From: Spirosoma montaniterrae
Lineage (GTDB): Bacteria; Bacteroidota; Bacteroidia; Cytophagales; Spirosomataceae
Assembly (NCBI RefSeq): GCF_001988955.1
Contig: NZ_CP014263.1
Coordinates: 2,852,001 to 2,916,000, forward strand
DNA length: 64,000 nt
Direction of reading: 5' to 3'
In this document: positions 1 through 64,000 of the stretch, one piece after another
Numbering within the stretch: the first letter of the stretch is position 1
Layout of the letters: the number at the start of each line of letters is the position of its first letter
Position numbers and translations under genes: made by a program
The notes under the pieces: generated by a model
The model's database searches: none
What the model was told of the DNA's origin: nothing
The model's input: only the letters and a program-made list of their open reading frames with translations

Positions 1-866
1 GAGAGATTATCGAATTCGGTTTCGAGGGCGGGTTTCAGCAGCCGTTTGTAGCCATCCCGAATGGCAAGCGTAAGCTGTTCGCGACTGGCCGACGTGGCGT
101 TTGGGTGCAGAAACTGCCGTTCGAGCCGTTGCAGAGCGGCTTCTTCGTCGGGGCTGATGCTCACGCTTAGAAATCCCTCGGTTTCGCCCCGTCGCAGTGC
201 CAGCAGCCGGTGCGACGGTACGCGTCGGAGCGGCTCGGCAAAGTCGAAATAGTCTTTGAATTTGACGCCCTCAATTTCTTTGCCTTTCTTCAGCACCGAA
301 CGAATAATAGCTTCGCGCTCAAACAGATTGCGAATACGTTGCCGGGCATCGAGGTCTTCGCTGATCCGTTCGGCCAGAATGTCGCGGGCACCTTGCAGGG
401 CATCTGCCACGGTCGGCACGGCATCGTTCAGGTAGCGTTGGGCAGCTCGTTCCAGGTTAGATTCGCGCTGGGTTTGCAGCAGATTGGCGAGGGGTTCAAG
501 CCCCCGTTCGATAGCCTCGGTGGCACGCGTTTTGCGTTTGGGCCGATAGGGCAGATAGAGGTCCTCAAGGTCGGTCAGCGAATCGGCAGCGTCAATTTTC
601 TGGCGCAGGTCGGTAGTTAACTTCCCCTGTTCATCAATTGACTTCAGAACAGTTTCCCGGCGTTTGTCGAGGTCGAGCAGTTTCTGGTGGGTATCTCGAA
701 TTTGCGTAATCTGCACTTCGTCGAGCTGACCGGTGGCTTCTTTTCGGTAACGGGCAATAAATGGTACGGTAGCTCCACTGTTGAGCAAATCAATGGTAGC
801 GGCCACCGACCGGGCGTTCAGGCCAAGTTGGGTGGCAACGCGCTGTTCGGGAGGTAATACGTTCAT
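1..866 (-). CDS. tex: Tex-family RNA-binding transcription accessory protein, 5' part only
   Basis: The reading frame starts at an ATG complementary to 864-866 and stays open to the window edge, so about 288 N-terminal codons are present and the C-terminal S1 domain lies outside. The translated start contains GATVPFIARYRKEATGQLDE, the conserved N-terminal signature of Tex/YqgF-like proteins, followed by a long helical region with DLEDLYLPYRPKRKTRA, also typical of the family. Tex proteins bind nucleic acid through the S1 domain and are linked to transcription and stress tolerance in other bacteria. The gene is preceded by the oppositely placed end of the cold-shock gene on the same strand, separated by a terminator, so it is probably transcribed from its own promoter. 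Identification is by recognised motifs; only the N-terminal part can be judged. Confidence 0.9.
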   Translation of the reverse strand, partial: MNVLPPEQRVATQLGLNARSVAATIDLLNSGATVPFIARYRKEATGQLDEVQITQIRDTHQKLLDLDKRRETVLKSIDEQGKLTTDLRQKIDAADSLTDLEDLYLPYRPKRKTRATEAIERGLEPLANLLQTQRESNLERAAQRYLNDAVPTVADALQGARDILAERISEDLDARQRIRNLFEREAIIRSVLKKGKEIEGVKFKDYFDFAEPLRRVPSHRLLALRRGETEGFLSVSISPDEEAALQRLERQFLHPNATSASREQLTLAIRDGYKRLLKPALETEFDNL

Positions 867-918
867 ACAACTAAATTATAGTCCGCAAAAATGGCCCTTA
901 TGAACGGATAGGGCAAAA

Positions 919-944
919 AAAAACATGCCGGGTGGCATGTTTTT
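919..944 (-). terminator. Rho-independent terminator after the cold-shock gene
   Basis: AAAAACATGCC and GGCATGTTTTT form a perfect 11-bp stem around a GGGT loop. On the minus strand the stem is followed by a run of T (complement of the A run at 915-923). It lies about 30 bases past the cold-shock stop codon and before the tex start, so it ends the cold-shock transcript. Confidence 0.85.
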
Positions 945-972
945 ACAACGGTTGTCGGGATATATCTTACGA

Positions 973-1164
973 TTAAGCCATTTCGACGTTCACGGCGTTT
1001 AAGCCTTTCTTGCCGCGCTCAACGTTAAATTTCACTTTGTCGTTTTCGCGGATTTGATCGATGAGACCTGAAGCGTGTACGAAAACGTCTTCACCACCAT
1101 CGTCGGGCTTAATGAAACCATAGCCTTTGGTCTCATTAAAGAATTTCACTGTTCCTGTTTGCAT
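973..1164 (-). CDS. Cold-shock domain protein
   Basis: This 63-residue protein is a single cold-shock domain, a five-stranded OB fold that binds single-stranded RNA or DNA and acts as an RNA chaperone in the cytoplasm. The two nucleic-acid-binding motifs are visible: RNP1 as KGYGFI at residues 13-18 and RNP2 as VFVHAS at 27-32, with the usual MQTGTVKFFN start. Length matches the CspA family (about 63-70 residues). It is monocistronic, with a strong terminator downstream and an AT-rich 5' leader of about 100 bases upstream (1165-1267), as is common for cold-inducible csp genes. Whether it is cold-induced cannot be told from sequence. Confidence 0.95.
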   Translation of the reverse strand: MQTGTVKFFNETKGYGFIKPDDGGEDVFVHASGLIDQIRENDKVKFNVERGKKGLNAVNVEMA

Positions 1165-1267
1165 TGTATTGTTTAAATTTAGGCGAAGGACGGTACTATT
1201 AAATTCACATCCAAATTTTTTGTAAAAATTTTCTGTTGCTAACTGCGGGATAACTACCCGCCCTGCT

Positions 1268-2851
1268 ATGATTCATCAACTTTCGCTGACGCTTGCCCCT
1301 GAAATTGCACTGGATGAGGAAGCCTTTCAGGCCCACGTACTCAGTCAGGTCAAACTCCCTCTTTCACCTGACGTTGTGGTGCGTAAACGTCGGCAGTCTA
1401 TCGATGCCCGCAACCGGCAGGTACATGTTCGGGTCGAGGCAGAGGTGTTTGCCGGGCAAATTCCCCCCCCGCTTATTCAGTATCGAAAACCGCAAAACGA
1501 CGTTAGTGCGGCTCCGGTAGCTCTTGTGGTTGGGGCGGGGCCAGCCGGGTTGTTTGCCGCTCTACGGCTTATCGAACTTGGTATTAAGCCCATCGTACTC
1601 GAACGGGGCAGCGATGTTCGCGCCCGCCGTCGCGATTTGGCAGCCATAAATAAAGACCATATCGTTAATCCTGAGTCGAACTACTGCTTCGGCGAAGGCG
1701 GGGCCGGAACCTACTCCGACGGTAAACTCTACACCCGCTCAACCAAACGGGGCGACGTTCGGCGTATTCTCGAAATATTCGTGGCACACGGGGCTACGGA
1801 GCAGATTTTGGTTGATGCACACCCACACATTGGTACCAATAAACTGCCGAATGTAGTTGCCGACCTGCGGGATACTATTATCCAGGCGGGCGGTGAGGTG
1901 CGGTTCAATACTAAAGTAACCGACCTGCTGCTCACCAATGGCGAACTTCGGGGCGTAGTTACTGCCGATGGGGAGGAAGTGACCGCTATCGGTGTGATTC
2001 TGGCAACGGGTCATTCAGCCCGCGACATCTTCTATCTGTTGCAACAGCGTAATGTACTCATCGAAGCCAAACCTTTCGCGATGGGCGTGCGTATCGAGCA
2101 TCAGCAGTCGTTGATCGATCAATTTCAGTACCATCGGCTCAATCGGGGCGATTACCTGCCTGCCGCATCGTATAGCTTAGTAACACAAACGCGCTACAGG
2201 GGGGTAGAACGGGGCGTTTTTTCGTTTTGTATGTGTCCGGGCGGGTTTATCGTTCCTGCGGCAACGGCCCCCGGCGAGTTGGTCGTCAATGGCATGTCGC
2301 CATCGCGCCGGGACTCGAAATATGCGAATTCAGGGCTGGTGGTTGCCATTACCGATACCGATTTGAAACCCTATGCAGATGAGGGTTCGCTGGCCGGGCT
2401 GGCTTTGCAGCAAGACCTCGAACGCTGGGCCTGTCGTGTTGGTGCCACTACCGACCCTAACCGGTCGCAGACGGCACCGGCACAGCGCGTGGCCGATTTT
2501 GTGGCGGGTCGCGTATCGCCCGATCTGCTGCCGACCAGCTACCAGCCGGGCCTCACATCGGTCGACATGGCCGACGTTTTGCCCGATCACATTGCGCAGC
2601 CGCTGCGTGAGGGTCTGCGCGATTTTGGCCGGAAAATGCGCGGCTATGTGAGCAACGACGGGCAGGTGATTGGCGTTGAAAGCCGCACGTCGTCGCCAGT
2701 CCGAATTCCGCGCGAACCCAGCACGTGCGAACATGTGGTGGTTCGGCGGTTGTTTCCCTGTGGCGAAGGGGCAGGCTATGCAGGTGGTATTGTTTCGGCA
2801 GCCATGGATGGCGAACGCTGCGCCGAGGAGTTAGTGAAGTTGTATAAATAA
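1268..2851 (+). CDS. FAD-dependent dehydrogenase of the COG2509 type
   Basis: The 527-residue protein has an N-terminal extension of about 85 residues, then a Rossmann dinucleotide-binding site GAGPAGLFAALRL at about 89-99 ending in the acidic ribose-binding residue of VLERG. A second conserved block, CFGEGGAGTYSDGKLYTR, and the C-terminal FPCGEGAGYAGGIVSAAMDG are characteristic of the uncharacterised 'NAD(FAD)-utilising dehydrogenase' family, whose usual length is about 510-540. It is cytoplasmic, and the substrate is unknown. It is followed after one base by the NUDIX gene on the same strand, so the two are almost certainly co-transcribed. The ATG at 1268 is the first in frame after the divergent cold-shock promoter region. 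Confidence 0.85.
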   Translation: MIHQLSLTLAPEIALDEEAFQAHVLSQVKLPLSPDVVVRKRRQSIDARNRQVHVRVEAEVFAGQIPPPLIQYRKPQNDVSAAPVALVVGAGPAGLFAALRLIELGIKPIVLERGSDVRARRRDLAAINKDHIVNPESNYCFGEGGAGTYSDGKLYTRSTKRGDVRRILEIFVAHGATEQILVDAHPHIGTNKLPNVVADLRDTIIQAGGEVRFNTKVTDLLLTNGELRGVVTADGEEVTAIGVILATGHSARDIFYLLQQRNVLIEAKPFAMGVRIEHQQSLIDQFQYHRLNRGDYLPAASYSLVTQTRYRGVERGVFSFCMCPGGFIVPAATAPGELVVNGMSPSRRDSKYANSGLVVAITDTDLKPYADEGSLAGLALQQDLERWACRVGATTDPNRSQTAPAQRVADFVAGRVSPDLLPTSYQPGLTSVDMADVLPDHIAQPLREGLRDFGRKMRGYVSNDGQVIGVESRTSSPVRIPREPSTCEHVVVRRLFPCGEGAGYAGGIVSAAMDGERCAEELVKLYK

Positions 2852-2852
2852 A

Positions 2853-3482
2853 ATGATCGACACCACGTTTCAGGCTTTTACCGAAGATCTCCGGCAACGG
2901 CTGCGCGAACCGCTTCCGGGCGAGCGGGCACACAGCAAAATGGCGTCAACGGCGCGGTATCGGCTTGGTATCAAGCCCAACGAACGAACCCGCCGAAGCG
3001 CGGTGCTGATCTGTTTTTACCCCTATCAGGATTCTGTTTTCCTGCCGTTGATTCTGCGTCCGCAATACGATGGCGTTCATGCCGGGCAGATGGCTTTTCC
3101 CGGCGGACGAATGGAACGCTTCGACGAAAACCTGACCCGAACCGCCCTGCGTGAAGCCCAGGAAGAGGTAGGCATCCGGGTGTCGGATGTAAACGTGCTG
3201 GGTTTGCTGACGGAGTTATTTATTCCCCCCAGCAACTTTTACGTGCAACCCGTAGTAGGTGTTCTCCCTTACCGCCCCGACTTTTACCCTGACCCGCGTG
3301 AGGTAGAAGCCGTGCTGGAAGTTAGTCTGGATACACTCTTAGATGAGACCATCGTTGGCGACAGTCAGATCGAAGTGCGGGGCGTGGTGGTCGATGCGCC
3401 GTTCTACCAGATTCAGGGCTACCGCGTTTGGGGAGCCACTGCCATGATGATCAGTGAGTTATTGATGGTAATCGGTCGTTAA
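2853..3482 (+). CDS. CoA pyrophosphatase-type NUDIX hydrolase
   Basis: A 209-residue NUDIX protein. The NUDIX helix is at about residues 84-108, ending in REAQEEVGI, which provides the metal-binding glutamates. Just before it, LILRPQYDGVHAGQMAFPGG matches the UPF0035 signature (LLTxR...HxGQxxFPGG) that marks the CoA-diphosphatase subfamily (NudL/Nudt7-like), which hydrolyses CoA and acyl-CoA. The NUDIX box has one extra residue between its first Gly and Glu, as usual in this subfamily. It is translationally close to the upstream oxidoreductase (1-base gap). Its stop codon directly abuts the end of the convergent TolC gene, leaving no intergenic base. Family call is firm; exact substrate is inferred. 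Confidence 0.88.
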   Translation: MIDTTFQAFTEDLRQRLREPLPGERAHSKMASTARYRLGIKPNERTRRSAVLICFYPYQDSVFLPLILRPQYDGVHAGQMAFPGGRMERFDENLTRTALREAQEEVGIRVSDVNVLGLLTELFIPPSNFYVQPVVGVLPYRPDFYPDPREVEAVLEVSLDTLLDETIVGDSQIEVRGVVVDAPFYQIQGYRVWGATAMMISELLMVIGR

Positions 3483-5024
3483 CTACTGGGCTGTTCCAGC
3501 CACGAAATAGAGTTCGGCCAATGCTTTCTGGTATTTGGTTTTCAATTCTTCGCCTTTCACCCGCAAATCGATCAGTTTGGTTTCGCGAGCATTCACCAAG
3601 AACAGGCTGCTTTCGCCAATCTCAAATTTTTGCTGTTCGGCCTGCAACAGCCGCTGCTGGTTCTGAATGGCCTGCTGTTGTACGGCAATCTGCTGGCTAA
3701 ACGCCTGCATCTGGTTGAAAGCCGCCTGCACGTCGTTGGCAATATCGCGGCCAACCTGCTGCCGCTCCAGAATCACCTGCTGGTTTTTAACCTGCACTTC
3801 ACGCAACTTTCCCCGCTCTTTTCGCAGAAAAAGCGGAAAGATTACATCGACGCCAACTTTGTAATTCTGTGGCTGGAAAGAGAAATAGTTAGGTAAGTTG
3901 TAGCGCCGGTCTATGTCGGGCGTTGCACTCAGTAAATTGGCGTCGAGCATAATTTGCGGCTGAATCAGTGCCCGGCGGAGCCGCTCCTCCAGCGAAAGTT
4001 GCTTTGATTTCAGGTCTAATTTGAGCAGTTCGGGGTGTTGTTGGGCCGCCTGATCGGCCAATGCCTGTAGTGCCGCTTCATTGGGAGGAGTTAGTCCCGG
4101 CTGCTGAGGGATAGCTGTTGCGGGTAACTCAACGGGTTGCCCATCAGCATTCCACAAAAACGCATTCAGGCGAATGCGGGCATTGTTCATCTCTACCACC
4201 GCCTGCTCACGCTGTACCTGCCGGTCCTGCACCGTAATCAGGGCTTCAGTGGTATCAATAATGGCCGCATCACCCAATAAAGCGCGTTGCCGAAGTGCGT
4301 TAAAACGTGTATCAGCCAGGTCAAAACCTTCGTCAATCAGCCGAAACTGCTGGTACGCCAGAAACCATTCCCAGTAGGTTTTGGCGGCATCGAACAACAC
4401 TTTGTTCACCAGTTTGACCCGGTCAGCAGCCGCCAGGTCGAGCGCGAGCCGGGCCTGCCGAACAGCCGTTCGCCGGGCGTCAATCATCAGCGTTTGCCCG
4501 ATAGGTACAGTAATGCCGACCCCCGCCAGCCCTGTCGGGGGGGTTGTCTCCTCCGGGTTAATAAACCGGCCACCCGGATTGTTGCGGTCGTAGGACACGT
4601 TCAGGTCGATGCCGCCTAACCAAACCGGAACGGCCAACTTGTTGCGCCAGTGGTCGAAGTAGAGTTTGTTGTCAAACTCCTTCCGGTCGTAGTGCGACAC
4701 TAACTTGGGGTCAAACGCGCCCCGCGCCTGCATCAGCACCTGCTCGGCTTCGGCTCCGAACAGTCCGGCCTGTTTTACGATTGGGTGATACTGCCGGATA
4801 AGTTCATAAAAAACAAGTGCCGAGAACACCGTTGTGTCGGGAGCCACAGCCGGGCCGTTGGTTGAGGTGGCAACCGGCAAGCCTGTGGCTGAAGTTGGCA
4901 CCGAGGCCAGCAATTGTGGTTTCGGAATCGGCACCGACGTTACGGGGGCGGGGCGTTGGGTAGTTTGCGCCCCAACGCTGCACGCAACGAGCCAGCAACA
5001 AAAAATGGCAAAGACTTGTCTCAT
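3483..5024 (-). CDS. TolC-family outer-membrane efflux/secretion channel
   Basis: The start is taken as the ATG complementary to 5022-5024. It overlaps the HlyD stop as ATGA, begins a clear signal peptide (MRQVFAIFCCWLVACSVGAQ), and has AAGGAGG nine bases upstream; a longer frame to 5105 would lack a signal. The mature protein has a proline-rich linker and then the duplicated, Gln- and Leu-rich coiled-coil helices of TolC proteins, with LFPLFLRKERGKLREVQ and the long QAFSQQIAVQQQAIQNQQRL helix. TolC trimers form the exit duct across the outer membrane. It is the last gene of the secretion operon (barrel protein, ABC membrane domain, HlyD, TolC), so it should serve that transporter. Confidence 0.88.
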   Translation of the reverse strand: MRQVFAIFCCWLVACSVGAQTTQRPAPVTSVPIPKPQLLASVPTSATGLPVATSTNGPAVAPDTTVFSALVFYELIRQYHPIVKQAGLFGAEAEQVLMQARGAFDPKLVSHYDRKEFDNKLYFDHWRNKLAVPVWLGGIDLNVSYDRNNPGGRFINPEETTPPTGLAGVGITVPIGQTLMIDARRTAVRQARLALDLAAADRVKLVNKVLFDAAKTYWEWFLAYQQFRLIDEGFDLADTRFNALRQRALLGDAAIIDTTEALITVQDRQVQREQAVVEMNNARIRLNAFLWNADGQPVELPATAIPQQPGLTPPNEAALQALADQAAQQHPELLKLDLKSKQLSLEERLRRALIQPQIMLDANLLSATPDIDRRYNLPNYFSFQPQNYKVGVDVIFPLFLRKERGKLREVQVKNQQVILERQQVGRDIANDVQAAFNQMQAFSQQIAVQQQAIQNQQRLLQAEQQKFEIGESSLFLVNARETKLIDLRVKGEELKTKYQKALAELYFVAGTAQ

Positions 5025-6379
5025 TTTTTCGCTCCTCCTTCTTCTTTCGGCTCCTGATTCAGGCTGGGCGGGAAACCGTTCAACTGCCGCCAGAGTTCGT
5101 ACCATACCGGCACATCTTCGAGCATTACCCAGCCATATACGCCCGACCCAATACGCAACTGCGGGGGCCAGGGCTGATCGCCTTTCTGCACCAGTGGTCG
5201 CACCAGCATCCGGTATTTACCGTTTACGCTACTCACAGCGTCGATAACGGCCACCTGCCCGCCAAACGTACCGACCGATACGGTCGGCCAACCCGAAAAC
5301 TGAATGGCAGGCCAGCCGTCGAACTCCAGCCGCACCACCCGCCCACGCTGAATGAGGGGCACATCCATTGCCCGCACAAACAACTCAACTGCCAGTTGCG
5401 GATTGCCCGGCTGAAGCGTGGCAATCGACTCGCCTTCTTTGATCGTCTCGCCGATACCAGCCTTCAGTGGGCGCACCACGAAGCCATCCTGCGGAGCACG
5501 CACTACATACAGCCCCCGACGCACGTCGACGCTACTGATTTTGTTGCGTAGTTTGGCAATTTCACCATCAGCTTCGGCCCGATACGACACCGCCGAGCTA
5601 CGGTCAGACTGGGCTTTGGCAACTTTTTCCTGATAATCGGCCTGAATAGTACCCAGGTCGAGTTGGGCATTGATCAACTCCTGCCGCGAAACGGCCAATT
5701 TGTTTTCCTGCGAAATCACCTTCGCCTGATCTTCCTGCACTTTTAACCGGCGCGTTTCCAGATCATTCAACGAAAATAAATTGTTTCTGTACCCTTTCTC
5801 AAAGCGGTCGAGCCGGTCGAGGGCAATCTGGTAGTTTTTCCGGATAGCCGCCAAATCAGCCTCATCGGCTTTTACTTTGAATTCGCTCTGTTTCACTTTG
5901 TTACGGGCGGCTTTCAGCTTTACCTCAACGCCCACGTTCAGGGCTGTAATCTGCGCATCCAACGCTCTGATTTTGGTATTCGTAGCCTGCAAACTTCCCT
6001 GTTTGGCAGCCAACTGTTCGGTCAGTCGTTGTGGCAGATTTGGGTCGAAATACTCGTCTTTAATATCGGAGATAATCAGTAACGTATCGCCCCGTTTCAC
6101 ATAGTCGCCATCTCTGACGGCCCACCGTTCGATTCGGCCTGCAATGGCGTTCTGAATCGTTTGCGGACGGTCTTGTGGCGTCAGGGCCGATATCACACCT
6201 TCGCCATTAATATTCTGCTGCCAAGGCAAAAACATGACAACTAAGCCAACGACCAGGAAAAACAGCATCCAGCGGCCCAGTTTTCGGCCCCCGTCCGACT
6301 GCGGCAATTCGCGCAGGGTTTTGAGTGTATAGTGCGTAAAGAGTTCCTCGTTTACGCGCTGATTTGAGAGGTTAAGCAT
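5021..6379 (-). CDS. HlyD-family membrane-fusion (periplasmic adaptor) protein
   Basis: This 452-residue protein has a short cytoplasmic N-terminus (LRELPQSDGGRKLGRW), one membrane helix at about 39-55 (MLFFLVVGLVVMFLPW), and a periplasmic part. The periplasmic part begins with a split biotinyl/lipoyl half-motif (GRIERWAVRDGDYVKRGD), continues as a long coiled-coil hairpin (about 120-280), and closes with the second lipoyl half (VVRAPQDGFVVRPLKAGIG) and a beta-barrel domain. This is the layout of type I secretion adaptors that bridge an ABC exporter to TolC. It follows the ABC membrane-domain gene by 61 bases, all of them repeat sequence, and overlaps the TolC start. The exported substrate is unknown. 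Confidence 0.9.
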   Translation of the reverse strand: MLNLSNQRVNEELFTHYTLKTLRELPQSDGGRKLGRWMLFFLVVGLVVMFLPWQQNINGEGVISALTPQDRPQTIQNAIAGRIERWAVRDGDYVKRGDTLLIISDIKDEYFDPNLPQRLTEQLAAKQGSLQATNTKIRALDAQITALNVGVEVKLKAARNKVKQSEFKVKADEADLAAIRKNYQIALDRLDRFEKGYRNNLFSLNDLETRRLKVQEDQAKVISQENKLAVSRQELINAQLDLGTIQADYQEKVAKAQSDRSSAVSYRAEADGEIAKLRNKISSVDVRRGLYVVRAPQDGFVVRPLKAGIGETIKEGESIATLQPGNPQLAVELFVRAMDVPLIQRGRVVRLEFDGWPAIQFSGWPTVSVGTFGGQVAVIDAVSSVNGKYRMLVRPLVQKGDQPWPPQLRIGSGVYGWVMLEDVPVWYELWRQLNGFPPSLNQEPKEEGGAKK

Positions 6380-6386
6380 GTTTTTT

Positions 6387-6457
6387 AGTGATGAACGATG
6401 AACGATGAGTGATGAGTGTTAACGGGTGAAAGGCCATTCATCACTCATCACTCATTT
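6387..6457. repeat. Inverted iterated-word repeat (ATGAGTGATGAGTG word)
   Basis: GATGAACGATGAACGATGAG followed by TGATGAGTG at 6390-6418 is answered by CATTCATCACTCATCACTCA at 6435-6454, with a loop of about 16 bases. The arms consist of seven- or eight-base words based on GATGA and GAGT. It fills the gap between the ABC membrane-domain gene and hlyD. The last four codons and stop of the ABC gene (M-S-D-E-stop) are read from the repeat arm itself. Confidence 0.8.
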
Positions 6458-7451
6458 CCAGTGGCATGTCTGTTACGTAGCCAATTTTCTCGACCGCCGT
6501 AAGCATGTCAAAAACCGTATCTATCCCTGAGATCAACTTATCGACCGAACTGGTAATCAAAACAATAATCAGTTCAGCCGCTACAAACTGCCCCAACGAC
6601 ATCTCACGACCTACCACCAGCGATGTGCCCACAATGAGCAAACCACCCGTAATAAGTGTTTTGAAGGCTACACCGCTGTAAAAGAAGCGTTTCAATACAC
6701 TGAAGTGTGCCTTCCGGTAATTGATGTACCCCGCTACCAGTTCATCCATTTTATCGATGGGTTCGAGCAGATCGGCAGAGTCATGCCCCTGATGGTGCCG
6801 ATACACCGACAGGTCGCGGGCCATGTCTTCGAGCCAGGCTACCACTTTGTACTTATATTTCGATTCGTTGAGACTGGTTTTGATACCACCCGGCCCATAA
6901 ATACGGCAAATCATGTATATGACTAAAATCGTGAAGGCACCAAAACCGATAAATACGGGATGGTAGGCCGATAACAGGATAATGCCGAAAATAATCTGTA
7001 CTGCCGCAGCCGTCAAATCGATCAGTAGTTTGGGCAAGCCCTTCTGAATGGTCAGCACGTCGAAAAAACGGTTCATCAGTTCGGGCGGGTAATAGCCCGA
7101 AAACGCATCGGGGCGGATGCGGGGCAGGCGGTATGTAAACTCGAAAGCAGCTTTGGCAAAAATACGTTGCTGCAATATTTCGACTAAGGTAATTTGCCCA
7201 ACCAGCAACAGGCCCGTAACGAGTACGCCCAGAATAACCAGCCCAATCAGCAAATAGACTGAACTAAATACCAAACCGCCCGACACTAAGTTGAAAACGG
7301 CCTGAATTCCAAGTGGCAACGACAGGCTAATCAGCCCCGTTACAATAGCGTAAAGATACACATACCCAATGTCTTTTTTATCGTTGCTCAACAACCGAAA
7401 CAAGCGTTGAGTCGGTGTTGGTGTTGGTTCTGAGGAAGCTGTAGCAGCCAT
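6441..7451 (-). CDS. ABC exporter transmembrane domain lacking its ATPase domain
   Basis: A 336-residue protein that matches only the membrane half of a type I exporter. It has six predicted helices (about residues 28-50, 60-85, 140-160, 162-182, 265-285, 290-310), the intracellular-loop segments with LNESKYKYKVVAWLEDMARD, and the post-helix-6 linker ending in TDMPLEMSDE. In normal exporters the nucleotide-binding domain starts right after this linker. No Walker A, signature or Walker B motif follows, and the next 61 bases are repeat plus the hlyD start. No ATPase partner is encoded in this operon. It may be a natural half-transporter using an ATPase from elsewhere, or a truncated gene whose new stop codon came from the repeat. 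The upstream barrel gene ends 19 bases before its start. Confidence 0.8.
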   Translation of the reverse strand: MAATASSEPTPTPTQRLFRLLSNDKKDIGYVYLYAIVTGLISLSLPLGIQAVFNLVSGGLVFSSVYLLIGLVILGVLVTGLLLVGQITLVEILQQRIFAKAAFEFTYRLPRIRPDAFSGYYPPELMNRFFDVLTIQKGLPKLLIDLTAAAVQIIFGIILLSAYHPVFIGFGAFTILVIYMICRIYGPGGIKTSLNESKYKYKVVAWLEDMARDLSVYRHHQGHDSADLLEPIDKMDELVAGYINYRKAHFSVLKRFFYSGVAFKTLITGGLLIVGTSLVVGREMSLGQFVAAELIIVLITSSVDKLISGIDTVFDMLTAVEKIGYVTDMPLEMSDE

Positions 7452-7470
7452 GAATCTTTTCTATAAAACG

Positions 7471-8301
7471 TTAAAAATGAATCATTACTTCAGTCACTAA
7501 CGCGTCGGTATCATTAACGCGGTCATTGGCCCGTTTATAGGCCAGAATCAGCACCTGATGCGCAATGGTAAACTGTACACCTGTAATCAGGGCAGCAATG
7601 TCATGCCGTCCCGAAATCCAGTCGGCCAGCAGCCCAACGTGCTTCGTAATGGGTTGCTCGATACCTCCGATGAACGTGAAAGGCGACAAGGGAACTCGTT
7701 GTTGCATTGGTTCAACCAAGCCATTTAACCCAATCAGGTTAGTTGTACGAAACCCAAACACATGCGATGACCCGTAGCTCAGCCCGCCCGTTAGCCGGGT
7801 GCGCGAAGGCCACAGCCGCGTGCTTACATGACTATAAATCCAGCCACCAACGCGATCACGATTGGTGTTCTTTTCGGGTCCAACAGCGGCATACACCATC
7901 TGTCCAACCGACAACTTTCGTTCGCGAAACGTTCCGACGTCTTCTCCTTTACGAAGTGGCACAATCGTTTTGTAGCCAATGCCCGCAGCCACATTACCAG
8001 TTCCTGGCGAACCAACATTCACCAATGAAACAGCTAACTCGGTACGGTTGGCAATGCCATAAGTAAAAAAATTAAAACTATTCCATTTCAGTTTGCTGTT
8101 TTGACTCGCCCATTGGCTTTCGTGCGTGAACTCGATGTGCCCACGTTTGGCGACATCGGCACTCGGAATACCCGCAATCAGCGATTGACCTAACGATTTG
8201 TTTTCTGCCAACAAGACTAAACTCGCTACTATGCACGTCGAAATCCATGCAGTTGACTTCACAGAAAGCGTACTTATTGGCGGTAGTCCTGAAATATCCA
8301 C
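7471..8301 (-). CDS. Predicted outer-membrane beta-barrel protein of the secretion operon
   Basis: A 276-residue protein with an N-terminal hydrophobic segment (about 15-32, ISTCIVASLVLLAENKSLGQ) that looks like a signal peptide. It is followed by alternating polar/apolar strands rich in Gly and aromatic residues (FFTYGIANRTELAVSLVNVG, VAAGIGYKTIVPLRKG, RLTGGLSYGSSHVFGF) and ends in Phe, as many outer-membrane barrels do. No domain family was recognised. It is the first gene of the four-gene operon with the ABC membrane domain, HlyD and TolC, and faces the divergent TetR gene across 140 bases. A role in the same transport process is inferred only from position. Confidence 0.6.
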   Translation of the reverse strand: MDISGLPPISTLSVKSTAWISTCIVASLVLLAENKSLGQSLIAGIPSADVAKRGHIEFTHESQWASQNSKLKWNSFNFFTYGIANRTELAVSLVNVGSPGTGNVAAGIGYKTIVPLRKGEDVGTFRERKLSVGQMVYAAVGPEKNTNRDRVGGWIYSHVSTRLWPSRTRLTGGLSYGSSHVFGFRTTNLIGLNGLVEPMQQRVPLSPFTFIGGIEQPITKHVGLLADWISGRHDIAALITGVQFTIAHQVLILAYKRANDRVNDTDALVTEVMIHF

Positions 8302-8324
8302 AGTAAAATTAGTTTGTTCATAAA

Positions 8325-8363
8325 TTTGATAGTAAGTTGCTAACGTTTGATAGTTTTACTATC
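8325..8363. promoter_or_regulatory. Candidate TetR operator between divergent genes
   Basis: TTTGATAGT occurs twice in direct orientation at 8325-8333 and 8346-8354, 21 bases apart (two helical turns). The second copy is part of a perfect palindrome GATAGT-TTT-ACTATC at 8349-8363. It lies between the secretion operon (start 8301) and the tetR gene (start 8442), which is where an autoregulatory operator would be expected. Function is inferred. Confidence 0.5.
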
Positions 8364-8441
8364 CTTTTTTGAAACAACCCTTCTTCACAGAAGGTTTTTC
8401 TATTGGATTAGAATATTATTAGAAACTCCAAAGCCAGACAT

Positions 8442-9131
8442 ATGGAATATTCGGTACACGTGCGCATGAATGAGCGGCTGTTTCTGCGCGATCCCGAAGG
8501 GTCTGATCTCGGACGGCGCATCGTTCGGCAGGGAATTTTATTATTTGATGAGGTTGGTTTTGAAGAAGCTACCTTCAGAAAATTAGCCGACCGCATGGGT
8601 ACTAAGGAAGCCAGCATTTACAGGTATTTTGAAAATAAGCATCGGCTATTGGTGTACCTGATTGCCTGGTATTGGCAGTGGCTTGATTTTCAGTTGGTTT
8701 TTCAGACCAATAACCTCAACGACCCGGCTGATAAGTTAGAAAAACTGCTGAACCTGCTGTTGCTCACTGACATCGACCAGCCGCTGAGCGACGACATCGA
8801 CGTGCGGGCCTTGCATAATATCGTTGTACGCGAGGCCAGCAAAGCCTACCTGACCCGGCACGTTACAGAAGACAACCGGCAGCAGCTCTTCAAACCTTAT
8901 AAAGACCTTTGTACTCGCATTGCCGACATCATTCTGGCCTATCGACCCGATTATCCGTATGCTCGTTCGCGAGCCAGTTCACTCATTGAAACGGCCCATT
9001 ATCAAACATTCTTCATGGATAACCTGCCTTCACTTACCGATTTTGGCAACCCGAAAGATGAGAAAAAACTCTTCGACTTTGTGCGGCATCTGCTGTTTTC
9101 GTCATTAGAGTCTCCGGTTTTCGTGGAGTAG
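8442..9131 (+). CDS. TetR/AcrR-family transcriptional regulator
   Basis: A 229-residue protein with an N-terminal helix-turn-helix of the TetR type at about residues 24-72: GRRIVRQGILLFDEVGFEEA, then TFRKLADRMGTKEASIYRYF, then ENKHRLL. The C-terminal ligand-binding part is all-helical and not recognisable beyond that. TetR proteins are usually repressors released by a small ligand. It is divergent from the secretion operon and sits just upstream of the RND efflux genes. Both have palindromes in front of them (8325-8363 and 9309-9335), so either could be its target. Its 3' end cuts into a DUF1801-like remnant on the other strand. Confidence 0.88.
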   Translation: MEYSVHVRMNERLFLRDPEGSDLGRRIVRQGILLFDEVGFEEATFRKLADRMGTKEASIYRYFENKHRLLVYLIAWYWQWLDFQLVFQTNNLNDPADKLEKLLNLLLLTDIDQPLSDDIDVRALHNIVVREASKAYLTRHVTEDNRQQLFKPYKDLCTRIADIILAYRPDYPYARSRASSLIETAHYQTFFMDNLPSLTDFGNPKDEKKLFDFVRHLLFSSLESPVFVE

Positions 9132-9271
9132 CAGGGCTTCCTGTACAACGGAATATTCCAGCGAATCACCTCGCGCACCTCATCGGACGAGGTCAGTAAA
9201 ATGCCCCGTAACCAACGCAAAATTTGCTGTTGAGGGGGCATTTGCTGAAGAATATAATCGTCGACGGTCAT
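9131..9271 (-). pseudogene. N-terminal remnant of a DUF1801/YdhG-type protein
   Basis: From an ATG complementary to 9269-9271 the minus strand reads 47 codons (TVDDYILQQMPPQQQILRWL, then SSDEVREVIRWNIPLY). These match the N-terminal helical part of DUF1801 proteins, which are normally about 110-150 residues. The similarity stops exactly at the stop codon of the TetR gene at 9131. Beyond that point the frame continues as antisense of tetR with no family character. I read it as the leftover of a gene truncated when the tetR-containing segment joined this position. Confidence 0.6.
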
Positions 9272-9308
9272 AGTTTTGCAGTAAACGAACAAAGACGAAC
9301 TCTTTTCG

Positions 9309-9335
9309 CTTTACCAGATACGTATCCTGGTAAAG
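9309..9335. promoter_or_regulatory. Palindrome upstream of the RND efflux operon
   Basis: CTTTACCAG-ATACGTATC-CTGGTAAAG is a perfect 9-bp inverted repeat 57 bases before the adaptor start. Flanking CGAACTCTTTTCG and CGAAAGTTCG extend it imperfectly. It could be an operator (for instance of the adjacent TetR protein) or a leader hairpin. Confidence 0.45.
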
Positions 9336-9391
9336 TGCGCTTGTGTTTCCGAAAGTTCGTGAGTAAATAAAATTCTGCAAAACGTTATTCT

Positions 9392-10525
9392 GTGAAAAGG
9401 TGGATTGCTATCGGTCTCGTCATTCTTGTAGTGGGGGGGATTATTGTGTACAATAAAGTATTACACCCCGCACCAGGGTCTACACCGGGTGGTGGCGGTT
9501 CACGAAGTGAAGGTGCCAAAGGAGGTTCTGGTGGGGGCCCGGGTGGTGGTGGCCCGGCTAATGTCAATGGCTTCGTGGTCGTGTCGCAGCGGCTGCGCGA
9601 AGACGTAGTTGCCAGTGGTTCGCTGCTGGCTGCCGAGCAGGTCGACATTTACCCAGAAATTTCGGCACGCATCACCCAACTCAACATTCGCGAAGGCCAG
9701 CCCGTTGCCAAAGGCGCATTACTGGTGAAGCTATTCGATGCCGACCTGCGGGCGCAACTCCTCAAACTACAGGCGCAGGCTGATAACGCCCGCCGTACCG
9801 AAGAACGAAACAAACAACTGCTGGCGCGGGGTGGTATCAGCCAACAGGAATATGATATTGTAACGACCAACCTGCGGTCGTCGCTGGCCGACATTGAGTT
9901 GGTCAAAGCCAATTTGCAGCGCACCGAAATTCGCGCACCTTTTGCGGGTGTTATTGGTCTGCGTAATGTAAGTTCAGGGGCGGTTGTTTCGCCCAACACG
10001 CTGATTGCCCGCCTACAGCAAACATCGTCGCTTAAACTTGACTTTTCAATTCCAGAAAAATACGGCCCGGCGGTACGCACTGGCAGCAGCGTTTCGTTTT
10101 TAGTTGACGGAGCCGCTAAGCCAAGTCAGGGCGTGGTCTATGCCATTGAACCCGGTGTAGAAGAGCAAACCCGCAACCTGCGCATCCGGGCACGGGTCAA
10201 CAATACGTCGCTGGGATACAGACCCGGCACGTTTGCCCGCGTCACGCTCACCATTCAGAATGAGCAGAGTTTGGTTGTGCCCACACAGGCGGTTATCCCC
10301 CAAACCCGTACCAATCAGGTGATTGTGGTGAAAAATGGGAAAGCGCAGTTTAAAGACGTTACAACGGGGCTGCGTACAGCGGGGGTGATTCAGATTTTGT
10401 CGGGCCTCGCTGTGGGCGATACCGTAGCTACCACCGGACTATTATTCCTGAAACCCGACGCACCGGTGAAAATCGGCAGAGTGATCACTTTATCCGGCAG
10501 TGGGCCAAAAATAGCCAGTAACTAA
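9392..10525 (+). CDS. RND efflux periplasmic adaptor (membrane fusion protein)
   Basis: A 377-residue adaptor translated from a GTG codon (GTG AAA AGG); no in-frame ATG precedes it. Residues 1-20 are a membrane anchor or signal (RWIAIGLVILVVGGIIVY). This is followed by an unusual glycine-rich linker of about 30 residues (PGGGGSRSEG..GGSGGGPGGGG) and then the lipoyl half-motif with QVDIYPEISARITQLNIREG, a short coiled-coil hairpin, the second lipoyl half (IRAPFAGVIGLRNVSSGAVV), a beta-barrel and a membrane-proximal domain. Such adaptors couple an inner-membrane RND pump to a TolC channel. It is co-directional with the RND permease gene. The gap between them is completely filled by an inverted repeat, and no channel gene follows. 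Confidence 0.92.
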   Translation: MKRWIAIGLVILVVGGIIVYNKVLHPAPGSTPGGGGSRSEGAKGGSGGGPGGGGPANVNGFVVVSQRLREDVVASGSLLAAEQVDIYPEISARITQLNIREGQPVAKGALLVKLFDADLRAQLLKLQAQADNARRTEERNKQLLARGGISQQEYDIVTTNLRSSLADIELVKANLQRTEIRAPFAGVIGLRNVSSGAVVSPNTLIARLQQTSSLKLDFSIPEKYGPAVRTGSSVSFLVDGAAKPSQGVVYAIEPGVEEQTRNLRIRARVNNTSLGYRPGTFARVTLTIQNEQSLVVPTQAVIPQTRTNQVIVVKNGKAQFKDVTTGLRTAGVIQILSGLAVGDTVATTGLLFLKPDAPVKIGRVITLSGSGPKIASN

Positions 10526-10629
10526 GTTATAAAGTTGTAGAGTTATAAAGTTATAAAGTTGGCTTTCATCAGGCGAACTCCAGAACTCAAACTCTACAAC
10601 CTTATAACTCAACAACTTTATAACTCAAC
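10526..10629. repeat. Inverted iterated-word repeat (GTTATAAAGTTGTAGA word)
   Basis: The arm at 10526-10560 is built of GTTATAAA and GTTGTAGA words. It is answered by complementary words at 10584-10629 (AACTCTACAACCTTATAACT and on), with a 23-base loop. It begins at the base after the adaptor stop codon and ends two bases before the permease ATG, so it is the entire intergenic region. Confidence 0.9.
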
Positions 10630-10631
10630 AA

Positions 10632-13600
10632 ATGTCTCTCCCCGAACTTAGTCTCAACCGACCCGTTTTCGCGATGGTGATGTCTATCGTGATTGTGCTG
10701 TTCGGCGTTATCGGATTTACATTTCTCGGCGTTCGGGAATACCCCGCCATCGACCCGCCAGTTATTACGGTGCGGACCAACTACACGGGTGCTAACCCTG
10801 ATATTATCGAGTCGCAGATTACGGAACCCATCGAGAAGTCGCTGAATAGTATAGAAGGCATCCGTACCATTTCCTCGAACAGTTCGCTGGGAGCGAGCAC
10901 CATCACGGTTGAGTTTAACCTCGACGCCGATCTCGAACGAGCCGCCAACGACGTGCGCGACAAGGTGGCGCAGGCTCAGCGACTGCTGCCGCAGGACGTT
11001 GATGCCCCCCCGGTAGTGACAAAGGCCGACGCCAACTCGGACCCCATCATTTTTATGACCGTTCAGAGTACTTCCCGCAACGCCACACAACTCTCGGACT
11101 ATGCCGAAAACGTGTTGCAGGAACGCGTACAAACCATTCCGGGCGTTAGTCAGGTAAATATTTACGGGCTGAAACGTCAGGCCATGCGGCTCTGGATCGA
11201 CCCCATCAAATTGTCGGCCTACCGCCTGACAACCCAGGATATTCAGAATGCGCTGAACGCACAGAACGTGGAACTGCCGGGCGGTAAAGTATACGGCAAC
11301 GCTACCGAGCTGACCGTGAAAGCGGTGGGGCGGCTCGTATCGGAAGACGACTTCAACAACCTTATTCTACGCCAGACCAGCAACCAGATTGTGCGGTTTA
11401 AAAACGTTGGTTACGCCACGCTGGGGGCCGAAAATGAAGAAACCATCTCGAAGCAAAATGGGGCTGTGGGTGTGATTTTGGTGCTGATTCCGCAGCCGGG
11501 AGCCAACTACGTGAGCATTGCCGATGAGTTCTACAAACGATTCGATCAACTCAAAAAAGACCTCCCCGACGATATTATTACCGGTGTCGGCATCGACCGG
11601 TCTATCTTCATTCGGAGGGCCATCGAAGAAGTGGGCGAAACGCTCATTATTTCGTTCATACTGGTTGTGCTGGTCATTTATTTCTTTTTCCGCGACTGGC
11701 TTATTGCCTTCCGCCCGCTCATCGATATTCCGGTGTCGCTGATTGGTGCGTTCTTCATTATGTACATGGCCGACTTTAGTATCAACGTGCTGACATTGCT
11801 GGGAATCGTGCTGGCAACCGGGCTTGTGGTAGACGACGGCATTGTAGTGACAGAGAACATCTTCAAGAAGATTGAAGAAGGCATGGACACCAAACAGGCG
11901 GCTAAAGAAGGCTCGAACGAGATTTTCTTTGCCGTACTGGCTACGTCGATTACGCTCGCCATTGTGTTTCTGCCCATTATCTTCCTCGAAGGGTTCGTGG
12001 GGCGACTATTCCGCGAGTTTGGCATTGTGGTGGCTGGTGCCGTACTGATTTCGGCCTTCGTTTCGCTCACGCTAACGCCCGTATTGAGCGTGAAACTAAC
12101 CTCGAAAGACCACGGCAAGGGGAGTTGGTTCTACAAAAAAACCGAACCGTTTTTTCAGTGGCTCGACCGTTCGTATCGCAATTCGCTCGGCGGTTTCATG
12201 CGCAAACGAGTCTGGGCACTGGTAATGATTGGTGCCTGTATTGCTATGATCGTTGGCGTTGGATCCCTGTTAAAGTCAGAACTGGCCCCGCTCGAAGACC
12301 GTAGCCGAACACGTCTGGTCATTACCTCGCCCGAAGGTACAAGCTACGAAGCACAGGCTGGCCTGACCGACCGGGTGATGCAGTTCGTACTCGATTCTGT
12401 TCCTGAAACTAAACTGGCCTTCAGTGTAGTAGCACCGGGTTTTACAGGGTCAGGAGCCGTGAATAGTTCGTTTGTAATCGTAAACATGAGCGACCCGTCG
12501 GAGCGGACACGGTCGCAGCAAATGATTGTCGATTACCTGAACAAGAACATGCGGAAATTTAACGAAGCCCGCATCTTCGCTACCCAGGATCAGACCATTC
12601 AGGTAGGCCGGGGCGGTGGTTTGCCCGTGCAGTTCGTGATTCAGAACCTGAACTTCGAGAAGTTGCGCGAGAAATTACCCACGTTTCTGGAAGAGGTGCA
12701 GAAAGACCCCACCTTCCAGAACTCAGACGTTGATCTGAAATTCAATAAACCTGAACTGAACATCACCATCGACCGGGAAAAAGCTACCAACCTCGGCATA
12801 TCGGTGCAGGACGTGGCACAGACGCTGCAACTTGCGCTGAGCAACCGGCGGCTGGCCTACTTCCTGATGAACGGCAAGCAGTATCAGGTAATTGGGCAGG
12901 TCGACCGCGCCGACCGCGACGCTCCTGTTGATCTGGCGTCGTTCTACGTGCGCTCGAATCAGGGCGAACTGATTCAGTTGGATAACCTCGTAAAATTTTC
13001 GGAGGTGAGCAGCCCCCCGCAGGTTTTCCACTACAATCGCTTCAAATCGGCAACGGTGTCGGCGGGGCTGGCTCCCGGCAAAACCATTGGCGATGGCGTA
13101 ACGGCGATGCAGGCCATTGCTGCCCGCACGTTAGACGAAAGTTTCCAGACGGCCCTCTCCGGCCCCTCACGCGACTACGCCGAAAGTTCTTCCAACACGC
13201 TGTTTGCCTTCGGACTGGCCCTGATTTTAGTGTATTTGGTACTGGCCGCGCAATTCGATTCGTTCGTTGATCCCTTTATCATCATGATTACCGTACCGCT
13301 GGCGTTGGCCGGGGCTGTGTTCTCGCTCTGGATGTTCAACCAGACGCTGAACATTTTCAGCCAGATTGGTATCATTATGCTGGTGGGCTTAGTCACGAAA
13401 AACGGGATTCTGATCGTTGAATTTGCCAACGAACAGCGACTGCTGGGTAAAAACAAGTTTGACGCTGTGCGTGAAGCTGCCGCCATGCGCCTTCGCCCAA
13501 TCTTGATGACCACGCTCGTAGCCGCCTTTGGTGCGCTGCCACTGGCTCTCGCGCTGGGTTCGGCCTCGAAAAGCCGGATTCCGCTTGGTATCGTCATCGT

Positions 13601-13763
13601 AGGCGGATTACTGTTCTCACTCGTGCTGACGCTCTACGTCGTGCCGGTAATTTACACGTACCTGAGCCGCCGAAAAGACGTTGAAAAACGCCCCTCGCCC
13701 CAACCCGAAGGCCGCCCAACCGGCGACACGACGAAGCCCGAAGAAATGGAAGTACGGGTATAG
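10632..13763 (+). CDS. RND-family efflux pump inner-membrane transporter (HAE1/AcrB type)
   Basis: A 1043-residue protein of normal AcrB-like length with two repeated halves, each having one N-terminal helix, a large periplasmic loop and a block of helices. The proton-relay residues are present: the Asp-Asp pair in GLVVDDGIVVTENIFK (helix 4) and the Lys in LVGLVTKNGILIVEFANEQR (helix 10). The start SLPELSLNRPVFAMVMSIVI and the HAE1 signature EYPAIDPPVITVRTNYTGAN are typical. It should export hydrophobic or amphiphilic compounds using the proton gradient. Together with the upstream adaptor it forms a two-gene efflux unit that must borrow a TolC protein. The C-terminal tail (about 30 residues) is charged and disordered. 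Confidence 0.95.
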   Translation: MSLPELSLNRPVFAMVMSIVIVLFGVIGFTFLGVREYPAIDPPVITVRTNYTGANPDIIESQITEPIEKSLNSIEGIRTISSNSSLGASTITVEFNLDADLERAANDVRDKVAQAQRLLPQDVDAPPVVTKADANSDPIIFMTVQSTSRNATQLSDYAENVLQERVQTIPGVSQVNIYGLKRQAMRLWIDPIKLSAYRLTTQDIQNALNAQNVELPGGKVYGNATELTVKAVGRLVSEDDFNNLILRQTSNQIVRFKNVGYATLGAENEETISKQNGAVGVILVLIPQPGANYVSIADEFYKRFDQLKKDLPDDIITGVGIDRSIFIRRAIEEVGETLIISFILVVLVIYFFFRDWLIAFRPLIDIPVSLIGAFFIMYMADFSINVLTLLGIVLATGLVVDDGIVVTENIFKKIEEGMDTKQAAKEGSNEIFFAVLATSITLAIVFLPIIFLEGFVGRLFREFGIVVAGAVLISAFVSLTLTPVLSVKLTSKDHGKGSWFYKKTEPFFQWLDRSYRNSLGGFMRKRVWALVMIGACIAMIVGVGSLLKSELAPLEDRSRTRLVITSPEGTSYEAQAGLTDRVMQFVLDSVPETKLAFSVVAPGFTGSGAVNSSFVIVNMSDPSERTRSQQMIVDYLNKNMRKFNEARIFATQDQTIQVGRGGGLPVQFVIQNLNFEKLREKLPTFLEEVQKDPTFQNSDVDLKFNKPELNITIDREKATNLGISVQDVAQTLQLALSNRRLAYFLMNGKQYQVIGQVDRADRDAPVDLASFYVRSNQGELIQLDNLVKFSEVSSPPQVFHYNRFKSATVSAGLAPGKTIGDGVTAMQAIAARTLDESFQTALSGPSRDYAESSSNTLFAFGLALILVYLVLAAQFDSFVDPFIIMITVPLALAGAVFSLWMFNQTLNIFSQIGIIMLVGLVTKNGILIVEFANEQRLLGKNKFDAVREAAAMRLRPILMTTLVAAFGALPLALALGSASKSRIPLGIVIVGGLLFSLVLTLYVVPVIYTYLSRRKDVEKRPSPQPEGRPTGDTTKPEEMEVRV

Positions 13764-13775
13764 AGCCGATCTTAG

Positions 13776-14489
13776 TTACCCCCGCCGAATGGCCTGCACG
13801 GTGATAATGGTTGGGGCCGACTGGTAGAAATCGAAAAGTGCGCGGCCCAGCAGTTCGTGGCCCACAGCATTGAGTTGGGCGGGGTGTTGCGTCTGAAAAT
13901 ATTCGTCGCGGGGTTGAATTACCGAATTAACGTCGAAAACGCTGAACGCCTGATTGCCCGCCCGGCGCAACAGGGCAGTTCGACATTGACGTTGTTGCCA
14001 TCGGCTCAGCCGGGTGCTGGCGGGCATAGGTGTCATCAGCAACACCGTACACCGGTACGGACGCAGCCGCTTCAACAGGACCGACAGCGTTTGTGTGCGC
14101 GGAGTTGTGTAGCGGCTCCACAGTGCCTGAACGCCTGTTTTCAAACCATGCAGTAGCTGAGTGAATCGATAACGGCTTCGCGGTATTTGCACAGGTGACG
14201 ACCACAAAGCCGGGAGCAGAAGCTGACACGGTTGCTGAACAGGGGCGGTCTGCACTACGGGTTGCAGCAGCGTAGCGTCGGTTTGTAAAATAATCAGATC
14301 ATATTGATGTAACGGCAGCGTCGACAAGCTCGACAGGGCCTGCGGCATGGTCAGATACGGCTGTGCTTCAACCGACACCGACTGCCCGGTACGCATCATT
14401 TGCTGAACGAAATGCGCCAGATAGCTGCGCTGCCCGGCAGGCAAACCGTAGCCAAAAATATGTCCATCGCCGAGTACTAATACATTCAT
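13776..14489 (-). CDS. SGNH-hydrolase-like protein with altered catalytic residues
   Basis: A 237-residue protein whose start, MNVLVLGDGHIFGYG, mirrors block I of SGNH/GDSL esterases (GDSxxxG), but the nucleophilic Ser is Gly. A DLIILQTDAT strand corresponds to block III. The C-terminal QTQHPAQLNAVGHELLGRAL resembles block V and keeps the His, but the Asp usually three residues before it is Gln. There is no signal peptide. The fold assignment is therefore reasonable, while ordinary esterase activity is doubtful. It could be a binding protein or a diverged enzyme. It converges on the RND permease gene (12-base gap) and diverges from the ECF sigma gene. Confidence 0.5.
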   Translation of the reverse strand: MNVLVLGDGHIFGYGLPAGQRSYLAHFVQQMMRTGQSVSVEAQPYLTMPQALSSLSTLPLHQYDLIILQTDATLLQPVVQTAPVQQPCQLLLPALWSSPVQIPRSRYRFTQLLHGLKTGVQALWSRYTTPRTQTLSVLLKRLRPYRCTVLLMTPMPASTRLSRWQQRQCRTALLRRAGNQAFSVFDVNSVIQPRDEYFQTQHPAQLNAVGHELLGRALFDFYQSAPTIITVQAIRRG

Positions 14490-14653
14490 ACCTTCACGCC
14501 GACGAGGTGAGTAGGCCCGTCATCTTTCTTTACGTCGTTTTTTTTAGGAACGTGGCAACATTGGCGAAAATTTTTCGTTTCCAGCCCGCCCGGTGCAACA
14601 CTTGCGAAACAAGTTGCGTACTATATTTACTTATGGTCTAAACCTACCGAGCG

Positions 14654-15262
14654 TTGCTATTCAGAAAGTCTCCCTCCTTCTCGGAAACCGACCTGCCCGG
14701 CGTTATTCGCGCTTGCCGGGCCAACGACCCGCGTGCGCAGCGAACGCTTTTCAAACAATTTTTCGGGTATGCCAAAAGCATCTGTCTGCGCTATACGGCC
14801 AGCGTTGAAGAGGCCGAAGACGTGCTGAATGAAGGATTTTTAAAAGCGTTTCAAAACCTCAATAACTACGACGAAAATTTACCGTTCAAAGCATGGCTGC
14901 GCACCATTCTGGTGAATACGGCCATAAGTCACTACCGCAAAAACCAGCGTCACGAGCAGCAAACCTCATCGCTCGAAACGGGCGAACAGGTAGCGTTTAA
15001 TGAAAGCGTAGTTGATGCGATAGCCGCCGAAGAAATTCTGGCGTTGGTGCAGCAGCTAACACCAACCTACCGAACCGTGTTTATGATGCACGTGGTAGAT
15101 GGCTACAGCCTGCACGAAATAGCCGAACTGCTCGAACTCAATGAAGCTACGGTGCGCTCAAACTATGCCCGCGCCCGGCAAAAATTGCAGGTACTCATCA
15201 AACAAACGGACACCTATCTACTCAAGAACGGCCCTGAGGCCCCACGCTATTATGAATATTGA
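14654..15262 (+). CDS. ECF-type RNA polymerase sigma factor
   Basis: A 202-residue sigma-70-like protein with region 2 (AEDVLNEGFLKAFQNLNNYD, then PFKAWLRTILVNTAISHYRK) and region 4 (LTPTYRTVFMMHVVDGYSLH, then EIAELLELNEATVRSNYARA) and no regions 1 or 3, the extracytoplasmic-function architecture. The frame opens with TTG at 14654. The first in-frame methionines lie too deep in region 2, and an ATG at 14632 runs into a stop after two codons, so the TTG or another near-cognate codon is likely used. Its end overlaps the next gene by 11 bases, and that gene encodes a membrane-anchored protein of the kind expected to control such a sigma factor. Confidence 0.88.
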   Translation: MLFRKSPSFSETDLPGVIRACRANDPRAQRTLFKQFFGYAKSICLRYTASVEEAEDVLNEGFLKAFQNLNNYDENLPFKAWLRTILVNTAISHYRKNQRHEQQTSSLETGEQVAFNESVVDAIAAEEILALVQQLTPTYRTVFMMHVVDGYSLHEIAELLELNEATVRSNYARARQKLQVLIKQTDTYLLKNGPEAPRYYEY

Positions 15263-16727
15263 TCGTTTTGGCGATAGCATCCGGCGAAAACTGGAAAGCA
15301 TCCGGCCCGACTATACCGAGCGGGACTGGGCGCGGATGCAGGCCACACTTCAGCAAGCCCAGTTGCAGACCAACGGTATGGCCGAACCCGTTGTCAGGCC
15401 ATTGTGGGCAAATAGAACAGCCTGGCTGGCGGCTGCCATGATCAGTACGGTAGTTCTGTTTGCACATAACGTATGGCAACGCCAGCAAATCAAGGAGTTG
15501 CGTCGGTCAGTGCAGGCGTTGAACCAGCCGAAAACAACGGCTTCGTCGCGCCCTGCTTCGCCTTCGCAGGTCGATACGGTGTACATCACCCGGTATGTGC
15601 CGCTGTCGTCGAATTCGGCGAATAGTACGCCCGACGCAGTAACACAACGCCCGGAGTCGGTGGCTGAACTGTATGTCCGAACCGAAGTCCCGGCAATGCC
15701 CACCGGTCGTTCATCGGGTCAGTCTGTTACTGCAAAACCCTCTTCTAACTCAACCCTTTCGAGACCTACAGTGGCCTATGAAAAAAACAATACATCCCGT
15801 CAGACCAATCCAGTAACATTACCCGCCCAGAACAATCAGACGCTGCCGAGTGACAATATCTCCCGGATTGCCCCATCCGTTCGACAGACCGAGACTGTTT
15901 CCGGCAATCCGCCGAACGTAGCTACTTCGGAAGGCAATAGTCAGATCATACGTGCCGAGCCGCCAACTGAGCCAGCTACGGAAGCGATCCAGATCAATGC
16001 GCTTGCCAGTAAAGTGATGCTACCCGAATCGGTTGATTGGGGTAAAGCACTGAACCGCCGGGCCAGGCCGATTCGGGAGCAGGCCGTGGCAGCTACGATC
16101 CGTGAAAATCAAACCGCGCCTGAGAGCCAGCCCGTAAAGACGCCTGTTCAGTTCCGATTGGGCGTAGCGTCCGACATAAACCGCTTGGCCTGGTCAGTGG
16201 GTGCTGTTGGTGAATTGGTTATCGGCAAAAACTGGGTAATCGGCTTAGGATTAGTTCGAAGCAACCAGCTTATGGGCCGCTTTCTGACTGATTTTGAGTT
16301 CAATACCCAAACCAGACGCGATTTTCGGCGCGAATTCGCCCGTGGTCTCGACCCCCGGCGCGAAGTACTCAACATCGATGTGCGGCAGGTACAATTGCAG
16401 ATTCCGATAACGTTGTCGTACCGGGTGCCGCTAAGTCGGTCGGTGGCTATTGCGCCCAACATCGGCACCTATATCAGCCTAAGCAATCGCGAAACCGTGT
16501 CATTCTATTACCGCGAGGCATTCAACAAGTTTGATGAAGCTCGTTTCAGCGACAATCGCCCGGTTGAACTAATGAACAATTACACGGTCGGAACCAATCT
16601 GGAGTGGCAGCGCGGCCATTGGGCTGCTCAGGGCGGGCCACTACTCACTGTACCGCTCAAAACCACTCCCCGGTGGGAAGCCAGCACGGCATTAGGTGCG
16701 CGGCTTCGGGTCATGTATGTGTTTTAA
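15252..16727 (+). CDS. Sigma-linked single-helix protein with C-terminal outer-membrane-barrel-like domain
   Basis: Start ATG at 15252 (MNIDRFGDSIRRKLESIRPD) overlaps the sigma gene end, giving 491 residues. Residues 1-50 are a charged cytoplasmic segment (TERDWARMQATLQQAQLQ). One membrane helix follows at about 56-75 (AAAMISTVVLFAHNVWQ), then a Ser/Thr/Asn-rich linker of about 220 residues. The C-terminal 190 residues have alternating strands ending in YVF and look like a porin-type barrel (FRLGVASDINRLAWSVGAVG ... ALGARLRVMYVF). The N-terminal part is in the position of an anti-sigma factor, but no anti-sigma domain family was recognised. The combination suggests a protein spanning the envelope that could pass an outer-membrane signal to the sigma factor; this is inference. 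Confidence 0.6.
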   Translation: MNIDRFGDSIRRKLESIRPDYTERDWARMQATLQQAQLQTNGMAEPVVRPLWANRTAWLAAAMISTVVLFAHNVWQRQQIKELRRSVQALNQPKTTASSRPASPSQVDTVYITRYVPLSSNSANSTPDAVTQRPESVAELYVRTEVPAMPTGRSSGQSVTAKPSSNSTLSRPTVAYEKNNTSRQTNPVTLPAQNNQTLPSDNISRIAPSVRQTETVSGNPPNVATSEGNSQIIRAEPPTEPATEAIQINALASKVMLPESVDWGKALNRRARPIREQAVAATIRENQTAPESQPVKTPVQFRLGVASDINRLAWSVGAVGELVIGKNWVIGLGLVRSNQLMGRFLTDFEFNTQTRRDFRREFARGLDPRREVLNIDVRQVQLQIPITLSYRVPLSRSVAIAPNIGTYISLSNRETVSFYYREAFNKFDEARFSDNRPVELMNNYTVGTNLEWQRGHWAAQGGPLLTVPLKTTPRWEASTALGARLRVMYVF

Positions 16728-16729
16728 AA

Positions 16730-16762
16730 AACTATGCCACCCCTGCACGGAGTGGCATAGTT
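16730..16762. terminator. Bidirectional terminator hairpin
   Basis: AACTATGCCAC and GTGGCATAGTT form a perfect 11-bp stem around an 11-base loop. It lies between the stop codons of the convergent genes at 16727 and 16764, with an A run on its left side (T run for the minus strand). Confidence 0.8.
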
Positions 16763-16763
16763 G

Positions 16764-18068
16764 CTATTGAGCCGACACGCGCCAGATGCGACCGGCAGCA
16801 TCATCGGCTACGAGCATTGAGCCATCGGAAGCCACTGTTACGCCCACGGGTCGGCCATGTACGTCTTTATCCTGACCTGCCACAAAGCCCGTCAGGAAAT
16901 CTTCGGGTTTACCCGGTTTGCCATCGCTGAACGGCACGAAAACGACTTTGTATCCCGAAAATTCGGAACGATTCCAGGAGCCGTGCTGCCCAATAAATGC
17001 GCCATTTCGGTACTTCTCCGGGAAGGTTTTGCTGTCATAAAACGCCAGTCCCAGCGAAGCCGTATGCGCGCCCAGCGGCACATCAGGCATTACTGCCTTT
17101 TTGACCAAATCAGGGCGTTCTCCCTTCCGGCGCGGGTCTTCGTTCGGCCCGAAATAACTGTACGGCCAACCGTAAAATGCACCTGATTTTACGCTCGTCA
17201 GGTAATCGGGCACGAGGTCATCGCCCAGCTCATCGCGCTCATTCACAGCCGTGTACAATGTCTGGGTTCCGGGGTGCCAATCCATGCCCACAGGGTTGCG
17301 CAGGCCGCTGGCATAGATGCGTTCGCCGGTGCCGTCGGGGTTGATTTCGAGAATACAGGCCCGGCGCACTTCGTGTTCCATACCGTTCTCGCCCACGTTG
17401 CTGCCCGACCCTACCGATACATAGATTTTCTTCCCATCGGGGCTGGCAAGCAGGTTGCGCGTCCAGTGATTATTATATCCACCGGCGGGCAGATCCAGAA
17501 TTTTCTTCCCTGCCGATGTCATTTTGGTTTGCCCGGCCTTGTACGGAAACATGAGCAGCGCGTCGGTGTTAGCAACGTAAAAGTTATTGCCCAGTACGAG
17601 CATCCCGAATGGCTGATTCAGTCCGGTCAGAAACGTTTCGCGCTGGTCGGGTTTGCCGTCGTTGTTGGTATCGCGCAGAAGGGTGATGCGGTTTGCGCTT
17701 TCGCCCGACCGCTCCGATTTGTTGCGGCCCGTTACGGCACTCACTACTTTTTTAACACCTTTGCGCTCGGTATTCGACTCAGCCACAAACACGTCGCCGT
17801 TGGGAGCCACGTAAATCCAGCGCGGGCTTTCCAGATCACGGGCGTATTCGGTCACGCTAAAGCCCGCCGGAGCCTGGGGCGTTTTACCATCGGGCCAGCC
17901 AACAACCTTGCTGAACTTTGTCGATGATTTCGTGGCATAGGGCGCAGGCAGTTCGAGCGGCTGGGCCGTTGTTTGCACCGAAGCACCCGTCGCATTTTCG
18001 TCTTTTTTCTGACCACAGGCCAGCAGCGTAGCAACCAGAGCTAAACAAAAGAAGGGACTTGCTCTCAT
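16764..18068 (-). CDS. Sorbosone/PQQ-type sugar dehydrogenase beta-propeller lipoprotein
   Basis: A 434-residue protein with a lipoprotein signal (MRASPFFCLALVATLLACGQ, lipid attachment at the Cys), then a six-bladed beta-propeller of the glucose/sorbosone dehydrogenase family. Recognisable segments are RWIYVAPNGDVFVAESN, GLRNPVGMDWHPGTQTLYTA, VNERDELGDDLVPDYLTSV, GAFYGWPYSYFG and the C-terminal GRPVGVTVASDGSMLVADDA. Family members oxidise aldoses or aldehydes with PQQ, usually in the periplasm. PQQ biosynthesis genes are not in this window, so the cofactor may be taken up, or the activity may differ. An inverted repeat sits about 40 bases upstream of the start. Confidence 0.82.
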   Translation of the reverse strand: MRASPFFCLALVATLLACGQKKDENATGASVQTTAQPLELPAPYATKSSTKFSKVVGWPDGKTPQAPAGFSVTEYARDLESPRWIYVAPNGDVFVAESNTERKGVKKVVSAVTGRNKSERSGESANRITLLRDTNNDGKPDQRETFLTGLNQPFGMLVLGNNFYVANTDALLMFPYKAGQTKMTSAGKKILDLPAGGYNNHWTRNLLASPDGKKIYVSVGSGSNVGENGMEHEVRRACILEINPDGTGERIYASGLRNPVGMDWHPGTQTLYTAVNERDELGDDLVPDYLTSVKSGAFYGWPYSYFGPNEDPRRKGERPDLVKKAVMPDVPLGAHTASLGLAFYDSKTFPEKYRNGAFIGQHGSWNRSEFSGYKVVFVPFSDGKPGKPEDFLTGFVAGQDKDVHGRPVGVTVASDGSMLVADDAAGRIWRVSAQ

Positions 18069-18107
18069 AACGTTGTGTTTATACTAATTTGATTTTAATT
18101 GCCACAT

Positions 18108-18234
18108 GGCTGACGCGGGTGAGACGCAAAGGGTTGCGTCTCTACAATCGACCATCCGGCGTAGAGACGCAACCCTTTGCGTCTCACCCGCGCCAGCCAG
18201 CAAACCCTTTGCGTCTCACCGCGTCAGCCATCCG
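18108..18234. repeat. Inverted repeat, GAGACGCAAAGGGTTGCGTCTC word
   Basis: A 38-base arm at 18108-18145 (GGCTGACGCGGGTGAGACGC and on) is answered almost perfectly at 18161-18198. A third partial copy of the second arm follows at 18200-18234. The core 22-mer is itself nearly palindromic. The same core occurs four times at 56240-56390. It occupies the space between the promoter of the dehydrogenase gene and the end of the next gene at 18351. No gene was seen in 18069-18350. Confidence 0.9.
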
Positions 18235-18350
18235 CTACACCTGATTCAATTTTGTATTAAATCAAGAATGGTTAACAGAAACGAATGCGCCACTATCGGA
18301 AGTAACGACACTCGTCTCTATTAACCATTATTCCCTCTACCCGGTTTTAA

Positions 18351-18698
18351 CTACTCTTTCTTCGCCGATAATTCCGTACCCTGAATGGTCAGCGTGAGGC
18401 CCGTAACGGCTTTTGTGGCTGCGTCGCGAATAAACGTGATGATAGAACCGTATGAACTGGTCGATTGATACATATCGGCTTTGGGCTGCTTGACTAATTT
18501 GTTTTTGCCGTAGCTATCGGCTTCGCCAAATAACTCGCCCTTCTCAGCCGTGACCGCAAATTTGTTTATTGGGCTACCGCTGCTAAACGTATATGAGCCA
18601 GCGTAGGCACTGAGCGAATCGGTAGTGGCGGTTGTCTGCGCCTGAGCAGCAGCAGATACGGCGAACAGCAGCGTCAGGCAGAATAGTATTGTTTTCAT
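18351..18698 (-). CDS. Small secreted DUF3471-like protein
   Basis: A 115-residue protein with a clear signal peptide (MKTILFCLTLLFAVSAAAQA, cleavage after AQA). The single compact domain begins with LSAYAGSYTFSSGSPINKFA and includes EKGELFGEADSYGKNKLV and ATKAVTGLTLTIQGTELSAK. This pattern resembles the small beta domain (DUF3471) often attached to beta-lactamase-like serine hydrolases, here on its own. The location is periplasmic or extracellular. Function is unknown. It is monocistronic between an inverted repeat and the acetyltransferase gene. Confidence 0.6.
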   Translation of the reverse strand: MKTILFCLTLLFAVSAAAQAQTTATTDSLSAYAGSYTFSSGSPINKFAVTAEKGELFGEADSYGKNKLVKQPKADMYQSTSSYGSIITFIRDAATKAVTGLTLTIQGTELSAKKE

Positions 18699-18723
18699 CG
18701 ATTGGTTGGCTTGGTTTGTCTGA

Positions 18724-19131
18724 TTACAAGGTTACAGAAAATTGGGCATACGGGATTGGCCCTTTATAAAAAACTTCGCTGACGGCTTCCATGCCGAATC
18801 GTCGGTAAAAGTCAGCCGCGTCGAGCCGGGCGTCGCACCAGAGCGTAGAGGCACCCAGCCGCCGGGCTTCGGCAATGACGTGGTTCATCAACTGTGTACC
18901 GATACCCTGCCGCTGCCGGTCGGGCCGGGCGGCAAACTTCCGAAAGCGGGCAACGTTTCCCTCGACAAACAGCGAGATGACAGCCACTAATTCGTCGGCC
19001 TGAAACGCGCCGTAGTGATGTCCCTCGGCATCATTCTCCACTTTTACATAATCGAACGGCTTGTCTGGCCACAGCACGGCGTGGCGGAGCGGGTACGTCT
19101 GTTCGGGCGCGATGGGTCGAATCGTTATCAT
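18724..19131 (-). CDS. GNAT-family N-acetyltransferase
   Basis: A 135-residue single GNAT domain. The acetyl-CoA-binding motif A is visible as RKFAARPDRQRQGIGTQLMN (the R/Q-x-x-G-x-G/A loop), preceded by the strand LVAVISLFVEG and followed by the helix HVIAEARRLGASTLWCDA and a C-terminal FYRRFGMEAVSEVF. The substrate cannot be predicted. Its start overlaps the stop of the upstream dehydratase gene by one base (TGATG), so the two are translationally coupled and the enzyme may act on an amino acid or related amine; this link is inferred. Confidence 0.88.
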   Translation of the reverse strand: MITIRPIAPEQTYPLRHAVLWPDKPFDYVKVENDAEGHHYGAFQADELVAVISLFVEGNVARFRKFAARPDRQRQGIGTQLMNHVIAEARRLGASTLWCDARLDAADFYRRFGMEAVSEVFYKGPIPYAQFSVTL

Positions 19132-20078
19132 CAGAATGGCAGTTTTCCCAAATCAACATTTCCGCCGGTTAAAATAATACCGATTTTTTGCCCTGCGAAG
19201 CGATCCGGGTGTTTCAAAACAACGGCCAACGGCACGGCGCAGGAAGGTTCGACAATGATTTTCATACGCTCCCAGATCAGCCGCATGGCCGCGATGATTT
19301 CGGGATCAGACACGGTCAGAATATCGGTAACGTGCTGACGGATGATGCTCAATGTTCGGTCGCTGAGGGTGGTTAGCAGGCCATCGGCAATGGTATCTAC
19401 AAACGGTGCTTTTTCGACCTGCCCGCTCCGAAACGACAGCACAGCATCAGCCGCACCTTCGGGTTCGCCCGCTACGACGCGCGTTATGGGCGAGAGATAA
19501 TGAGCTATGAGGGCCGTGCCGCTCAACAGTCCTCCCCCACCCACGGGGGCCAAAATCGTATCCAACGGTGCATCGGTTCCAATGTCTTCAATTAATTCTT
19601 TGGCGGCTGTAGCCTGCCCGGCAATCACGCGCTCATCATCGAACGGATGTACCAGCACGGCCCCCGTTTGGGCGATCACGTCGCGCACACCCTGTTCGCG
19701 GGCTTCGAGCGTTGGCTCACACTCAATCACTTCGGCACCGTAATCACGCACGGCATCTTTTTTCACCTGCGGGGCTGTACGCGGCATTACGATGTAGGCG
19801 GGCATACCCACCTGCCGGGCCGCATAGGCCACCGCCTGTGCATGGTTGCCCGACGAATGCGTGGTGATGGCCGTTCCTTCACGGTTTTGGGCCACCTGCA
19901 ACACAGCATTCACACCACCCCGCGCCTTGAATGCCCCGATTTTCTGAAAGTTCTCGCATTTGAAATACAGGTCGGCCCCGGCGCGTTGGTTTAAGGTATG
20001 ATTGGTCAGCACGGGCGTTCGGTGGATGTAAGGCCGAATGCGGTCGTGGGCGTCGCGGATAGATTCGAGCGAAATCAT
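19131..20078 (-). CDS. PLP-dependent threonine/serine dehydratase (fold type II)
   Basis: A 315-residue enzyme of the short catabolic threonine dehydratase/serine racemase type, without the C-terminal regulatory ACT domain of biosynthetic IlvA. The PLP-binding Lys is at position 51 in FQKIGAFKARGGVNA, THSSGNHAQAVAYAAR contacts substrate, and the phosphate-binding loop is GGGGLLSGTALIA. The C-terminal end has ILTGGNVDLGKLPF. It would convert L-threonine or L-serine to the 2-oxo acid and ammonia, or racemise serine. It is translationally coupled to the downstream acetyltransferase and diverges from the isomerase gene across an imperfect inverted repeat. Confidence 0.88.
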   Translation of the reverse strand: MISLESIRDAHDRIRPYIHRTPVLTNHTLNQRAGADLYFKCENFQKIGAFKARGGVNAVLQVAQNREGTAITTHSSGNHAQAVAYAARQVGMPAYIVMPRTAPQVKKDAVRDYGAEVIECEPTLEAREQGVRDVIAQTGAVLVHPFDDERVIAGQATAAKELIEDIGTDAPLDTILAPVGGGGLLSGTALIAHYLSPITRVVAGEPEGAADAVLSFRSGQVEKAPFVDTIADGLLTTLSDRTLSIIRQHVTDILTVSDPEIIAAMRLIWERMKIIVEPSCAVPLAVVLKHPDRFAGQKIGIILTGGNVDLGKLPF

Positions 20079-20088
20079 GCTTTGTGTT

Positions 20089-20173
20089 CATTGGTCAGGG
20101 TTCAAAGTTTACCATTCAAAGTTTATTGTCCAAAAACCTTGACCAATGACTATCGAACGATGAACTTTGAGCC
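20089..20173. repeat. Imperfect inverted repeat in a divergent promoter gap
   Basis: CATTGGTCAGG (20089) and CCTTGACCAATG (20137) are inverted, as are TCAAAGTT (20102) and AACTTTGA (20163). CAAAGTTT also occurs twice in direct orientation. It lies between the divergent dehydratase (20078) and isomerase (20201) genes and is a more degraded member of the iterated-word class. Confidence 0.6.
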
Positions 20174-20200
20174 TTAGAAACCGCTAAACCTTTTTTGGGT

Positions 20201-21133
20201 ATGACACTCAACCGCCGTTTATTTATTGCACAGATTACCGGAGCCGCTGCCGGGCTGGCCTTTCTGCCCGATGCCTTTGCCGCTCCGGCGAAGAAAAAAA
20301 TGTTCTTCGACATTTCGCTGGCCGAGTGGTCGCTCCATAAAGAACTGTTTGCCAAAAAGATAACGAACCTCGATTTCCCCGGCCTTGCCCGCAAAGAGTT
20401 CGATATCAGCATCGTGGAATACGTCAGCACGTTTTTCAAAGACAAAGCCGAAGATAAAACGTACCTGAACGACTTGCTGGCCCGCTGCAAAGACAACGGC
20501 GTGAGCAACCACCTCATCATGATCGACGGTGAGGGCGGGCTGGCCGAACTCGACGCGGCCAAACGCAGTCAGGCGGTCGATAACCACAAAAAATGGGTTG
20601 AATGCGCCAAATACCTCGGCTGCAAAACCATTCGTGTAAATGCCTACGGACAAGGCACCGCCGAAGAGGTGCAGAAAGCCGCCATCGACGGTCTGGGCAA
20701 GCTGGGCGAGTTTGCCAAACCCGTTGGTATCAACATCATTGTCGAAAACCACGGCGGCTATTCATCCAACGGGCAATGGCTGGCAACGGTCATGAAACAG
20801 GTAGGCATGAAGAACGTGGGAACGCTGCCCGACTTCGGCAACTTCTGCATCAAGCGCAACAGCACCGACTGGAAAATCTGCGAAGACCAGTACGACCGCT
20901 ATCAGGGTACGCAGGAGCTAATGCCCTTTGCCAAAGGCGTTTCGGCCAAAAGCTACGATTTCGACGCGCAGGGCAACTGCATCGAAACCGACTACAGCCG
21001 CATCATGAAAATCGTGAAAGACAGCGGCTTTAAAGGCATCGTCGGCATCGAATACGAAGGCGATAAAGACGACGAACGCACGGGCATCCGCAAAACAAAA
21101 GCCCTGCTCGAACGGGTTGGCGTTACGGTCTAA
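20201..21133 (+). CDS. Secreted sugar-phosphate isomerase/epimerase-like TIM-barrel protein
   Basis: Start taken as ATG 20201, since a TTG two codons earlier is less likely, giving 310 residues. The N-terminus MTLNRRLFIAQITGAAAG ... AFAAPA looks like an exported, Tat-like signal with a twin arginine. The rest is an AP-endonuclease-2-type TIM barrel: FDISLAEWSLHKELFAKKIT, HLIMIDGEGGLAELD, GINIIVENHGGYSSNG (Glu ligand), GTLPDFGNFCI (Asp/His-type ligand strand) and FKGIVGIEYEGDKDDE (C-terminal Glu). Exported family members in Bacteroidota act on sugars, but the substrate is unknown. It is followed by the ketoglutarate-semialdehyde dehydrogenase after a gap made of an inverted repeat. Confidence 0.82.
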   Translation: MTLNRRLFIAQITGAAAGLAFLPDAFAAPAKKKMFFDISLAEWSLHKELFAKKITNLDFPGLARKEFDISIVEYVSTFFKDKAEDKTYLNDLLARCKDNGVSNHLIMIDGEGGLAELDAAKRSQAVDNHKKWVECAKYLGCKTIRVNAYGQGTAEEVQKAAIDGLGKLGEFAKPVGINIIVENHGGYSSNGQWLATVMKQVGMKNVGTLPDFGNFCIKRNSTDWKICEDQYDRYQGTQELMPFAKGVSAKSYDFDAQGNCIETDYSRIMKIVKDSGFKGIVGIEYEGDKDDERTGIRKTKALLERVGVTV

Positions 21134-21135
21134 AC

Positions 21136-21199
21136 AGTAACGCGGGTGGAAATCCGCATGGTACCAAACTAACGAATGCGGGTTCCCATCCGCGTTACT
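21136..21199. repeat. Inverted repeat, AACGCGGGTGGAAATCCGC word
   Basis: The arm at 21136-21159 (AGTAACGCGGGTGGAAATCC and on) is answered at 21176-21199 (ATGCGGGTTCCCATCCGCGT and on) with few mismatches and a 16-base loop. It ends two bases before the ATG of the aldehyde dehydrogenase gene. Confidence 0.85.
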
Positions 21200-21201
21200 T
21201 C

Positions 21202-22794
21202 ATGCAAACGACTCAACTCCTTACCGCTAATTTTATTGGCAACGACGCAGTTACTGGTGACAATGACGTGTTTCAGGCATTTGCCCCCGCGCAGGGTGAA
21301 ACACTGGCCGATGAGTTTACCAACGTAACGCCCGAACAGGCTGATCTGGCCGTTGAAAAAGCGGCTGCTGCCTTTGGGCCATACAGCCGACTGCACCCGC
21401 ACGAACGCGCGACTTTTATTGACGCCATTGCCGCTGAAATCGACGCGCTCGGCGACGCGCTCATTGACCGCGCCGTGCTGGAAAGCGGCCTGCCCACGGC
21501 CCGCCTGACGGGCGAACGGGGCCGCACTACGGGGCAACTGCGGCTGTTTGCCAATCTGTTGCGCGAAGGCTCGTGGGTCGATGCCCGCATCAACCCGGCC
21601 CTGCCCGACCGGCAGCCTTTGCCCCGCCCCGATTTGCGCCGGATGCTGGTGCCACTCGGCCCGGTGGTGGTGTTTGGCGCGAGTAATTTTCCGCTGGCGT
21701 TTTCGGTGGCCGGGGGCGATACGGCTTCGGCACTGGCCGCTGGCTGTCCGGTGGTGTGCAAGGCGCACCCGTCGCACCCCGGCACGTCGTCGCTGGTGGG
21801 GGTAGCCATTGCGCGGGCGGCAGAAAAAACGGGGATGCCCGATGGCGTTTTTTCGCTGCTCCACGCCGACAATGAAGTGGCGCAGAGTTTGGTAGCGCAT
21901 CCGGCCATCAAAGCGGCAGGCTTTACGGGGTCGCGCCGGGGTGGACTGGCTTTGTTGCGCGTGGCGCAGGAACGGCCCGAACCGATTCCGGTATACGCTG
22001 AAATGAGCGCGGTAAATCCGGTAGTGATTCTGCCCGGAGCCATTGCCGACAATGCGCCAAAGGTAGCGGCTGGTTTGGCGGCTTCGATTACGCTCGGCGT
22101 TGGGCAGTTTTGTACCAATCCTGGTCTGGTGTTTTTGCTGGAGTCAGACCAAACCGAAGCGTTTCTGGAGACCGTGGCCGAGAAAATACGGGCGTCGGCT
22201 CCGGCTACGATGCTCAACGCGGGCATTTGTTCGGCCTATCAAAAAGGCGTTCAGCACATTCGGGTTATGCCAGGCGTTCACCTGCTGGCCGAAGCCGACA
22301 CCGACGCCGACCCAACCCGCACCGAAGGCCGGCCCGCCGTGCTGACCACCACAACCCCGCTTTATCTGAGTAATGACGAACTGAGTCAGGAAATCTTCGG
22401 TCCCAGTTCATTGATCGTGGTTTGCCAGGATGAAAGCGAACTGGCCGAATGCATCGCGTCGCTGGAGGGGCAGCTTACGGCCACGCTTTACGCCACGCCC
22501 GACGAACTGCGCCCATCGGCTTACAACTGGATTGACCTGTTGCAGAACAAAGCTGGTCGCGTACTGTTTGGCGGCTTCCCAACGGGCGTAGAAGTGGCCG
22601 AAGCCATGACCCACGGCGGCCCCTTCCCGGCCACCACCGACAGCCGCACTACCTCCGTTGGCACGGCGGCTATTCTGCGCTGGGTGCGGCCCATCACCTA
22701 TCAAAGTTTCCCCGACGAGCTATTGCCATTAGCTTTGCAGAATGCCAACCCCCTCGGCATCTGGCGAAATGTGGACGGAGTGATGACGAAATAG
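21202..22794 (+). CDS. NADP+-dependent 2-oxoglutarate semialdehyde (2,5-dioxovalerate) dehydrogenase
   Basis: A 530-residue aldehyde dehydrogenase. The catalytic Cys is residue 304 in GVGQFCTNPGLVFLL and the general-base Glu is residue 267 in PVYAEMSAVNPVV. The cofactor region includes PLGPVVVFGASNFPLAFSVA and FTGSRRGGLAL. The length of about 525 and segments such as SAVNPVVILPGA, LYLSNDELSQEIFGPSSLIV and FGGFPTGVEVAEAMTHGGPF are typical of the ketoglutarate-semialdehyde dehydrogenase group that ends non-phosphorylative pentose, glucarate and hydroxyproline degradation. The preceding sugar-isomerase-like gene fits a sugar-acid pathway, but no dehydratase for it is present here. GC content is high compared with the island that follows. 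Confidence 0.85.
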   Translation: MQTTQLLTANFIGNDAVTGDNDVFQAFAPAQGETLADEFTNVTPEQADLAVEKAAAAFGPYSRLHPHERATFIDAIAAEIDALGDALIDRAVLESGLPTARLTGERGRTTGQLRLFANLLREGSWVDARINPALPDRQPLPRPDLRRMLVPLGPVVVFGASNFPLAFSVAGGDTASALAAGCPVVCKAHPSHPGTSSLVGVAIARAAEKTGMPDGVFSLLHADNEVAQSLVAHPAIKAAGFTGSRRGGLALLRVAQERPEPIPVYAEMSAVNPVVILPGAIADNAPKVAAGLAASITLGVGQFCTNPGLVFLLESDQTEAFLETVAEKIRASAPATMLNAGICSAYQKGVQHIRVMPGVHLLAEADTDADPTRTEGRPAVLTTTTPLYLSNDELSQEIFGPSSLIVVCQDESELAECIASLEGQLTATLYATPDELRPSAYNWIDLLQNKAGRVLFGGFPTGVEVAEAMTHGGPFPATTDSRTTSVGTAAILRWVRPITYQSFPDELLPLALQNANPLGIWRNVDGVMTK

Positions 22795-22888
22795 GCTGGT
22801 GAATTCATAAGCGAAGTACACATGTGCAACAGCATTTGTCGCCTATCTATTTACTTGGAACCGTTAGAATGTGTATACTTGTGCATCG

Positions 22889-23008
22889 GCTCAACACGCG
22901 TACTTTGCAATTATTGAAATACAGACTAATGATTCAACGCTTAATGTCAAATATGTGATTACCAATCGTTTAACATTAAGCGTTATTGCGTACAATAATA
23001 CGTTGGGC
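22889..23008. other. Cassette-end-like imperfect palindrome (attC-like)
   Basis: GCTCAAC at 22889-22895 fits RYYYAAC and GTTGGGC at 23002-23008 fits GTTRRRY, the two outer core sites of integron attC sites. Between them AACGCTTAATGT (22936-22947) and ACATTAAGCGTT (22973-22984) form a perfect 12-bp inverted repeat. Shorter matches (GTAC, GCAAT) align on both arms with extra bases on one side. The total of 120 bases is within the attC range. No integrase gene or second site was found, so this is a resemblance only. Confidence 0.35.
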
Positions 23009-23190
23009 GGTCGCCATCCGTGAGCGTTCATTTCCGGGTTTCGCGCGACAGGTTGCTGGCCGCTGGAGCTGTCGGGCGGTCTGTTGGGGTGCCTCGGCTG
23101 ACAAATAGCACTTACGTGAGTTTGGGGCCTTTTTCCGTGTTTCGGCTTCCGGTTGACCAGCCGCACTTGCGTAAGTGGCAGACTTTATTG
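23009..23190. other. GC-rich palindromic stretch at the left of the island, no gene
   Basis: The stretch starts with GGTCGCCATC (repeated at 24262). It holds GACAGGTTGCTGGCCG at 23047-23062 (15/16 identical to 24194-24209). It also has a hairpin of CACTTACGTGAGT (23109) with ACTTGCGTAAGTG (23165). No convincing reading frame was seen in 22795-23190. Confidence 0.5.
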
Positions 23191-23625
23191 TTATTGGTCA
23201 GAGGGTTCTATCTCGGTCAGTTCGTTATGAATGTCCATTTTAACCAATGTATTTGCCCCTCTCTCTTCTTCGTATTCTTGGAGTAATGAAACTAAAAAAT
23301 TGTCGCCTATATCCAAGGTTTGCAGTGGCCCTCTTTTGGGATAAACATATAGGAGACAGATTTCATCTGTCTGAGTATCGGCAAATGCAATGAGTCTGAA
23401 TCCGTTGCTTTTACTCAGCTTTAAACTTGAATGAGCCACCCTAATCTTTAGAGCATAACGCGTTTCATTTTTTAGCAACTGAACGTTGCTTTTAGTCAGA
23501 GTAGTGACATCCTTGCCGTCCAACTCATTGCAAATATCAACCTTACATGAAATATAATTATGCTTGGGTTTCTTGTAGAGTTGCCTTAAAGCATCACGAA
23601 ACTTTTTTGTAGAACTTACAATCAA
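23191..23625 (-). CDS. RelE/HigB-like candidate toxin
   Basis: A 144-residue AT-rich gene. The central part reads YALKIRVAHSSLKLSKSNGF, then RLIAFADTQTDEICLLYVYP, then KRG. This has the strand order of RelE-superfamily mRNA-interferase toxins (K-x-R ... G-x-R-x-I ... I-x-L-L-x-I-Y-x-K), preceded by a helix (KKFRDALRQLYKK). Catalytic residues cannot be assigned with confidence, and the length is larger than typical RelE (about 95 residues). It lies two bases downstream of a helical 140-residue gene in the same orientation, an arrangement like antitoxin-toxin pairs. Both lie in a low-GC segment bounded by GC-rich palindromic units, suggesting acquisition as a cassette. Confidence 0.45.
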   Translation of the reverse strand: MIVSSTKKFRDALRQLYKKPKHNYISCKVDICNELDGKDVTTLTKSNVQLLKNETRYALKIRVAHSSLKLSKSNGFRLIAFADTQTDEICLLYVYPKRGPLQTLDIGDNFLVSLLQEYEEERGANTLVKMDIHNELTEIEPSDQ

Positions 23626-23627
23626 AT

Positions 23628-24050
23628 CTAAAGACGACTAAAGAGTGATAGCAAATTTGAATTAGCTTTATAAGTTACATGAACGTTGATTGTATCTGAA
23701 ATAATTTCTTTCAGTTGCGCCACTTGCTCGCTGTAAGACCGGATTGCAACACCCATTGCAGGGGCAAATGCACTTTTCTCTAATTTAATCCGTGTTTTAG
23801 TCACAGCATTAAGCAAACTCTTTAGCGATGGAAGTGCGTTATATACAGAATTACTATTTAAGTTGAGTTCAAGTATCAACTTTTCGTTTAAGTCACTAAA
23901 TTTGGCAGTGAAGTCGTTGAAATCAGCAGATAATTCATTGGCTAAGTCAAAGTATTCGTCTGAACCAATTGCTATCCTTTCGCTGCTTCGCTTTGAAACG
24001 GCTTCGTTTTCTTGAAAAACTTCACAAATCGTTTCTTCTATAGCAACCAT
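23628..24050 (-). CDS. Helical protein, possible partner of the RelE-like gene
   Basis: A 140-residue, AT-rich, acidic and mostly helical protein (IEETICEVFQENEAVSKR, ANELSADFNDFTAKFSDLNE, SLKSLLNAVTKTRIKLEKSA). No DNA-binding motif or family was recognised. It is encoded immediately upstream of the RelE-like gene with a two-base gap, and a 19-bp perfect inverted repeat sits just in front of its start (24060-24122), where an autoregulator would bind. By position it could be the antitoxin, but this rests on arrangement only. The ATG at 24050 is the first in the frame after the inverted repeat. Confidence 0.45.
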   Translation of the reverse strand: MVAIEETICEVFQENEAVSKRSSERIAIGSDEYFDLANELSADFNDFTAKFSDLNEKLILELNLNSNSVYNALPSLKSLLNAVTKTRIKLEKSAFAPAMGVAIRSYSEQVAQLKEIISDTINVHVTYKANSNLLSLFSRL

Positions 24051-24059
24051 CTCTCAATT

Positions 24060-24122
24060 AAAATTTGCGTTACTTTGTTACGGGTGTTCTACGACTGCCT
24101 GTTACAAAGTAACGCAAATTTT
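24060..24122. repeat. Perfect 19-bp inverted repeat before the candidate toxin-antitoxin pair
   Basis: AAAATTTGCGTTACTTTGT (24060-24078) is exactly complementary to ACAAAGTAACGCAAATTTT (24104-24122), with a 25-base loop. It begins ten bases upstream of the ATG at 24050. It could be an operator, a leader hairpin, or one end of the acquired segment. Confidence 0.75.
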
Positions 24123-24193
24123 CGGAACTTCGTTTAAAAATTTTAGCAACGAAACAGGTACAGCTTTTCGCTCCGCGCTGCCACCTCTCGTTC

Positions 24194-24440
24194 GACAGGT
24201 TGCAGGCCGATAGGTCGGAGTTGAGGCTCCCAACACGTCCATGTGTGTAAAGGCTTCCTTCGGTCGCCATCACCACATGGGGGCGTTGGTGTTCGTCTAA
24301 GCCGGGCTTTCGTATGACAGGCCGCATGTCCCGATTGGGCAGCTCTATACTCCCATTTCAGCGTTTCGGGCGACACTGCGAACACCCCGATTGGGTAGTT
24401 TTAGGCTTCCATGTCTGGGTCTTGTCGGCGACAGACTAAC
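24194..24440. other. Right-hand GC-rich palindromic units of the island, no gene
   Basis: Three related units follow one another. The first is GACAGGTTGCAGGCCG (24194), with CCAACACGTCCATGTG (24229) paired to CACATGGGGGCGTTGG (24274-24289) around GGTCGCCATC. The second is GACAGGCCGC (24316) with CCCGATTGGG. The third is CGACACTGCG (24371) with CCCGATTGGG. No credible gene was found in 24051-24477. The units resemble those on the left of the pair at 23009-23190. Confidence 0.5.
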
Positions 24441-24477
24441 CACCCCTATAACACTATTTTTATACTAAATTAGCTCT

Positions 24478-24729
24478 ATGAAAATTCAAGAGATGAGCAA
24501 TGAGGCTTTGCTCAAACGGAAAAAGATAACAGAAGTCGCAACGGCTACACTCGCTGGCTTGCTTACGGTCCTGCTGATTGCAGCCCTATTTCTGTGCTTC
24601 ACAAAGGAATTATCCATTGGACTCTCCTTGGTCATCATTCCTTTGGCTTTGTCTCCTATTCTGTACATCAACATCAATGACGTGAGAATTGTCAAGAGGG
24701 AGCTACAGAATCGAAACCAAGTGCTTTGA
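24478..24729 (+). CDS. Small two-helix membrane protein
   Basis: An 83-residue protein with a charged N-terminus (MKIQEMSNEALLKRKKITEV), two predicted membrane helices at about 23-43 (ATLAGLLTVLLIAALFLCF) and 48-68 (LSIGLSLVIIPLALSPILYI) and a short basic tail. No family was recognised with confidence, though small proteins of this shape are common in Cytophagales genomes. Codon use and GC are lower than in the flanking core genes. It follows the palindromic units of the island. Confidence 0.6.
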   Translation: MKIQEMSNEALLKRKKITEVATATLAGLLTVLLIAALFLCFTKELSIGLSLVIIPLALSPILYININDVRIVKRELQNRNQVL

Positions 24730-24887
24730 CTCCGCTTCGCATAAGATGATTTTGGGTGACAAGTATTACGCGTCCTGAGAGGTAGTTACACATCAATCCC
24801 ATAAGTGAACCACGCCCCGATATAGTATTAGTTTACGTAGTAATTGAACCCCGTGTTCTCAATAGTAAATTCATACACGCTACCGTC

Positions 24888-26186
24888 ATGCTGAGAATAT
24901 TCCTGACCTTAGCCTTTATTCATGTTAGCTTTAGTGGTAAAAGTCAGTCTGTACTTGACACCCTAACCTATCAGGAAAAAGTTCGGGGCATTTCTACCTT
25001 TTGGAAAGAAGCAGCCTACAACTTTGTTTTTTTTGACAAGATCGCTGTCGATTGGGACAGTGCTTATTGCGCTTATCTACCGCGAGCAATAGCTGCCAAG
25101 AATGTACTCGAGTACTATCAGGTACTCTCTGACTTTGCCACTTTGTTAAAGGACGGCCATACCGGCATTTTTACACCTGACTATTTTTGGAAGGAAATAG
25201 GCCCTCCTCCTCTCCAATTACGCCGAGTTGGAAGCAAATATTTTGTCTCCCGAATTGATGAGCGTTTAGTCGATGAAATCGCTGTTGGTACTGAAGTCAT
25301 TCGCATCAACAACGAAATGCCTTCTGATTTTCTCGCACGACGAAATTCATTGAATGGCTTGAAAGGCACGGAGCTAACGTTCACTTTTCAAGACAATCTA
25401 AAGCAGTCTTATTCAAAAACCCTGAAACGTGTTGCAGGCAAAGAGCAAGTAAACTATCTCCCGCCCTTGACTTGGGTGCCCTTTCAGCATAAGCAGTTAA
25501 ATCAGACAATGTATTATGTCAGGATTAACACATTCGCCGACAGTACAGTAGTAGCCAGATTCAGAGATATTTTACCCCAAATTCAACAAGCAAAATATCT
25601 GATTCTGGACGTTCGTGAAAATGGAGGTGGCAACAGTATGTATGCCCGTAAGATTGCGGAGCATTTAGTTGATAGAGACTACGTTGTAGGGTCTGCCTGG
25701 CGGGCGAGGGTACATAACTCAGTCAAAAAAGCTTACGGATCTTTTGCCGCAGCAGGTTATAAGAGCAAAGAAACCATTGAAAACAAGGACTACTTTTTCA
25801 ATACTAATTGGGAGTTTCACCCTGGCGATACAACCCGTATTTCTAATGAGGTTACGAAAGTTAAAATTCCGATTCTGGTTCTGATAGGCCCACGAACCTT
25901 TTCGGCTGCGGAGGATTTTCTAATTTATTTAGATGGCTCTAAACATATCCAAACTTTGGGTCAGTCGACTGCTGGTAGTTCCGGACAGCCATTGTTACTC
26001 AAATTACCTAAAGGGCTATCGGCAAGAATCTGCTCAAAACGAGACACATACCCAGACGGACGGGAGTTTATCAATATTGGTATCAAGCCAGATATATTTG
26101 TCGAAAAACGTGCAGAGGATTATTTGAGTGGGATAGACAGCGAATTACAAGCAGCTATCAATCATCTTATAGATCAGCGCAGATGA
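24888..26186 (+). CDS. S41-family peptidase (tail-specific protease-like)
   Basis: A 432-residue protein with a signal peptide (MLRIFLTLAFIHVSFSGKSQ), an N-terminal helical domain (TFWKEAAYNFVFFDKIAVDW, LKDGHTGIF), a possible PDZ-like segment (IDERLVDEIAVGTEVIRINN) and the S41 catalytic core. The core contains ILDVRENGGGNSMYARKIAE, the nucleophile Ser339 in PRTFSAAEDFLIYLD and the downstream TLGQSTAGSSGQPLL. It should act in the periplasm or outside the cell. The gene is lower in GC than the core genes and stands at the right edge of the accessory island. Its neighbours give no hint of substrate. Confidence 0.85.
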   Translation: MLRIFLTLAFIHVSFSGKSQSVLDTLTYQEKVRGISTFWKEAAYNFVFFDKIAVDWDSAYCAYLPRAIAAKNVLEYYQVLSDFATLLKDGHTGIFTPDYFWKEIGPPPLQLRRVGSKYFVSRIDERLVDEIAVGTEVIRINNEMPSDFLARRNSLNGLKGTELTFTFQDNLKQSYSKTLKRVAGKEQVNYLPPLTWVPFQHKQLNQTMYYVRINTFADSTVVARFRDILPQIQQAKYLILDVRENGGGNSMYARKIAEHLVDRDYVVGSAWRARVHNSVKKAYGSFAAAGYKSKETIENKDYFFNTNWEFHPGDTTRISNEVTKVKIPILVLIGPRTFSAAEDFLIYLDGSKHIQTLGQSTAGSSGQPLLLKLPKGLSARICSKRDTYPDGREFINIGIKPDIFVEKRAEDYLSGIDSELQAAINHLIDQRR

Positions 26187-26252
26187 TTGATGATTGAAGT
26201 TTTTTGCTCCGTGTTAAAAGACGTGAACTCCTGAGTACAGACCAACGAATTG

Positions 26253-26597
26253 TCAATAGTCTATGACCATTGTACGCACTTTGCCATGCTCGAATTTGTA
26301 CACGTGGTTTAGTTGTTGATCGCTCAACACCTGGCCGCTCAGGTCTTTAATAACCTGACGAACTTTGATGGCAATTTGACCGTCGGGCTTGGTCTCAAAC
26401 GAGAGGGGTTCTACTGTAGGGTCGATTTGTTGCCATTGGCGAAGCCAGTAGGCCCGTACTTCATCATGGCCCGACACATAGCCCCCCTCCCAGCCGTTCG
26501 GCCAGGCCACATCGGTGTGCATGTGCGCTACTATCGCATCAATGTGGCGAGCATTGAAATCCTTGTAAAGTTGACGCAAAAGTGGCTGATAATCCAT
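26253..26597 (-). CDS. SnoaL/NTF2-like small protein
   Basis: A 114-residue cone-shaped NTF2-like domain: LLRQLYKDFNARHIDAIVAH for the first helices, HTDVAWPNGWEGGYVSGHDE (strand with WPN), VRAYWLRQWQQIDP and the C-terminal strands IAIKVRQVIKDLSGQVL and HVYKFEHGKVRTMVIDY. Such proteins bind small molecules or catalyse simple isomerisations. It is on the same strand as the SDR gene 130 bases upstream and may be linked to it. The actual ligand is unknown. Confidence 0.8.
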   Translation of the reverse strand: MDYQPLLRQLYKDFNARHIDAIVAHMHTDVAWPNGWEGGYVSGHDEVRAYWLRQWQQIDPTVEPLSFETKPDGQIAIKVRQVIKDLSGQVLSDQQLNHVYKFEHGKVRTMVIDY

Positions 26598-26726
26598 GAC
26601 TTGACGAACGGTTTTGGTTTCATTAGTTGGTAAACCAAAAGTAGGCCAAGCTCAACACAGCCAAGTGTCGGTAACGATTGAGATTTTGACGGATTTGCTT
26701 GAGACTGCTCCAGTAGTTTTTACTGT

Positions 26727-27440
26727 CTATTTCAAGCTTCCCATCCCGCCATCTACGCCAATCACCTGCCCGGTAATCCACCCTGCCTGATCGGAAAGCA
26801 GGTAAGCAGCCATACCGGCAATGTCGGCAGGAGAACCGTAGCGGCTTAGTGGGTGACGTTTGTTGGCAGCTTCGCGTTTGGTATCGTCGGCGAGCAGAAA
26901 CTGAGCCATTGGCGTATCGGTCAGAGACGGGGCCACGGCGTTGACGCGGATGTTGAACGGCGCAAATTCTGCCGCCAGCGACTTTGCCAGCCCTTCAACC
27001 GCCGATTTCGCTACCGATACCGACGAGTGCATACCCATACCAAGTTTCGAGGCCACCGTGCTAAACAGCACAACACTGGCTGCTTTCGACTTTTTCAACG
27101 CCGGATACGCAGCATGAATCACCGATACCGCACCCAATACGTTGATTTGCAAATCATGTTGAAAATCGCTGATTGTCAGCCGCTGAAACGGCTTGAGATT
27201 AATGGTGCCGGGGCAATAAACCAACCCGTGCAACACGTCGGGGAGTTGGCGGTCCGGCGTTCCGGTAAATGCATCGGTGGCCGGGGTTTGGCTTGCTGCA
27301 TCCCACGTAAAATGGGTGGATTGAATGCCGTCGGGTTGTGTCCGACCGGCGGTGAAGAGCGTAGCACCCTCCTGTTGAAGCTGTTGCGCCAGCGCGTGGC
27401 CGATGCCCGAACTCGCGCCAACGATCAAAATGTTTTTCAT
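26727..27440 (-). CDS. Short-chain dehydrogenase family protein lacking the catalytic Tyr
   Basis: Start taken as MKNILIVGASSGIG at 27440, since the 15 preceding codons come from the intergenic repeat. That gives 237 residues. The N-terminal TGxxxGxG equivalent is GASSGIG and the C-terminal end is GWITGQVIGVDGGMGS. The active-site Ser is in VVLFSTVASKLGMG, but the canonical YxxxK is VSVAK in HSSVSVAKSAVEGLAK, so the proton-donating Tyr is Val. This is shared by a subgroup of SDR proteins as far as I recall, so it is probably not a sequencing error. It follows ptpS and folE on the same strand, which raises the idea of a pteridine substrate. Confidence 0.82.
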   Translation of the reverse strand: MKNILIVGASSGIGHALAQQLQQEGATLFTAGRTQPDGIQSTHFTWDAASQTPATDAFTGTPDRQLPDVLHGLVYCPGTINLKPFQRLTISDFQHDLQINVLGAVSVIHAAYPALKKSKAASVVLFSTVASKLGMGMHSSVSVAKSAVEGLAKSLAAEFAPFNIRVNAVAPSLTDTPMAQFLLADDTKREAANKRHPLSRYGSPADIAGMAAYLLSDQAGWITGQVIGVDGGMGSLK

Positions 27441-27445
27441 TAAAC

Positions 27446-27543
27446 GAGTTGTGAAGTTGTACGATTGTGAAGTTGTAAAGTCCATTCGGTAAAGCGTGTG
27501 CTTCAGCCAACTTTACAACTTCATAACGTTACAACTTTACAAC
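27446..27543. repeat. Inverted iterated-word repeat (GTTGTGAAGTTGTAAAG word)
   Basis: Arm 27446-27481 (GAGTTGTGAAGTTGTACGAT and on) faces arm 27510-27543 (ACTTTACAACTTCATAACGT and on) across about 28 bases. It fills the gap between folE (stop 27547) and the SDR gene (start 27440), ending three bases before the folE stop codon. Confidence 0.88.
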
Positions 27544-27546
27544 CCA

Positions 27547-28308
27547 TCAGATAGTTACGTTCGAGCAACTGATATAACGCAGAAACTCCTGCCGGGTAGC
27601 TTCGTCCTCAAACTTGCCGCCGTAAGCTGCCGTGATGGTAGAACTGTTTACGTCATGCACGCCCCGTGTCGATACACAGAGGTGTTTGGCGTCAACGATA
27701 ACCGCAACATCTTCGGTTTCAAGTACTTTCTTGAGTTCGTCGGCAATCTGCACCGTCAGGCGTTCCTGCACCTGCGGGCGTTTGCTGAAGTACTCCACAA
27801 TCCGGTTCAGCTTCGACAAACCGATCACTTTCCCGCTCGAAATGTAAGCAACGTGTGCTTTACCGATAATGGGTACAAAGTGATGCTCGCAGTACGTCTG
27901 CACCAGAATATCCTTCTCTACCAGCATTTCGTTATACCGAAACTTGTTATCGAAGAGCGTCGGCGCGGGCTTATTTTCAGGATTTAGCCCCCGAAAAATC
28001 TCTTTCACGTACATTTTAGCTACGCGCCGGGGCGATCCTTTCAGACTATCGTCGGTGAGGTCGAGCCCCAGAATACCCATGATTTCGCGAAAGTGTTCTT
28101 CAATCAGGTCAATTTTGGTATCGTCGTCCAGATCAAAAGCATCGGGGCGCATGGGCGTATCAATTGAGGCTGCACCATGTTCATCGCCAATAGCATCAAT
28201 GAGTTGATCAACGTCATGACTATGGCCGTTGAGGGTGTGGCCGTTGTGCTTTCCATTCAGGTGATTTCCGTTAAGCGGGGTATTCGACGAAATTCCGTTC
28301 AGTTTCAT
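27547..28308 (-). CDS. folE: GTP cyclohydrolase I
   Basis: A 253-residue protein whose last 190 residues are a standard type I GTP cyclohydrolase. Zinc-site and active-site segments are VQTYCEHHFVPIIGKAHVAY, GLSKLNRIVEYFSKRPQVQE, RLTVQIA and VIVDAKHLCVSTRGVHDVNS. It makes 7,8-dihydroneopterin triphosphate from GTP in the cytoplasm. The first 60 residues are unusual and low in complexity (LNGNHLNGKHNGHTLNGHSH), rich in Asn, His and Gly, and not part of the family core. It overlaps the upstream ptpS gene by 38 bases. Together with that gene it can supply the first two steps towards tetrahydrobiopterin, besides folate. Confidence 0.95.
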   Translation of the reverse strand: MKLNGISSNTPLNGNHLNGKHNGHTLNGHSHDVDQLIDAIGDEHGAASIDTPMRPDAFDLDDDTKIDLIEEHFREIMGILGLDLTDDSLKGSPRRVAKMYVKEIFRGLNPENKPAPTLFDNKFRYNEMLVEKDILVQTYCEHHFVPIIGKAHVAYISSGKVIGLSKLNRIVEYFSKRPQVQERLTVQIADELKKVLETEDVAVIVDAKHLCVSTRGVHDVNSSTITAAYGGKFEDEATRQEFLRYISCSNVTI

Positions 28309-28702
28309 ATAATTTGACTTTTAGGTCTAAGCCCTCGCTTAGCTGATTGCGTAGAATGTTGTAAATGACAATGGCAATGTTTTCTGCCGATGGGTTCAAA
28401 TCGGCGAACTCTTCGGTGTCCATGTTGAGGTTTTTGTGGTCGAACCGATCCGTAACGTGTTCTTTAATAAGGTCGCTAAGCACCTTCATATCAACGACGT
28501 AGCCGGTTTCAGGATCAACCGGGCCAGTAACCTGTACGATTAGCTCGTAGTTATGGCCGTGGTAATTGGGGTTGTTGCACTTGCCGTACACGCGGGCATT
28601 TTTCTCGTCCGACCAGTTTGGGTTATTCAGACGGTGAGCCGCGTTGAAGTGTTCTTTGCGAAACACAGCAACCCGTGGGGCATCGGCCCAAGATGTTGTC
28701 AT
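28271..28702 (-). CDS. 6-pyruvoyltetrahydropterin synthase-type enzyme (PTPS/QueD family)
   Basis: A 143-residue protein with the zinc-binding histidines in FNAAHRL and YHGHNYEL and the C-terminal catalytic YETERN. The active-site Cys stands in CNNPNYHGHNY, i.e. C-x5-HGH. As I recall from the PTPS literature, C-x5-HGH marks pyruvoyltetrahydropterin synthases of the animal type, whereas queuosine enzymes (QueD) usually have C-x3-HGH. The protein is cytoplasmic. Its 3' end overlaps folE, so both are made together, which supports a pterin role. Queuosine synthesis remains a second possibility because no other que genes are present to test it. Confidence 0.82.
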   Translation of the reverse strand: MTTSWADAPRVAVFRKEHFNAAHRLNNPNWSDEKNARVYGKCNNPNYHGHNYELIVQVTGPVDPETGYVVDMKVLSDLIKEHVTDRFDHKNLNMDTEEFADLNPSAENIAIVIYNILRNQLSEGLDLKVKLYETERNFVEYPA

Positions 28703-29072
28703 AGAAGCGAGGAATCGAAAAATGGTTCGATCAACCTGTCGTTACAAAGTATGTGTACAACACAGGCAGACGGCAGGGTGTTGAACATTAACAGCCCTTT
28801 AGTGTGCGAATGGTACTGAAATAACCCAGAAATCACGTATTCTGTTCAACTTTTATCTCCAAAAATTAAACAAGCTATCTTCAGTACACTTATACAACAA
28901 GGGGGGCTGGCTCTTTGTTCCTGAGGGATCTGGAGGGTATTTGAATCGTGCAACTCGCCTGACGATACCCCGCCCTAAGAGATGCCCGCTGGCGCAAAAC
29001 TGACTCTGCCCAAGACAAATAGATGGGTTAAAAAACAGTTCATCAAACTCACCCTTGAACTTAATAAAACCG
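28703..29072. other. 370-base intergenic stretch without a recognised gene
   Basis: The region between the ptpS start and the FG-GAP gene end contains no convincing reading frame on either strand. A weak hairpin GGGTAT (28935) with ATACCC (28965) is present. The part next to 28702 should carry the ptpS-folE promoter. Confidence 0.5.
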
Positions 29073-32000
29073 TCACTTCGCCAGCACAAACGACCGAACG
29101 GGCTGATTCGTTGCGCCGACGAGCAGAGCCGTTTTGCCGCCAATCTGTACCGCTGCCAGATCGCGCACGTCGCCGTTCCAGAGTAGACCCGACAGCGGCA
29201 TCGGCACGTATCGGAATTGACCTTTACCGACATTCAGGAAGAGTTGCCCCCGATTGGCGTCGGATTTGCCGAGCCGGACGCGGTTGTGTTCGCGGTTACC
29301 GCCAATGAGCAGGTCGGGCCGACCGTCATGATTTACGTCGGTTGTGGTCAGGGCGTAGACGGGTGCAAACTGCGCTTCGATGGGCAACGGTTTCGCCACA
29401 AACCGGCCTTTCTGGTTGTGCAGCAACACGGTTTGGAGTTGAGCGGCTTGTGCTTTCAGTGCTTTTGCCAGTTCGTCGGTGCTGAACAGGTCGGTTATGG
29501 TAGCATTGGCATAGTGGGTATAATCCGTGAATTTTTTACGGAGCGTACCAACCTGATCGAGCATTTCATCGCGGGCGTTAAATGGATACAGTTTCCCGCC
29601 TTCGTAAGTAGCCAGCATGGGCAACCGCGTCCCGGCGGCATTCTCGATACCATAAAGCGTAAGCGGTTGCGTTGGCGTGGCCCGCAGTTGGCTATTCAGT
29701 CCGGCATTTCCGGCCACTATGTCGGGCCAGCCGTCGCCGTCAAAGTCCTGAACGAGCAGCCGATTCCAGCAGCCCGTTAGCTCCGACAAACCACTGTTGT
29801 AGGCATTCAATCGTCCGTTTTTCCAGGAAAGCATTTGCACCGGCCCGAAGTCGGTTGCCACAACCAGTTCCGGTTTTCCGTCACGGTCGAGGTCGGCGAA
29901 GGCGGCATCCGTTACCATACCGAGCGTTCTGAGCGCGGGGTGCTGCGTCGTAACGTCCGTAAACGTTCCTTTTCCATCATTAATCAACAGCCGACTTTCC
30001 GGGGATTCGGGATAATGCCCCGGCGTAACCCGCGCCCCAACAAATACATCGCGGTCGCCATCCTGGTCAATGTCGGCCACGCGCACACAGGACGCCGACA
30101 CGCGAAGGTCGGGTAAAAGGGCTTTGCTAAGTTGCCCCCGGCCATTGTTGAGGTAAAGCCGGGCTTGCAAACGCGGGTCATTGGGCGGCAGTTCGTAGCC
30201 TGTGCTGACCACGATCAAATCAAAATCGCCATCACTATCGGCATCGAACCAGTCGGCTCCCGCATCCTGACAGGCGTTGTCGGCCTGCAAGGCAGGCTGT
30301 GGCATCGGCACCAATCGCCCGGCCTGCTGCACAAACACCTGCCCACCCTGACCGCGACCTCCGCCCACAAACAGGTCGGTTTGCCCATCGCCGTTGGCGT
30401 CTCCGGTGGCAAAACGTGGGCCGGTTGTCGAGAGTTTGTAGGGTAGCAGCGGCTGTATTTTAAAGTCGTTTACAGCCGGTTCGGCATTGGTCCAGTCGAG
30501 GAGGGAAACCCGTTGCCAGTTGACCTTAGCGATGGGTGGCTCGGCAGCTTGTTCTGTTGGCGCGTAGCGTACTGCCAACTGCACCCCCGTACCGGGCTGC
30601 ACCTGCTGCGTTTTGCCATCGGCCCAGCGTATCCGCACGGAATCGGCACGCGCAGTTTTACCCAGGCCAAAAACGAGCGGGCCGTACATAGCCGACTGAA
30701 ATCCGCGCACCGGCATGAACTCCTGCACCTGCATTCGCCCCGCTGCCCAGACGCTCACCCGCGCCCCCACCAGTGCGGCAGGGTTAGGGCTTCGTAGCTG
30801 AATCGTCAGGGAACGGGAGGCAGCCTTTTTGTCGGTCTGATTTTTGTAGATGCCCGCTTCCGCATTGACGTTGTTGACGACCAAATCGAGATCGCCATCG
30901 TTGTCTAAATCCGCGTATACCGCCCCGTTCGACTGACTCGGCTCATCGAAACCCCAGTCGGCGGTTTTGTTGTCAAACGTCAGATTTCCGGCATTTCGAT
31001 AGAGGTAATTAGGTTCGTTGATGGCGGGCATCTTAGCAATCACGGCCATTTCATCAGCAGGCTGGCCAGTTTGCTTTGCTTTCAGTTGCTCATCCATCGT
31101 GAATTTCAGGAACTCCATGTTTGTGTAATCGCGGGCATAGCCGTTGCTCACGAACAGGTCTTTCCAACCATCGTTATCAAAATCGGCGAACAGCGCGGCC
31201 CAGCTCCAGTCGGTATTCGACACGCCCGCAAGCTGGCCGATTTCAGAAAAAACTGGCACACTCCCCTCCTCGCCCATGTTCACCTGCAACATATTCCGCA
31301 TGGTCTGGTGGTGAAAACCGGCCCGCAGCAGTTGCTCGTATTTGTCGTAATTATCATCGCCCGACGTGAGTTTAATGCGCTCGTTGCGTTCGGGCAACAT
31401 GTCGAGCGTAAGCAAATCGATCAGGCCATCGTTGTTTACGTCGGCAGCATCGCTACCCATCGAATACAGCGACGTGTGGCCCATCGCATCCCGCACCGAC
31501 TCGCGAAATGCCGGTGTGCCGGAGCGTCCATTTTGCTGATTGATGTACAGATAATCGTTCTCGTTGTAATCGTTCGAGACATACAGATCAAGCCAGCCGT
31601 CGTTGTTGAAATCGCTTACGGCCACGCCCAGCCCAAAGCTCAGCACATTGCTCACCAGCCCCGAACTGGCCGATACGTCCACGAATTTACCGCCCTGATT
31701 TTGAAAGAGTTTACTGGCGTAGTCAGGGTTATTTTGTTGCTTGAAATCGCCGATCATCCGGCTGAAACCGGCGTACTCCTGCACCGAATGATTAAGCAGA
31801 AAACAGTCAAGATCACCGTCGCGGTCGTAATCGAAAAAGGCTGCCTGTGTGCTGTAGCCGGGGTCGTCTAAGCCGTAGTCGGCAGCTTTTTCAGAAAAGG
31901 TTACCCCACCCAAACCCTCCCCGTTAGGGAGGGCTTTACGGCCATTGTTTATGAAGAGCAAGTTTCGGCGCAGACGGGGGTTTGAGGCAGCCGACCGGCA

Positions 32001-32372
32001 TACGTAGATATCGAGCCAGCCATCGGCATTGATATCGACTAATGAAACGCCGGTATTCCAGCCATCGGCGGCACCTACGCCTGCTTTTTCGGTAATGTCT
32101 TCAAAGTCAAAATCGCCCTTATTAAGGTATAATTTGTTGGCGGTCAGGTTGCCGGTAAAGTACAAATCCGTCAGGCCATCGTTGTTGAAATCGCCCGCAG
32201 CCACGCCACCACCGTTATAAAAATAGCTGTATTTCAGTACGTTAAAATCTGCTGATTCGGTCAGCGCATTGGTAAATGTGATATTGGTTTCTGACGATGA
32301 TAGCTTCTCGAATAGCGTGTCCCGGCGTTGACAGGAGGTTAGTAGGATGAACAAATAAAGGAGCTTTTTCAT
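29073..32372 (-). CDS. FG-GAP/VCBS and ASPIC-UnbV repeat lipoprotein (CRTAC1-like)
   Basis: A 1099-residue lipoprotein (MKKLLYLFILLTSCQRRD, lipid Cys at 15). It has many calcium-binding FG-GAP blades, each with a D-x-[DN]-x-D-G-x-x-D-[LI] loop (GDFNNDGLTDLYFTGN, VDINADGWLDIYVCR, ADLDNDGDLDLVVNN, GDANGDGQTDLFVGGG and others). An ASPIC/UnbV segment lies at about 570-600 (DSVRIRWADGKTQQV). It is a large surface or periplasmic propeller, probably for binding glycans or other polymers. It is the third gene after susC and susD, so it may be a surface-exposed partner of that importer. An in-frame repeat insertion interrupts one early blade (31903-31934). Confidence 0.88.
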   Translation of the reverse strand: MKKLLYLFILLTSCQRRDTLFEKLSSSETNITFTNALTESADFNVLKYSYFYNGGGVAAGDFNNDGLTDLYFTGNLTANKLYLNKGDFDFEDITEKAGVGAADGWNTGVSLVDINADGWLDIYVCRSAASNPRLRRNLLFINNGRKALPNGEGLGGVTFSEKAADYGLDDPGYSTQAAFFDYDRDGDLDCFLLNHSVQEYAGFSRMIGDFKQQNNPDYASKLFQNQGGKFVDVSASSGLVSNVLSFGLGVAVSDFNNDGWLDLYVSNDYNENDYLYINQQNGRSGTPAFRESVRDAMGHTSLYSMGSDAADVNNDGLIDLLTLDMLPERNERIKLTSGDDNYDKYEQLLRAGFHHQTMRNMLQVNMGEEGSVPVFSEIGQLAGVSNTDWSWAALFADFDNDGWKDLFVSNGYARDYTNMEFLKFTMDEQLKAKQTGQPADEMAVIAKMPAINEPNYLYRNAGNLTFDNKTADWGFDEPSQSNGAVYADLDNDGDLDLVVNNVNAEAGIYKNQTDKKAASRSLTIQLRSPNPAALVGARVSVWAAGRMQVQEFMPVRGFQSAMYGPLVFGLGKTARADSVRIRWADGKTQQVQPGTGVQLAVRYAPTEQAAEPPIAKVNWQRVSLLDWTNAEPAVNDFKIQPLLPYKLSTTGPRFATGDANGDGQTDLFVGGGRGQGGQVFVQQAGRLVPMPQPALQADNACQDAGADWFDADSDGDFDLIVVSTGYELPPNDPRLQARLYLNNGRGQLSKALLPDLRVSASCVRVADIDQDGDRDVFVGARVTPGHYPESPESRLLINDGKGTFTDVTTQHPALRTLGMVTDAAFADLDRDGKPELVVATDFGPVQMLSWKNGRLNAYNSGLSELTGCWNRLLVQDFDGDGWPDIVAGNAGLNSQLRATPTQPLTLYGIENAAGTRLPMLATYEGGKLYPFNARDEMLDQVGTLRKKFTDYTHYANATITDLFSTDELAKALKAQAAQLQTVLLHNQKGRFVAKPLPIEAQFAPVYALTTTDVNHDGRPDLLIGGNREHNRVRLGKSDANRGQLFLNVGKGQFRYVPMPLSGLLWNGDVRDLAAVQIGGKTALLVGATNQPVRSFVLAK
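31903..31934. repeat. In-frame insertion of the CCCTCCCCGTTAGGGAGGG repeat inside a gene
   Basis: ACCCCACCCAAACCCTCCCC followed by GTTAGGGAGGGC matches 60595-60628 (ACCCCACCCCAACCCCTCCC and on) with only length differences in C runs. It encodes about 13 extra residues (RKALPNGEGLGGV) between LLFINNG and TFSEKAADYGL of the FG-GAP protein, where sister blades read directly INDG-KGTFTDV or NQG-GKFVDV. Confidence 0.8.
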
Positions 32373-32381
32373 AAGGGAGTC

Positions 32382-32467
32382 AAACGCAGAGAACGCAGTG
32401 TAAAGCGCAGAGGGCGCAGAGAAAATCTCCGTGTTCTCTGCGCTCTAACTCTGCGTCCTCTGCGTTT
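32382..32467. repeat. Inverted iterated-word repeat (AACGCAGAGAACGCAGAG word)
   Basis: Arm 32382-32422 (AAACGCAGAGAACGCAGTGT and on) faces arm 32426-32467 (TCTCCGTGTTCTCTGCGCTC and on), with almost no loop. It fills the gap between the susD stop (32477) and the FG-GAP gene start (32372). Confidence 0.9.
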
Positions 32468-32476
32468 AAATCAATT

Positions 32477-34039
32477 TTAATTCTTATCCCACCACAACGG
32501 CGTAGTAACCTTATCGGGGCCACCGAGCAGTGCTTCGGCGGCTTTCACGGCATCGGCGTTGGTTTCGCGCTCCAGCAGCAGGAACGGAATCCGGCGGGGC
32601 CGCGCACCAGCCGCGAGGTCAGCATTCTCGTTGTTGGCAACCGGGTACAGGGGCGGGAACTTCGTCCGGCGATATTCGGCCCAGGCTTCGATACCATCAG
32701 GATACAGTGCCAGCCATTTCTGGGTGCCAATCTGTTCGCGCTGCCGGGCTGCAGCAGCCGCCCAGCGTACCGGCGTAGTCGATAGCGCAGGCGAGTTGAT
32801 ACCGTCGTTCGGGGCCACCGGTGCTTTGTCTGAGTTGATATAGGCCGTAATGGCGGCTGCGTTGGTAACACCCCATTGGTTCATTGATGCGGTGATCCCT
32901 TTTTCATACAATTCCTTCGCGGTGCCGCCCATATTCCAGCCATTGACCGCACCTTCGGCCCGCAGGAAAAAAGCTTCGGCAGCGTGCATCACGTTCTGCG
33001 GAGTTGAGCCAATGGAGGTCCAGGCAGCTCCCCCACCCGACACCCACCGCGCCCCTACGTTCGAGGTAGCGTTGTTGCCGTTGGCAGCAATGCCCAACTG
33101 TGCGGGCGTCAGGCCGTTGCGCAGCCCTTCAAAGGTTCCGGTGGCGGTGGCAGGCTGGAAATAAACGCCCACGCGCGGGTCTTCGTAGCCTTTCAGCACC
33201 GATTCCATAGCCGCGCTCATCCGAAACTCGTTCCAGATGGCAATGCGCGAGAGGCCGTTGAAGTCATTGTTCGGTTCGCTTTTGGTCATCAGCGCATCGT
33301 CGGCAACGGCTTCCAGCACGCCCCCGGCTACAGCCGCTTCAGCCTGCGTTTTTGCCAGCGCGGGGTTTACGGCTGATACCCGCATGGCTAACCGCAACTG
33401 CAATGTGTTGGCAAACCGAATCCATTTGTTCACGTCACCTTTGTAGATCAAATCGAACGTACCAAACGGTTTTTCTGCCGTTTTGCCTTTCAGCACCGTT
33501 GTTGCTGCATTGAGCCGCTTGAAGAAATCTTCGTAGATTTTATCCTGCGCGTCGTATTTCACCGACCGGGCCGGTTTGCCCGCATCGAAATACGGAATGG
33601 GACCGTAATAGTCGGTGAGCCGGTGAAACGTGTACACCCACCAGATGTCGGTAAGAGCACGTTCGGCGGTGCCAGCGGCATAGCCTTCTTCCAGCGACTT
33701 CAACTGCGGCACGGTTTGGGTGTAAATGGTTGTCCAGCCGCCCCGCAGCCAGTCGAACCGAATCACGTTCCGGTCTGAGGGGAAGTACGTAGCCGAGGTG
33801 GCGTAATATTGACTGTACAGGTCGGCAAACAGGTTTTGGGCAATCTGGTAGGTGCCGCCCGCAAACGTAGAGGCTGCCTGCGCCCGCGAAAACAGATATG
33901 GCAATTCGTTGGCCGTGAGTGTAACGAGCTTGGTTTTGTCGGTATTGATTTCCGCAAATTTTTCGGTACAGGCCGACATGCCGACCATCGACGCGACCGT
34001 CAGGCTGCTCAGCAGTGTTCGTTTTAAAAGTAAGTTCAT
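32477..34039 (-). CDS. SusD/RagB-family nutrient-binding outer-membrane lipoprotein
   Basis: A 520-residue lipoprotein (signal MNLLLKRTLLSSLTVASMVG, lipobox MSAC). It has the SusD-type helical TPR scaffold: LPYLFSRAQAASTFAGGTYQ, DIWWVYTFHRLTDYYGPIPY, AAEAFFLRAEGAVNGW, then KELYEKGITASMNQWGV and RIPFLLLERETNADAVKAAE. It matches the SusD-like-2 branch. SusD proteins sit on the cell surface as a lid over their SusC channel and bind the imported ligand. It lies 15 bases downstream of the susC gene and is followed by the FG-GAP lipoprotein. No glycoside hydrolase gene is attached, so the ligand (sugar, peptide or other) is undetermined. Confidence 0.92.
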   Translation of the reverse strand: MNLLLKRTLLSSLTVASMVGMSACTEKFAEINTDKTKLVTLTANELPYLFSRAQAASTFAGGTYQIAQNLFADLYSQYYATSATYFPSDRNVIRFDWLRGGWTTIYTQTVPQLKSLEEGYAAGTAERALTDIWWVYTFHRLTDYYGPIPYFDAGKPARSVKYDAQDKIYEDFFKRLNAATTVLKGKTAEKPFGTFDLIYKGDVNKWIRFANTLQLRLAMRVSAVNPALAKTQAEAAVAGGVLEAVADDALMTKSEPNNDFNGLSRIAIWNEFRMSAAMESVLKGYEDPRVGVYFQPATATGTFEGLRNGLTPAQLGIAANGNNATSNVGARWVSGGGAAWTSIGSTPQNVMHAAEAFFLRAEGAVNGWNMGGTAKELYEKGITASMNQWGVTNAAAITAYINSDKAPVAPNDGINSPALSTTPVRWAAAAARQREQIGTQKWLALYPDGIEAWAEYRRTKFPPLYPVANNENADLAAGARPRRIPFLLLERETNADAVKAAEALLGGPDKVTTPLWWDKN

Positions 34040-34054
34040 GGTTCGTGTTACGCG

Positions 34055-37000
34055 TTAGAATGACAGTTGGAGATTGACACCGACGGAGCGCGAAGCGGGT
34101 ACGTTACCGTATTCAACACCCTGGAAGTTACCGGCCCCGAGGCTAATGTCAGGATCGAACGACAGCCGACGCGTTGGTACGCCCGGAATGTCGAGTACGG
34201 CTTTGCCGCGATAAACGAAGAACAGGTTCCGGCCTACGACCGACAACCGCGCCCGCTTGATGAAGAAGGTGCTCGGCAGATTGAAGCCGTAGCCGAACGT
34301 CAGTTCGCGCAGGCGCACGTTGGTGGCGTCGTAGGTGAAGAACTCACCCCACGAGTAGCGACCGCCCGATACCGTAGTCCAGAACGTTTCGGCGTTGATG
34401 GCTTTGGTGTTGGTTTCGCCTGTAGCCGTCACACCCGGCAGCACCCAGTTCCCGGCCCGGTTCGCTTCGGTGTAGGCAGCGTTACCGTCAAATGCCAGGT
34501 TCGCTTCCGTTCCCGAAGTCATGACCCCGCCAAACCGACCGTCGAATAATACGCCGAGCGTGAAATTGCGGTAGTTGAAGGTGTTTTGCAACCCCAGCAG
34601 GAATTTCGGGTTAAAATTGCCAATGGGCAACTGGGCGGTCGTTACCACGGGCTTGCCGCTGGCATCGACCACGAACCGGCCTTGCGCGTCGCGTTGCCAG
34701 AGCTGTGTTTCAATATCACCATATGAGCCACCCTCAGCTACAATAGGCGTTGAGGTACGGCCAAACCCGCCCGCCAATGGAGCTTTCTTAATGTCGGGGT
34801 GAAGCGAAACGATCTTGTTAACGTTGCGCGATGCGTTCAGCGTAACATCCCAGGAGAATGCGCCTGTGAGCGGCTTAGCCGTTAGAGCCACTTCGAAGCC
34901 CGTGTTCTGGATATCGCCAGAGTTGACGTACTGCGACGAGAAACCCGATGCTGGAGCCAGACCAAGTGTCAGCAACTGATTGATTGTATTGGTTTTGTAG
35001 TACGTAAAGTCGACACCGAAACGGTTACCTACAAAACGCCAGTCGAGACCGATTTCGAGCGAGTTAGTTAATTCGGGCTTCAGGTCAGGAATAGCCTGCG
35101 TAGCGTCGCGCTGAATAAACCCGTTGACACCCCCCTGCGAGAACGAGTACGTCTGCTGAAGCAGATAGGGCGAGGCATCGTTACCCACGCGGGTATAAGC
35201 CGCCCGTACTTTGGCGAAACTGATGGCGTCAGGCAGGTTGATCATGTCCGACAGAATGGCCGTCAAACCCACCGACGGGTAGAAGTACGAGTGTGGAGCG
35301 GGCAGCGTTGATGACCAGTCGTTACGGGCCGTCAGGTCGAGAATCAAGTAATCGCGGAACGAGAACGTCGAACTGACGAACACGCCATTTACCTGCCGTT
35401 GCGACAGCCCCGAACGGGGTTGCAGTGCGCGGGCAAAGCCGAGATCGAACTTATTCGGTATTTGCAGGCCAAAGGCCCGTGCGCCAATAAGTTGGTTAAA
35501 CCGCTTCGAGAACTGCGCTCCTACCGTGTAGTTCACCTTCAGGTCTTTAGTGATATTGTTGTTTCCCTGGGCAAACAGGTCGATGTTCTGTTCGAGGTTT
35601 TGGGTGTCAAATGCCTCAAACGTTCCACCGTTACCGGCAAAGAGCAGTGTGCGGTTATAGAAGCTGATCAGGTTTCGGTCAAAGAACCGGTCGACACTGA
35701 TACGGCCCGTAAGCGTCAGCCAGTCGGTCAGTTTATAATTGGCCTGCCCCAGCATTGTGACGCGGTTACGCTTTTCGCTGTTGATAGTCCGGTTAATGGT
35801 CCAGTACGGATTCATGTAAATCGACGATGAAGTCCAGTAATTTGGCACACCATCGGGCGTCTCGAATGTTTTGATCGATTCGAGGTCAATGCTACGCGGA
35901 ATCTTGTAGATGTTCATCACAATCCCGCTTTCTTCGCCTACCTTAATCTTGTTGCCGATGTCCTGAAGCATATAGGTAATTTTACCTTCGGTCGAAAAAC
36001 GGCTACTGAACTGATTACTCAGGCGCAGGTTGAACGTGTGGCGGGTTAGGTCGTTGTTCGGAATCAACCCCTGATTGTAGTTGTGCGTGTACGACAGATA
36101 CGTCTGCATCTTATCTGTACCGCCCGATACGCCAATGGAATTGTTGGTTGAAACACCGTTACGGAAGAAATCGCGTACATTGTTGGGATACGTGGTGCCA
36201 CGTGCGCCCCAGCTTCCACTTGCCGTGGCATTCGAGACACCCCCCGCGCCCTGCGTGAAGGTATTCTGCAACTCTGGCAGCAGCATCGGCGATTCGCTCA
36301 CCACACCGGAGTTGACATCGACCGATATGCGCCCGGCTTTGCCGCGTTTGGTGGTGATAATCATGACACCATTGGCCGCCCGCGAACCGTAGAGTACCGA
36401 TCCAGCCGCACCTTTCAGCACGTTGACCGACTCAATGTCGTCGGGGTTGATGTTGGCCGCGCCATCAGAGCCGTTGAAGCCACCGAAGTCTGAGCCAACC
36501 TGCCCGCCGTTGGAGTTGTCGTACACGACCCCATCGACCACGATCAGGGCGTTGTTAGTGCCATTGAGCGAACGGTTGCCACGCAGCGTTACGCGGGCCG
36601 CACTACCCACGCCACCCGCGCCCTGAACCACCTGCAAGCCAGCAATTTTACCTGAGAGCGTATTCACGAAATTGGCATCGCGTACCTGCGTAATGCGCGT
36701 ACCGTCAATTTGCTGAGCGGCATACGTAAGCGTTTTCGCACTTTTCTCGATACCGAGAGCCGTTACGACTACTTCGCTCAATTGGCGGTTATCGGTAATC
36801 AGATTCACGTTTAGCTGACTGGTAGCATCTGTAAACGGAACCTCCTGCGAGGCAAACCCAATAGACGAGAACACGAGCGTGCCGGTTCCGCCAACGTTGA
36901 TCCGATACGTACCGCTGGCATCGGTGGTGGTGCCGCGCGTAGAACCTTTAAGCTGCACGTTCACGCCCGGCTGCGGCTGTCCCTGGTCGTCACGGACAAT

Positions 37001-37084
37001 ACCGCCGATCTGCCGATCCTGCGCCCAAACCGGGCCGGCTACTAACAGAACAAGCGTGATACATCGAAGTAGGAGTTTGTACAT
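34055..37084 (-). CDS. SusC/RagA-family TonB-dependent outer-membrane channel
   Basis: A 1009-residue protein with a signal peptide (LLLRCITLVLLVAGPVWAQD), an N-terminal carboxypeptidase-regulatory-like domain at about 26-100 (GIVRDDQGQPQPGVNVQLKG, SGTYRINVGGTGTLVFSSIG), the SusC-type plug (VVVTALGIEKSAKTLTYAAQ, NALIVVDGVVYDN, GAAGSVLYGSRAANGVMIIT) and a 22-strand barrel ending in VNLQLSF with terminal Phe. It imports a ligand handed over by the adjacent SusD protein, using TonB energy. It is the first gene of susC-susD-FG-GAP. The intergenic space up to 37267 is shared with the divergent DUF1361 operon. Confidence 0.95.
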   Translation of the reverse strand: MYKLLLRCITLVLLVAGPVWAQDRQIGGIVRDDQGQPQPGVNVQLKGSTRGTTTDASGTYRINVGGTGTLVFSSIGFASQEVPFTDATSQLNVNLITDNRQLSEVVVTALGIEKSAKTLTYAAQQIDGTRITQVRDANFVNTLSGKIAGLQVVQGAGGVGSAARVTLRGNRSLNGTNNALIVVDGVVYDNSNGGQVGSDFGGFNGSDGAANINPDDIESVNVLKGAAGSVLYGSRAANGVMIITTKRGKAGRISVDVNSGVVSESPMLLPELQNTFTQGAGGVSNATASGSWGARGTTYPNNVRDFFRNGVSTNNSIGVSGGTDKMQTYLSYTHNYNQGLIPNNDLTRHTFNLRLSNQFSSRFSTEGKITYMLQDIGNKIKVGEESGIVMNIYKIPRSIDLESIKTFETPDGVPNYWTSSSIYMNPYWTINRTINSEKRNRVTMLGQANYKLTDWLTLTGRISVDRFFDRNLISFYNRTLLFAGNGGTFEAFDTQNLEQNIDLFAQGNNNITKDLKVNYTVGAQFSKRFNQLIGARAFGLQIPNKFDLGFARALQPRSGLSQRQVNGVFVSSTFSFRDYLILDLTARNDWSSTLPAPHSYFYPSVGLTAILSDMINLPDAISFAKVRAAYTRVGNDASPYLLQQTYSFSQGGVNGFIQRDATQAIPDLKPELTNSLEIGLDWRFVGNRFGVDFTYYKTNTINQLLTLGLAPASGFSSQYVNSGDIQNTGFEVALTAKPLTGAFSWDVTLNASRNVNKIVSLHPDIKKAPLAGGFGRTSTPIVAEGGSYGDIETQLWQRDAQGRFVVDASGKPVVTTAQLPIGNFNPKFLLGLQNTFNYRNFTLGVLFDGRFGGVMTSGTEANLAFDGNAAYTEANRAGNWVLPGVTATGETNTKAINAETFWTTVSGGRYSWGEFFTYDATNVRLRELTFGYGFNLPSTFFIKRARLSVVGRNLFFVYRGKAVLDIPGVPTRRLSFDPDISLGAGNFQGVEYGNVPASRSVGVNLQLSF

Positions 37085-37238
37085 AGAATTAAGTGGGGTT
37101 AAATGAACGGAGAGAACAATGTTTATTAATTGGCAATATGCGAAATTTTACCTAACTCCACTGAGTATATACCATTACTTTTATGCCGTTTAAAAAAAAA
37201 ATTTAACAATTCATAGGAAAACCAACGCTACCATTGCT

Positions 37239-37257
37239 TACTTTGCAATACAAAGTA
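37239..37257. promoter_or_regulatory. Operator-like palindrome TACTTTG-N5-CAAAGTA
   Basis: A perfect 7-bp inverted repeat, TACTTTG CAATA CAAAGTA, ends ten bases before the start of the DUF1361 gene. The last gene of the same operon (39135-39431) is a winged-helix regulator, so this is a natural candidate for its autoregulatory binding site. Inferred from position and symmetry. Confidence 0.5.
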
Positions 37258-37267
37258 CTTTATTTTA

Positions 37268-37966
37268 ATGAGAGATTTATCATACCCATTGATTTACCAG
37301 CCCGATAAGGCTAATGGCGCAATGAGACCGGGCCGTGGTTTGGTGGCACTGGCGGGTTTAGCGGCTGTTTGCATTGGCCTGGTGGCTGTACGAGGCTTGC
37401 TCACCGGCAACTGGTGGTTTTTTACGACCCTGACCTGGAATCTGTTTCTGGCGTTTTTTCCGCTGGGCGTGGTGCTGGTGCTGCGCGACCTGCGGGCGGC
37501 AGGGTTTCGGCAACGCGCTTTGTTGCTGAGCAGCTTAGCTATTTGGCTGGCGTTTTTGCCCAATGCTCCCTACCTCATCACCGACCTGTTTCATATTCGG
37601 TCGGTTGGGCAACCGCTACTTTGGTTCGACACCATGACGTTCTTTCTGTTTGCCCAAACGGGGCTGCTGGCCGGTCTATATTCGCTACTGGTTGTTCACC
37701 GGATGCTGCGTCCGTTGCTGGGGGTATGGCAAACGTGGGCCGTGGTGCTGTTATTCCAGGGATTGTCGGGCTTTGGCGTCTACCTCGGTCGGTTTGGGCG
37801 GTGGAATAGCTGGGACGTGCTGGCGCAACCTACGTCGCTGTTGCGGGCTATTCTATTGGCCTATCACGATCATCTGAGTATTAAACTAACGCTGGCCTAC
37901 GGTTTTGTACTGGTTGCGTTGTACGTAGCTTTTCACTGGTACGTTGCGTATGATAAACGGACGTAA
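37268..37966 (+). CDS. DUF1361 membrane protein
   Basis: A 232-residue integral membrane protein with about seven helices. Characteristic segments are TLTWNLFLAFFPLGVVLVLR, WLAFLPNAPYLITDLFHI, and FGVYLGRFGRWNSWDVL, the conserved core of the DUF1361 family. Function of the family is not established as far as I know. It is the first gene of an operon with a DgkA-like kinase (17-base overlap), a six-helix membrane protein and a winged-helix regulator, preceded by a palindrome likely to be the regulator's operator. The set as a whole suggests control of a membrane-related process. Confidence 0.85.
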   Translation: MRDLSYPLIYQPDKANGAMRPGRGLVALAGLAAVCIGLVAVRGLLTGNWWFFTTLTWNLFLAFFPLGVVLVLRDLRAAGFRQRALLLSSLAIWLAFLPNAPYLITDLFHIRSVGQPLLWFDTMTFFLFAQTGLLAGLYSLLVVHRMLRPLLGVWQTWAVVLLFQGLSGFGVYLGRFGRWNSWDVLAQPTSLLRAILLAYHDHLSIKLTLAYGFVLVALYVAFHWYVAYDKRT

Positions 37967-38321
37967 AGTGCTACGTAGCTTCCGGTTTGCCGGTCGGGGC
38001 ATTCTTGATTTGTTCCGTTACGAGAACAACGCAAAGGTGCATCTGCTCGTGGCTGGTCTGGTAGTGCTGGCTGGCTTCTGGCTACGATTGAACCGGGTCG
38101 AGTGGGCTATTGTACTTACACAAATCGGATTAGTCTGGGCCGCAGAAGCGTTTAACACCGCCATCGAGAAACTGTGCGATTTTGTGTCGCCGGGGCTGCA
38201 CCCACACATCAAAACCATCAAAGACCTGTCGTCGGGTGCCGTATTGATCCTGGCCCTCACGGCGGTAGCAGTGGGACTGGTAGTACTGGGCGGCAGGCTG
38301 ATTGAGTGGTTGAATGGTTGA
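37950..38321 (+). CDS. Diacylglycerol/undecaprenol kinase family protein
   Basis: ATG at 37950 is preferred over a TTG two codons upstream, giving 123 residues. The small three-helix kinase signature is plain: FRYENNAKVHLLVAGLVV, then the conserved EAFNTAIEKLCDFVSPGLHP and KTIKDLSSGAVLI. Gram-negative DgkA phosphorylates diacylglycerol, and many homologues in other phyla phosphorylate undecaprenol; which applies here is open. The start overlaps the DUF1361 gene by 17 bases. The last codons (E-W-L-N-G) and the TGA stop are part of the GAGTGGTTGAATGGTTGAAT repeat arm, so the C-terminus has been set by the repeat. Confidence 0.9.
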   Translation: MINGRKVLRSFRFAGRGILDLFRYENNAKVHLLVAGLVVLAGFWLRLNRVEWAIVLTQIGLVWAAEAFNTAIEKLCDFVSPGLHPHIKTIKDLSSGAVLILALTAVAVGLVVLGGRLIEWLNG

Positions 38322-38490
38322 ATGATTGAATGTTGTCAAGACAACCCATTCAACCATTCAACCACTCAACCATTCAATCATTCAATCATTCAATCATTCA
38401 ACCATTCAATCATTCAACCACTCAATCATTCAATCATTCAATCATTCAACCATTCAATCATTCAACCACTCAATCATTCAACCATTCAAC
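38301..38490. repeat. Inverted 8-bp tandem repeat (ATTCAATC/ATTCAACC units)
   Basis: A short arm at 38301-38332 (four units of GTTGAATG type) faces a long arm at 38347-38490 of 18 units of eight bases (ATTCAACC, ATTCAATC, ACTCAACC variants). The 14-base loop between them itself contains TTGTC-AA-GACAA. The left arm holds the dgk stop codon and the right arm ends directly at the next ATG. Arm lengths are very unequal, suggesting expansion on one side. Confidence 0.95.
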
Positions 38491-39138
38491 ATGTCTGAAT
38501 CGCGCGAACATCTGCAGACGCTGACGGAAATCCGCAGCCTGATGGAACGCTCTTCCAAATTTCTGTCGCTCAGTGGTTTATCGGGCGTGTCGGCGGGCCT
38601 GATTGCGCTGGCGGGCGCGGCAGTAGTGTATATGCGTCTGCGCACCAACTCGCTGGCCACGCTCGGCTACGACCAGCTCAGCCGTTACGATGCCGATACC
38701 CACGCCGATCTCAGGCGTTTTTTAGTGACAGTGGCCGTAGTGGTGCTGGCGTCGGCGTTGCTGGCGGGTACGTATTTCACGGTTCGTAAAGCCCGGCGGC
38801 AGGGGCATGACGTTTGGAACAGCAGTTCGAAACGGTTAGTATGGGCCATGCTGGTGCCGTTGGTAGCGGGTGGTATTTTCTGCTTAGTGCTGTTGCAGCA
38901 CAACCTAATCTGGCTGGCCTTTCCCGGCACGCTGATTTTTTACGGACTGGCCCTGCTCAATGGCAGCAAATACACCCTGCGCGACGTTGAGTCACTGGGT
39001 TACTGCGAGATTGGGCTGGGGTTACTATCGTTGTTCTGGCCGGGTTATAATTTGCTGACCTGGGCTATTGGCTTCGGCGTCCTGCATGTTGTGTATGGGC
39101 TGGCGATGTATTACAAATACGAACGAAACGCGTCATGA
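38491..39138 (+). CDS. Six-helix membrane protein of the regulator operon
   Basis: Start at MSESREHLQTLTEIRSLMER, immediately after the tandem repeat; a longer frame into the repeat would only add repeat-derived residues. The 215-residue product begins with a soluble helix and has about six membrane helices in three pairs (GVSAGLIALAGAAVVYM, FLVTVAVVVLASALLAGTYF, LVWAMLVPLVAGGIFCLVLL, LAFPGTLIFYGLALL, IGLGLLSLFWPGYNLL, AIGFGVLHVVYGLAMYY). No family name was recognised. It overlaps the winged-helix gene by four bases (ATGA), an arrangement in which the regulator and membrane protein are made together, so it may sense or be controlled with it. Confidence 0.65.
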   Translation: MSESREHLQTLTEIRSLMERSSKFLSLSGLSGVSAGLIALAGAAVVYMRLRTNSLATLGYDQLSRYDADTHADLRRFLVTVAVVVLASALLAGTYFTVRKARRQGHDVWNSSSKRLVWAMLVPLVAGGIFCLVLLQHNLIWLAFPGTLIFYGLALLNGSKYTLRDVESLGYCEIGLGLLSLFWPGYNLLTWAIGFGVLHVVYGLAMYYKYERNAS

Positions 39139-39431
39139 AAGACCTGCTGGCGCAATTCAATAAAGCCTTTGAGAGTAAAGCGCGGCTGAACATTATGTCG
39201 GTGCTAATGGTCAACGACAGCCTGAGTTTCAACGCGCTGAAAGAACTCCTCGGCCTAACCGACGGCAATCTCGCCACGCACCTGCGCGCGCTGGAAGAGT
39301 CGGGCTACATAGTCGTGCAGAAGCAGTTTATTGGCCGGAAACCCAACACAACCTATTCCGCCAGCGACACGGGCAGGCAGGCGTTTTCTGACCATCTCAA
39401 CGCGCTGGAAGAGTTTATAAAAAGTCTGTAG
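39135..39431 (+). CDS. Winged-helix transcriptional regulator
   Basis: A 98-residue protein consisting of one winged helix-turn-helix: FESKARLNIMSVLMVNDSLS, FNALKELLGLTDGNLATHLR (recognition helix in the second half), ALEESGYIVVQKQFIGRKPN (wing) and TTYSASDTGRQAFSDHL. This resembles the small MarR/ArsR-like 'transcriptional regulator' group that binds TACTTTG-type palindromes in Bacteroidota; that last point is recollection. It is the final gene of the DUF1361-dgk operon and overlaps the preceding stop. A palindrome at 37239-37257 in front of the operon is the likely site. Confidence 0.88.
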   Translation: MKDLLAQFNKAFESKARLNIMSVLMVNDSLSFNALKELLGLTDGNLATHLRALEESGYIVVQKQFIGRKPNTTYSASDTGRQAFSDHLNALEEFIKSL

Positions 39432-39448
39432 CCGATTGTACTCTGTAA

Positions 39449-39532
39449 GCTCGTCGGGATGTGTATCCCGACGCTACTAAAAGCGGATGTATATCCGCCA
39501 TCAATTTCGTCGGGATACACATCCCGACGAGC
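39449..39532. repeat. Triple-hairpin inverted repeat
   Basis: CGTCGGGAT-GTGT-ATCCCGACG (39452-39473), GCGGAT-GTAT-ATCCGC (39483-39498) and CGTCGGGAT-ACAC-ATCCCGACG (39508-39529) are three consecutive hairpins. The outer two are also perfectly complementary to each other over 25 bases (39449-39473 with 39508-39532). It stands between two convergent genes and may act as a bidirectional terminator. Confidence 0.95.
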
Positions 39533-39548
39533 AACAACGAGCAACGCC

Positions 39549-40259
39549 CTACTCGGTCTTGAAATCCGAATCTTTCAGTCCCTTATTGATTTTGATGTTA
39601 TCGACCGTCATTGTCTGTGTGCCGCGTGGCGACTGCTGATTAATGGTCATGGGAAACTTAATGCCGTTTTGCTCTTTGTAATCAGCATACTGCATCGTGG
39701 TCGTCATCTGACCGCGTGGCGATTTGTTTGTAACAACTGCCTGCACTTTCAGGCCGGTGCCCACATCAAAATTATCGGTCCATGTGGTTGCTCCGTCGGC
39801 GGTGGTATGGCTTAGCTTGTAGGTGTCTTTCCCGTCGATTTTTTCGGGGCCGACCACAGTCGATTTGATACCGTTTTCGGCGTAGTGCAGTTCCGGGAAC
39901 AGCGTGTTCATGGCAATCATGGCCTGCGCTGCGGGGCCGTCGATAGTGTTGCTACCCTGCATACCACCCATGAGCACCTTCTGCCCGTCGCCGGTTTGTT
40001 TCATCACTTCCATACCGTTGGCATTGATGACCATTGAAAATTTATTCGGCAGTTTCTGCTTGCGCGTGATGATGATGACACCCCGGTCGGTTTCGCTCGA
40101 CATATTGGTTGTCAGGTCATTAACTTTCATCAGCGCGTCTTTTCCGCCGATGGCCGCAATGTATTTATCGATAATCTGCTCAGCATTTGGGGTATCCTGC
40201 GCCATAGCCGAACGTTGAAACAGAGCCATCAGAGAGAGGGCTATCAGTACTTTTTTCAT
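39549..40259 (-). CDS. Periplasmic LolA-like/lipoprotein-sorting-type protein
   Basis: A 236-residue protein with a signal peptide (MKKVLIALSLMALFQRSAMA, cleavage before QD). Its domain begins NAEQIIDKYIAAIGGKDALM and continues with antiparallel strands (VIIITRKQKLPNKFSMVINA, VVGPEKIDGKDTYKLSHTTA, GIKFPMTINQQSPRGTQTMT) and ends KINKGLKDSDFKTE. This is the half-barrel pattern of the 'outer membrane lipoprotein-sorting protein' group seen in Bacteroidota, relatives of LolA/LolB. A lipid-binding role in the periplasm is plausible. The AGMO-like gene ends up directly upstream (three-base gap), so the two are probably one transcript and both may deal with lipids. Confidence 0.7.
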   Translation of the reverse strand: MKKVLIALSLMALFQRSAMAQDTPNAEQIIDKYIAAIGGKDALMKVNDLTTNMSSETDRGVIIITRKQKLPNKFSMVINANGMEVMKQTGDGQKVLMGGMQGSNTIDGPAAQAMIAMNTLFPELHYAENGIKSTVVGPEKIDGKDTYKLSHTTADGATTWTDNFDVGTGLKVQAVVTNKSPRGQMTTTMQYADYKEQNGIKFPMTINQQSPRGTQTMTVDNIKINKGLKDSDFKTE

Positions 40260-40262
40260 GGC

Positions 40263-41192
40263 TTACGAATGGGGCTTGTCGGAAAAATCAAATGTAGCTA
40301 TTTGCCGCTTTTCTTCCGCAATTTTCGTTGGGCTGCCAAATATAAAGAATAGCTTACGCCGAAGGCCCCGAGCCGCCCGCACGTCGCGCACCATATCGGT
40401 AAACTCGTGAAAGTTGATATGAAACGGGTTGGCTTTGTGTGCAATATTCGTAGTGATGCCATACACCGGCGTTTCTTCTTCGGGCTGATAGGTGCCAAAC
40501 ATCCGGTCCCAGATAATGAACGTAGCGCCGTAATTTTTGTCGATGTATTTTGGCTGCGAACCATGATGAACCCGATGGTTAGAGGGCGTAGCAAATATAA
40601 ACTCAACCCAGGCGGGCATTTTGCGGATGTATTCGGTATGCACCCAGAACTGAAACAGCACGGCAATCTGGTTAGTCGTGAAGAAGATAATCGGGTGGAA
40701 GCCAATTAGCGCGACGGGCAGAAAAAAAATGATTTTCAGGTGTTGCACCCAGCTTAGCCGAAACGATACGCTAAGATTATAATGCTCGCCCGAATGGTGT
40801 ACGACGTGCGTTGCCCACCAGAACCGCTGCTCGTGCGAGACGCGGTGCGCCCAATAGCTGAAAAAATCGTAGATGATATAACACGGAATGAGCGTCCACC
40901 AGTGCAGGACCATGCGCCAGGGTAATTGGTTGTAGACCCAGACGGTAGCCGTAAGCAGGGCCACTTTCAGAGCCGCACTCACGGCCAGCGAACCCAATCC
41001 TACCAGCACCGAGCCAATGGTCTCGTGTTTTTCGTAAACGGGCCTTTCCTGCACATAAGCCCCAATCATTTCAATGGCTGTGAAGAAAATCATGACCGGC
41101 ACAGCCCACAAAATCAGGTTAGGCGTATTGGTTTCTACGGTCAACAGTTGATGAATCGGAATTGGAGGAGCACCAAACAACGGGTCGAGCAT
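40263..41192 (-). CDS. Fatty acid hydroxylase superfamily enzyme resembling alkylglycerol monooxygenase
   Basis: A 309-residue di-iron membrane hydroxylase. The histidine boxes are HRVSHE, HVVHHSGEHYN, and NHRVHHG, with several flanking membrane helices. Beyond the general superfamily, the stretches WVHTEYIRKMP, TPSNHRVHHG, YIDKNYGATFIIWDRMFGTY and VYGITTNIAHKANPFHINFH closely follow what I recall of animal alkylglycerol monooxygenase (WIHTEVI, TPSHHRVHHG, CIDKNYAGVLIIWDKIFGTF, VYGLT). The animal enzyme cleaves ether lipids using tetrahydrobiopterin. An ether-lipid or other lipid substrate here is inference. The folE/ptpS pair 12 kb away could supply the cofactor. It precedes the LolA-like gene on one transcript. 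Confidence 0.82.
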   Translation of the reverse strand: MLDPLFGAPPIPIHQLLTVETNTPNLILWAVPVMIFFTAIEMIGAYVQERPVYEKHETIGSVLVGLGSLAVSAALKVALLTATVWVYNQLPWRMVLHWWTLIPCYIIYDFFSYWAHRVSHEQRFWWATHVVHHSGEHYNLSVSFRLSWVQHLKIIFFLPVALIGFHPIIFFTTNQIAVLFQFWVHTEYIRKMPAWVEFIFATPSNHRVHHGSQPKYIDKNYGATFIIWDRMFGTYQPEEETPVYGITTNIAHKANPFHINFHEFTDMVRDVRAARGLRRKLFFIFGSPTKIAEEKRQIATFDFSDKPHS

Positions 41193-41220
41193 GTGTACGT
41201 TGAGTTAGTAAGGCTTGTAT

Positions 41221-42489
41221 TCAGGTATTGGTCACAACGGTTGGTTTTGTGTTTCGGTATAGTCGCCTGGCAACACCCGATAGCGTCAGGCCCTGTACTA
41301 CAACAGAGAAAAAAACGCAGGCGTAGGTAACAAATACCAGCAAGTCTTTGGCCGCTACGGTTTCCGGAATCGATAGGGCCATTGCTATTGATAGCCCCCC
41401 GCGCAGCCCGCCCCAGGTGAGCATCAGTGGGTCTTGCGGGTCAGATTTGATCCAGCGTTGTACCAGCAACAAAGGTAATCGAACGGCACCGTAGCGCGAT
41501 ACCAGCATAATAACAATACCTGCCAGGGCTGCTGGCACAAACGCCCAATCGAAGGTCAGTGTCACCAATCGCGATCCAATCAGTACAAATAGCAGGGCAT
41601 TCAGCAAAATATCAATAATCTCCCAGAATTTATCGACATACTCGCGGGTTACGCTGCTCATGGCTGCGCTACGCGTTTGGTCGCTAATGAGTAGCCCGGC
41701 CACCACCACCGCCAGTGGTCCCGACACGTGCAGCCGGGTAGCCAGCCAATAACCGCCCATCACAACAGCAATGGTAATGATAATTTCTGTTTGATAGTGG
41801 TCAATGGATTTGAGCAACCCAAACAAGGCGTAACCCAGCAACAGGCCCAAAAGCAGGCCCCCACCGGCCTCTTCCAGAAAGAGCCAGCCTACCGCCTGTG
41901 CAGTTAGCGGCACTGCATCGGGCCGGGTTGTACCCAGCAGCGTCAGGAAAATCACTACGCCAACACCATCATTAAAGAGCGACTCACCAACAATTTTGAT
42001 TTCAGTATTTTTCGGTACGTTTGCCTTCGCCAGAATGCCCAGTACGGCAATGGGATCAGTTGGCGAAATCAACGCGCCAAACAGCAAACAGTGGAAAAAA
42101 TCAATGGGCAGACCAATGAGTTGCAAAGCCCCGTAAAGCAGTATCGCCACCATACCCGTAGAAATAACAACTCCCAACAGGGCAAATAGTGTAATACTGG
42201 CCCATATTGAGCGTAGCATTCGCGTATCGGTATGCAACGCTCCGGCAAAGAGCAGAAAACTGAGCATAACGTCGAGTACGACGGTCGTGTAATCGATCTT
42301 GTTGAACAACAGCCAGATGGCATCAAATTCGCGCGGGCTAACCAGGTGTCCGACAATGATAGACAGCGAAAACACAATGGAAATAATCATTAGCCCGATG
42401 GTGTCGGGCAATTTCAAAAATCGGACGTTAACGTAACCAAAGATTGCCGTTAGCACCATCAGCCCGGTAGCGATGTTAAAAATATCCAT
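41221..42489 (-). CDS. CPA1-type Na+(K+)/H+ antiporter
   Basis: Start taken as MDIFNIATGLMVLTAIFGYV at 42489, a membrane helix; the longer frame adds a soluble stretch without support. The 422-residue protein has about 12 helices. It carries the CPA1 signature LFGALISPTDPIAVLGILAK with the ion-site residues and GESLFNDGVGVVIFLTLL, the classic NhaP/NHE motif with the catalytic Asp. It exchanges monovalent cations for protons across the inner membrane. It is one of three antiporter genes in this window. The AGMO-like gene lies 28 bases downstream, so co-transcription is possible. Confidence 0.9.
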   Translation of the reverse strand: MDIFNIATGLMVLTAIFGYVNVRFLKLPDTIGLMIISIVFSLSIIVGHLVSPREFDAIWLLFNKIDYTTVVLDVMLSFLLFAGALHTDTRMLRSIWASITLFALLGVVISTGMVAILLYGALQLIGLPIDFFHCLLFGALISPTDPIAVLGILAKANVPKNTEIKIVGESLFNDGVGVVIFLTLLGTTRPDAVPLTAQAVGWLFLEEAGGGLLLGLLLGYALFGLLKSIDHYQTEIIITIAVVMGGYWLATRLHVSGPLAVVVAGLLISDQTRSAAMSSVTREYVDKFWEIIDILLNALLFVLIGSRLVTLTFDWAFVPAALAGIVIMLVSRYGAVRLPLLLVQRWIKSDPQDPLMLTWGGLRGGLSIAMALSIPETVAAKDLLVFVTYACVFFSVVVQGLTLSGVARRLYRNTKPTVVTNT

Positions 42490-42580
42490 ATCATGCGAAA
42501 CAACCGGTTGTTTTTTAGTCAACCGGCTATTCTGTGAGTTGTTACTATTTACACGAATTAACCAGCACCCATTGAAATAG

Positions 42581-42611
42581 ATAGCCATCCGTCAGACTGA
42601 CAGATGGCTAT
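42581..42611. terminator. Hairpin between antiporter and hibernation operons
   Basis: ATAGCCATCCGTCAG and CTGACAGATGGCTAT are complementary with one mismatch around a single central base. It lies about 60 bases beyond the small gene at 42672-42851 on the minus strand and could end that operon; the T run after it is weak. Confidence 0.45.
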
Positions 42612-42671
42612 ACTTTTACAGCATTTTCCCTAATCATTCCAACAACACAGTCGTCTTACCGAAGCATTCGG

Positions 42672-42851
42672 TCAGGCCATTTGCACTGCCTGTTGCCGAC
42701 TACGCCGGGTTCGGCTACGGCACCAGCGCAGCAGTTGCGTTTGCTCCATCGGCGGCAGCAACCGCAAAAATTTGCGGAGTTCCTTGCGAAACAAGCGACG
42801 GTCGAAGCTCACTTGCTCCAGCACGTATTGGCTATAGTTTAACCAGTTCAT
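42672..42851 (-). CDS. Small basic protein downstream of the hibernation genes
   Basis: A 59-residue frame from the ATG complementary to 42849-42851 to the TGA at 42672-42674. It reads MNWLNYSQYVLEQVSFDRRL, then FRKELRKFLRLLPPMEQTQL, then LRWCRSRTRRSRQQ and a short tail. The composition (amphipathic helices, strong positive charge, WxNYSxxVLExVSFDxxLFxKEL rhythm) looks like a real conserved short protein and not noise. It is on the same strand as the HPF-like and Balon-like genes, 84 bases after the HPF stop. I do not recognise the family with certainty. It is basic enough to bind RNA or the ribosome, but that is a guess. Confidence 0.5.
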   Translation of the reverse strand: MNWLNYSQYVLEQVSFDRRLFRKELRKFLRLLPPMEQTQLLRWCRSRTRRSRQQAVQMA

Positions 42852-42935
42852 AGCTGTCAGGATTTAATACTCGACAAAGGTCGTTGTCATTTGCTCAATC
42901 TGCTCTTATAAAAAGCTTAAATAACCCACTGTTTA

Positions 42936-43232
42936 TCAGTCAACAAACTGTCGACGCAGTTTGTCGCCCGCGTCGCGCAGACCTGCTGCCCACGAGTTGC
43001 CCGTACCTTCGGCAAACAGGTCGTTGCCAGGTATACCAAGCCGCCAGCGCACCTGTTTGTTGTTGGCCGGATTAGTACCCTCTTCGCGCAGATATATGTC
43101 GGCAGCAACCACATCGTTCCGAAAGCGAAGAACGCGCCGAAGCTCTTTCTCAACCGTTGCCAGTAATTCTTCCGTTTCGCTGAACCCTACGGTTTGCAGG
43201 TCTATCTTGATTCGATCAATTGTGTACTCCAT
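42936..43232 (-). CDS. HPF/RaiA-like ribosome-associated protein
   Basis: Start chosen at MEYTIDRIKIDLQTVGFSET (43232), giving 98 residues. The sequence continues as EELLATVEKELRRVLRFRND, VVAADIYLREEGTNPANNKQ and VRWRLGIPGNDLFAEGTGNS, ending in a helix AAGLRDAGDKLRRQF. The beta-alpha-beta-beta-beta-alpha order and the spacing match the short HPF/YfiA fold that binds the 30S decoding centre and silences ribosomes in stationary phase. Family similarity is moderate, not strong. It follows the Balon-type gene by 35 bases on the same strand, which strengthens the assignment. Confidence 0.65.
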   Translation of the reverse strand: MEYTIDRIKIDLQTVGFSETEELLATVEKELRRVLRFRNDVVAADIYLREEGTNPANNKQVRWRLGIPGNDLFAEGTGNSWAAGLRDAGDKLRRQFVD

Positions 43233-43267
43233 AAGTTTACTATTCGTTAAACGTGCAATAAGTTGAG

Positions 43268-44437
43268 TCAAAACCGATACAGAGCCGCGATGTGAACCGG
43301 TGGCTGCTGCCCGGCAGTAATGCCTTCATCCACTACAAACACATCTCCGCCATTGCGTAGTGTGAGCAGAGCCGCCTGATCGATCAGCGATTGGTCGCCT
43401 TCCTGCCGTTCGTCGTGGAGGGTGGCTGTGAGCGTAGCTTCGTCAAAGTGACCCCATGCCTGCGCATCAGCCTGTATGAAAAGGGATTCTATGCGGCCCG
43501 TTACGGCGGCATCGAGAATCGAGCGCAGGTCGGTAGCCGTTTGGTCAGTGCCGCTCTGATTCTGGTACTGCGTCAGGCGTCGCTGATACGATTGCTCGAA
43601 ATAGTCGGTCAGCAGTTGATTTGCCATTTCGTGCAATTCAATGGCTTGAACGTGGTCGAAGTTGCCCGTAAGTCCCTGCTCGTGTAGGTGCGGATACGAG
43701 TTGACAAGTCGATAAATAGGCTGGTAATACTCGACCGAAGCCAGCAGCAGCGGCACGTTCTGCGTACCTATCAGCGACATAATGGCCCCGTCGATAAGCC
43801 GAAAATAATCGGCCAGCAAGTGGTCTTTTTCTTTCTGTTCGCGGTTGGCATCGTCGCTGGTATAGATGGCCGCCATACCACCCCGGCCTTTGGTTCGGCC
43901 CTGTAGTTCTTCTTCAAAGTCGTAATAGACCGTGATTTCGTCAATTCCCGACGGCATCAGTTCCTTGGCATCTACCTGCGAGATCGAGTATGGGTCGGCC
44001 TTATACAGCAAGGCCCCGTTTTTGCCAATTTGTAGTATACAGTATTGCCTGGCGGGTTGCACATAGGGCAGTAAAGGCCGCAACCAGAACTTAGACTGTA
44101 GGTAATGAGCATCGGACAGGGGGGTTGGGCTATCGAACGTGGCAAAATAAGCTGGGTTCCGAAACACGGCCAGCCCCTCGGTCCGATACCGCCAGAATGT
44201 TTGGTCGGCCAGCAACGCATCGAGCGGCTCCATCAGCGTGTCGATGTCATTGCTACGAACCGACTTCTCCAGTTCGAGCCGGATAGCCTGAAGGTGATTT
44301 TTGAAAGCAATCTGATCGTGCCCTTCCAGCACTTCCTGCCCTCGCCGGTGAGTGGGTATAAAAATAGAAATCGAGTGTTCATGCGTCTGATCGGCCAGGT
44401 CAAACAGGGTATCTTTATTGAATTCGAGCGACGTCAT
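43268..44437 (-). CDS. Balon-type (baeRF family) ribosome hibernation factor
   Basis: A 389-residue protein of the bacterial archaeo-eukaryotic release-factor-1-like family. The N-terminal domain starts SISIFIPTHRRGQEVLEGHD. The middle region carries EITVYYDFEEELQGRTKGRG and AIYTSDDANREQKEKDHLLA, and the C-terminal domain has LLTLRNGGDVFVVDEGITAG and AALYRF. Members of this family were recently recognised as the ribosome hibernation factor Balon, which occupies the A site of idle ribosomes. The GGQ peptide-release motif of true RF1 is absent. It heads an operon with the HPF-like and small basic genes. Roles in starvation or stress survival are inferred from the family. Confidence 0.82.
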   Translation of the reverse strand: MTSLEFNKDTLFDLADQTHEHSISIFIPTHRRGQEVLEGHDQIAFKNHLQAIRLELEKSVRSNDIDTLMEPLDALLADQTFWRYRTEGLAVFRNPAYFATFDSPTPLSDAHYLQSKFWLRPLLPYVQPARQYCILQIGKNGALLYKADPYSISQVDAKELMPSGIDEITVYYDFEEELQGRTKGRGGMAAIYTSDDANREQKEKDHLLADYFRLIDGAIMSLIGTQNVPLLLASVEYYQPIYRLVNSYPHLHEQGLTGNFDHVQAIELHEMANQLLTDYFEQSYQRRLTQYQNQSGTDQTATDLRSILDAAVTGRIESLFIQADAQAWGHFDEATLTATLHDERQEGDQSLIDQAALLTLRNGGDVFVVDEGITAGQQPPVHIAALYRF

Positions 44438-44541
44438 AACGGTGAAGTTGGTTAAGAATAAACAGACAGCAGCCGGCCTTTTTGCGGTAGTTGTCTATGC
44501 ACTTAACCAATATCCTCCCGAAAGGGTCGGCCTGTTGCTGC

Positions 44542-44590
44542 TTTCTAAGGTTTCTCTAAGTAGTTGATTGCCTTAGAGAAACCTTAGAAA
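44542..44590. promoter_or_regulatory. 19-bp inverted repeat in front of the two-component genes
   Basis: TTTCTAAGGTTTCTCTAAG (44542-44560) is perfectly complementary to CTTAGAGAAACCTTAGAAA (44572-44590), loop 11 bases. The sub-motif TTTCTCTAA reappears at 46765-46773 before the barrel gene 46831, suggesting a site for the response regulator. It could alternatively be a bidirectional terminator. Confidence 0.6.
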
Positions 44591-44692
44591 AGCAGATCGT
44601 GTGAACGGCCTTCGTCCTCCATCGTTATTGTTCTATTAATATTTTCTATTCGAAACGTTTGGTTGCCCCATCTGAAAAGATTGTCCAGCATT

Positions 44693-45382
44693 ATGAAAAG
44701 TATTCTGATTGTAGAAGACGACCGGCGCATTGCCAACAACATCAGCCGGAGTTTGCGCGAAGAAGGCTATCGTACCGAAGTGGCCTACGACGGTGTCACG
44801 GGGCGGCATCTGGCATTGGGTCAGCCCATCGACCTGCTGATTTTAGACGTAAATCTGCCTGGCATGAATGGCTATGACGTATGCCATAGCCTGCGGACTG
44901 AAAAGCCCGACTTACCCATTATAATGCTTACGGCCCTCGGCGAAATCGAAGATAAATTAGATGGGCTGGCGAGTGGTGCCGATGACTATATCGTAAAACC
45001 GTTCGACCTGCGCGAGTTGAGCGCGCGCGTGACTACCTGCCTGCGCCGAAGCGACCGGCTAAACGGGCGTTTGCCAGCCGATGTACTCAAAGTTGCCGAT
45101 CTGGTACTCGACACCTCGGCCCGAACCGTTCGGCGGCAGCAAGCCGACATTGAAGTAACAGCCCGCGAAATGGCTCTGCTCGAATACCTCATGCGCCGGG
45201 CAGGCCGGGTGGTGTCAAAAGCCGAGCTAAGCGAACAGGTCTGGCAATTGACCTACGACCCCGGCAGCAACGTTATTGAAGTGTATATCAACTACCTGCG
45301 TCGGAAAATCGACCGCGATTTCAGGCCAAAACTTATCCATACCCGACCGGGTTTGGGCTATGTGCTCAAAGTTGACGAATAA
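44693..45382 (+). CDS. OmpR/PhoB-family response regulator
   Basis: Start at MKSILIVEDDRRIANNISRS (44693), giving 229 residues; the ten codons before it lack receiver character. The receiver domain has the acidic pocket EDD at 8-10, the phosphorylated Asp near 52 in LLILDVNLPGMNGYD, Thr/Lys in MLTALGE and DYIVKPFDLREL. The C-terminal winged helix has ARTVRRQQADIEVTAREMAL, SNVIEVYINYLRRKID and HTRPGLGYVLK. It should bind direct repeats upstream of target genes once phosphorylated by the adjacent kinase, whose gene starts three bases later. Confidence 0.95.
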   Translation: MKSILIVEDDRRIANNISRSLREEGYRTEVAYDGVTGRHLALGQPIDLLILDVNLPGMNGYDVCHSLRTEKPDLPIIMLTALGEIEDKLDGLASGADDYIVKPFDLRELSARVTTCLRRSDRLNGRLPADVLKVADLVLDTSARTVRRQQADIEVTAREMALLEYLMRRAGRVVSKAELSEQVWQLTYDPGSNVIEVYINYLRRKIDRDFRPKLIHTRPGLGYVLKVDE

Positions 45383-45385
45383 CCT

Positions 45386-46762
45386 ATGACGATTCGTAAC
45401 CGCATTGCACTCCAGTTTTCGCTGATTGTGGGCGGACTGCTACTGGCATTTTCGGTGCTGATCTACCTGACATCGGCTGCAAACCGACGGGGCGAGTTTC
45501 GGAACCGGCTCGAACAAAAAGCCCGAACCACCGTTCGGCTGCTGGTAGAGGTGCAGGAGGTCGACCGTCAGCTACTCCGTATCATTGACCGCAACACGCT
45601 CACGGTTCTGTTCAATGAGCGGGTACTGGTGTTTGACGACCGCAACCGGCTATTGTATGCCAGCATCGACGACGACTCGATTCGTGTAGAACCTACGCTG
45701 CTTACCCAGATTCGCCAGGACGGGCTGGTGCGAACAACTATCGACGGTCGGGAAGTAGTTGGTTTTCGCTACGACGAACGGGCAACTCCGGTGGTGGCGG
45801 TAGCTTCGGCCTACGACGTAACGGGTCGGCGCGAACTGGCCGATTTGCGGCAAACACTGTTCTGGAGTCTGCTGGGTGGCGTAGCCCTGACCATTGGGCT
45901 GGGAATTGTGTTTGCCGGGCAGTCGTTGCGGCCCATCAGCCGACTCAACGAACAAATTTCGACCATCAACGCCCGTAACCTTCAGCAACGAATTGGCGAG
46001 GGAAACGGTCGGGACGAAGTAGCGCGATTGGCGGCTAACTTCAATCAGGTGCTGGAGCGGCTGCAACGGGCGTTTGAAGGGCAACGGCAGTTTGTGTCGC
46101 ACGCCAGTCACGAACTCCGAACACCTTTAGCCGCTCTGAAGTCAGAAATTCAATTGAGTCTACGCGGTTCTCTAACACCCCAGCAGCACTCACAGGTCTT
46201 GCAGACGTTACTGGCCGACACCGAGCGGCTCATTAATTTAACCAACAGTTTATTATTTCTGGCCCGCACGTCAGAAACTGCGGGGCGGGCGGAGTTCAAG
46301 CCCGTGCGACTCGATGACGTGTGTTTTCTGGCACAGACTGAATTGCAAATGGCTCATCCGGCCTATCAGATTCGGTTAAGTTATGATCCACTGCCCCAAA
46401 CTGATGCTGAAACAGTGGTGCAGGGAAGCGAGGCTCTGCTGAAGCAGGTTGTGTTGAATCTGCTCGATAACGCCTGTAAATACACCCCTGACCATACGGC
46501 CCATCTGCGTATTATTCCCGGTTTGCAGCAGTGCCAGATAGCTATTACCGATCAGGGTATTGGCATACCGCCAGAGCAGATTGCCAATCTATTTACCCCA
46601 TTCTTCCGGGCCGACAATGCACTGGGCTACGAGGGGGCAGGTATCGGCCTGTCGATTTGCGAACGCATTGCCGAACTGCACCAGGGCCGAATCGAGGTAA
46701 GTAGCCAGTTGGGAAAGGGCAGTACGTTCACGCTCGTACTGCCCACCAGCAGTTCTTTATAA
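45386..46762 (+). CDS. Sensor histidine kinase
   Basis: A 458-residue inner-membrane kinase with helix 1 at about 10-32 (FSLIVGGLLLAFSVLIYLTS), a periplasmic sensor of about 120 residues, helix 2 at about 153-175 (LFWSLLGGVALTIGLGIVFA), a HAMP domain (QSLRPISRLNEQISTINARN) and the HisKA box VSHASHELRTPLAALKSEIQ with the phosphorylated His near residue 242. An HATPase domain follows with N box LLDNACKYTPDHT, G1 ITDQGIGIPPEQI, F box FTPFFRADNALG and G2 GAGIGLSICERIAELHQG. It pairs with the response regulator immediately upstream. The stimulus is unknown. Confidence 0.95.
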   Translation: MTIRNRIALQFSLIVGGLLLAFSVLIYLTSAANRRGEFRNRLEQKARTTVRLLVEVQEVDRQLLRIIDRNTLTVLFNERVLVFDDRNRLLYASIDDDSIRVEPTLLTQIRQDGLVRTTIDGREVVGFRYDERATPVVAVASAYDVTGRRELADLRQTLFWSLLGGVALTIGLGIVFAGQSLRPISRLNEQISTINARNLQQRIGEGNGRDEVARLAANFNQVLERLQRAFEGQRQFVSHASHELRTPLAALKSEIQLSLRGSLTPQQHSQVLQTLLADTERLINLTNSLLFLARTSETAGRAEFKPVRLDDVCFLAQTELQMAHPAYQIRLSYDPLPQTDAETVVQGSEALLKQVVLNLLDNACKYTPDHTAHLRIIPGLQQCQIAITDQGIGIPPEQIANLFTPFFRADNALGYEGAGIGLSICERIAELHQGRIEVSSQLGKGSTFTLVLPTSSSL

Positions 46763-46830
46763 GTTTTCTCTAATCAGGATGCAGCACGTACAAGGGTACT
46801 TTTGTACGCTTTTTCAATAATCCCAACGGT

Positions 46831-47766
46831 ATGAACCGGGTATCGGCAGGTCGATTCGTCTCGCTCTTCATGAGTTATTTCTTCCTTTTGCTAACGGCAA
46901 CAAGGGCTATTGCTCAATCAGAGACAGATAGTCTTAGACAACTCAACGACCGGCTCGACAGTTTATTTATCGATGAAGTAGAAGACCGCCGAACACCGGA
47001 TAAGGTACTTCATGCCGAACCGCTTTACATTGATCTGATCCGCGATTTGGGTGCCCGCAAGGGCGAACGCGAATGGAACGTAGGCATGGGCCTGACCGAT
47101 AACCTGTATTACGACACCTACGACATGCTGATTGAGTACGAATGGGCACCCGTTAACCGGCTGGGACTGGAGGTGGAAATACCGATAACGCTTTATGGCA
47201 TTAACGGCAGAGACAGTGGTCAGAATGGGCTGGCAATCCCACCAGCTAATCGCATCGAAAGCTTGAAATTAGCTGCTCAATGGTCGTTTTTAGTATCGGA
47301 GCGAGCCAAAACAACCCTGGCATTAGGCTATATCAATTCCATCAAACTGGCCGATATTCAGGATTTGTCCAGAGTATCAACTGTAACAGGCAACCAATTC
47401 AACCCGTTTCTGATTGCAGCTAAACGCTGGGGAAACCGCTTTCACACGCTGGTGTACACGGGTCCGGTGTTGACTTACGCTTTTCAATCAAAACACTGGA
47501 AATCGCGATTTGAGATGAATAGCAGTGTTCATTACATGATTCCCGGCACACGCAATTTCGTCGGGCTGGAAGTAAACCAGTCTGTTGCGGGTCGTCAGTC
47601 CAGCGTGGTGATGCGCCCACAACTGCGCGTTGGTGTAACAAGCAACCTGCTGTTAGGCATCGTTACCGGGATTCCCTTGTCCCGGCAGGAGCAGCGGCTG
47701 AGTTCGTTTCTACGGTTGATTTATGAGCCAGCGCACAAAAACCGAAAACCTGTTCAAAACGGGTAG
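46831..47766 (+). CDS. HAEPLYID-family predicted outer-membrane barrel protein
   Basis: A 311-residue protein with a signal peptide (RFVSLFMSYFFLLLTATRAI, cleavage near AIAQ) and the segment KVLHAEPLYIDLIRDLGARK that names the HAEPLYID family, followed by GEREWNVGMGLTDN and many amphipathic strands (LEVEIPITLYGIN, TLALGYINSIKLADI, NFVGLEVNQSVAG). Probably an outer-membrane barrel of unknown function. It follows the histidine kinase by 68 bases. The gap contains TTTCTCTAA (46765-46773), shared with the inverted repeat before the response regulator, so it may be a direct target of the two-component system. Confidence 0.75.
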   Translation: MNRVSAGRFVSLFMSYFFLLLTATRAIAQSETDSLRQLNDRLDSLFIDEVEDRRTPDKVLHAEPLYIDLIRDLGARKGEREWNVGMGLTDNLYYDTYDMLIEYEWAPVNRLGLEVEIPITLYGINGRDSGQNGLAIPPANRIESLKLAAQWSFLVSERAKTTLALGYINSIKLADIQDLSRVSTVTGNQFNPFLIAAKRWGNRFHTLVYTGPVLTYAFQSKHWKSRFEMNSSVHYMIPGTRNFVGLEVNQSVAGRQSSVVMRPQLRVGVTSNLLLGIVTGIPLSRQEQRLSSFLRLIYEPAHKNRKPVQNG

Positions 47767-47782
47767 CGCAACGGAATGCAGA

Positions 47783-48139
47783 TCACGATAAGGCAATTAT
47801 CTCGGCACGAATGCGGCTCTTCGCCAGTACCGACCGCGCAAAGGGTACGTGCGTTTTGGGAGCCATCAGATAAACGGCTCCGCCACGCAGTTGGGTCAGT
47901 TGATATAGCAGGTTCAGTTTCGACACCAAATCGTTGAGGTTGGCGGTTTTGAGTATCACTTCAAAATACGATTTTTCTTCCCACCGCTGCCCCGTTACGT
48001 CGGGTATAAACGATTGGCCGTCCTGACTGCGGCCAAAGCCAACGGGCATTTCATATCCGGGGGTATTGGCTTGTATCTGGGTAAAGCCGTTACGTTCGGC
48101 CCACTTGGCAGCCTGTTCAATGTAGTCTTGTTTGTCCAT
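47783..48139 (-). CDS. Hypothetical protein, possibly of restriction-nuclease-like fold
   Basis: A 118-residue protein: an N-terminal helix (YIEQAAKWAERNGFTQIQAN), then GQSFIPDVTGQRWEEKSYFE, VILKTANLNDLVSKLNLLYQ, and a strand-helix end LRGGAVYLMAPKTHVPFARS. The order IPDV ... YFEVILKT followed by a helix recalls PD-(D/E)XK folds, but the spacing of the acidic and Lys residues is not canonical, so no activity is claimed. It is the last gene of an operon with HxlR, a fatty-acid desaturase and another hypothetical gene, and it converges on the HAEPLYID gene. Confidence 0.55.
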   Translation of the reverse strand: MDKQDYIEQAAKWAERNGFTQIQANTPGYEMPVGFGRSQDGQSFIPDVTGQRWEEKSYFEVILKTANLNDLVSKLNLLYQLTQLRGGAVYLMAPKTHVPFARSVLAKSRIRAEIIALS

Positions 48140-48171
48140 GGTCAGGATTCATTTTGTGAATGGCGGGCCGG

Positions 48172-48654
48172 TTACAAATTGTGTCGGGCGTGACTCTGAA
48201 TGGCTTCTTCGGCTTCCGAAACAGCCCGCCGAATCTGACGATTCAGGTAAATCCGCTGATCGTCAATAAAAAAGGCCAGTTCACTATCGAACTCGACCGT
48301 AAATAAACAGCCGTTGGCAAACCGGCCCGTTCCAGCATTGAAATAGCGGTTCAGGCGGTTGCCGGGTAATTGTTCTGCGGGTTCGCTGCTTACCGCAGGC
48401 ATACGGTCGTGCATCCAGTTTACCAGCGACGTGATGTCCTGAACCTTGCCGTTAACGCCAACGCCCTGCCGGAAATCAACTCGTTTATCGATCAGGTCGG
48501 CCAGCAACAACAGGCTGTGAACCCGCGAAATAAGCTGGGCAAACTCCGTTTTCCACGGCCCATTGTCCGGCGAGTTGCGATCAAACGCGGGCGAGTCCAC
48601 TAAGTCGTGAACCTGAGCGAGGTGATCGGCGAGCAACCTGGTGTCGTTTAGCAT
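48172..48654 (-). CDS. Hypothetical protein of the desaturase operon
   Basis: A 160-residue cytoplasmic protein without signal or membrane segments. The N-terminal half is helical (LLADHLAQVHDLVDSPAFDR, FAQLISRVHSLLLLADLIDK) and the C-terminal half has a possible strand region (GCLFTVEFDSELAFFIDDQR) and a final basic helix. No family was recognised. Its start lies six bases after the desaturase stop, so it is certainly in the same transcript. Confidence 0.6.
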   Translation of the reverse strand: MLNDTRLLADHLAQVHDLVDSPAFDRNSPDNGPWKTEFAQLISRVHSLLLLADLIDKRVDFRQGVGVNGKVQDITSLVNWMHDRMPAVSSEPAEQLPGNRLNRYFNAGTGRFANGCLFTVEFDSELAFFIDDQRIYLNRQIRRAVSEAEEAIQSHARHNL

Positions 48655-48660
48655 AATTCA

Positions 48661-49788
48661 TCAGACATTGACTGTGTTTTTAAGAAAAGCATCGACCTGC
48701 AAACCTTGCTCTTGTTGGCCCATTGTACGCAACAACCGGAAATGGGAGAAGAGCGCAGACCCGAAACTGGGGTTTTCCAGATACGGCAAGTCAAACTCGT
48801 GGGCAGTTTGCCTGACGATTGCCGTGATGGCCGGGTAGTGTATGTGGCAGACTTTCGGAAACAGATGGTGTTCGATCTGACGGTTCAGCCCACCACATAT
48901 AAAAGCTGCCAGTTGGCTACGGGGAGCAAAGTTGGCCGTTGTACGAAGCTGGTGAATAGCCCAGGCATCGTCTACCGACCCCGATGCGTCGGGAATTGGA
49001 AACGATGTTCCTTCAACCACGTGAGCCAGTTGAAACACCAGTCCCAGCACCAGTCCTTCGGCTAAGTGCATAATCAGAAAGCCGAGCAGCACCTGCCACC
49101 AGGCCAGATCGAGTACGAGCAGCGGTATCACCAAGAAAAAGACGTAGTACAGGGCTTTTCCCAAAAACAGGTTAACGTATTCGCTTCGGGGATGCGCCGG
49201 GGGCGTATGCTGCCCAATCTGATGCTTGAAAAACTTGACATAATCTTTGCGGAGTACCCACGAGAGCGATGCCAGCGAGTACAGCGGAATCGTGTACAGA
49301 TGCTGGTAGCGGTGCCAGGGTCGGAGTGGCTCCTCAGGGTCGAGCCGTACCAAACCCGGTGCAATCTCAATGTCCTCGTCGTGACCGGGAATATTTGTGT
49401 AGGTGTGATGCACCACGTTATGCGTAATTTTCCAGACATAGGGGTTGGCCCCCAGCAGGTAAAAGCTATTGCCCAGGAGCCGGTTGACCCACGGGCGCGA
49501 CGAAAATGCTCCATGCAGTGCATCGTGCGACACGTTGAAGCCGATGCAGGCGGCAAATACGCCCAAGGTAATGGCTAAGCCTAAGCTGCCCAGTGGCCCA
49601 AACTGATTGGATAACAAAAGCGCGTATAGCAGCGCGTAACCAATCAAAAAAAAGAGAGCCTTAGCCCACATAGCCCGGTTGGCATGGGGAGAACATGCTT
49701 GTTGAGTAAAATACGCATCGACCCGACGGCGCAGCGTAACAAAAAACAGCGACTGGCTGGTCGGCGTAAACTTAAGTTTGGTTGTCAT
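48661..49788 (-). CDS. Membrane fatty-acid desaturase
   Basis: A 375-residue di-iron desaturase with the three histidine boxes HDALHG (HxxxH), HNVVHHT (HxxHH) and QIEHHLFP (QxxHH), and four predicted membrane helices. The QxxHH third box is the mark of front-end or acyl-lipid (Delta-5/Delta-6-like) desaturases; the fused cytochrome b5 domain of eukaryotic members is absent. It probably introduces a double bond into membrane acyl chains. It lies ten bases downstream of an HxlR regulator gene and six bases upstream of a hypothetical gene, forming a four-gene operon. Regulation by the HxlR protein is likely but inferred. Confidence 0.9.
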   Translation of the reverse strand: MTTKLKFTPTSQSLFFVTLRRRVDAYFTQQACSPHANRAMWAKALFFLIGYALLYALLLSNQFGPLGSLGLAITLGVFAACIGFNVSHDALHGAFSSRPWVNRLLGNSFYLLGANPYVWKITHNVVHHTYTNIPGHDEDIEIAPGLVRLDPEEPLRPWHRYQHLYTIPLYSLASLSWVLRKDYVKFFKHQIGQHTPPAHPRSEYVNLFLGKALYYVFFLVIPLLVLDLAWWQVLLGFLIMHLAEGLVLGLVFQLAHVVEGTSFPIPDASGSVDDAWAIHQLRTTANFAPRSQLAAFICGGLNRQIEHHLFPKVCHIHYPAITAIVRQTAHEFDLPYLENPSFGSALFSHFRLLRTMGQQEQGLQVDAFLKNTVNV

Positions 49789-49798
49789 TCGATTGTCA

Positions 49799-50131
49799 TT
49801 AGATAAAGAATTGCCCTATCTGCTGAAGCTGACTCATCAACGGTAGGGCCAAACGGCCTTGCTCGGTCAGGCGGTATTCAACTTTAGGCGGCACTTCGGC
49901 ATAGACCACCCGCTGAATCACACCCAGCGCAACAAGGGCTTTCAATTCGCCCGCCAGCACTTTCGGGCTGACATCGGGCAATCGTTCGCTCAGTTCACTG
50001 AAACGCAAGGTTTGTTGCCCCAGTACCAGAATGAGGTACAGTCGCCATTTGCCACCAATCACTTTCAGTGTCATATTGATCAGGCGCAGGTCAGGCTCGA
50101 AAGCAAACTCTGAAGGAGAATTGGTTGACAT
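49799..50131 (-). CDS. HxlR-family winged-helix regulator
   Basis: A 110-residue protein with the typical HxlR core: LKVIGGKWRLYLILVLGQQT, LRFSELSERLPDVSPKVLAG, ELKALVALGVIQRVVYAEVP and PKVEYRLTEQGRLALPLMSQ. These dimers bind DNA and often respond to aldehydes, disulfide stress or metabolites. There is no Cys in the recognised domain, so redox sensing is unlikely. It is the first gene of the desaturase operon. The 271 bases upstream (50132-50402) hold no gene I can see and should contain the promoter. Confidence 0.9.
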   Translation of the reverse strand: MSTNSPSEFAFEPDLRLINMTLKVIGGKWRLYLILVLGQQTLRFSELSERLPDVSPKVLAGELKALVALGVIQRVVYAEVPPKVEYRLTEQGRLALPLMSQLQQIGQFFI

Positions 50132-50402
50132 CGTCTGTAGGCGGTTGCTGAGCCGAGTCAGACAATAGCCTAAGCCGAGACAGTAGATTAAGATGGACAG
50201 GTACTAATTTTCGTAGAGGCTGAGCAACGCGGGCAATGAAGGTGAGCTTGTACAAGATGCCTTGCGCGTTACTCGTGAGGAAGCCTAATGATAACGAAGT
50301 AAATAGCTATCTATTGGGTAACTAACTGATAAAAATTATAGTTCATGCCTGTCGATCATAAATTGATTCAGTTGCAATATTTTTTCGAATAGATTTAGAC
50401 AT

Positions 50403-51698
50403 CTACCTAAACAACTCATATTCAACTAAATACACTATTGCCCCGGCCACGTAGCCAATGAGTGCCAGCCAGCTAATCCGGCGTAGATACCAGCCGAAGG
50501 CCAGCCGCTCCATACCCATTACGGCCACGCCAGCCGCCGACCCGATAAGTAGCAAACTTCCGCCCGTTCCGGCGCAGTAGGCCAGAAATTCCCACAGTTT
50601 GGCGTCGGGCGGGTAGGTTTGCAGGTCATACATACCCATGGCAGCCGCCACAATCGGCACGTTATCGACCACCGCCGATACCATACCAATGAGTAGTACA
50701 ATCACGTCTAAATTGCCTACCGACTGACTTAGCGATTCGGCCAGGCTGCGCAATACGCCCGTGGCTTCGAGCGAACCAACCGCCAGCAGAATACCCAGAA
50801 AAAATAAAATGCTCGGCGCGTCGATCCGGCTCAGGGCGTAGGCCGCCGTAAACTTTTGCCGTTCAGCATCGTCTTTATCGCTATGCAGCACTTCCGACGC
50901 TACCCAGATTAGCCCTAAAACGAGCATCATACCCATGTAGGGTGGCAAGTGCGTAACGGTCTTGAAAATCGGGACAAACAGCATACCGCCCAGACCAATT
51001 GCCAGCATAATACGCCGTTCACGCCGAGCAGTTCTGGTCACGTAGGGGCGGCTGATGCCTTGCTTAGCCGAAGCTGTAGCCGCCTGTGCATCAGCTTTAT
51101 ACATAAACGTAAGAGCCGCCAGCGGCACCAGCAACGACACCAGACTGGGCAGAAACAGTTCCCGGATAATATTGGCGGTCGTAATTTGCCCGCCAATCCA
51201 GAGCATGGTCGTGGTAACGTCGCCAATGGGCGACCATGCCCCGCCCGAGTTGGCCGCTATGATAATCATTCCGGCAATAACGCGCCGTTGGTCAGCATCG
51301 CGAACGAGTTTGCGGGCCACCGACACCATTACGATAGAGGAGGTAAGATTATCGAGCAGAGCCGACAGAAAGAACGTAAGCAGGCTGATGATCCAGAGCA
51401 GTGCGCGCGTATTGCGGCTGGCAATGCGGTCGGTAATGAGCGTGAACCCGTCGTGGGCGTCGATGAGTTCAACGACGGTCATGGCACCGAGCAGGAAGAA
51501 CAAAATTTCGGCGGTGCTGGTCAGGTGTTCGCTGAGGTGGTGTACAACCGGTTCAACATCAGCCGATTGGAGGGCATACACCGCCCAGCACACTACGCCC
51601 GTAATAAGTGCCGTAGCCGTTTTATTGATTTTTATGGGGTGTTCGAGGGTAATCAGCGCGTAACCAATAACGAAGAGCAGAACGAGTGTGGTTGTCAT
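50403..51698 (-). CDS. NhaD-type Na+/H+ antiporter
   Basis: A 431-residue protein of the ion transporter superfamily with about 12 helices. Diagnostic parts are FFLLGAMTVVELIDAHDGF, FFLSALLDNLTSSIVMVSVA, MIIIAANSGGAWSPIGDVTT and the second-half repeat SAVVDNVPIVAAAMGMY and YCAGTGGSLLLIGSAAGVAV. The two DN-containing re-entrant segments are the ion path of NhaD. It should expel Na+ in exchange for H+. It is divergent from the small HExxH gene, and a CPA-type antiporter lies 540 bases further on. Confidence 0.92.
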   Translation of the reverse strand: MTTTLVLLFVIGYALITLEHPIKINKTATALITGVVCWAVYALQSADVEPVVHHLSEHLTSTAEILFFLLGAMTVVELIDAHDGFTLITDRIASRNTRALLWIISLLTFFLSALLDNLTSSIVMVSVARKLVRDADQRRVIAGMIIIAANSGGAWSPIGDVTTTMLWIGGQITTANIIRELFLPSLVSLLVPLAALTFMYKADAQAATASAKQGISRPYVTRTARRERRIMLAIGLGGMLFVPIFKTVTHLPPYMGMMLVLGLIWVASEVLHSDKDDAERQKFTAAYALSRIDAPSILFFLGILLAVGSLEATGVLRSLAESLSQSVGNLDVIVLLIGMVSAVVDNVPIVAAAMGMYDLQTYPPDAKLWEFLAYCAGTGGSLLLIGSAAGVAVMGMERLAFGWYLRRISWLALIGYVAGAIVYLVEYELFR

Positions 51699-51771
51699 AA
51701 CGAGTAATTACCAGGCAGGCAAACCGATTCACCCACAAATGGTGTTGTACCGGCGTAAAATTACGCAACCA

Positions 51772-52101
51772 ATGCTCATTATCCGCGTTCCGAAGCTCGG
51801 CCCCGACGGTATGGCCCTGTTTCCGTTTATTCTGGTGCGTCATCGTCACCCCGGCCCTACCCTGCTAAATCATGAGCGCATTCACCTGTTTCAGCAGGCC
51901 GAACTGGGCATTTTACCCTTCTATCTATGGTACGTTATCGAGTATATGATTCGCCGGTTTCAGTACCGCGACCATTACAGGGCTTACCGCAATATCTGTT
52001 TCGAGCGCGAAGCTTTTACCCACGACACAAACCTTAACTACCTGAAAACAAGGCGACTGTGGGCGTTTGTGAAATATTTGAATGATAAAGTGATAGAGTA
52101 A
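51772..52101 (+). CDS. Small HExxH-containing membrane-associated protein
   Basis: The start at MLIIRVPKLGPDGMALFPFI (51772) is preferred; an earlier ATG at 51688 would overlap the divergent nhaD start. The 109-residue product carries HERIH in LLNHERIHLFQQAELGILPF, an HExxH zinc-protease signature, followed by a hydrophobic segment (FYLWYVIEYMIRR) and a later FEREAF that might supply a third ligand. It is too short for a known M48 or M56 peptidase, although conserved small proteins of this kind occur in Bacteroidota. Activity is unproven. Its last codons (LNDKVIE-stop) come from the GATAAAGTGATAGAGTAATT repeat arm. Confidence 0.6.
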   Translation: MLIIRVPKLGPDGMALFPFILVRHRHPGPTLLNHERIHLFQQAELGILPFYLWYVIEYMIRRFQYRDHYRAYRNICFEREAFTHDTNLNYLKTRRLWAFVKYLNDKVIE

Positions 52102-52246
52102 TTAAATGATAGACTGATTGAATGATTGAATGATTGAATGGAGTAGTCAGGTAATCGCTCCATTCAATCATTCAATCATTCAATCATTCAATCATTCAAT
52201 CAGTCTATCATTCAATCACTCTATCATTCAATCATTCAATTACTCC
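52079..52246. repeat. Inverted 8-bp tandem repeat between convergent genes (ATTCAATC units)
   Basis: The left arm at 52079-52143 (GATAGACTGATTGAATGATT and on) faces a right arm at 52158-52246 (CTCCATTCAATCATTCAATC and on), loop 14 bases. The word is the same as at 38301-38490. The stop codons of both convergent genes (52101 and 52240) lie inside the arms. Confidence 0.95.
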
Positions 52247-53418
52247 TCTCTCAACCGCTTTACTCCCACCACCCCGGCCATCATCACCAGCGACGATAGG
52301 AGAACCACGAGCATCGGGATGCCTTCGCGGAAGCCAAGCAGTCGCAACTCGGCGGGCGTGTTCAAATACAGCAGAATGGTTATCAGGCCGCGTGGAGCAA
52401 TCCAGAGCAGTGGTTTAACAGGTCCACGATAGGTGATACGCAGAATGATCCACCGCCAGACCAGAATCGTAATGATAAATAACACGCTCACAATCAATGC
52501 ATCGGTATCTATCAGATCCTGGGGTACGGCGGCATAACCGAATAACAGAAAGAAAAACGTTCGGACTACGAACCCGCCTTCAGCCGTCAGGTTTTTGAGT
52601 TGCTCCAGTTCTTTCTCAAACAGATCATTCTTCAGAATCAGGCTCAATCGACCGCGAATAAAGAGTTCGGTGTTGTTGAGAAACAGCCCGAAAATCAGAA
52701 TCAGCAATAGCGACGACAGCCGGTTGATTTCGGCCAGGGCATACACTAAGAAAAGCACAGAAATAATAGGCAGAAATTTGATGCGATGGCTAATACGTCC
52801 AATGAGGTATAGCAGCAAAAAGCAACAAATGGCCGAAATAAAGGCCATAATCAGCGTATCGCGCGTAAACGACAGCACTGCCCCAAACACCGAATCACGG
52901 CTGAGCAGCAGAAAATTATAGGCCATCACGCCCAGAATACTGGCGAAGGCCGACTCATGCACCACAAACTCCTGTTGCTCAGTCGATAAGTTTGATATGA
53001 TTGGCACAGCCACGGCACTGCTAACAATCGACACGGGCAACGCTGCCAGCAAACAGTGATAAAACGAGTCGTTCAGCAGGGCATATAACAAACCTGCCAT
53101 AAGCAGCGTACCCCCCATAATAGATAGCAGCGACGCCAGCAGGGTTCGGCGCAGTACGCTCAGCTTTTCGGCGTGTAGTTCGAGATCGAGGCCCCCTTCA
53201 AGCACAATCAGAATCAGCCCCAGCGTACCAAGTGTTGGCAGAATAGTGTTCACATACGGCACCTGCACGCCTGCATAGTCGGTAGCCTGTTTGGTCAGAA
53301 TACCCAGCAGCAGCAACAGGAGCACCGACGGCATCTTGAAACGGCTGCTAAACAAATCGAACGCGTAGGAAATCAGCACCGCCAAACTCAGAACGATGAT
53401 AAGAATTGAAGAATCCAT
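52240..53418 (-). CDS. CPA-family cation/proton antiporter
   Basis: A 392-residue protein with about 11 helices and the Na+/H+ exchanger domain: IVLEGGLDLELHAEKLSVLR, then ALPVSIVSSAVAVPIISNLS and VVHESAFASILGVMAYNFLL in place of the classic GESxxND block, and a late ILRITYRGPVKPLLWIAPRG followed by LITILLYLNTP (the conserved R-G region). It lacks a C-terminal TrkA domain. Transported ion not predictable. The stop codon TAA and the preceding codons read from the repeat arm at the gene end. It is the third antiporter gene of the window. Confidence 0.85.
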   Translation of the reverse strand: MDSSILIIVLSLAVLISYAFDLFSSRFKMPSVLLLLLLGILTKQATDYAGVQVPYVNTILPTLGTLGLILIVLEGGLDLELHAEKLSVLRRTLLASLLSIMGGTLLMAGLLYALLNDSFYHCLLAALPVSIVSSAVAVPIISNLSTEQQEFVVHESAFASILGVMAYNFLLLSRDSVFGAVLSFTRDTLIMAFISAICCFLLLYLIGRISHRIKFLPIISVLFLVYALAEINRLSSLLLILIFGLFLNNTELFIRGRLSLILKNDLFEKELEQLKNLTAEGGFVVRTFFFLLFGYAAVPQDLIDTDALIVSVLFIITILVWRWIILRITYRGPVKPLLWIAPRGLITILLYLNTPAELRLLGFREGIPMLVVLLSSLVMMAGVVGVKRLREE

Positions 53419-53485
53419 TTTTTCAGTGAGCAGTTATCAGCCAGCAGCCAACACTGGGCAAATATAGATCAAACCACCACACCCC

Positions 53486-55048
53486 CTATTGTTTACTGGA
53501 AGTCGCCATTTCGGTGGCAATTTTGGCTGAAAGCAGACACAACGGAATGCCTCCACCGGGATGAACGCTACCGCCCACAAAGTAGAGGTTGCTGAACTCA
53601 TGCGAGAAATTGGCGTGGCGCAGGAAAGCCGCAAAACGATTGTTGCTGCTGTTGCCGTACAATGCCCCCTGACTCGATGAGGTTCGGCTTTCGATGGTGC
53701 GCGGGTCCAGTACAGCTTCGGTTTCTATCAACGACGCCACATCGACGCCCAGATTATGCGACAGTTTTTGAATCACGTTCTCACGGGCACGGTCAATTAC
53801 AGCGTCCCAGTTCTGCCCGGTATTGTTGGGTGCATTGAGCAGAATAAACCAGTTTTCATGGCCGGGCGGAGCGTCGTCGGATTTGTGCTTTGAGGTGATA
53901 TTGAGGTAGATAGTTGGGTCGTGGTAGAGTTCATTTTGCCCAAACAGATGCTCGAACTCAGCGCGGTAGTCGTTGCTGAAGAAAATATTGTGCAAGCCCA
54001 GTTCGGCAAACTCACGCTTGATGCCCCAGTAAAAAATCAGGCCCGAACTCGATTTGGGCTGGCGCAAAATCCGCTCCGGCTGCCGGGCATCGGGCAGCAG
54101 CTTTCGGAACGTATTCACCACGTCCATGTTGGAGACGACAAGGTCGTAATGAGAAGTGAAAAGTGAGAAGTGAGAAGTTAAAATTTCATTTCGTTTATTT
54201 TCCACTTTTAACTTTTCACTTTTCACTTTTAGTCCCACCACCTGTTTTCCCTCCGTTACAATCTGGGTTACTTTCGTATTGAAATGAAATCGCACGCCGA
54301 GGTCTTCGGCCAGTTTCACCAAACTGCCAGTGATACTCACCATGCCGTTTTTCGGAAAAAAAGCACCGATGTTGTATTCGAGATGCGGAATAATGTTTAG
54401 TGTGGCGGGCGTTTGGTACGGATCGGAGCCGTTGTAGGTGGCGTAGCGGTTGAACAACTGAACGAGTTTCGGGTGGCGAAACCGGCGTTCGTTGGCGTGG
54501 TTCATGGTGCTGAATACACCCAGCCGGGGCAGGTTGAGGTAGCCACGCAGGGCATCGCGATTGAGCCAGGTGCTGACTTTGTGCAGCGAACGGTGCAGAA
54601 ACAGCTTCTCCGTGACGTCATATTTCACCGCACTGTCGTGCAGATGGGCCAGCAGGTGGTCGGCGGGTTCGCCCAGCACGGTCTCGGTTTCGCGGGCGAA
54701 GCGGTCATGATCGGCCCAGGCGGTCAGGCGGGTAGCATCGTCCCAGAAATAGCGGCAGGTCTCGTCCAAGCGCAGGTACTCGAAGTAATCGGCAGGGTTG
54801 CGCCCGGCCAGCCGAAACAGGTCATCGACCAAGTGCGGCATCGTGAACAGCGATGGCCCCGCATCGAACCGATAGATGCCGCCGGTATCTGCACCGGTCA
54901 GCTCAAAGCTCGACAGTTTACCGCCCGGATACGCGTTAGCTTCAAAAACATCGACCGTATAGCCCTGAACGGCCAACCGGATAGCCGACGCAATACCGGC
55001 AATGCCAGCCCCGATGATGGCAGCAGATTTTGAACCAGGATTAGCCAT
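53486..55048 (-). CDS. CrtI-family carotenoid desaturase (phytoene or hydroxycarotenoid 3,4-desaturase type)
   Basis: Start MANPGSKSAAIIGAGIAGIA at 55048, giving 520 residues. The FAD-binding Rossmann motif GAGIAGIASA is at about 12-21, followed by VFEANAYPGGKLSSFEL and FDAGPSLFTMPHLVDDLFRL. The C-terminal signature is FVGGSVHPGGGIPLCLLSAK. Overall it resembles the CrtD-like group (1-hydroxycarotenoid 3,4-desaturases) more than classical CrtI, but this needs a tree. A 29-residue insertion derived from an inverted repeat (54148-54232) interrupts it in frame between KQVVGLKV and YDLVVSNMDVV. The first five codons are also repeat-derived. Products would be coloured carotenoids in the membrane. 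Confidence 0.85.
   Translation of the reverse strand: MANPGSKSAAIIGAGIAGIASAIRLAVQGYTVDVFEANAYPGGKLSSFELTGADTGGIYRFDAGPSLFTMPHLVDDLFRLAGRNPADYFEYLRLDETCRYFWDDATRLTAWADHDRFARETETVLGEPADHLLAHLHDSAVKYDVTEKLFLHRSLHKVSTWLNRDALRGYLNLPRLGVFSTMNHANERRFRHPKLVQLFNRYATYNGSDPYQTPATLNIIPHLEYNIGAFFPKNGMVSITGSLVKLAEDLGVRFHFNTKVTQIVTEGKQVVGLKVKSEKLKVENKRNEILTSHFSLFTSHYDLVVSNMDVVNTFRKLLPDARQPERILRQPKSSSGLIFYWGIKREFAELGLHNIFFSNDYRAEFEHLFGQNELYHDPTIYLNITSKHKSDDAPPGHENWFILLNAPNNTGQNWDAVIDRARENVIQKLSHNLGVDVASLIETEAVLDPRTIESRTSSSQGALYGNSSNNRFAAFLRHANFSHEFSNLYFVGGSVHPGGGIPLCLLSAKIATEMATSSKQ
54148..54232. repeat. Inverted repeat inserted in frame within the carotenoid desaturase gene
   Basis: GAGAAGTGAAAAGTGAGAAG and following words at 54150-54179 face TCCACTTTTAACTTTTCACT and following words at 54201-54231, with a loop of about 21 bases. 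On the coding strand it adds KSEKLKVENKRNEILTSHFS plus LFTSHY to the protein without a stop codon. Confidence 0.9.
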
Positions 55049-55152
55049 GATTGTCAAGATTAAACAGGATTTATGCGTTGCGCTTACTGGATTATCAAAC
55101 AAGCGCAGCGTAGAATCTTGCGGTGATCTTGTAAATCCTGGCTAATCCTGCC
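55035..55152. repeat. Inverted iterated-word repeat (AGGATTAGCCAGGATTTAC word)
   Basis: Arm 55035-55073 (CCAGGATTAGCCATGATTGT and on) faces arm 55115-55152 (TCTTGCGGTGATCTTGTAAA and on), loop about 40 bases. The left arm contains the start codon and first codons (M-A-N-P-G) of the carotenoid desaturase gene. Confidence 0.85.
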
Positions 55153-55174
55153 GGGCCAGCGTCCTGGTTCGGAA

Positions 55175-56053
55175 TTATTTTCGTGCATAATAAAACAAAT
55201 TCACCGACGACGCGCTGGCACGTTCGCTGATGGTGAAATAGCCTTTGTTGTCTTTCTCAAAACAAACGGCTTCGCCCTGTGGCTCCACCCGGTACGGCAA
55301 CTGGCGGCTGGTGCCGTATTGCAACGCATCGGCAACGCTTTGATTGCCATCGCGTTTCCAGTACATGATGTTTGTGTATGTTCTAAGAATAATTTCACGG
55401 CCATCGGGCGAAATGGCGGCTCCGGTTACGAATGTCATCGGCAGTTCGCCGAGCGACTCGGCTACCGTCACCTCGTTGACGTTTTGTGGATATTTCAGCC
55501 GATAAAGCCGCACTTTTGGTTCGCGCTTTGAGACAATGTAAATATCTTTCGTTTGCGGCTCAACAAACATCGCTTCGGCATCGCGCGGGCCGTCGGGGTA
55601 ACGAAAATTTATACGCTCAACCTGCGTGATTGGCGTTTGCAGGTTGGCTGGTTCGGGCAATCGATAAATTTGCACAATGGGCGTTTGGGCGTTGTTATCG
55701 CCAATATCGCCGATGTAGAGATAGTTTATTCCATCGCGTGGGCCGGGGCCATTCGCCAGTTCTTCCCAGTCGCGATTGCCGAAATTAGGGACGGGCGATC
55801 TACCTTTCACTTTGCCATCGTGGCCCAACAGTACCAGTTCGGCGGGGGAACCACTATCCTGCTGAATCCAGAGATTACCGGGCTGACTACGACTGTCAAC
55901 CATGCCCGATGCCTCGTCAATTTGACCCGGCTGAACGGGCGTTACCGTAGGATCGGCAAACTGAGCTTCCAATACACTGGGGTTTTCCAGCTTGCACGAA
56001 GCCATTACCAGCAATACAACCAACAAAACGGGCATACGCATAAATACTCTCAC
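55175..56053 (-). CDS. Beta-propeller-type lipoprotein of unknown function
   Basis: A 292-residue protein with a lipoprotein signal (MPVLLVVLLVMASCKLENPS). The mature part contains repeated strand motifs: IDEASGMVDSRSQPGNLWIQ, AELVLLGHDGKVKGRSPVPN, YLYIGDIGDNNAQTPIVQIY, DAEAMFVEPQTKDIYIVSKR and GAAISPDGREIILRTYTNIM. This is the pattern of a six-bladed propeller, similar to SdiA-regulated and esterase-like phytase lipoproteins. The first ATG is used here; ATGs at codons 5 and 7 are equally possible. Same strand as the carotenoid desaturase, separated by a repeat. Confidence 0.65.
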   Translation of the reverse strand: MRVFMRMPVLLVVLLVMASCKLENPSVLEAQFADPTVTPVQPGQIDEASGMVDSRSQPGNLWIQQDSGSPAELVLLGHDGKVKGRSPVPNFGNRDWEELANGPGPRDGINYLYIGDIGDNNAQTPIVQIYRLPEPANLQTPITQVERINFRYPDGPRDAEAMFVEPQTKDIYIVSKREPKVRLYRLKYPQNVNEVTVAESLGELPMTFVTGAAISPDGREIILRTYTNIMYWKRDGNQSVADALQYGTSRQLPYRVEPQGEAVCFEKDNKGYFTISERASASSVNLFYYARK

Positions 56054-56220
56054 TTGTTTATTGTGTCAAAGTAACGAAAGAACCACCGGAATTAGCCAAT
56101 TTATGTGGTTTTGGCTGTGTAATTGGGTATTGCGAATTTGTTAAGCGGTCGGTTTTCGGCTTTTTCTGCTGGTTCCGGCGGTTCAGAGCAGTCTCGGATT
56201 AGGCTAAACAATCTATGTAG

Positions 56221-56473
56221 CGTATGGCTGGCGCATGTGGAGACGCAAAGGGTTGCGTCTCTACACCGGATAGTCAATTGTAGAGACGCAACCCTTTGCG
56301 TCTCTACACCGGATAGTCAATTGTAGAGACGCAACCCTTTGCGTCTCTACACCGGATAGTCAATTGTAGAGACGCAACCCTTTGCGTCTCCACATGCGTC
56401 AGCAATTCTTCGCGTCAGCAATCCCTCGCGTCAGCAATCCTTCGCGCCAGCAATCCTTCGCGCCAGCCATACG
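56221..56473. repeat. Nested repeat: four 43-bp units and four 16-bp units inside one inverted frame
   Basis: Outer arms CGTATGGCTGGCGC (56221) and GCGCCAGCCATACG (56460) enclose two tandem arrays. One is a 43-base unit starting at 56240, 56283, 56326 and 56369, with core GAGACGCAACCCTTTGCGTC (the first core is inverted). The other is a 16-base unit GCGTCAGCAATCCTTC starting at 56396, 56412, 56428 and 56444. The same core word is present at 18108-18234. No gene was seen between 56054 and 56577. Confidence 0.95.
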
Positions 56474-56526
56474 CCAATGCAACGTCAAATTGGTATAAGC
56501 AGACTATTAGCAACTTACAAAAAAAA

Positions 56527-56555
56527 CGGTGCCACACCTTTGCGGAGTGGCACCG
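56527..56555 (-). terminator. Rho-independent terminator of the sugar-transport operon
   Basis: CGGTGCCAC and GTGGCACCG form a perfect 9-bp stem around an 11-base loop. On the minus strand the stem is followed by a run of eight or more T. It lies 23 bases after the GH65 stop codon. Confidence 0.88.
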
Positions 56556-56577
56556 TGCAACGCATAAAGAGAACAAA

Positions 56578-58902
56578 TTACAGGTGAACCGTCAACTCGT
56601 CCGTAAACGTGTATTCGTTATCCTTCACGATGAGCGTGATGGCTGATTTTTTTGTTTCATTTACGATTGACACGTCCTGCTTCGATACGCTGACATTCAG
56701 GCGATTACCCTGCCAGTAAATAGGATACTGGATGGCGTCGATCTGTTCGGGCAGGCTTGGTGTGATACGCAGCTTACCCCCTACCATCCTGACGCCCCCA
56801 AAGCCGCAGACAACAATCTGCCAGATGCCGCCCAGCGAGGCTGCATGAACGCCGTGATCCGACGTTTTCATGCCCGGCCCCAAATCTATTTCCGACGCCC
56901 GCCGGAATAGTTCGTAGGCCAGGGTTGTATCGCCCAGGTCATTTGCCAGTACCGCGTGCGTCGATAAACTCAGCGACGAGTCGTGCAGCGTTTTAGGCTC
57001 ATAATAGTTGTAATTGGCGCGTTTGATCTCCGGACCGAACTTGTGTTCGAGCAAGTACATCAGCATCACCACCGACGCCTGTTTCGAGACCTGAATCTGA
57101 TTGACCTGATCTAAGCTATAATCGTGAAAAATTGAGCCGACGTGTTCCTGCGCCTTATATTTGCTCAGGTCGATAATTTGCTTGCCCAGATAGGTATCAT
57201 CCTGCGGAATAACGCCCTCGGCAGTGGGTTGGGGCAGGTAAAGTTTCGCCAGCCGCTCCTCCAATACCGGAATCTCGACATCGAGCGATAATTTTTCGTT
57301 CAGCCGGGCGAATACAGCGGGTTTTTCAGCTTTCAGTTTCTGGTAATAGCTGATCGCGTTTTCAATGCACCAGTACGCCGTATAGTTGGTAAACGCGTCG
57401 TTGTCAACGTGTTCCTTGTACTCGTCGGGGCCAATTACTTCGTTGATGTGGTAGCGTTGACGTTCGTCGTTCCACTCTAAGCGGCTGGCCCAGAAAATGC
57501 CCGTGTCGAGCAAAATTTCGTAGCCATATCGCTCCATAAAGTCTTCGTCGCCCGTAATCTGGTAATATTGCCACACGCCAAAAGCCACGTCAGACGTGAT
57601 GTGCTGTTCGATGAAACCGCTCCAGATTTTGGTCGATTTGCCCGTTACGATGTCAGCAGCACCCCACACGGGCGTCACCTCGCCGTCGTCCATCCAGGCC
57701 GACTCCCACGGATACATGGCTCCTTTATAGCCATTTTCGAGGGCTTTTTTGTGTGCCCCGCCCAATGTTTTGTAGCGGTATTCGAGCAAACTCCGCCCGA
57801 TTTCAGGGAAGGTGTAGGTAAAATACGGCAGCAGAAAAATCTCGGTGTCCCAGAACGAGTGGCCTTTGTACCCCTCACCCGATAGCCCTTTCGCCCCTAC
57901 GCCCATGCGGCTGTCGTGGGCGGGCGTCATTATGCGCAAGTGGTACATGGCAAACCGAATTGCCAACTGATCGAAATCCCGTTGGCTGTTGATGCTAATG
58001 TCGGTTTGCTGCCAAAACCCAGCCCAGGCGGCTACGCTCTCGGCCAGCAGGGCATTATAACCCCGGCCCGCCGACGCAATCAGGTCGGCAATCGACGCGC
58101 TCCGTAACTCATCCAGCGACAAATGCTCGTGCGTCAGGTCGCGGGTGGTGTAAACGTTGCTGATTTTTTCGAGTGTGAGCGTTTGGCTGGCCTGCACGTC
58201 GGCTTTGTAAATCATGTATACTTTGCGCCGGTCCATTGCGAAGCGCGAGCCAACCGTCTCGTTACCAGCCACTACGCTATGCGTGGCGTTGTGCACGAAC
58301 GTAATTTTCGACTGCGTGGTTTGTTGCAGCATTTGCAGGTGCTGCTTGTCGAAAATGCGTTTTTCGCCTTCGTGGAAGTGCTGCGCCCCGGAGTTGCTCA
58401 CCTGCCCATTGATGCCCGACTGAATTTCGATCTGTGCCGATTCGTTCAGGGGCGTAATGCTCACGTGCAGGGCCATCGTGTGCAGGTCGGCCAGCGACAT
58501 GAACCGCCGGAACGCAAACGCGAACGTTTTCCCCGCCCGGTTTGTCCACTCGAACGAACGCACGACTTCGCCGGTTTTCAGGTTGAGCGTTCGCGAATAG
58601 TTGGTGAACGAGCCTTTGTCGAGGCTGAACAGGTCGCCATCGATCCAGATGTCGAGGGCGGTAACATCGGCGGCATTGGGCAGTTCGGTAACGTCGTACT
58701 CATCGAACTTGTTGAACGTACCGGCCACGAACGTATTGCGCACCTGATTGGTGTAGCTTTCTTCGGTGGCGCAGCGCACACCCATGTAGCCGTTGCCCTG
58801 GCAGAAAATAGCTTCGCACTTGCCCTGAAATTTGGGCGTAAAAGCGGCTTCTTCGACTATCCAGTTAGTCAGGTCGCCGGAACCTGTGTTGTACTTCATC
58901 AT
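56578..58902 (-). CDS. Glycoside hydrolase family 65 disaccharide phosphorylase
   Basis: A 774-residue GH65 enzyme of full length. An N-terminal beta-sandwich domain (CEAIFCQGNGYMGVRCATEE) is followed by an (alpha/alpha)6 barrel with GYKGHSFWDTEIFLLPYFTY, the catalytic acid Glu in the INEVIGPDEYKEHVDNDAFT block, and phosphate-site residues near QVSKQASVVMLMYLLEH and HDSSLSLSTHAVLANDLGD. The C-terminal sandwich is GGVRMVGGKLRITPSLPEQI. Members phosphorolyse maltose, trehalose, kojibiose or nigerose to beta-glucose-1-phosphate and glucose. Which one cannot be told by eye. It is downstream of a MalEFGK-type importer, so it should act on the imported disaccharide in the cytoplasm. No beta-phosphoglucomutase gene is in the window. 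Confidence 0.9.
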   Translation of the reverse strand: MMKYNTGSGDLTNWIVEEAAFTPKFQGKCEAIFCQGNGYMGVRCATEESYTNQVRNTFVAGTFNKFDEYDVTELPNAADVTALDIWIDGDLFSLDKGSFTNYSRTLNLKTGEVVRSFEWTNRAGKTFAFAFRRFMSLADLHTMALHVSITPLNESAQIEIQSGINGQVSNSGAQHFHEGEKRIFDKQHLQMLQQTTQSKITFVHNATHSVVAGNETVGSRFAMDRRKVYMIYKADVQASQTLTLEKISNVYTTRDLTHEHLSLDELRSASIADLIASAGRGYNALLAESVAAWAGFWQQTDISINSQRDFDQLAIRFAMYHLRIMTPAHDSRMGVGAKGLSGEGYKGHSFWDTEIFLLPYFTYTFPEIGRSLLEYRYKTLGGAHKKALENGYKGAMYPWESAWMDDGEVTPVWGAADIVTGKSTKIWSGFIEQHITSDVAFGVWQYYQITGDEDFMERYGYEILLDTGIFWASRLEWNDERQRYHINEVIGPDEYKEHVDNDAFTNYTAYWCIENAISYYQKLKAEKPAVFARLNEKLSLDVEIPVLEERLAKLYLPQPTAEGVIPQDDTYLGKQIIDLSKYKAQEHVGSIFHDYSLDQVNQIQVSKQASVVMLMYLLEHKFGPEIKRANYNYYEPKTLHDSSLSLSTHAVLANDLGDTTLAYELFRRASEIDLGPGMKTSDHGVHAASLGGIWQIVVCGFGGVRMVGGKLRITPSLPEQIDAIQYPIYWQGNRLNVSVSKQDVSIVNETKKSAITLIVKDNEYTFTDELTVHL

Positions 58903-58912
58903 AGGTTGGTTG

Positions 58913-59019
58913 GATGGAACACGGATTTAACGGATGCGACGGATTCAGCACGGATTTCTTTTGCCTTTAGAATAAAAATCTGTGTTGATCCGTCTCATCC
59001 ATTAAATCCGTGTTCCATC
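58913..59019. repeat. Inverted repeat, CACGGATTTAACGGAT word, copy 1
   Basis: Arm 58913-58957 (GATGGAACACGGATTTAACG and on) faces arm 58978-59019 (ATCTGTGTTGATCCGTCTCA and on). It fills the gap between the GH65 gene and the GxxExxY gene, whose TGA stop (59018-59020) overlaps the arm end. Confidence 0.95.
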
Positions 59020-59413
59020 ATTTTTTTAAATTTTTTCGGTCGTTGGTGAATATTATCCGTTTGAATTCGGGTTTCTTGCCAAAATTGAGCAGTAGGCCAA
59101 CCTCCATAGTTGTAGCTCGCAGATAATTCATCAATTGAATTTCATGCTCTTCAGCCAGTGTTTCACAAGCTTTGAGTTCAAGAATTACGCAATTTTCTAC
59201 CAGAATATCGGCAAAATAATCGCCTACCTGTGTGCCTTTGTAATGCACTTTGATTTGCTTCTGCGCTTCTACTTCATATCCCTCATTCTTCAACTCAATG
59301 TATAGAGCGTTCTGATACACCCGCTCCAGGAAGCCGTACCCTAACTCATTGAAAACCGCATAATACGACCCAATAATGGCATCGGTTAACTCTTTATGCA
59401 GCAAGCGCGACAT
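59018..59413 (-). CDS. GxxExxY protein with PD-(D/E)XK-like signature
   Basis: A 131-residue protein with the family-naming motif G27-F-L-E30-R-V-Y33 in ELGYGFLERVYQNALYIEL. A nuclease-like core follows: D69 in GDYFADILVENCVI and E79-L-K81 in LELKA. These match the D-xn-(E/D)-x-K pattern of PD-(D/E)XK enzymes. It ends in a Lys-rich tail. The biochemical role of the family is not established. The gene is placed exactly between two direct copies of one arm of the CACGGATT repeat (58978-59019 and 59419-59460): the stop codon is in one copy and the start codon is five bases from the other. It interrupts an otherwise sugar-related operon and looks like a passenger or mobile unit. Confidence 0.85.
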   Translation of the reverse strand: MSRLLHKELTDAIIGSYYAVFNELGYGFLERVYQNALYIELKNEGYEVEAQKQIKVHYKGTQVGDYFADILVENCVILELKACETLAEEHEIQLMNYLRATTMEVGLLLNFGKKPEFKRIIFTNDRKNLKK

Positions 59414-59418
59414 TGTTT

Positions 59419-59460
59419 ATCTGTGTTAATCCGTCTAATCCGTTAAATCCGTGTTCCATC
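59419..59460. repeat. Single arm of the CACGGATTTAACGGAT repeat, direct copy flanking GxxExxY
   Basis: ATCTGTGTTAATCCGTCTAA and on is a direct copy of 58978-59019 with 39 of 42 identical bases, on the other side of the GxxExxY gene. No opposing arm accompanies it. malK ends six bases further on. Confidence 0.95.
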
Positions 59461-59465
59461 CCAAA

Positions 59466-60578
59466 TCAGGCAATTCGCTCGCCCGATTCATCAAAAAACC
59501 GCAGCCGCTCAATGTCCGTGCCTATCGTAATTACCTGACCAGGTTTGTAGAGCGTGTTGGTAGACGTTCGGAAACAGAACGTGGGTTCAGGATTACCGTT
59601 GAAGTGAAAGTAGTTGAAACTCTCGCTGCCAATCGGTTCAACCACATCAATCGTGATATCAACGTCCTGCGACAGATGCCGTGTAAACTCCACCGCTTTG
59701 TCATACACGTATTCGGGCCGGAAACCGAACGTAACGGCTTTACCGACGTGGCCCGCCAGTTTTGCCTGATGCGGGTCTGGAATGCCAAACAGCACGTTCT
59801 TCGATTTGAAGCCCAGCAAACCGTTTTCCCGGATAATTTCGCCCTCTAAAAAATTCATCGACGGACTACCAATAAACCCGGCCACGAACTTGTTGATGGG
59901 GTCGTTGAAGAGGTTCATGGGCGTATCGAACTGCTGAATGATGCCGTCTTTCATAATCACGATGCGGTCGCCCATTGTCATGGCTTCGATTTGGTCGTGG
60001 GTTACGTAGACCATCGTGGCGTCGAGTTGGCGGTGCAGGCGTTTAATTTCGGTACGCATCTGTACACGCAGTTTGGCGTCGAGGTTGGAGAGCGGCTCAT
60101 CGAACAAAAACACTTTCGGTTCGCGCACAATCGACCGCCCGATAGCCACCCGCTGCCGCTGCCCGCCCGACATGTCTTTCGGCTTGCGGTCGAGCAGGTG
60201 TTCGATGCCCAGAATCCGGGCTGCATTTTTTACTTTTTTGTCGATTTCATCTTTCGGCACTTTGCGCAGTTGCAGCCCGAACGCCATGTTGTCGTACACG
60301 CTCATGTGTGGGTAGAGCGCGTAGTTCTGGAATACCATCGAAATGTCGCGGTCTTTGGGCGACACCTCGTTAACCCGCTGGTTATCAATCAGCAAATCAC
60401 CACTGGTAATATCTTCCAGCCCGGCAATCATGCGTAGCAGGGTGCTTTTGCCGCAGCCGCTCGGCCCCACCAGCACAATAAATTCTTTATCGTTGAAAAC
60501 CAGGTCGGCATTGCGGATGGTGGGGGCCGCTGCGCCCGGATATTGCTTGACGAGATTACGAACTTCAATGGATGCCAT
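59466..60578 (-). CDS. MalK/UgpC-type sugar ABC transporter ATPase
   Basis: A 370-residue ATPase with Walker A GPSGCGKST at about 38-46, Q-loop VFQNYALYPHMSVYDNMAFG, signature DMSGGQRQRVAIGR, Walker B VFLFDEPLSNLDAKLR and H-loop VYVTHDQ. The C-terminal OB-type regulatory domain of the MalK/UgpC subfamily (about 240-370) is complete and contains GFRPEYVYDK and VEPIGSESFNYFHF. It energises the import complex formed with the MalF- and MalG-like proteins encoded upstream. A CCCTCCCC-type inverted repeat separates it from the malG-like gene and a GxxExxY unit from the GH65 gene. Confidence 0.95.
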   Translation of the reverse strand: MASIEVRNLVKQYPGAAAPTIRNADLVFNDKEFIVLVGPSGCGKSTLLRMIAGLEDITSGDLLIDNQRVNEVSPKDRDISMVFQNYALYPHMSVYDNMAFGLQLRKVPKDEIDKKVKNAARILGIEHLLDRKPKDMSGGQRQRVAIGRSIVREPKVFLFDEPLSNLDAKLRVQMRTEIKRLHRQLDATMVYVTHDQIEAMTMGDRIVIMKDGIIQQFDTPMNLFNDPINKFVAGFIGSPSMNFLEGEIIRENGLLGFKSKNVLFGIPDPHQAKLAGHVGKAVTFGFRPEYVYDKAVEFTRHLSQDVDITIDVVEPIGSESFNYFHFNGNPEPTFCFRTSTNTLYKPGQVITIGTDIERLRFFDESGERIA

Positions 60579-60594
60579 GTTGGTATTTGATTTT

Positions 60595-60732
60595 ACCCCA
60601 CCCCAACCCCTCCCCGTTAGGGAGGGGCAAGTGCAAGAGACATTTATTTTATTCAGGCAATGTAGTTGGTTAGAAATTAAGCTATTGCTTCTACTTGCCC
60701 CTCCCTAATGGGGAGGGGCCGGGGTGGGGTTT
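60595..60732. repeat. Inverted repeat, ACCCCAACCCCTCCCCGTTAGGGAGGGG word
   Basis: Arm 60595-60632 (ACCCCACCCCAACCCCTCCC and on) faces arm 60695-60732 (CTTGCCCCTCCCTAATGGGG and on) across about 62 bases. Each arm also holds its own small palindrome (CCCTCCCC..GGGGAGGG type). It fills the gap between malK and the malG-like gene, and its right end overlaps the malG stop codon. One arm is found again inside the FG-GAP gene at 31903-31934. Confidence 0.93.
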
Positions 60733-61540
60733 ACTCCTTCGAGCCTGAACTGGCAACGCCCTGCACGAAGTAGCGTTGAAAAATCAGGAAAATCATCAGC
60801 GTTGGTAACGAAACCAGAATAGTGCCGGCCATGAGCAGCGGCCAGTTGGTTTGCAGTTCGTCGCGGAGGGTAGCCATGCCAACGGGCAGGGTGTACATGT
60901 CTTTGGTATAGGTGGCGATAACCGGCCACAGAAACTCGTTCCACGACCCCTGAAAGGTGTAGATGGCAACGGCTGCCAGCGCGGGCGTGGAAATGGGCAG
61001 GAAAATCTGCCAGAAAATACGGAAATACGAACAACCGTCGATGAGTGCGGCTTCTTCCAGATCGCGCGGGATGGTCTCGAAAAACTGCTTCATCAAAAAG
61101 ATGTTCGGAATTGTTACGAGCAGGGGCAGAATCAGCCCGGCGTAGGTATTTACCAGATGCATCTCGTTGAGAATGATAAACTTCGGCACCAGCAGAATTA
61201 TAGCCGGAATCATCAGGCTACTCAGCAACAGTGCGAAGATCAGGTTTTTGGCCGGAAAGTACAGCCGCGCAAAGGCAAAACCCGCCAATGCAGAAAAAAA
61301 CACGTTCGCAATGGTCTGTATCAGCGTGACAATCACACTGTTGAGTACCCATTTGGCAAAGGGTAGATCGCGCCAGACCGATGCATAGTTTTCCAGCGTT
61401 GCCACAGACGGAATCAGCTCAATCGGCCACTCGAAAACATTCTTTTTGGCATTGAACGAAATCGAAATCGAGAACAGAAACGGCCCCACATACAAGGCGG
61501 CTGCGCTGAACAGGAGGGCAAAAAATATAAGTTTTTTCAT
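60731..61540 (-). CDS. Sugar ABC transporter permease, MalG-type
   Basis: A 269-residue inner-membrane permease with six helices and the EAA loop that docks the ATPase, visible as PRDLEEAALIDGCSYFRIFW followed by QIFLPISTPALAAVAIYTF. The N-terminus starts with helix KLIFFALLFSAAALYVGPFL and the segment ISFNAKKNVFEWPIELIPS typical of MalG-like subunits. The C-terminus is short (QRYFVQGVASSGSKE). It should pair with the MalF-type subunit encoded upstream. Confidence 0.93.
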   Translation of the reverse strand: MKKLIFFALLFSAAALYVGPFLFSISISFNAKKNVFEWPIELIPSVATLENYASVWRDLPFAKWVLNSVIVTLIQTIANVFFSALAGFAFARLYFPAKNLIFALLLSSLMIPAIILLVPKFIILNEMHLVNTYAGLILPLLVTIPNIFLMKQFFETIPRDLEEAALIDGCSYFRIFWQIFLPISTPALAAVAIYTFQGSWNEFLWPVIATYTKDMYTLPVGMATLRDELQTNWPLLMAGTILVSLPTLMIFLIFQRYFVQGVASSGSKE

Positions 61541-61555
61541 AGTGTAGTGGGGGAC

Positions 61556-61664
61556 GGAACACGGATTTTACGGATGGGACACATAAACACGGATTTCTTT
61601 CTTTGCCATTACAGAGTAAATAAAAATCTGTGTAAATCCGTAACATCCGTTAAATCCGTGTTCC
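61556..61664. repeat. Inverted repeat, CACGGATTTTACGGAT word, copy 2
   Basis: Arm 61556-61596 (GGAACACGGATTTTACGGAT and on) faces arm 61625-61664 (AATCTGTGTAAATCCGTAAC and on). It lies between the malF- and malG-like genes and fills the gap. Confidence 0.95.
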
Positions 61665-61672
61665 TCTTTCAT

Positions 61673-62551
61673 TTACGTCTCTGCCGGGAAATAGCGTTTC
61701 TGTAACCAGGTTGTTCCGAAAATAATCATCGCCAGAATAATGGCCGCTGCCGCGCCAAACCCGAACCGGAAATATTTGAACGAGTTCTTGTAGGCGTAAT
61801 ACGACATCGTGGTGGAGGCATTATCCGGCCCGCCACTGCTCATCACAAACACCTGATCGAAGACCTGAAAACAACCAATCAGGCTCATCACAACAACGAA
61901 GTAGGTTACAGGCCGCACCATAGGCACCGTAATTTTCCAGAATTGCTGCCAGGTTGTGGCTCCATCGATGCGGGCGGCCTCGTAAAGTGAAATTGGAATG
62001 TTTTGTAGCCCGGCCAGAAATGAAATCATAAAATAGCCCGACGTAGTCCAGATGTTGAGCATCATAATCGATACCAGCACCGTGTTGGGGTTGGTTAACC
62101 AATCGATGTTCGAGGTGATGCCGATTTGGCTGAGCAGATAATTGAGCAGCCCGGGCTTCGAGTATATCCAGACGAAAATGATAGACGTAACAACCGACGA
62201 CGTGATGGCGGGGAGGTAAAACGCCGTTCGGAACAGCACCCGCCCCGGAAATTTCTGGTTCATCAGAAACGCCAGGATCAACGCCAGCAACGTCTGCGTC
62301 GGCACTACGCCGAGCGTATAAATTACGGTGTTGCGGAACGCCTTCCGAAACACGGGGTCCTGAAACACGTCGATGTAGTTTGCCAGCCCTACAAACGGCT
62401 TGTCGGGCAGCAGCAGGTTCCAGTCAAAGAAGCTGACGAAGAAAGCGAACAGAATCGGGAAGAACACAAACACCGTCAGCAGCAGCATCGGCGCGGCCAG
62501 AAACACCCAGGCCCAGAAGGTTTGTTCGCGGTTAGAGCTTTTAAATTGCAT
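61673..62551 (-). CDS. Sugar ABC transporter permease, MalF-type
   Basis: A 292-residue permease with six helices. The N-terminal helix is AWVFLAAPMLLLTVFVFFPI, followed by FDWNLLLPDKPFVGLANYID, the usual MalF/UgpA start. The EAA loop is visible as PISLYEAARIDGATTWQQFW and KITVPMVRPVTYFVVVMSLI. It forms the membrane channel with the MalG-type subunit encoded next. It lacks the extra periplasmic domain of E. coli MalF, as is normal for most homologues. Confidence 0.93.
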   Translation of the reverse strand: MQFKSSNREQTFWAWVFLAAPMLLLTVFVFFPILFAFFVSFFDWNLLLPDKPFVGLANYIDVFQDPVFRKAFRNTVIYTLGVVPTQTLLALILAFLMNQKFPGRVLFRTAFYLPAITSSVVTSIIFVWIYSKPGLLNYLLSQIGITSNIDWLTNPNTVLVSIMMLNIWTTSGYFMISFLAGLQNIPISLYEAARIDGATTWQQFWKITVPMVRPVTYFVVVMSLIGCFQVFDQVFVMSSGGPDNASTTMSYYAYKNSFKYFRFGFGAAAAIILAMIIFGTTWLQKRYFPAET

Positions 62552-62563
62552 ATCTTTTGAAGG

Positions 62564-62674
62564 GGAACACGGATTTAACGGATAAGACGGATTGACACGG
62601 ATTTATTTTCTGTCGTTACGGAGTAAATGAAAATCCGTGTTTATCCGCAGAATCCGTAAAATCCGCGTTCCATC
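62564..62674. repeat. Inverted repeat, CACGGATTTAACGGAT word, copy 3
   Basis: Arm 62564-62604 (GGAACACGGATTTAACGGAT and on) faces arm 62631-62674 (AAATCCGTGTTTATCCGCAG and on). It lies between the substrate-binding gene and the malF-like gene. The TGA stop of the former (62673-62675) overlaps the arm end, as in the GxxExxY gene. Confidence 0.95.
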
Positions 62675-63896
62675 AATCTTTTAGTTTCAGTTTTTCCAGT
62701 TTCGGAGCCAGTTTCTGCATGGCTTCGTGGGGGTCGGCACCACTGTAGAAAATAGATTGGAGCGATGCACTCGCTTCATCGAACCACCGCTCGGAGTAGT
62801 TGACAAACAGCGGCTTGGCAAACGGAATGCTTTCCATGAACACCCGATACGTAGGATGCTGGTAAAAGCCGTTGGCGTTGGCTACACTCTGCCGCGTCGG
62901 AAAGGCCAGCCCGGTTTTGGTCCACTCGGTCATACCCTCTTTTCCAGCGAAGTACGACAGCATCTTCCAGGCTTCGGCGGGCCGTTTGGCTTCTTTCGGA
63001 ATTACATAAGCAGTAGAAAACGCCAGCGTGGCTTTCACTTTGCCCTGTGGCAGCGGAGCCACGCCGTATTGCACGGTTGGGTAGCCATCTTTCAAATAGG
63101 GAATCAGCCAGCCGCCCGAAATGACCATTGCGGCATTTTGTCGGCCAAACACGTCGCCGTTCCAGCCCGCGCCTACGTCGGTTGGCATGGTCGCAATTTT
63201 TTTGCGGTATAAGCCTACGTAATAGTCCAGCGCACCCAGAAAAGCGGGTTCGGTCACTTTGGGGTTTCCGGCTTCATCGTGCAGGTTGCCACCGTTCTGA
63301 TGAACAAACGGCATGAGCATTTCCGGCACCGGCTCTACCACCATACCGAACTGGTCAATTTTACCATCACCGTTGGTGTCTTTTGTAAGCTTGCGGGCCG
63401 TTTGTTCGAGTTCCTGCCAGTTGGTGGGTGGTCGGCTGATACCCGCTTTGGCAAACATCGCCTTGTTGTAAAACAGCACGTAGACGTTGAAATCTTTGGC
63501 AAAACCGTAATACTTCCCCTTGTATTTATAGGCATCCCGGAAAAGCGGGAAGTAGTCGTTCAGATTAAACGACGTATCGTTCGCCACGTAGGCATCGAGT
63601 GGAGCCAGGGTATTGAAGCGCAGATAAGCGGGTGAGGTGTAGTCTTTTAGCCAGAACAGGTCGGGCGGCTGATGCGTACCGAGCATCAATTGTATTTTCT
63701 CGGAATAATTACCCGGAATGGGTTCATACTTAAACGGCACGTCGGGGTGAGCCTGCTGGAAGCTCCTCATCATACCGCGCATCAGTTTTTCTTCGGTCGG
63801 GCTTGATTGCCAGCTCGAAAATCGCGTTGCGGGCGCATCCTGCGAACAACTGCCGCAAATCAAAATCAGCAACGAACACAGGCCCACCATCTTCAT
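62673..63896 (-). CDS. Sugar ABC transporter substrate-binding lipoprotein
   Basis: A 407-residue solute-binding protein of family 1 (maltose-binding-like) with a lipoprotein signal (MVGLCSLLILICGSCSQD, lipid Cys at CGSC). Typical parts are the start SSPTEEKLMRGMMRSFQQAH, PDLFWLKDYTSPAYLRFNTL, FAKDFNVYVLFYNKAMFAKA, NGDGKIDQFGMVVEPVPEM and VFGRQNAAMVISGGWLIPYL. It captures the disaccharide in the periplasm and delivers it to the MalF/MalG-type pair. It is the first gene of the six-gene operon ending with the GH65 phosphorylase. Such ABC sugar importers are less common in Bacteroidota than Sus systems. Confidence 0.93.
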   Translation of the reverse strand: MKMVGLCSLLILICGSCSQDAPATRFSSWQSSPTEEKLMRGMMRSFQQAHPDVPFKYEPIPGNYSEKIQLMLGTHQPPDLFWLKDYTSPAYLRFNTLAPLDAYVANDTSFNLNDYFPLFRDAYKYKGKYYGFAKDFNVYVLFYNKAMFAKAGISRPPTNWQELEQTARKLTKDTNGDGKIDQFGMVVEPVPEMLMPFVHQNGGNLHDEAGNPKVTEPAFLGALDYYVGLYRKKIATMPTDVGAGWNGDVFGRQNAAMVISGGWLIPYLKDGYPTVQYGVAPLPQGKVKATLAFSTAYVIPKEAKRPAEAWKMLSYFAGKEGMTEWTKTGLAFPTRQSVANANGFYQHPTYRVFMESIPFAKPLFVNYSERWFDEASASLQSIFYSGADPHEAMQKLAPKLEKLKLKD

Positions 63897-63936
63897 AGAA
63901 CTATACGGATTAGAATTTGTACAAAACTAATGTACT

Positions 63937-63971
63937 AAAAAGTAGGGGATATGTTCTGGTTTTGCCAAAAA
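63937..63971 (-). promoter_or_regulatory. Candidate Bacteroidota-type promoter of the sugar-transport operon
   Basis: On the minus strand TTTTTGG (63965-63971) is followed after 20 bases by TACTTTTT (63937-63944), close to the Bacteroidota consensus TTTG-N19/20-TAnnTTTG. It lies about 40 bases before the substrate-binding gene start. Confidence 0.45.
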
Positions 63972-64000
63972 CTTTATTTTTTTTGCATGAAATAGATGTT

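Follow-up and report, generated by a model that had tools for sequence, protein, structure and literature searches.

The GxxExxY gene and its arms at the locus

The window, i.e. the whole stretch of 64,000 nucleotides of Spirosoma montaniterrae DNA analysed here, carries on its minus strand (59018..59413) a gene for a GxxExxY protein of 131 aa with a PD-(D/E)XK nuclease fold, assigned by TIGR04256, PF13366 and an AF2 model, and neighboured by GH65 and MalK-type ABC genes. Profile searches gave 142 bits with TIGR04256 (cut-off 35) and 147 bits, over the curated cut-off, with PF13366 (PDDEXK_3); these were the only matches, with none to a transposase. The AF2 model (pLDDT 93.8) has a restriction-endonuclease-like fold, the nearest folds being the DNA nucleases MGME1, LHK and lambda exonuclease. 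The VIA-align list contained neither an HUH fold nor that of a transposase, an absence that in itself excludes nothing, and a search of the PDB by sequence returned one chance match (E 1.2). The PD-(D/E)XK active-site residues D69, E79 and K81, together with E30 and Q93, are invariant in 88 of 88 proteins. By profile and residues, the protein is a member of the PD-(D/E)XK nuclease superfamily, with a predicted nuclease activity. Judged from substitutions, the gene is shown to be under strong purifying selection, with dN/dS of 0.00-0.08 in seven distinct pairs.

Relatives of the protein are numerous, as 7,995 of the 7,998 candidates scored had E <= 0.001, and matches were present in 107 of 150 genomes of the family Spirosomataceae. 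They are rarely carried by plasmids (8 of 72,556 records at E 1e-5), and none was found in 50,697 phage records at the same threshold.

In regard to the surroundings of the gene, an earlier note on this DNA had described a 42-bp arm on the plus strand (58978..59019), repeated directly at 59419..59460, with the gene fitted exactly between the copies. This was confirmed: the two arms are identical at 39 of 42 positions, the stop codon lies within the first, and the start codon is 5 bases from the second. A further arm on the minus strand (58913..58960) is inverted to both direct arms (inverted repeats I10 and I11) and, as seen from inverted repeat, identity and folding, 58978-59019 is its hairpin partner. 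The arm at 58913-58960 therefore represents the outer end of the gene-bearing unit, which spans 58913-59460 and includes a complete hairpin beside the gene. Two gene-less hairpins of the same family, recognised by inverted repeat and folding, are located between two ABC permease genes (61556..61664) and between the permease and solute-binding protein genes (62564..62674). Both are as the note had placed them, but its count of two falls short, the genome holding dozens. All three hairpins of the window fold as single-stranded DNA far better than 200 shuffles (z -10.3, -6.5 and -7.4).

A search of the window against Rfam gave no match at gathering score, and the window contains no rRNA. Simple terminators were rejected as an explanation, with 6 terminator-like sites against 5.3 in shuffles. 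Separately, another long inverted repeat, rich in C, was observed between the MalK-like and permease genes (60595-60730), with 43-nt arms, 88% complementary, and 50 nt between them.

The repeat family in the genome and in close relatives

Three spaced ATCCGT cores were matched 57+51 times in the 5.8 Mb genome, giving 108 arms, and 58+56 times (114 arms) when the third spacer was loosened. Chance origin was rejected on comparison with the reversed pattern, which gave 1+0 and 2+2 matches, respectively. Among 100 listed arms, 74 form 37 hairpins and 26 are single. In 21 fully read hairpins (42 arms), conservation was 0.94 in the cores and 0.56 in the spacers, and the loops, 10-38 nt long, were unrelated by eye, with the exception of some likeness between the two gene-less hairpins of the window. 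Spacers of the two arms of one hairpin match each other at 0.671, compared to 0.447 for shuffled arms (sd 0.028). Furthermore, 7 of the 37 hairpins have two arms without a single difference in their 25 bases, yet no two of these seven hairpins are alike. The agreement of spacers within hairpins and the differences among identical-arm pairs thus indicate that cores and pairing are kept and the rest is rewritten.

In the close relatives G002 and G038, which align at about 90% in the compared stretches, three gene-bearing sites were compared. At the first, the gene is present in both genomes, inverted between its CAGGAT arms. At the second, G002 has the complete order of arm, gene and arm, and G038 is without most of the gene: its left arm is retained, but only half of the right one, and of the gene itself a few bases at the 3' end. 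At the third, G038 carries a short GxxExxY gene between ACGGAT arms, and in G002 the left arm and a gene fragment remain, beside a hairpin of another type. The comparison thus shows two sites at which the gene was lost while arms were retained, and another at which it was inverted between them. The search for clean empty sites of hairpins with the 9-10 nt period, over about 300 kb of synteny between G002 and G038, found none. In G121, the ABC operon, with no GxxExxY match in its 12-kb stretch, was set aside as an empty-site comparison because it is too distant, with orthologues 50-69% identical.

Several other differences were seen between G002 and G038. When L332-L346 of G002 were compared with L347-L361 of G038, hairpins at about four orthologous sites tended to have the core GAGTGAAT in G002 and GAGTGAAA in G038, and strict matches of the GAGTGAAA type number 1 in G002 against 11 in G038 over about 300 kb; dispersed cores seem to change together between the two. 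Other sites hold hairpins of different families. In addition, G002 has a hairpin of the TCATTCCGACGAAGGAGGAAT type, about 100 nt long (L093:12496-12597), that is absent at the matching place in G038 (L091:3865-3881); here a member of another repeat family has recently been gained or lost.

Arms at other GxxExxY loci and at S23 genes

Each of the genome's four GxxExxY genes is enclosed by inverted arms, and the arm sequence differs from gene to gene. At the three besides the window's (L001, L002 and L004) these are arms with GCAGAG cores, arms with ACAGAG cores and, flanking the gene on either side, a TGATTCGTCGGATTC hairpin, with scores of 16, 18 and 24, respectively, where the score compares the 200 bases upstream with the reverse complement of the 200 bases downstream. 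The L004-type repeat has 20 arms in its own genome, four of them at the gene, and 4 matches in 35 other Spirosoma genomes.

The same score was applied to two larger sets, for which several thresholds are reported, since they were picked after the scores had been seen. Among 40 same-family genes, hand-picked from the best-scoring matches and mostly on long contigs, a score of at least 14 was reached by 28, at least 16 by 23 and at least 18 by 20, compared to 5, 2 and 1 of 462 control ORFs from the same stretches. For 76 named loci (the best 80 of 552, nearest the window's clade, less 4 dropped as too near a contig end), the corresponding numbers were 56, 51 and 47, against 5, 3 and 1 of 235 control ORFs. 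These loci span 15 named phyla, 4 loci being unnamed, with names as given in the sequence records, many of which come from metagenome bins; they include Bacteroidota, Planctomycetota, Chloroflexota, Verrucomicrobiota, Myxococcota, Acidobacteriota and Fusobacteriota, and some phyla are without arms. Detectable inverted arms were absent from 12 of the 40 and 20 of the 76 loci, and a 68% relative from Spirosoma spitsbergense (L104) is among these misses. Enclosure as a general property of small genes was rejected, as 8 of 1,094 other ORFs of 70-500 aa had a score of at least 15. The expectation that such genes are flanked by arms far more often than other ORFs was therefore borne out, but not the expectation of CACGGATT-type arms in general, as the cores differ between GxxExxY lineages. 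As a separate observation, a Bacteroides finegoldii record labelled as a plasmid holds a GxxExxY gene with CACAGAG-type arms between radA and a gene for an FAD-dependent protein (L274:3983-4357).

Among 145 loci read, 108 had arms; the stop codon lies within the downstream arm in 33 of these and 0-30 bases before it in 41, at a median distance of 5.5 (the gene ends of L254 and L260 are uncertain). The self-match of the arms is 0.395 at lag 9 and 0.342 at lag 10, compared to 0.273 in shuffles (sd at most 0.009), and 77 of 100 arms match themselves best at one of these two lags, or 75 of 101 once duplicates are removed. The arms of GxxExxY loci are thereby shown to consist of a short core repeated every 9-10 nt. 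As the locus sets overlap, they reduce to 138 unique genes, 102 with arms. Across these 102, arm likeness correlates with protein identity (rho 0.345, at most 0.163 in 500 permutations). The correlation holds for pairs below 60% identity (0.285 vs 0.177) and is not significant below 50% (0.131 vs 0.155) or below 40% (0.012 vs 0.133). On a quick protein tree of 97 genes, motif classes defined by simple patterns change 19 times, compared to 32-36 times in 200 shuffles, with the 5 of 102 genes classed as "other" left off. Core type is shown to follow the GxxExxY protein lineage.

Two of the eight enclosed other ORFs resemble four-helix-bundle S23 proteins (L094:4957-5319 and L180:1400-1759), the first confirmed by a TIGR02436 search and the second by reading alone. 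When the best TIGR02436 gene was taken from each of 30 genomes (L362-L391) and one locus dropped, inverted arms were found at 23 of 29 usable loci, compared to 1 of 379 windows of equal size. Their arms have a strict 7-nt period (0.649 at lag 7 and 0.622 at lag 14, about 0.32 in shuffles; 20 arms). The arm period is therefore not the same in the two protein families, being 7 nt for S23-type and 9-10 nt for GxxExxY arms. An S23 ORF enclosed by inverted repeats is a known feature of 23S rRNA intervening sequences, according to the accessible part of PMC4990558, and literature searches found no report of periodic arms at S23 ORFs.

A possible repeat-and-enzyme partnership

On slight balance, we favour the view that GxxExxY genes and their phased palindromes form a partnership like that of REPINs and RAYTs, served by an unrelated PD-(D/E)XK enzyme. 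The gene-bearing unit would be the arm-gene-arm structure. As the cores are lineage-specific, the simplest inference is that the nuclease recognises the arms; it could bind the cores, spaced 9-10 nt apart, on hairpin or cruciform DNA and nick or trim it, after which repair may copy, invert or lose the elements. Gene-less hairpins would then be non-autonomous descendants persisting between genes. Cutting and copying by the protein, and copying of hairpins to new sites, are suggested by the fold and by analogy with RAYTs. The REP/RAYT-like logic proposed in the earlier note is well supported by the general association, the lineage-matched arms, the extragenic gene-less copies and the gene loss within retained arms, but one gene-less genome and two further motifs, described below, do not follow it.

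The window motif flanks a GxxExxY gene in 4 of 36 Spirosoma genomes, exactly those with a relative of at least 62% identity; in one of them (G165) the motif is present and no inverted-repeat alignment was found. Elsewhere in these four genomes it has 111, 41, 27 and 10 copies, compared to at most 14 in the 32 others. Copy number thus rises with the cognate gene, as the note had expected (p 0.0007, or 0.0027 without the genome of the window, which chose the motif). However, for two other motifs, each with a cognate gene in 8 genomes and without it in 28, the difference was not significant (medians 53.5 vs 13, p 0.14 for motif C; 10 vs 4.5, p 0.11 for motif B). Repeat-rich genomes devoid of the gene, which the note had held to speak against its reading, were encountered in part: G146 has 78 CAGGAT-type (C-type) arms and no GxxExxY match. 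This weakens the partnership reading without excluding it, because REPINs also remain, in lower number, in E. coli genomes without RAYT, as stated in the accessible text of PMC8049555.

Alternatively, the hairpins could act at the RNA level as elements of transcript processing or stability, the protein binding or cutting hairpin RNA, its own mRNA included, and the whole being tolerated like 23S rRNA intervening sequences. We regard this as unlikely, yet several observations agree with it. According to a simple ORF caller, no ORF contains any of the 21 read hairpins, 19 of them come to within 20 bases of an ORF end, or overlap it, on one side or both, and 16 lie between codirectional genes; moreover, spacers co-vary between both arms, and the available part of PMC4990558 provides a precedent in an intervening sequence whose ORF between inverted repeats is cut out by RNase III. 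On the other hand, the nearest folds are those of DNA nucleases, and inversion of the gene between its arms in one relative is a DNA event, even if ordinary recombination could suffice for it. It is quite improbable that the protein is a DNA-binding autoregulator or host factor, with operator-like arms and with dispersed copies as selected binding sites instead of replicating elements. Conserved cores with variable spacers and unrelated loops, as well as the very low dN/dS, would suit such a role, but closely related genomes differ in presence, the gene has been lost from within its arms, and window-motif sites are not shared in numbers by different species. Finally, we give little credence to hairpins arising from another mobiliser or host replication errors and merely enclosing GxxExxY genes: a repeat-rich genome may be without the gene and hairpins of several other families are common in the compared genomes, but core type tracks the GxxExxY lineage across phyla and other ORFs in the same stretches are seldom enclosed.

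The partnership that we favour shares with REPIN/RAYT systems a small nuclease gene that has extragenic palindromic repeats of the matching type as neighbours, dispersed inverted pairs whose loops vary, and rarity on plasmids. In contrast, RAYTs are a family of tyrosine (HUH) transposases, the GxxExxY gene sits inside the palindrome, arm cores recur every 9-10 nt, and genomes hold several GxxExxY genes with different cores. Because the enzyme comes from another superfamily, the system is not a member of REPIN/RAYT. Co-evolution of repeat and protein sequences and persistence of repeats in gene-less genomes are described there as well, in the accessible portions of PMC3116915 and PMC8049555.

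With 23S rRNA intervening sequences (PMC4990558, in its accessible part), the common feature is a small ORF between terminal inverted repeats, a layout also present at TIGR02436 genes outside rRNA. The protein, however, is unrelated, GxxExxY genes lie between protein genes, and the period is 9-10 nt instead of 7; identity with these sequences was ruled out by the GxxExxY protein itself, the protein-coding neighbours and the lack of rRNA in the window. MITEs and insertion sequences resemble the system in having gene-less inverted-repeat elements and, at one site, an internally deleted gene-bearing element, but no empty site was seen in the roughly 300 kb mentioned, and spacers and loops vary among copies as the cores stay. 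RecB/Cas4-like nucleases share the fold and the invariant E, D, ExK and Q residues; the GxxExxY protein differs in its 131 aa, its encoding inside a palindrome and the lack of any visible iron-sulphur or helicase part. In this context, SSO0001 is Cas4-like, and QxxxY is a motif name.

Literature searches, mostly covering papers outside subscription, found none linking GxxExxY to repeats, and six repeat strings were met in a single PCR primer, in the accessible part of a Bacteroides paper (PMC3090145). A repeat-and-enzyme partnership of this kind looks like one not described before. It is also conceivable, if somewhat short of probable, that protein-matched palindromes are a general bacterial class, in which unrelated small proteins own hairpin families with family-fixed core spacing and letters co-evolving with the lineage, and in which the protein would read the phased cores as an oligomer and drive their upkeep, rewriting and genome-wide spread. 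The period rule, if it holds for further protein families, would raise the standing of the whole class. Because the core letters vary by lineage, swapping of arms would be a direct test of specificity. If true, the proposed partnership would provide a substrate and a way of life for a protein family that is very common but has no known role. It would also account for hairpin repeats in large number and suggest that a REPIN/RAYT-like lifestyle has arisen again with a different enzyme.
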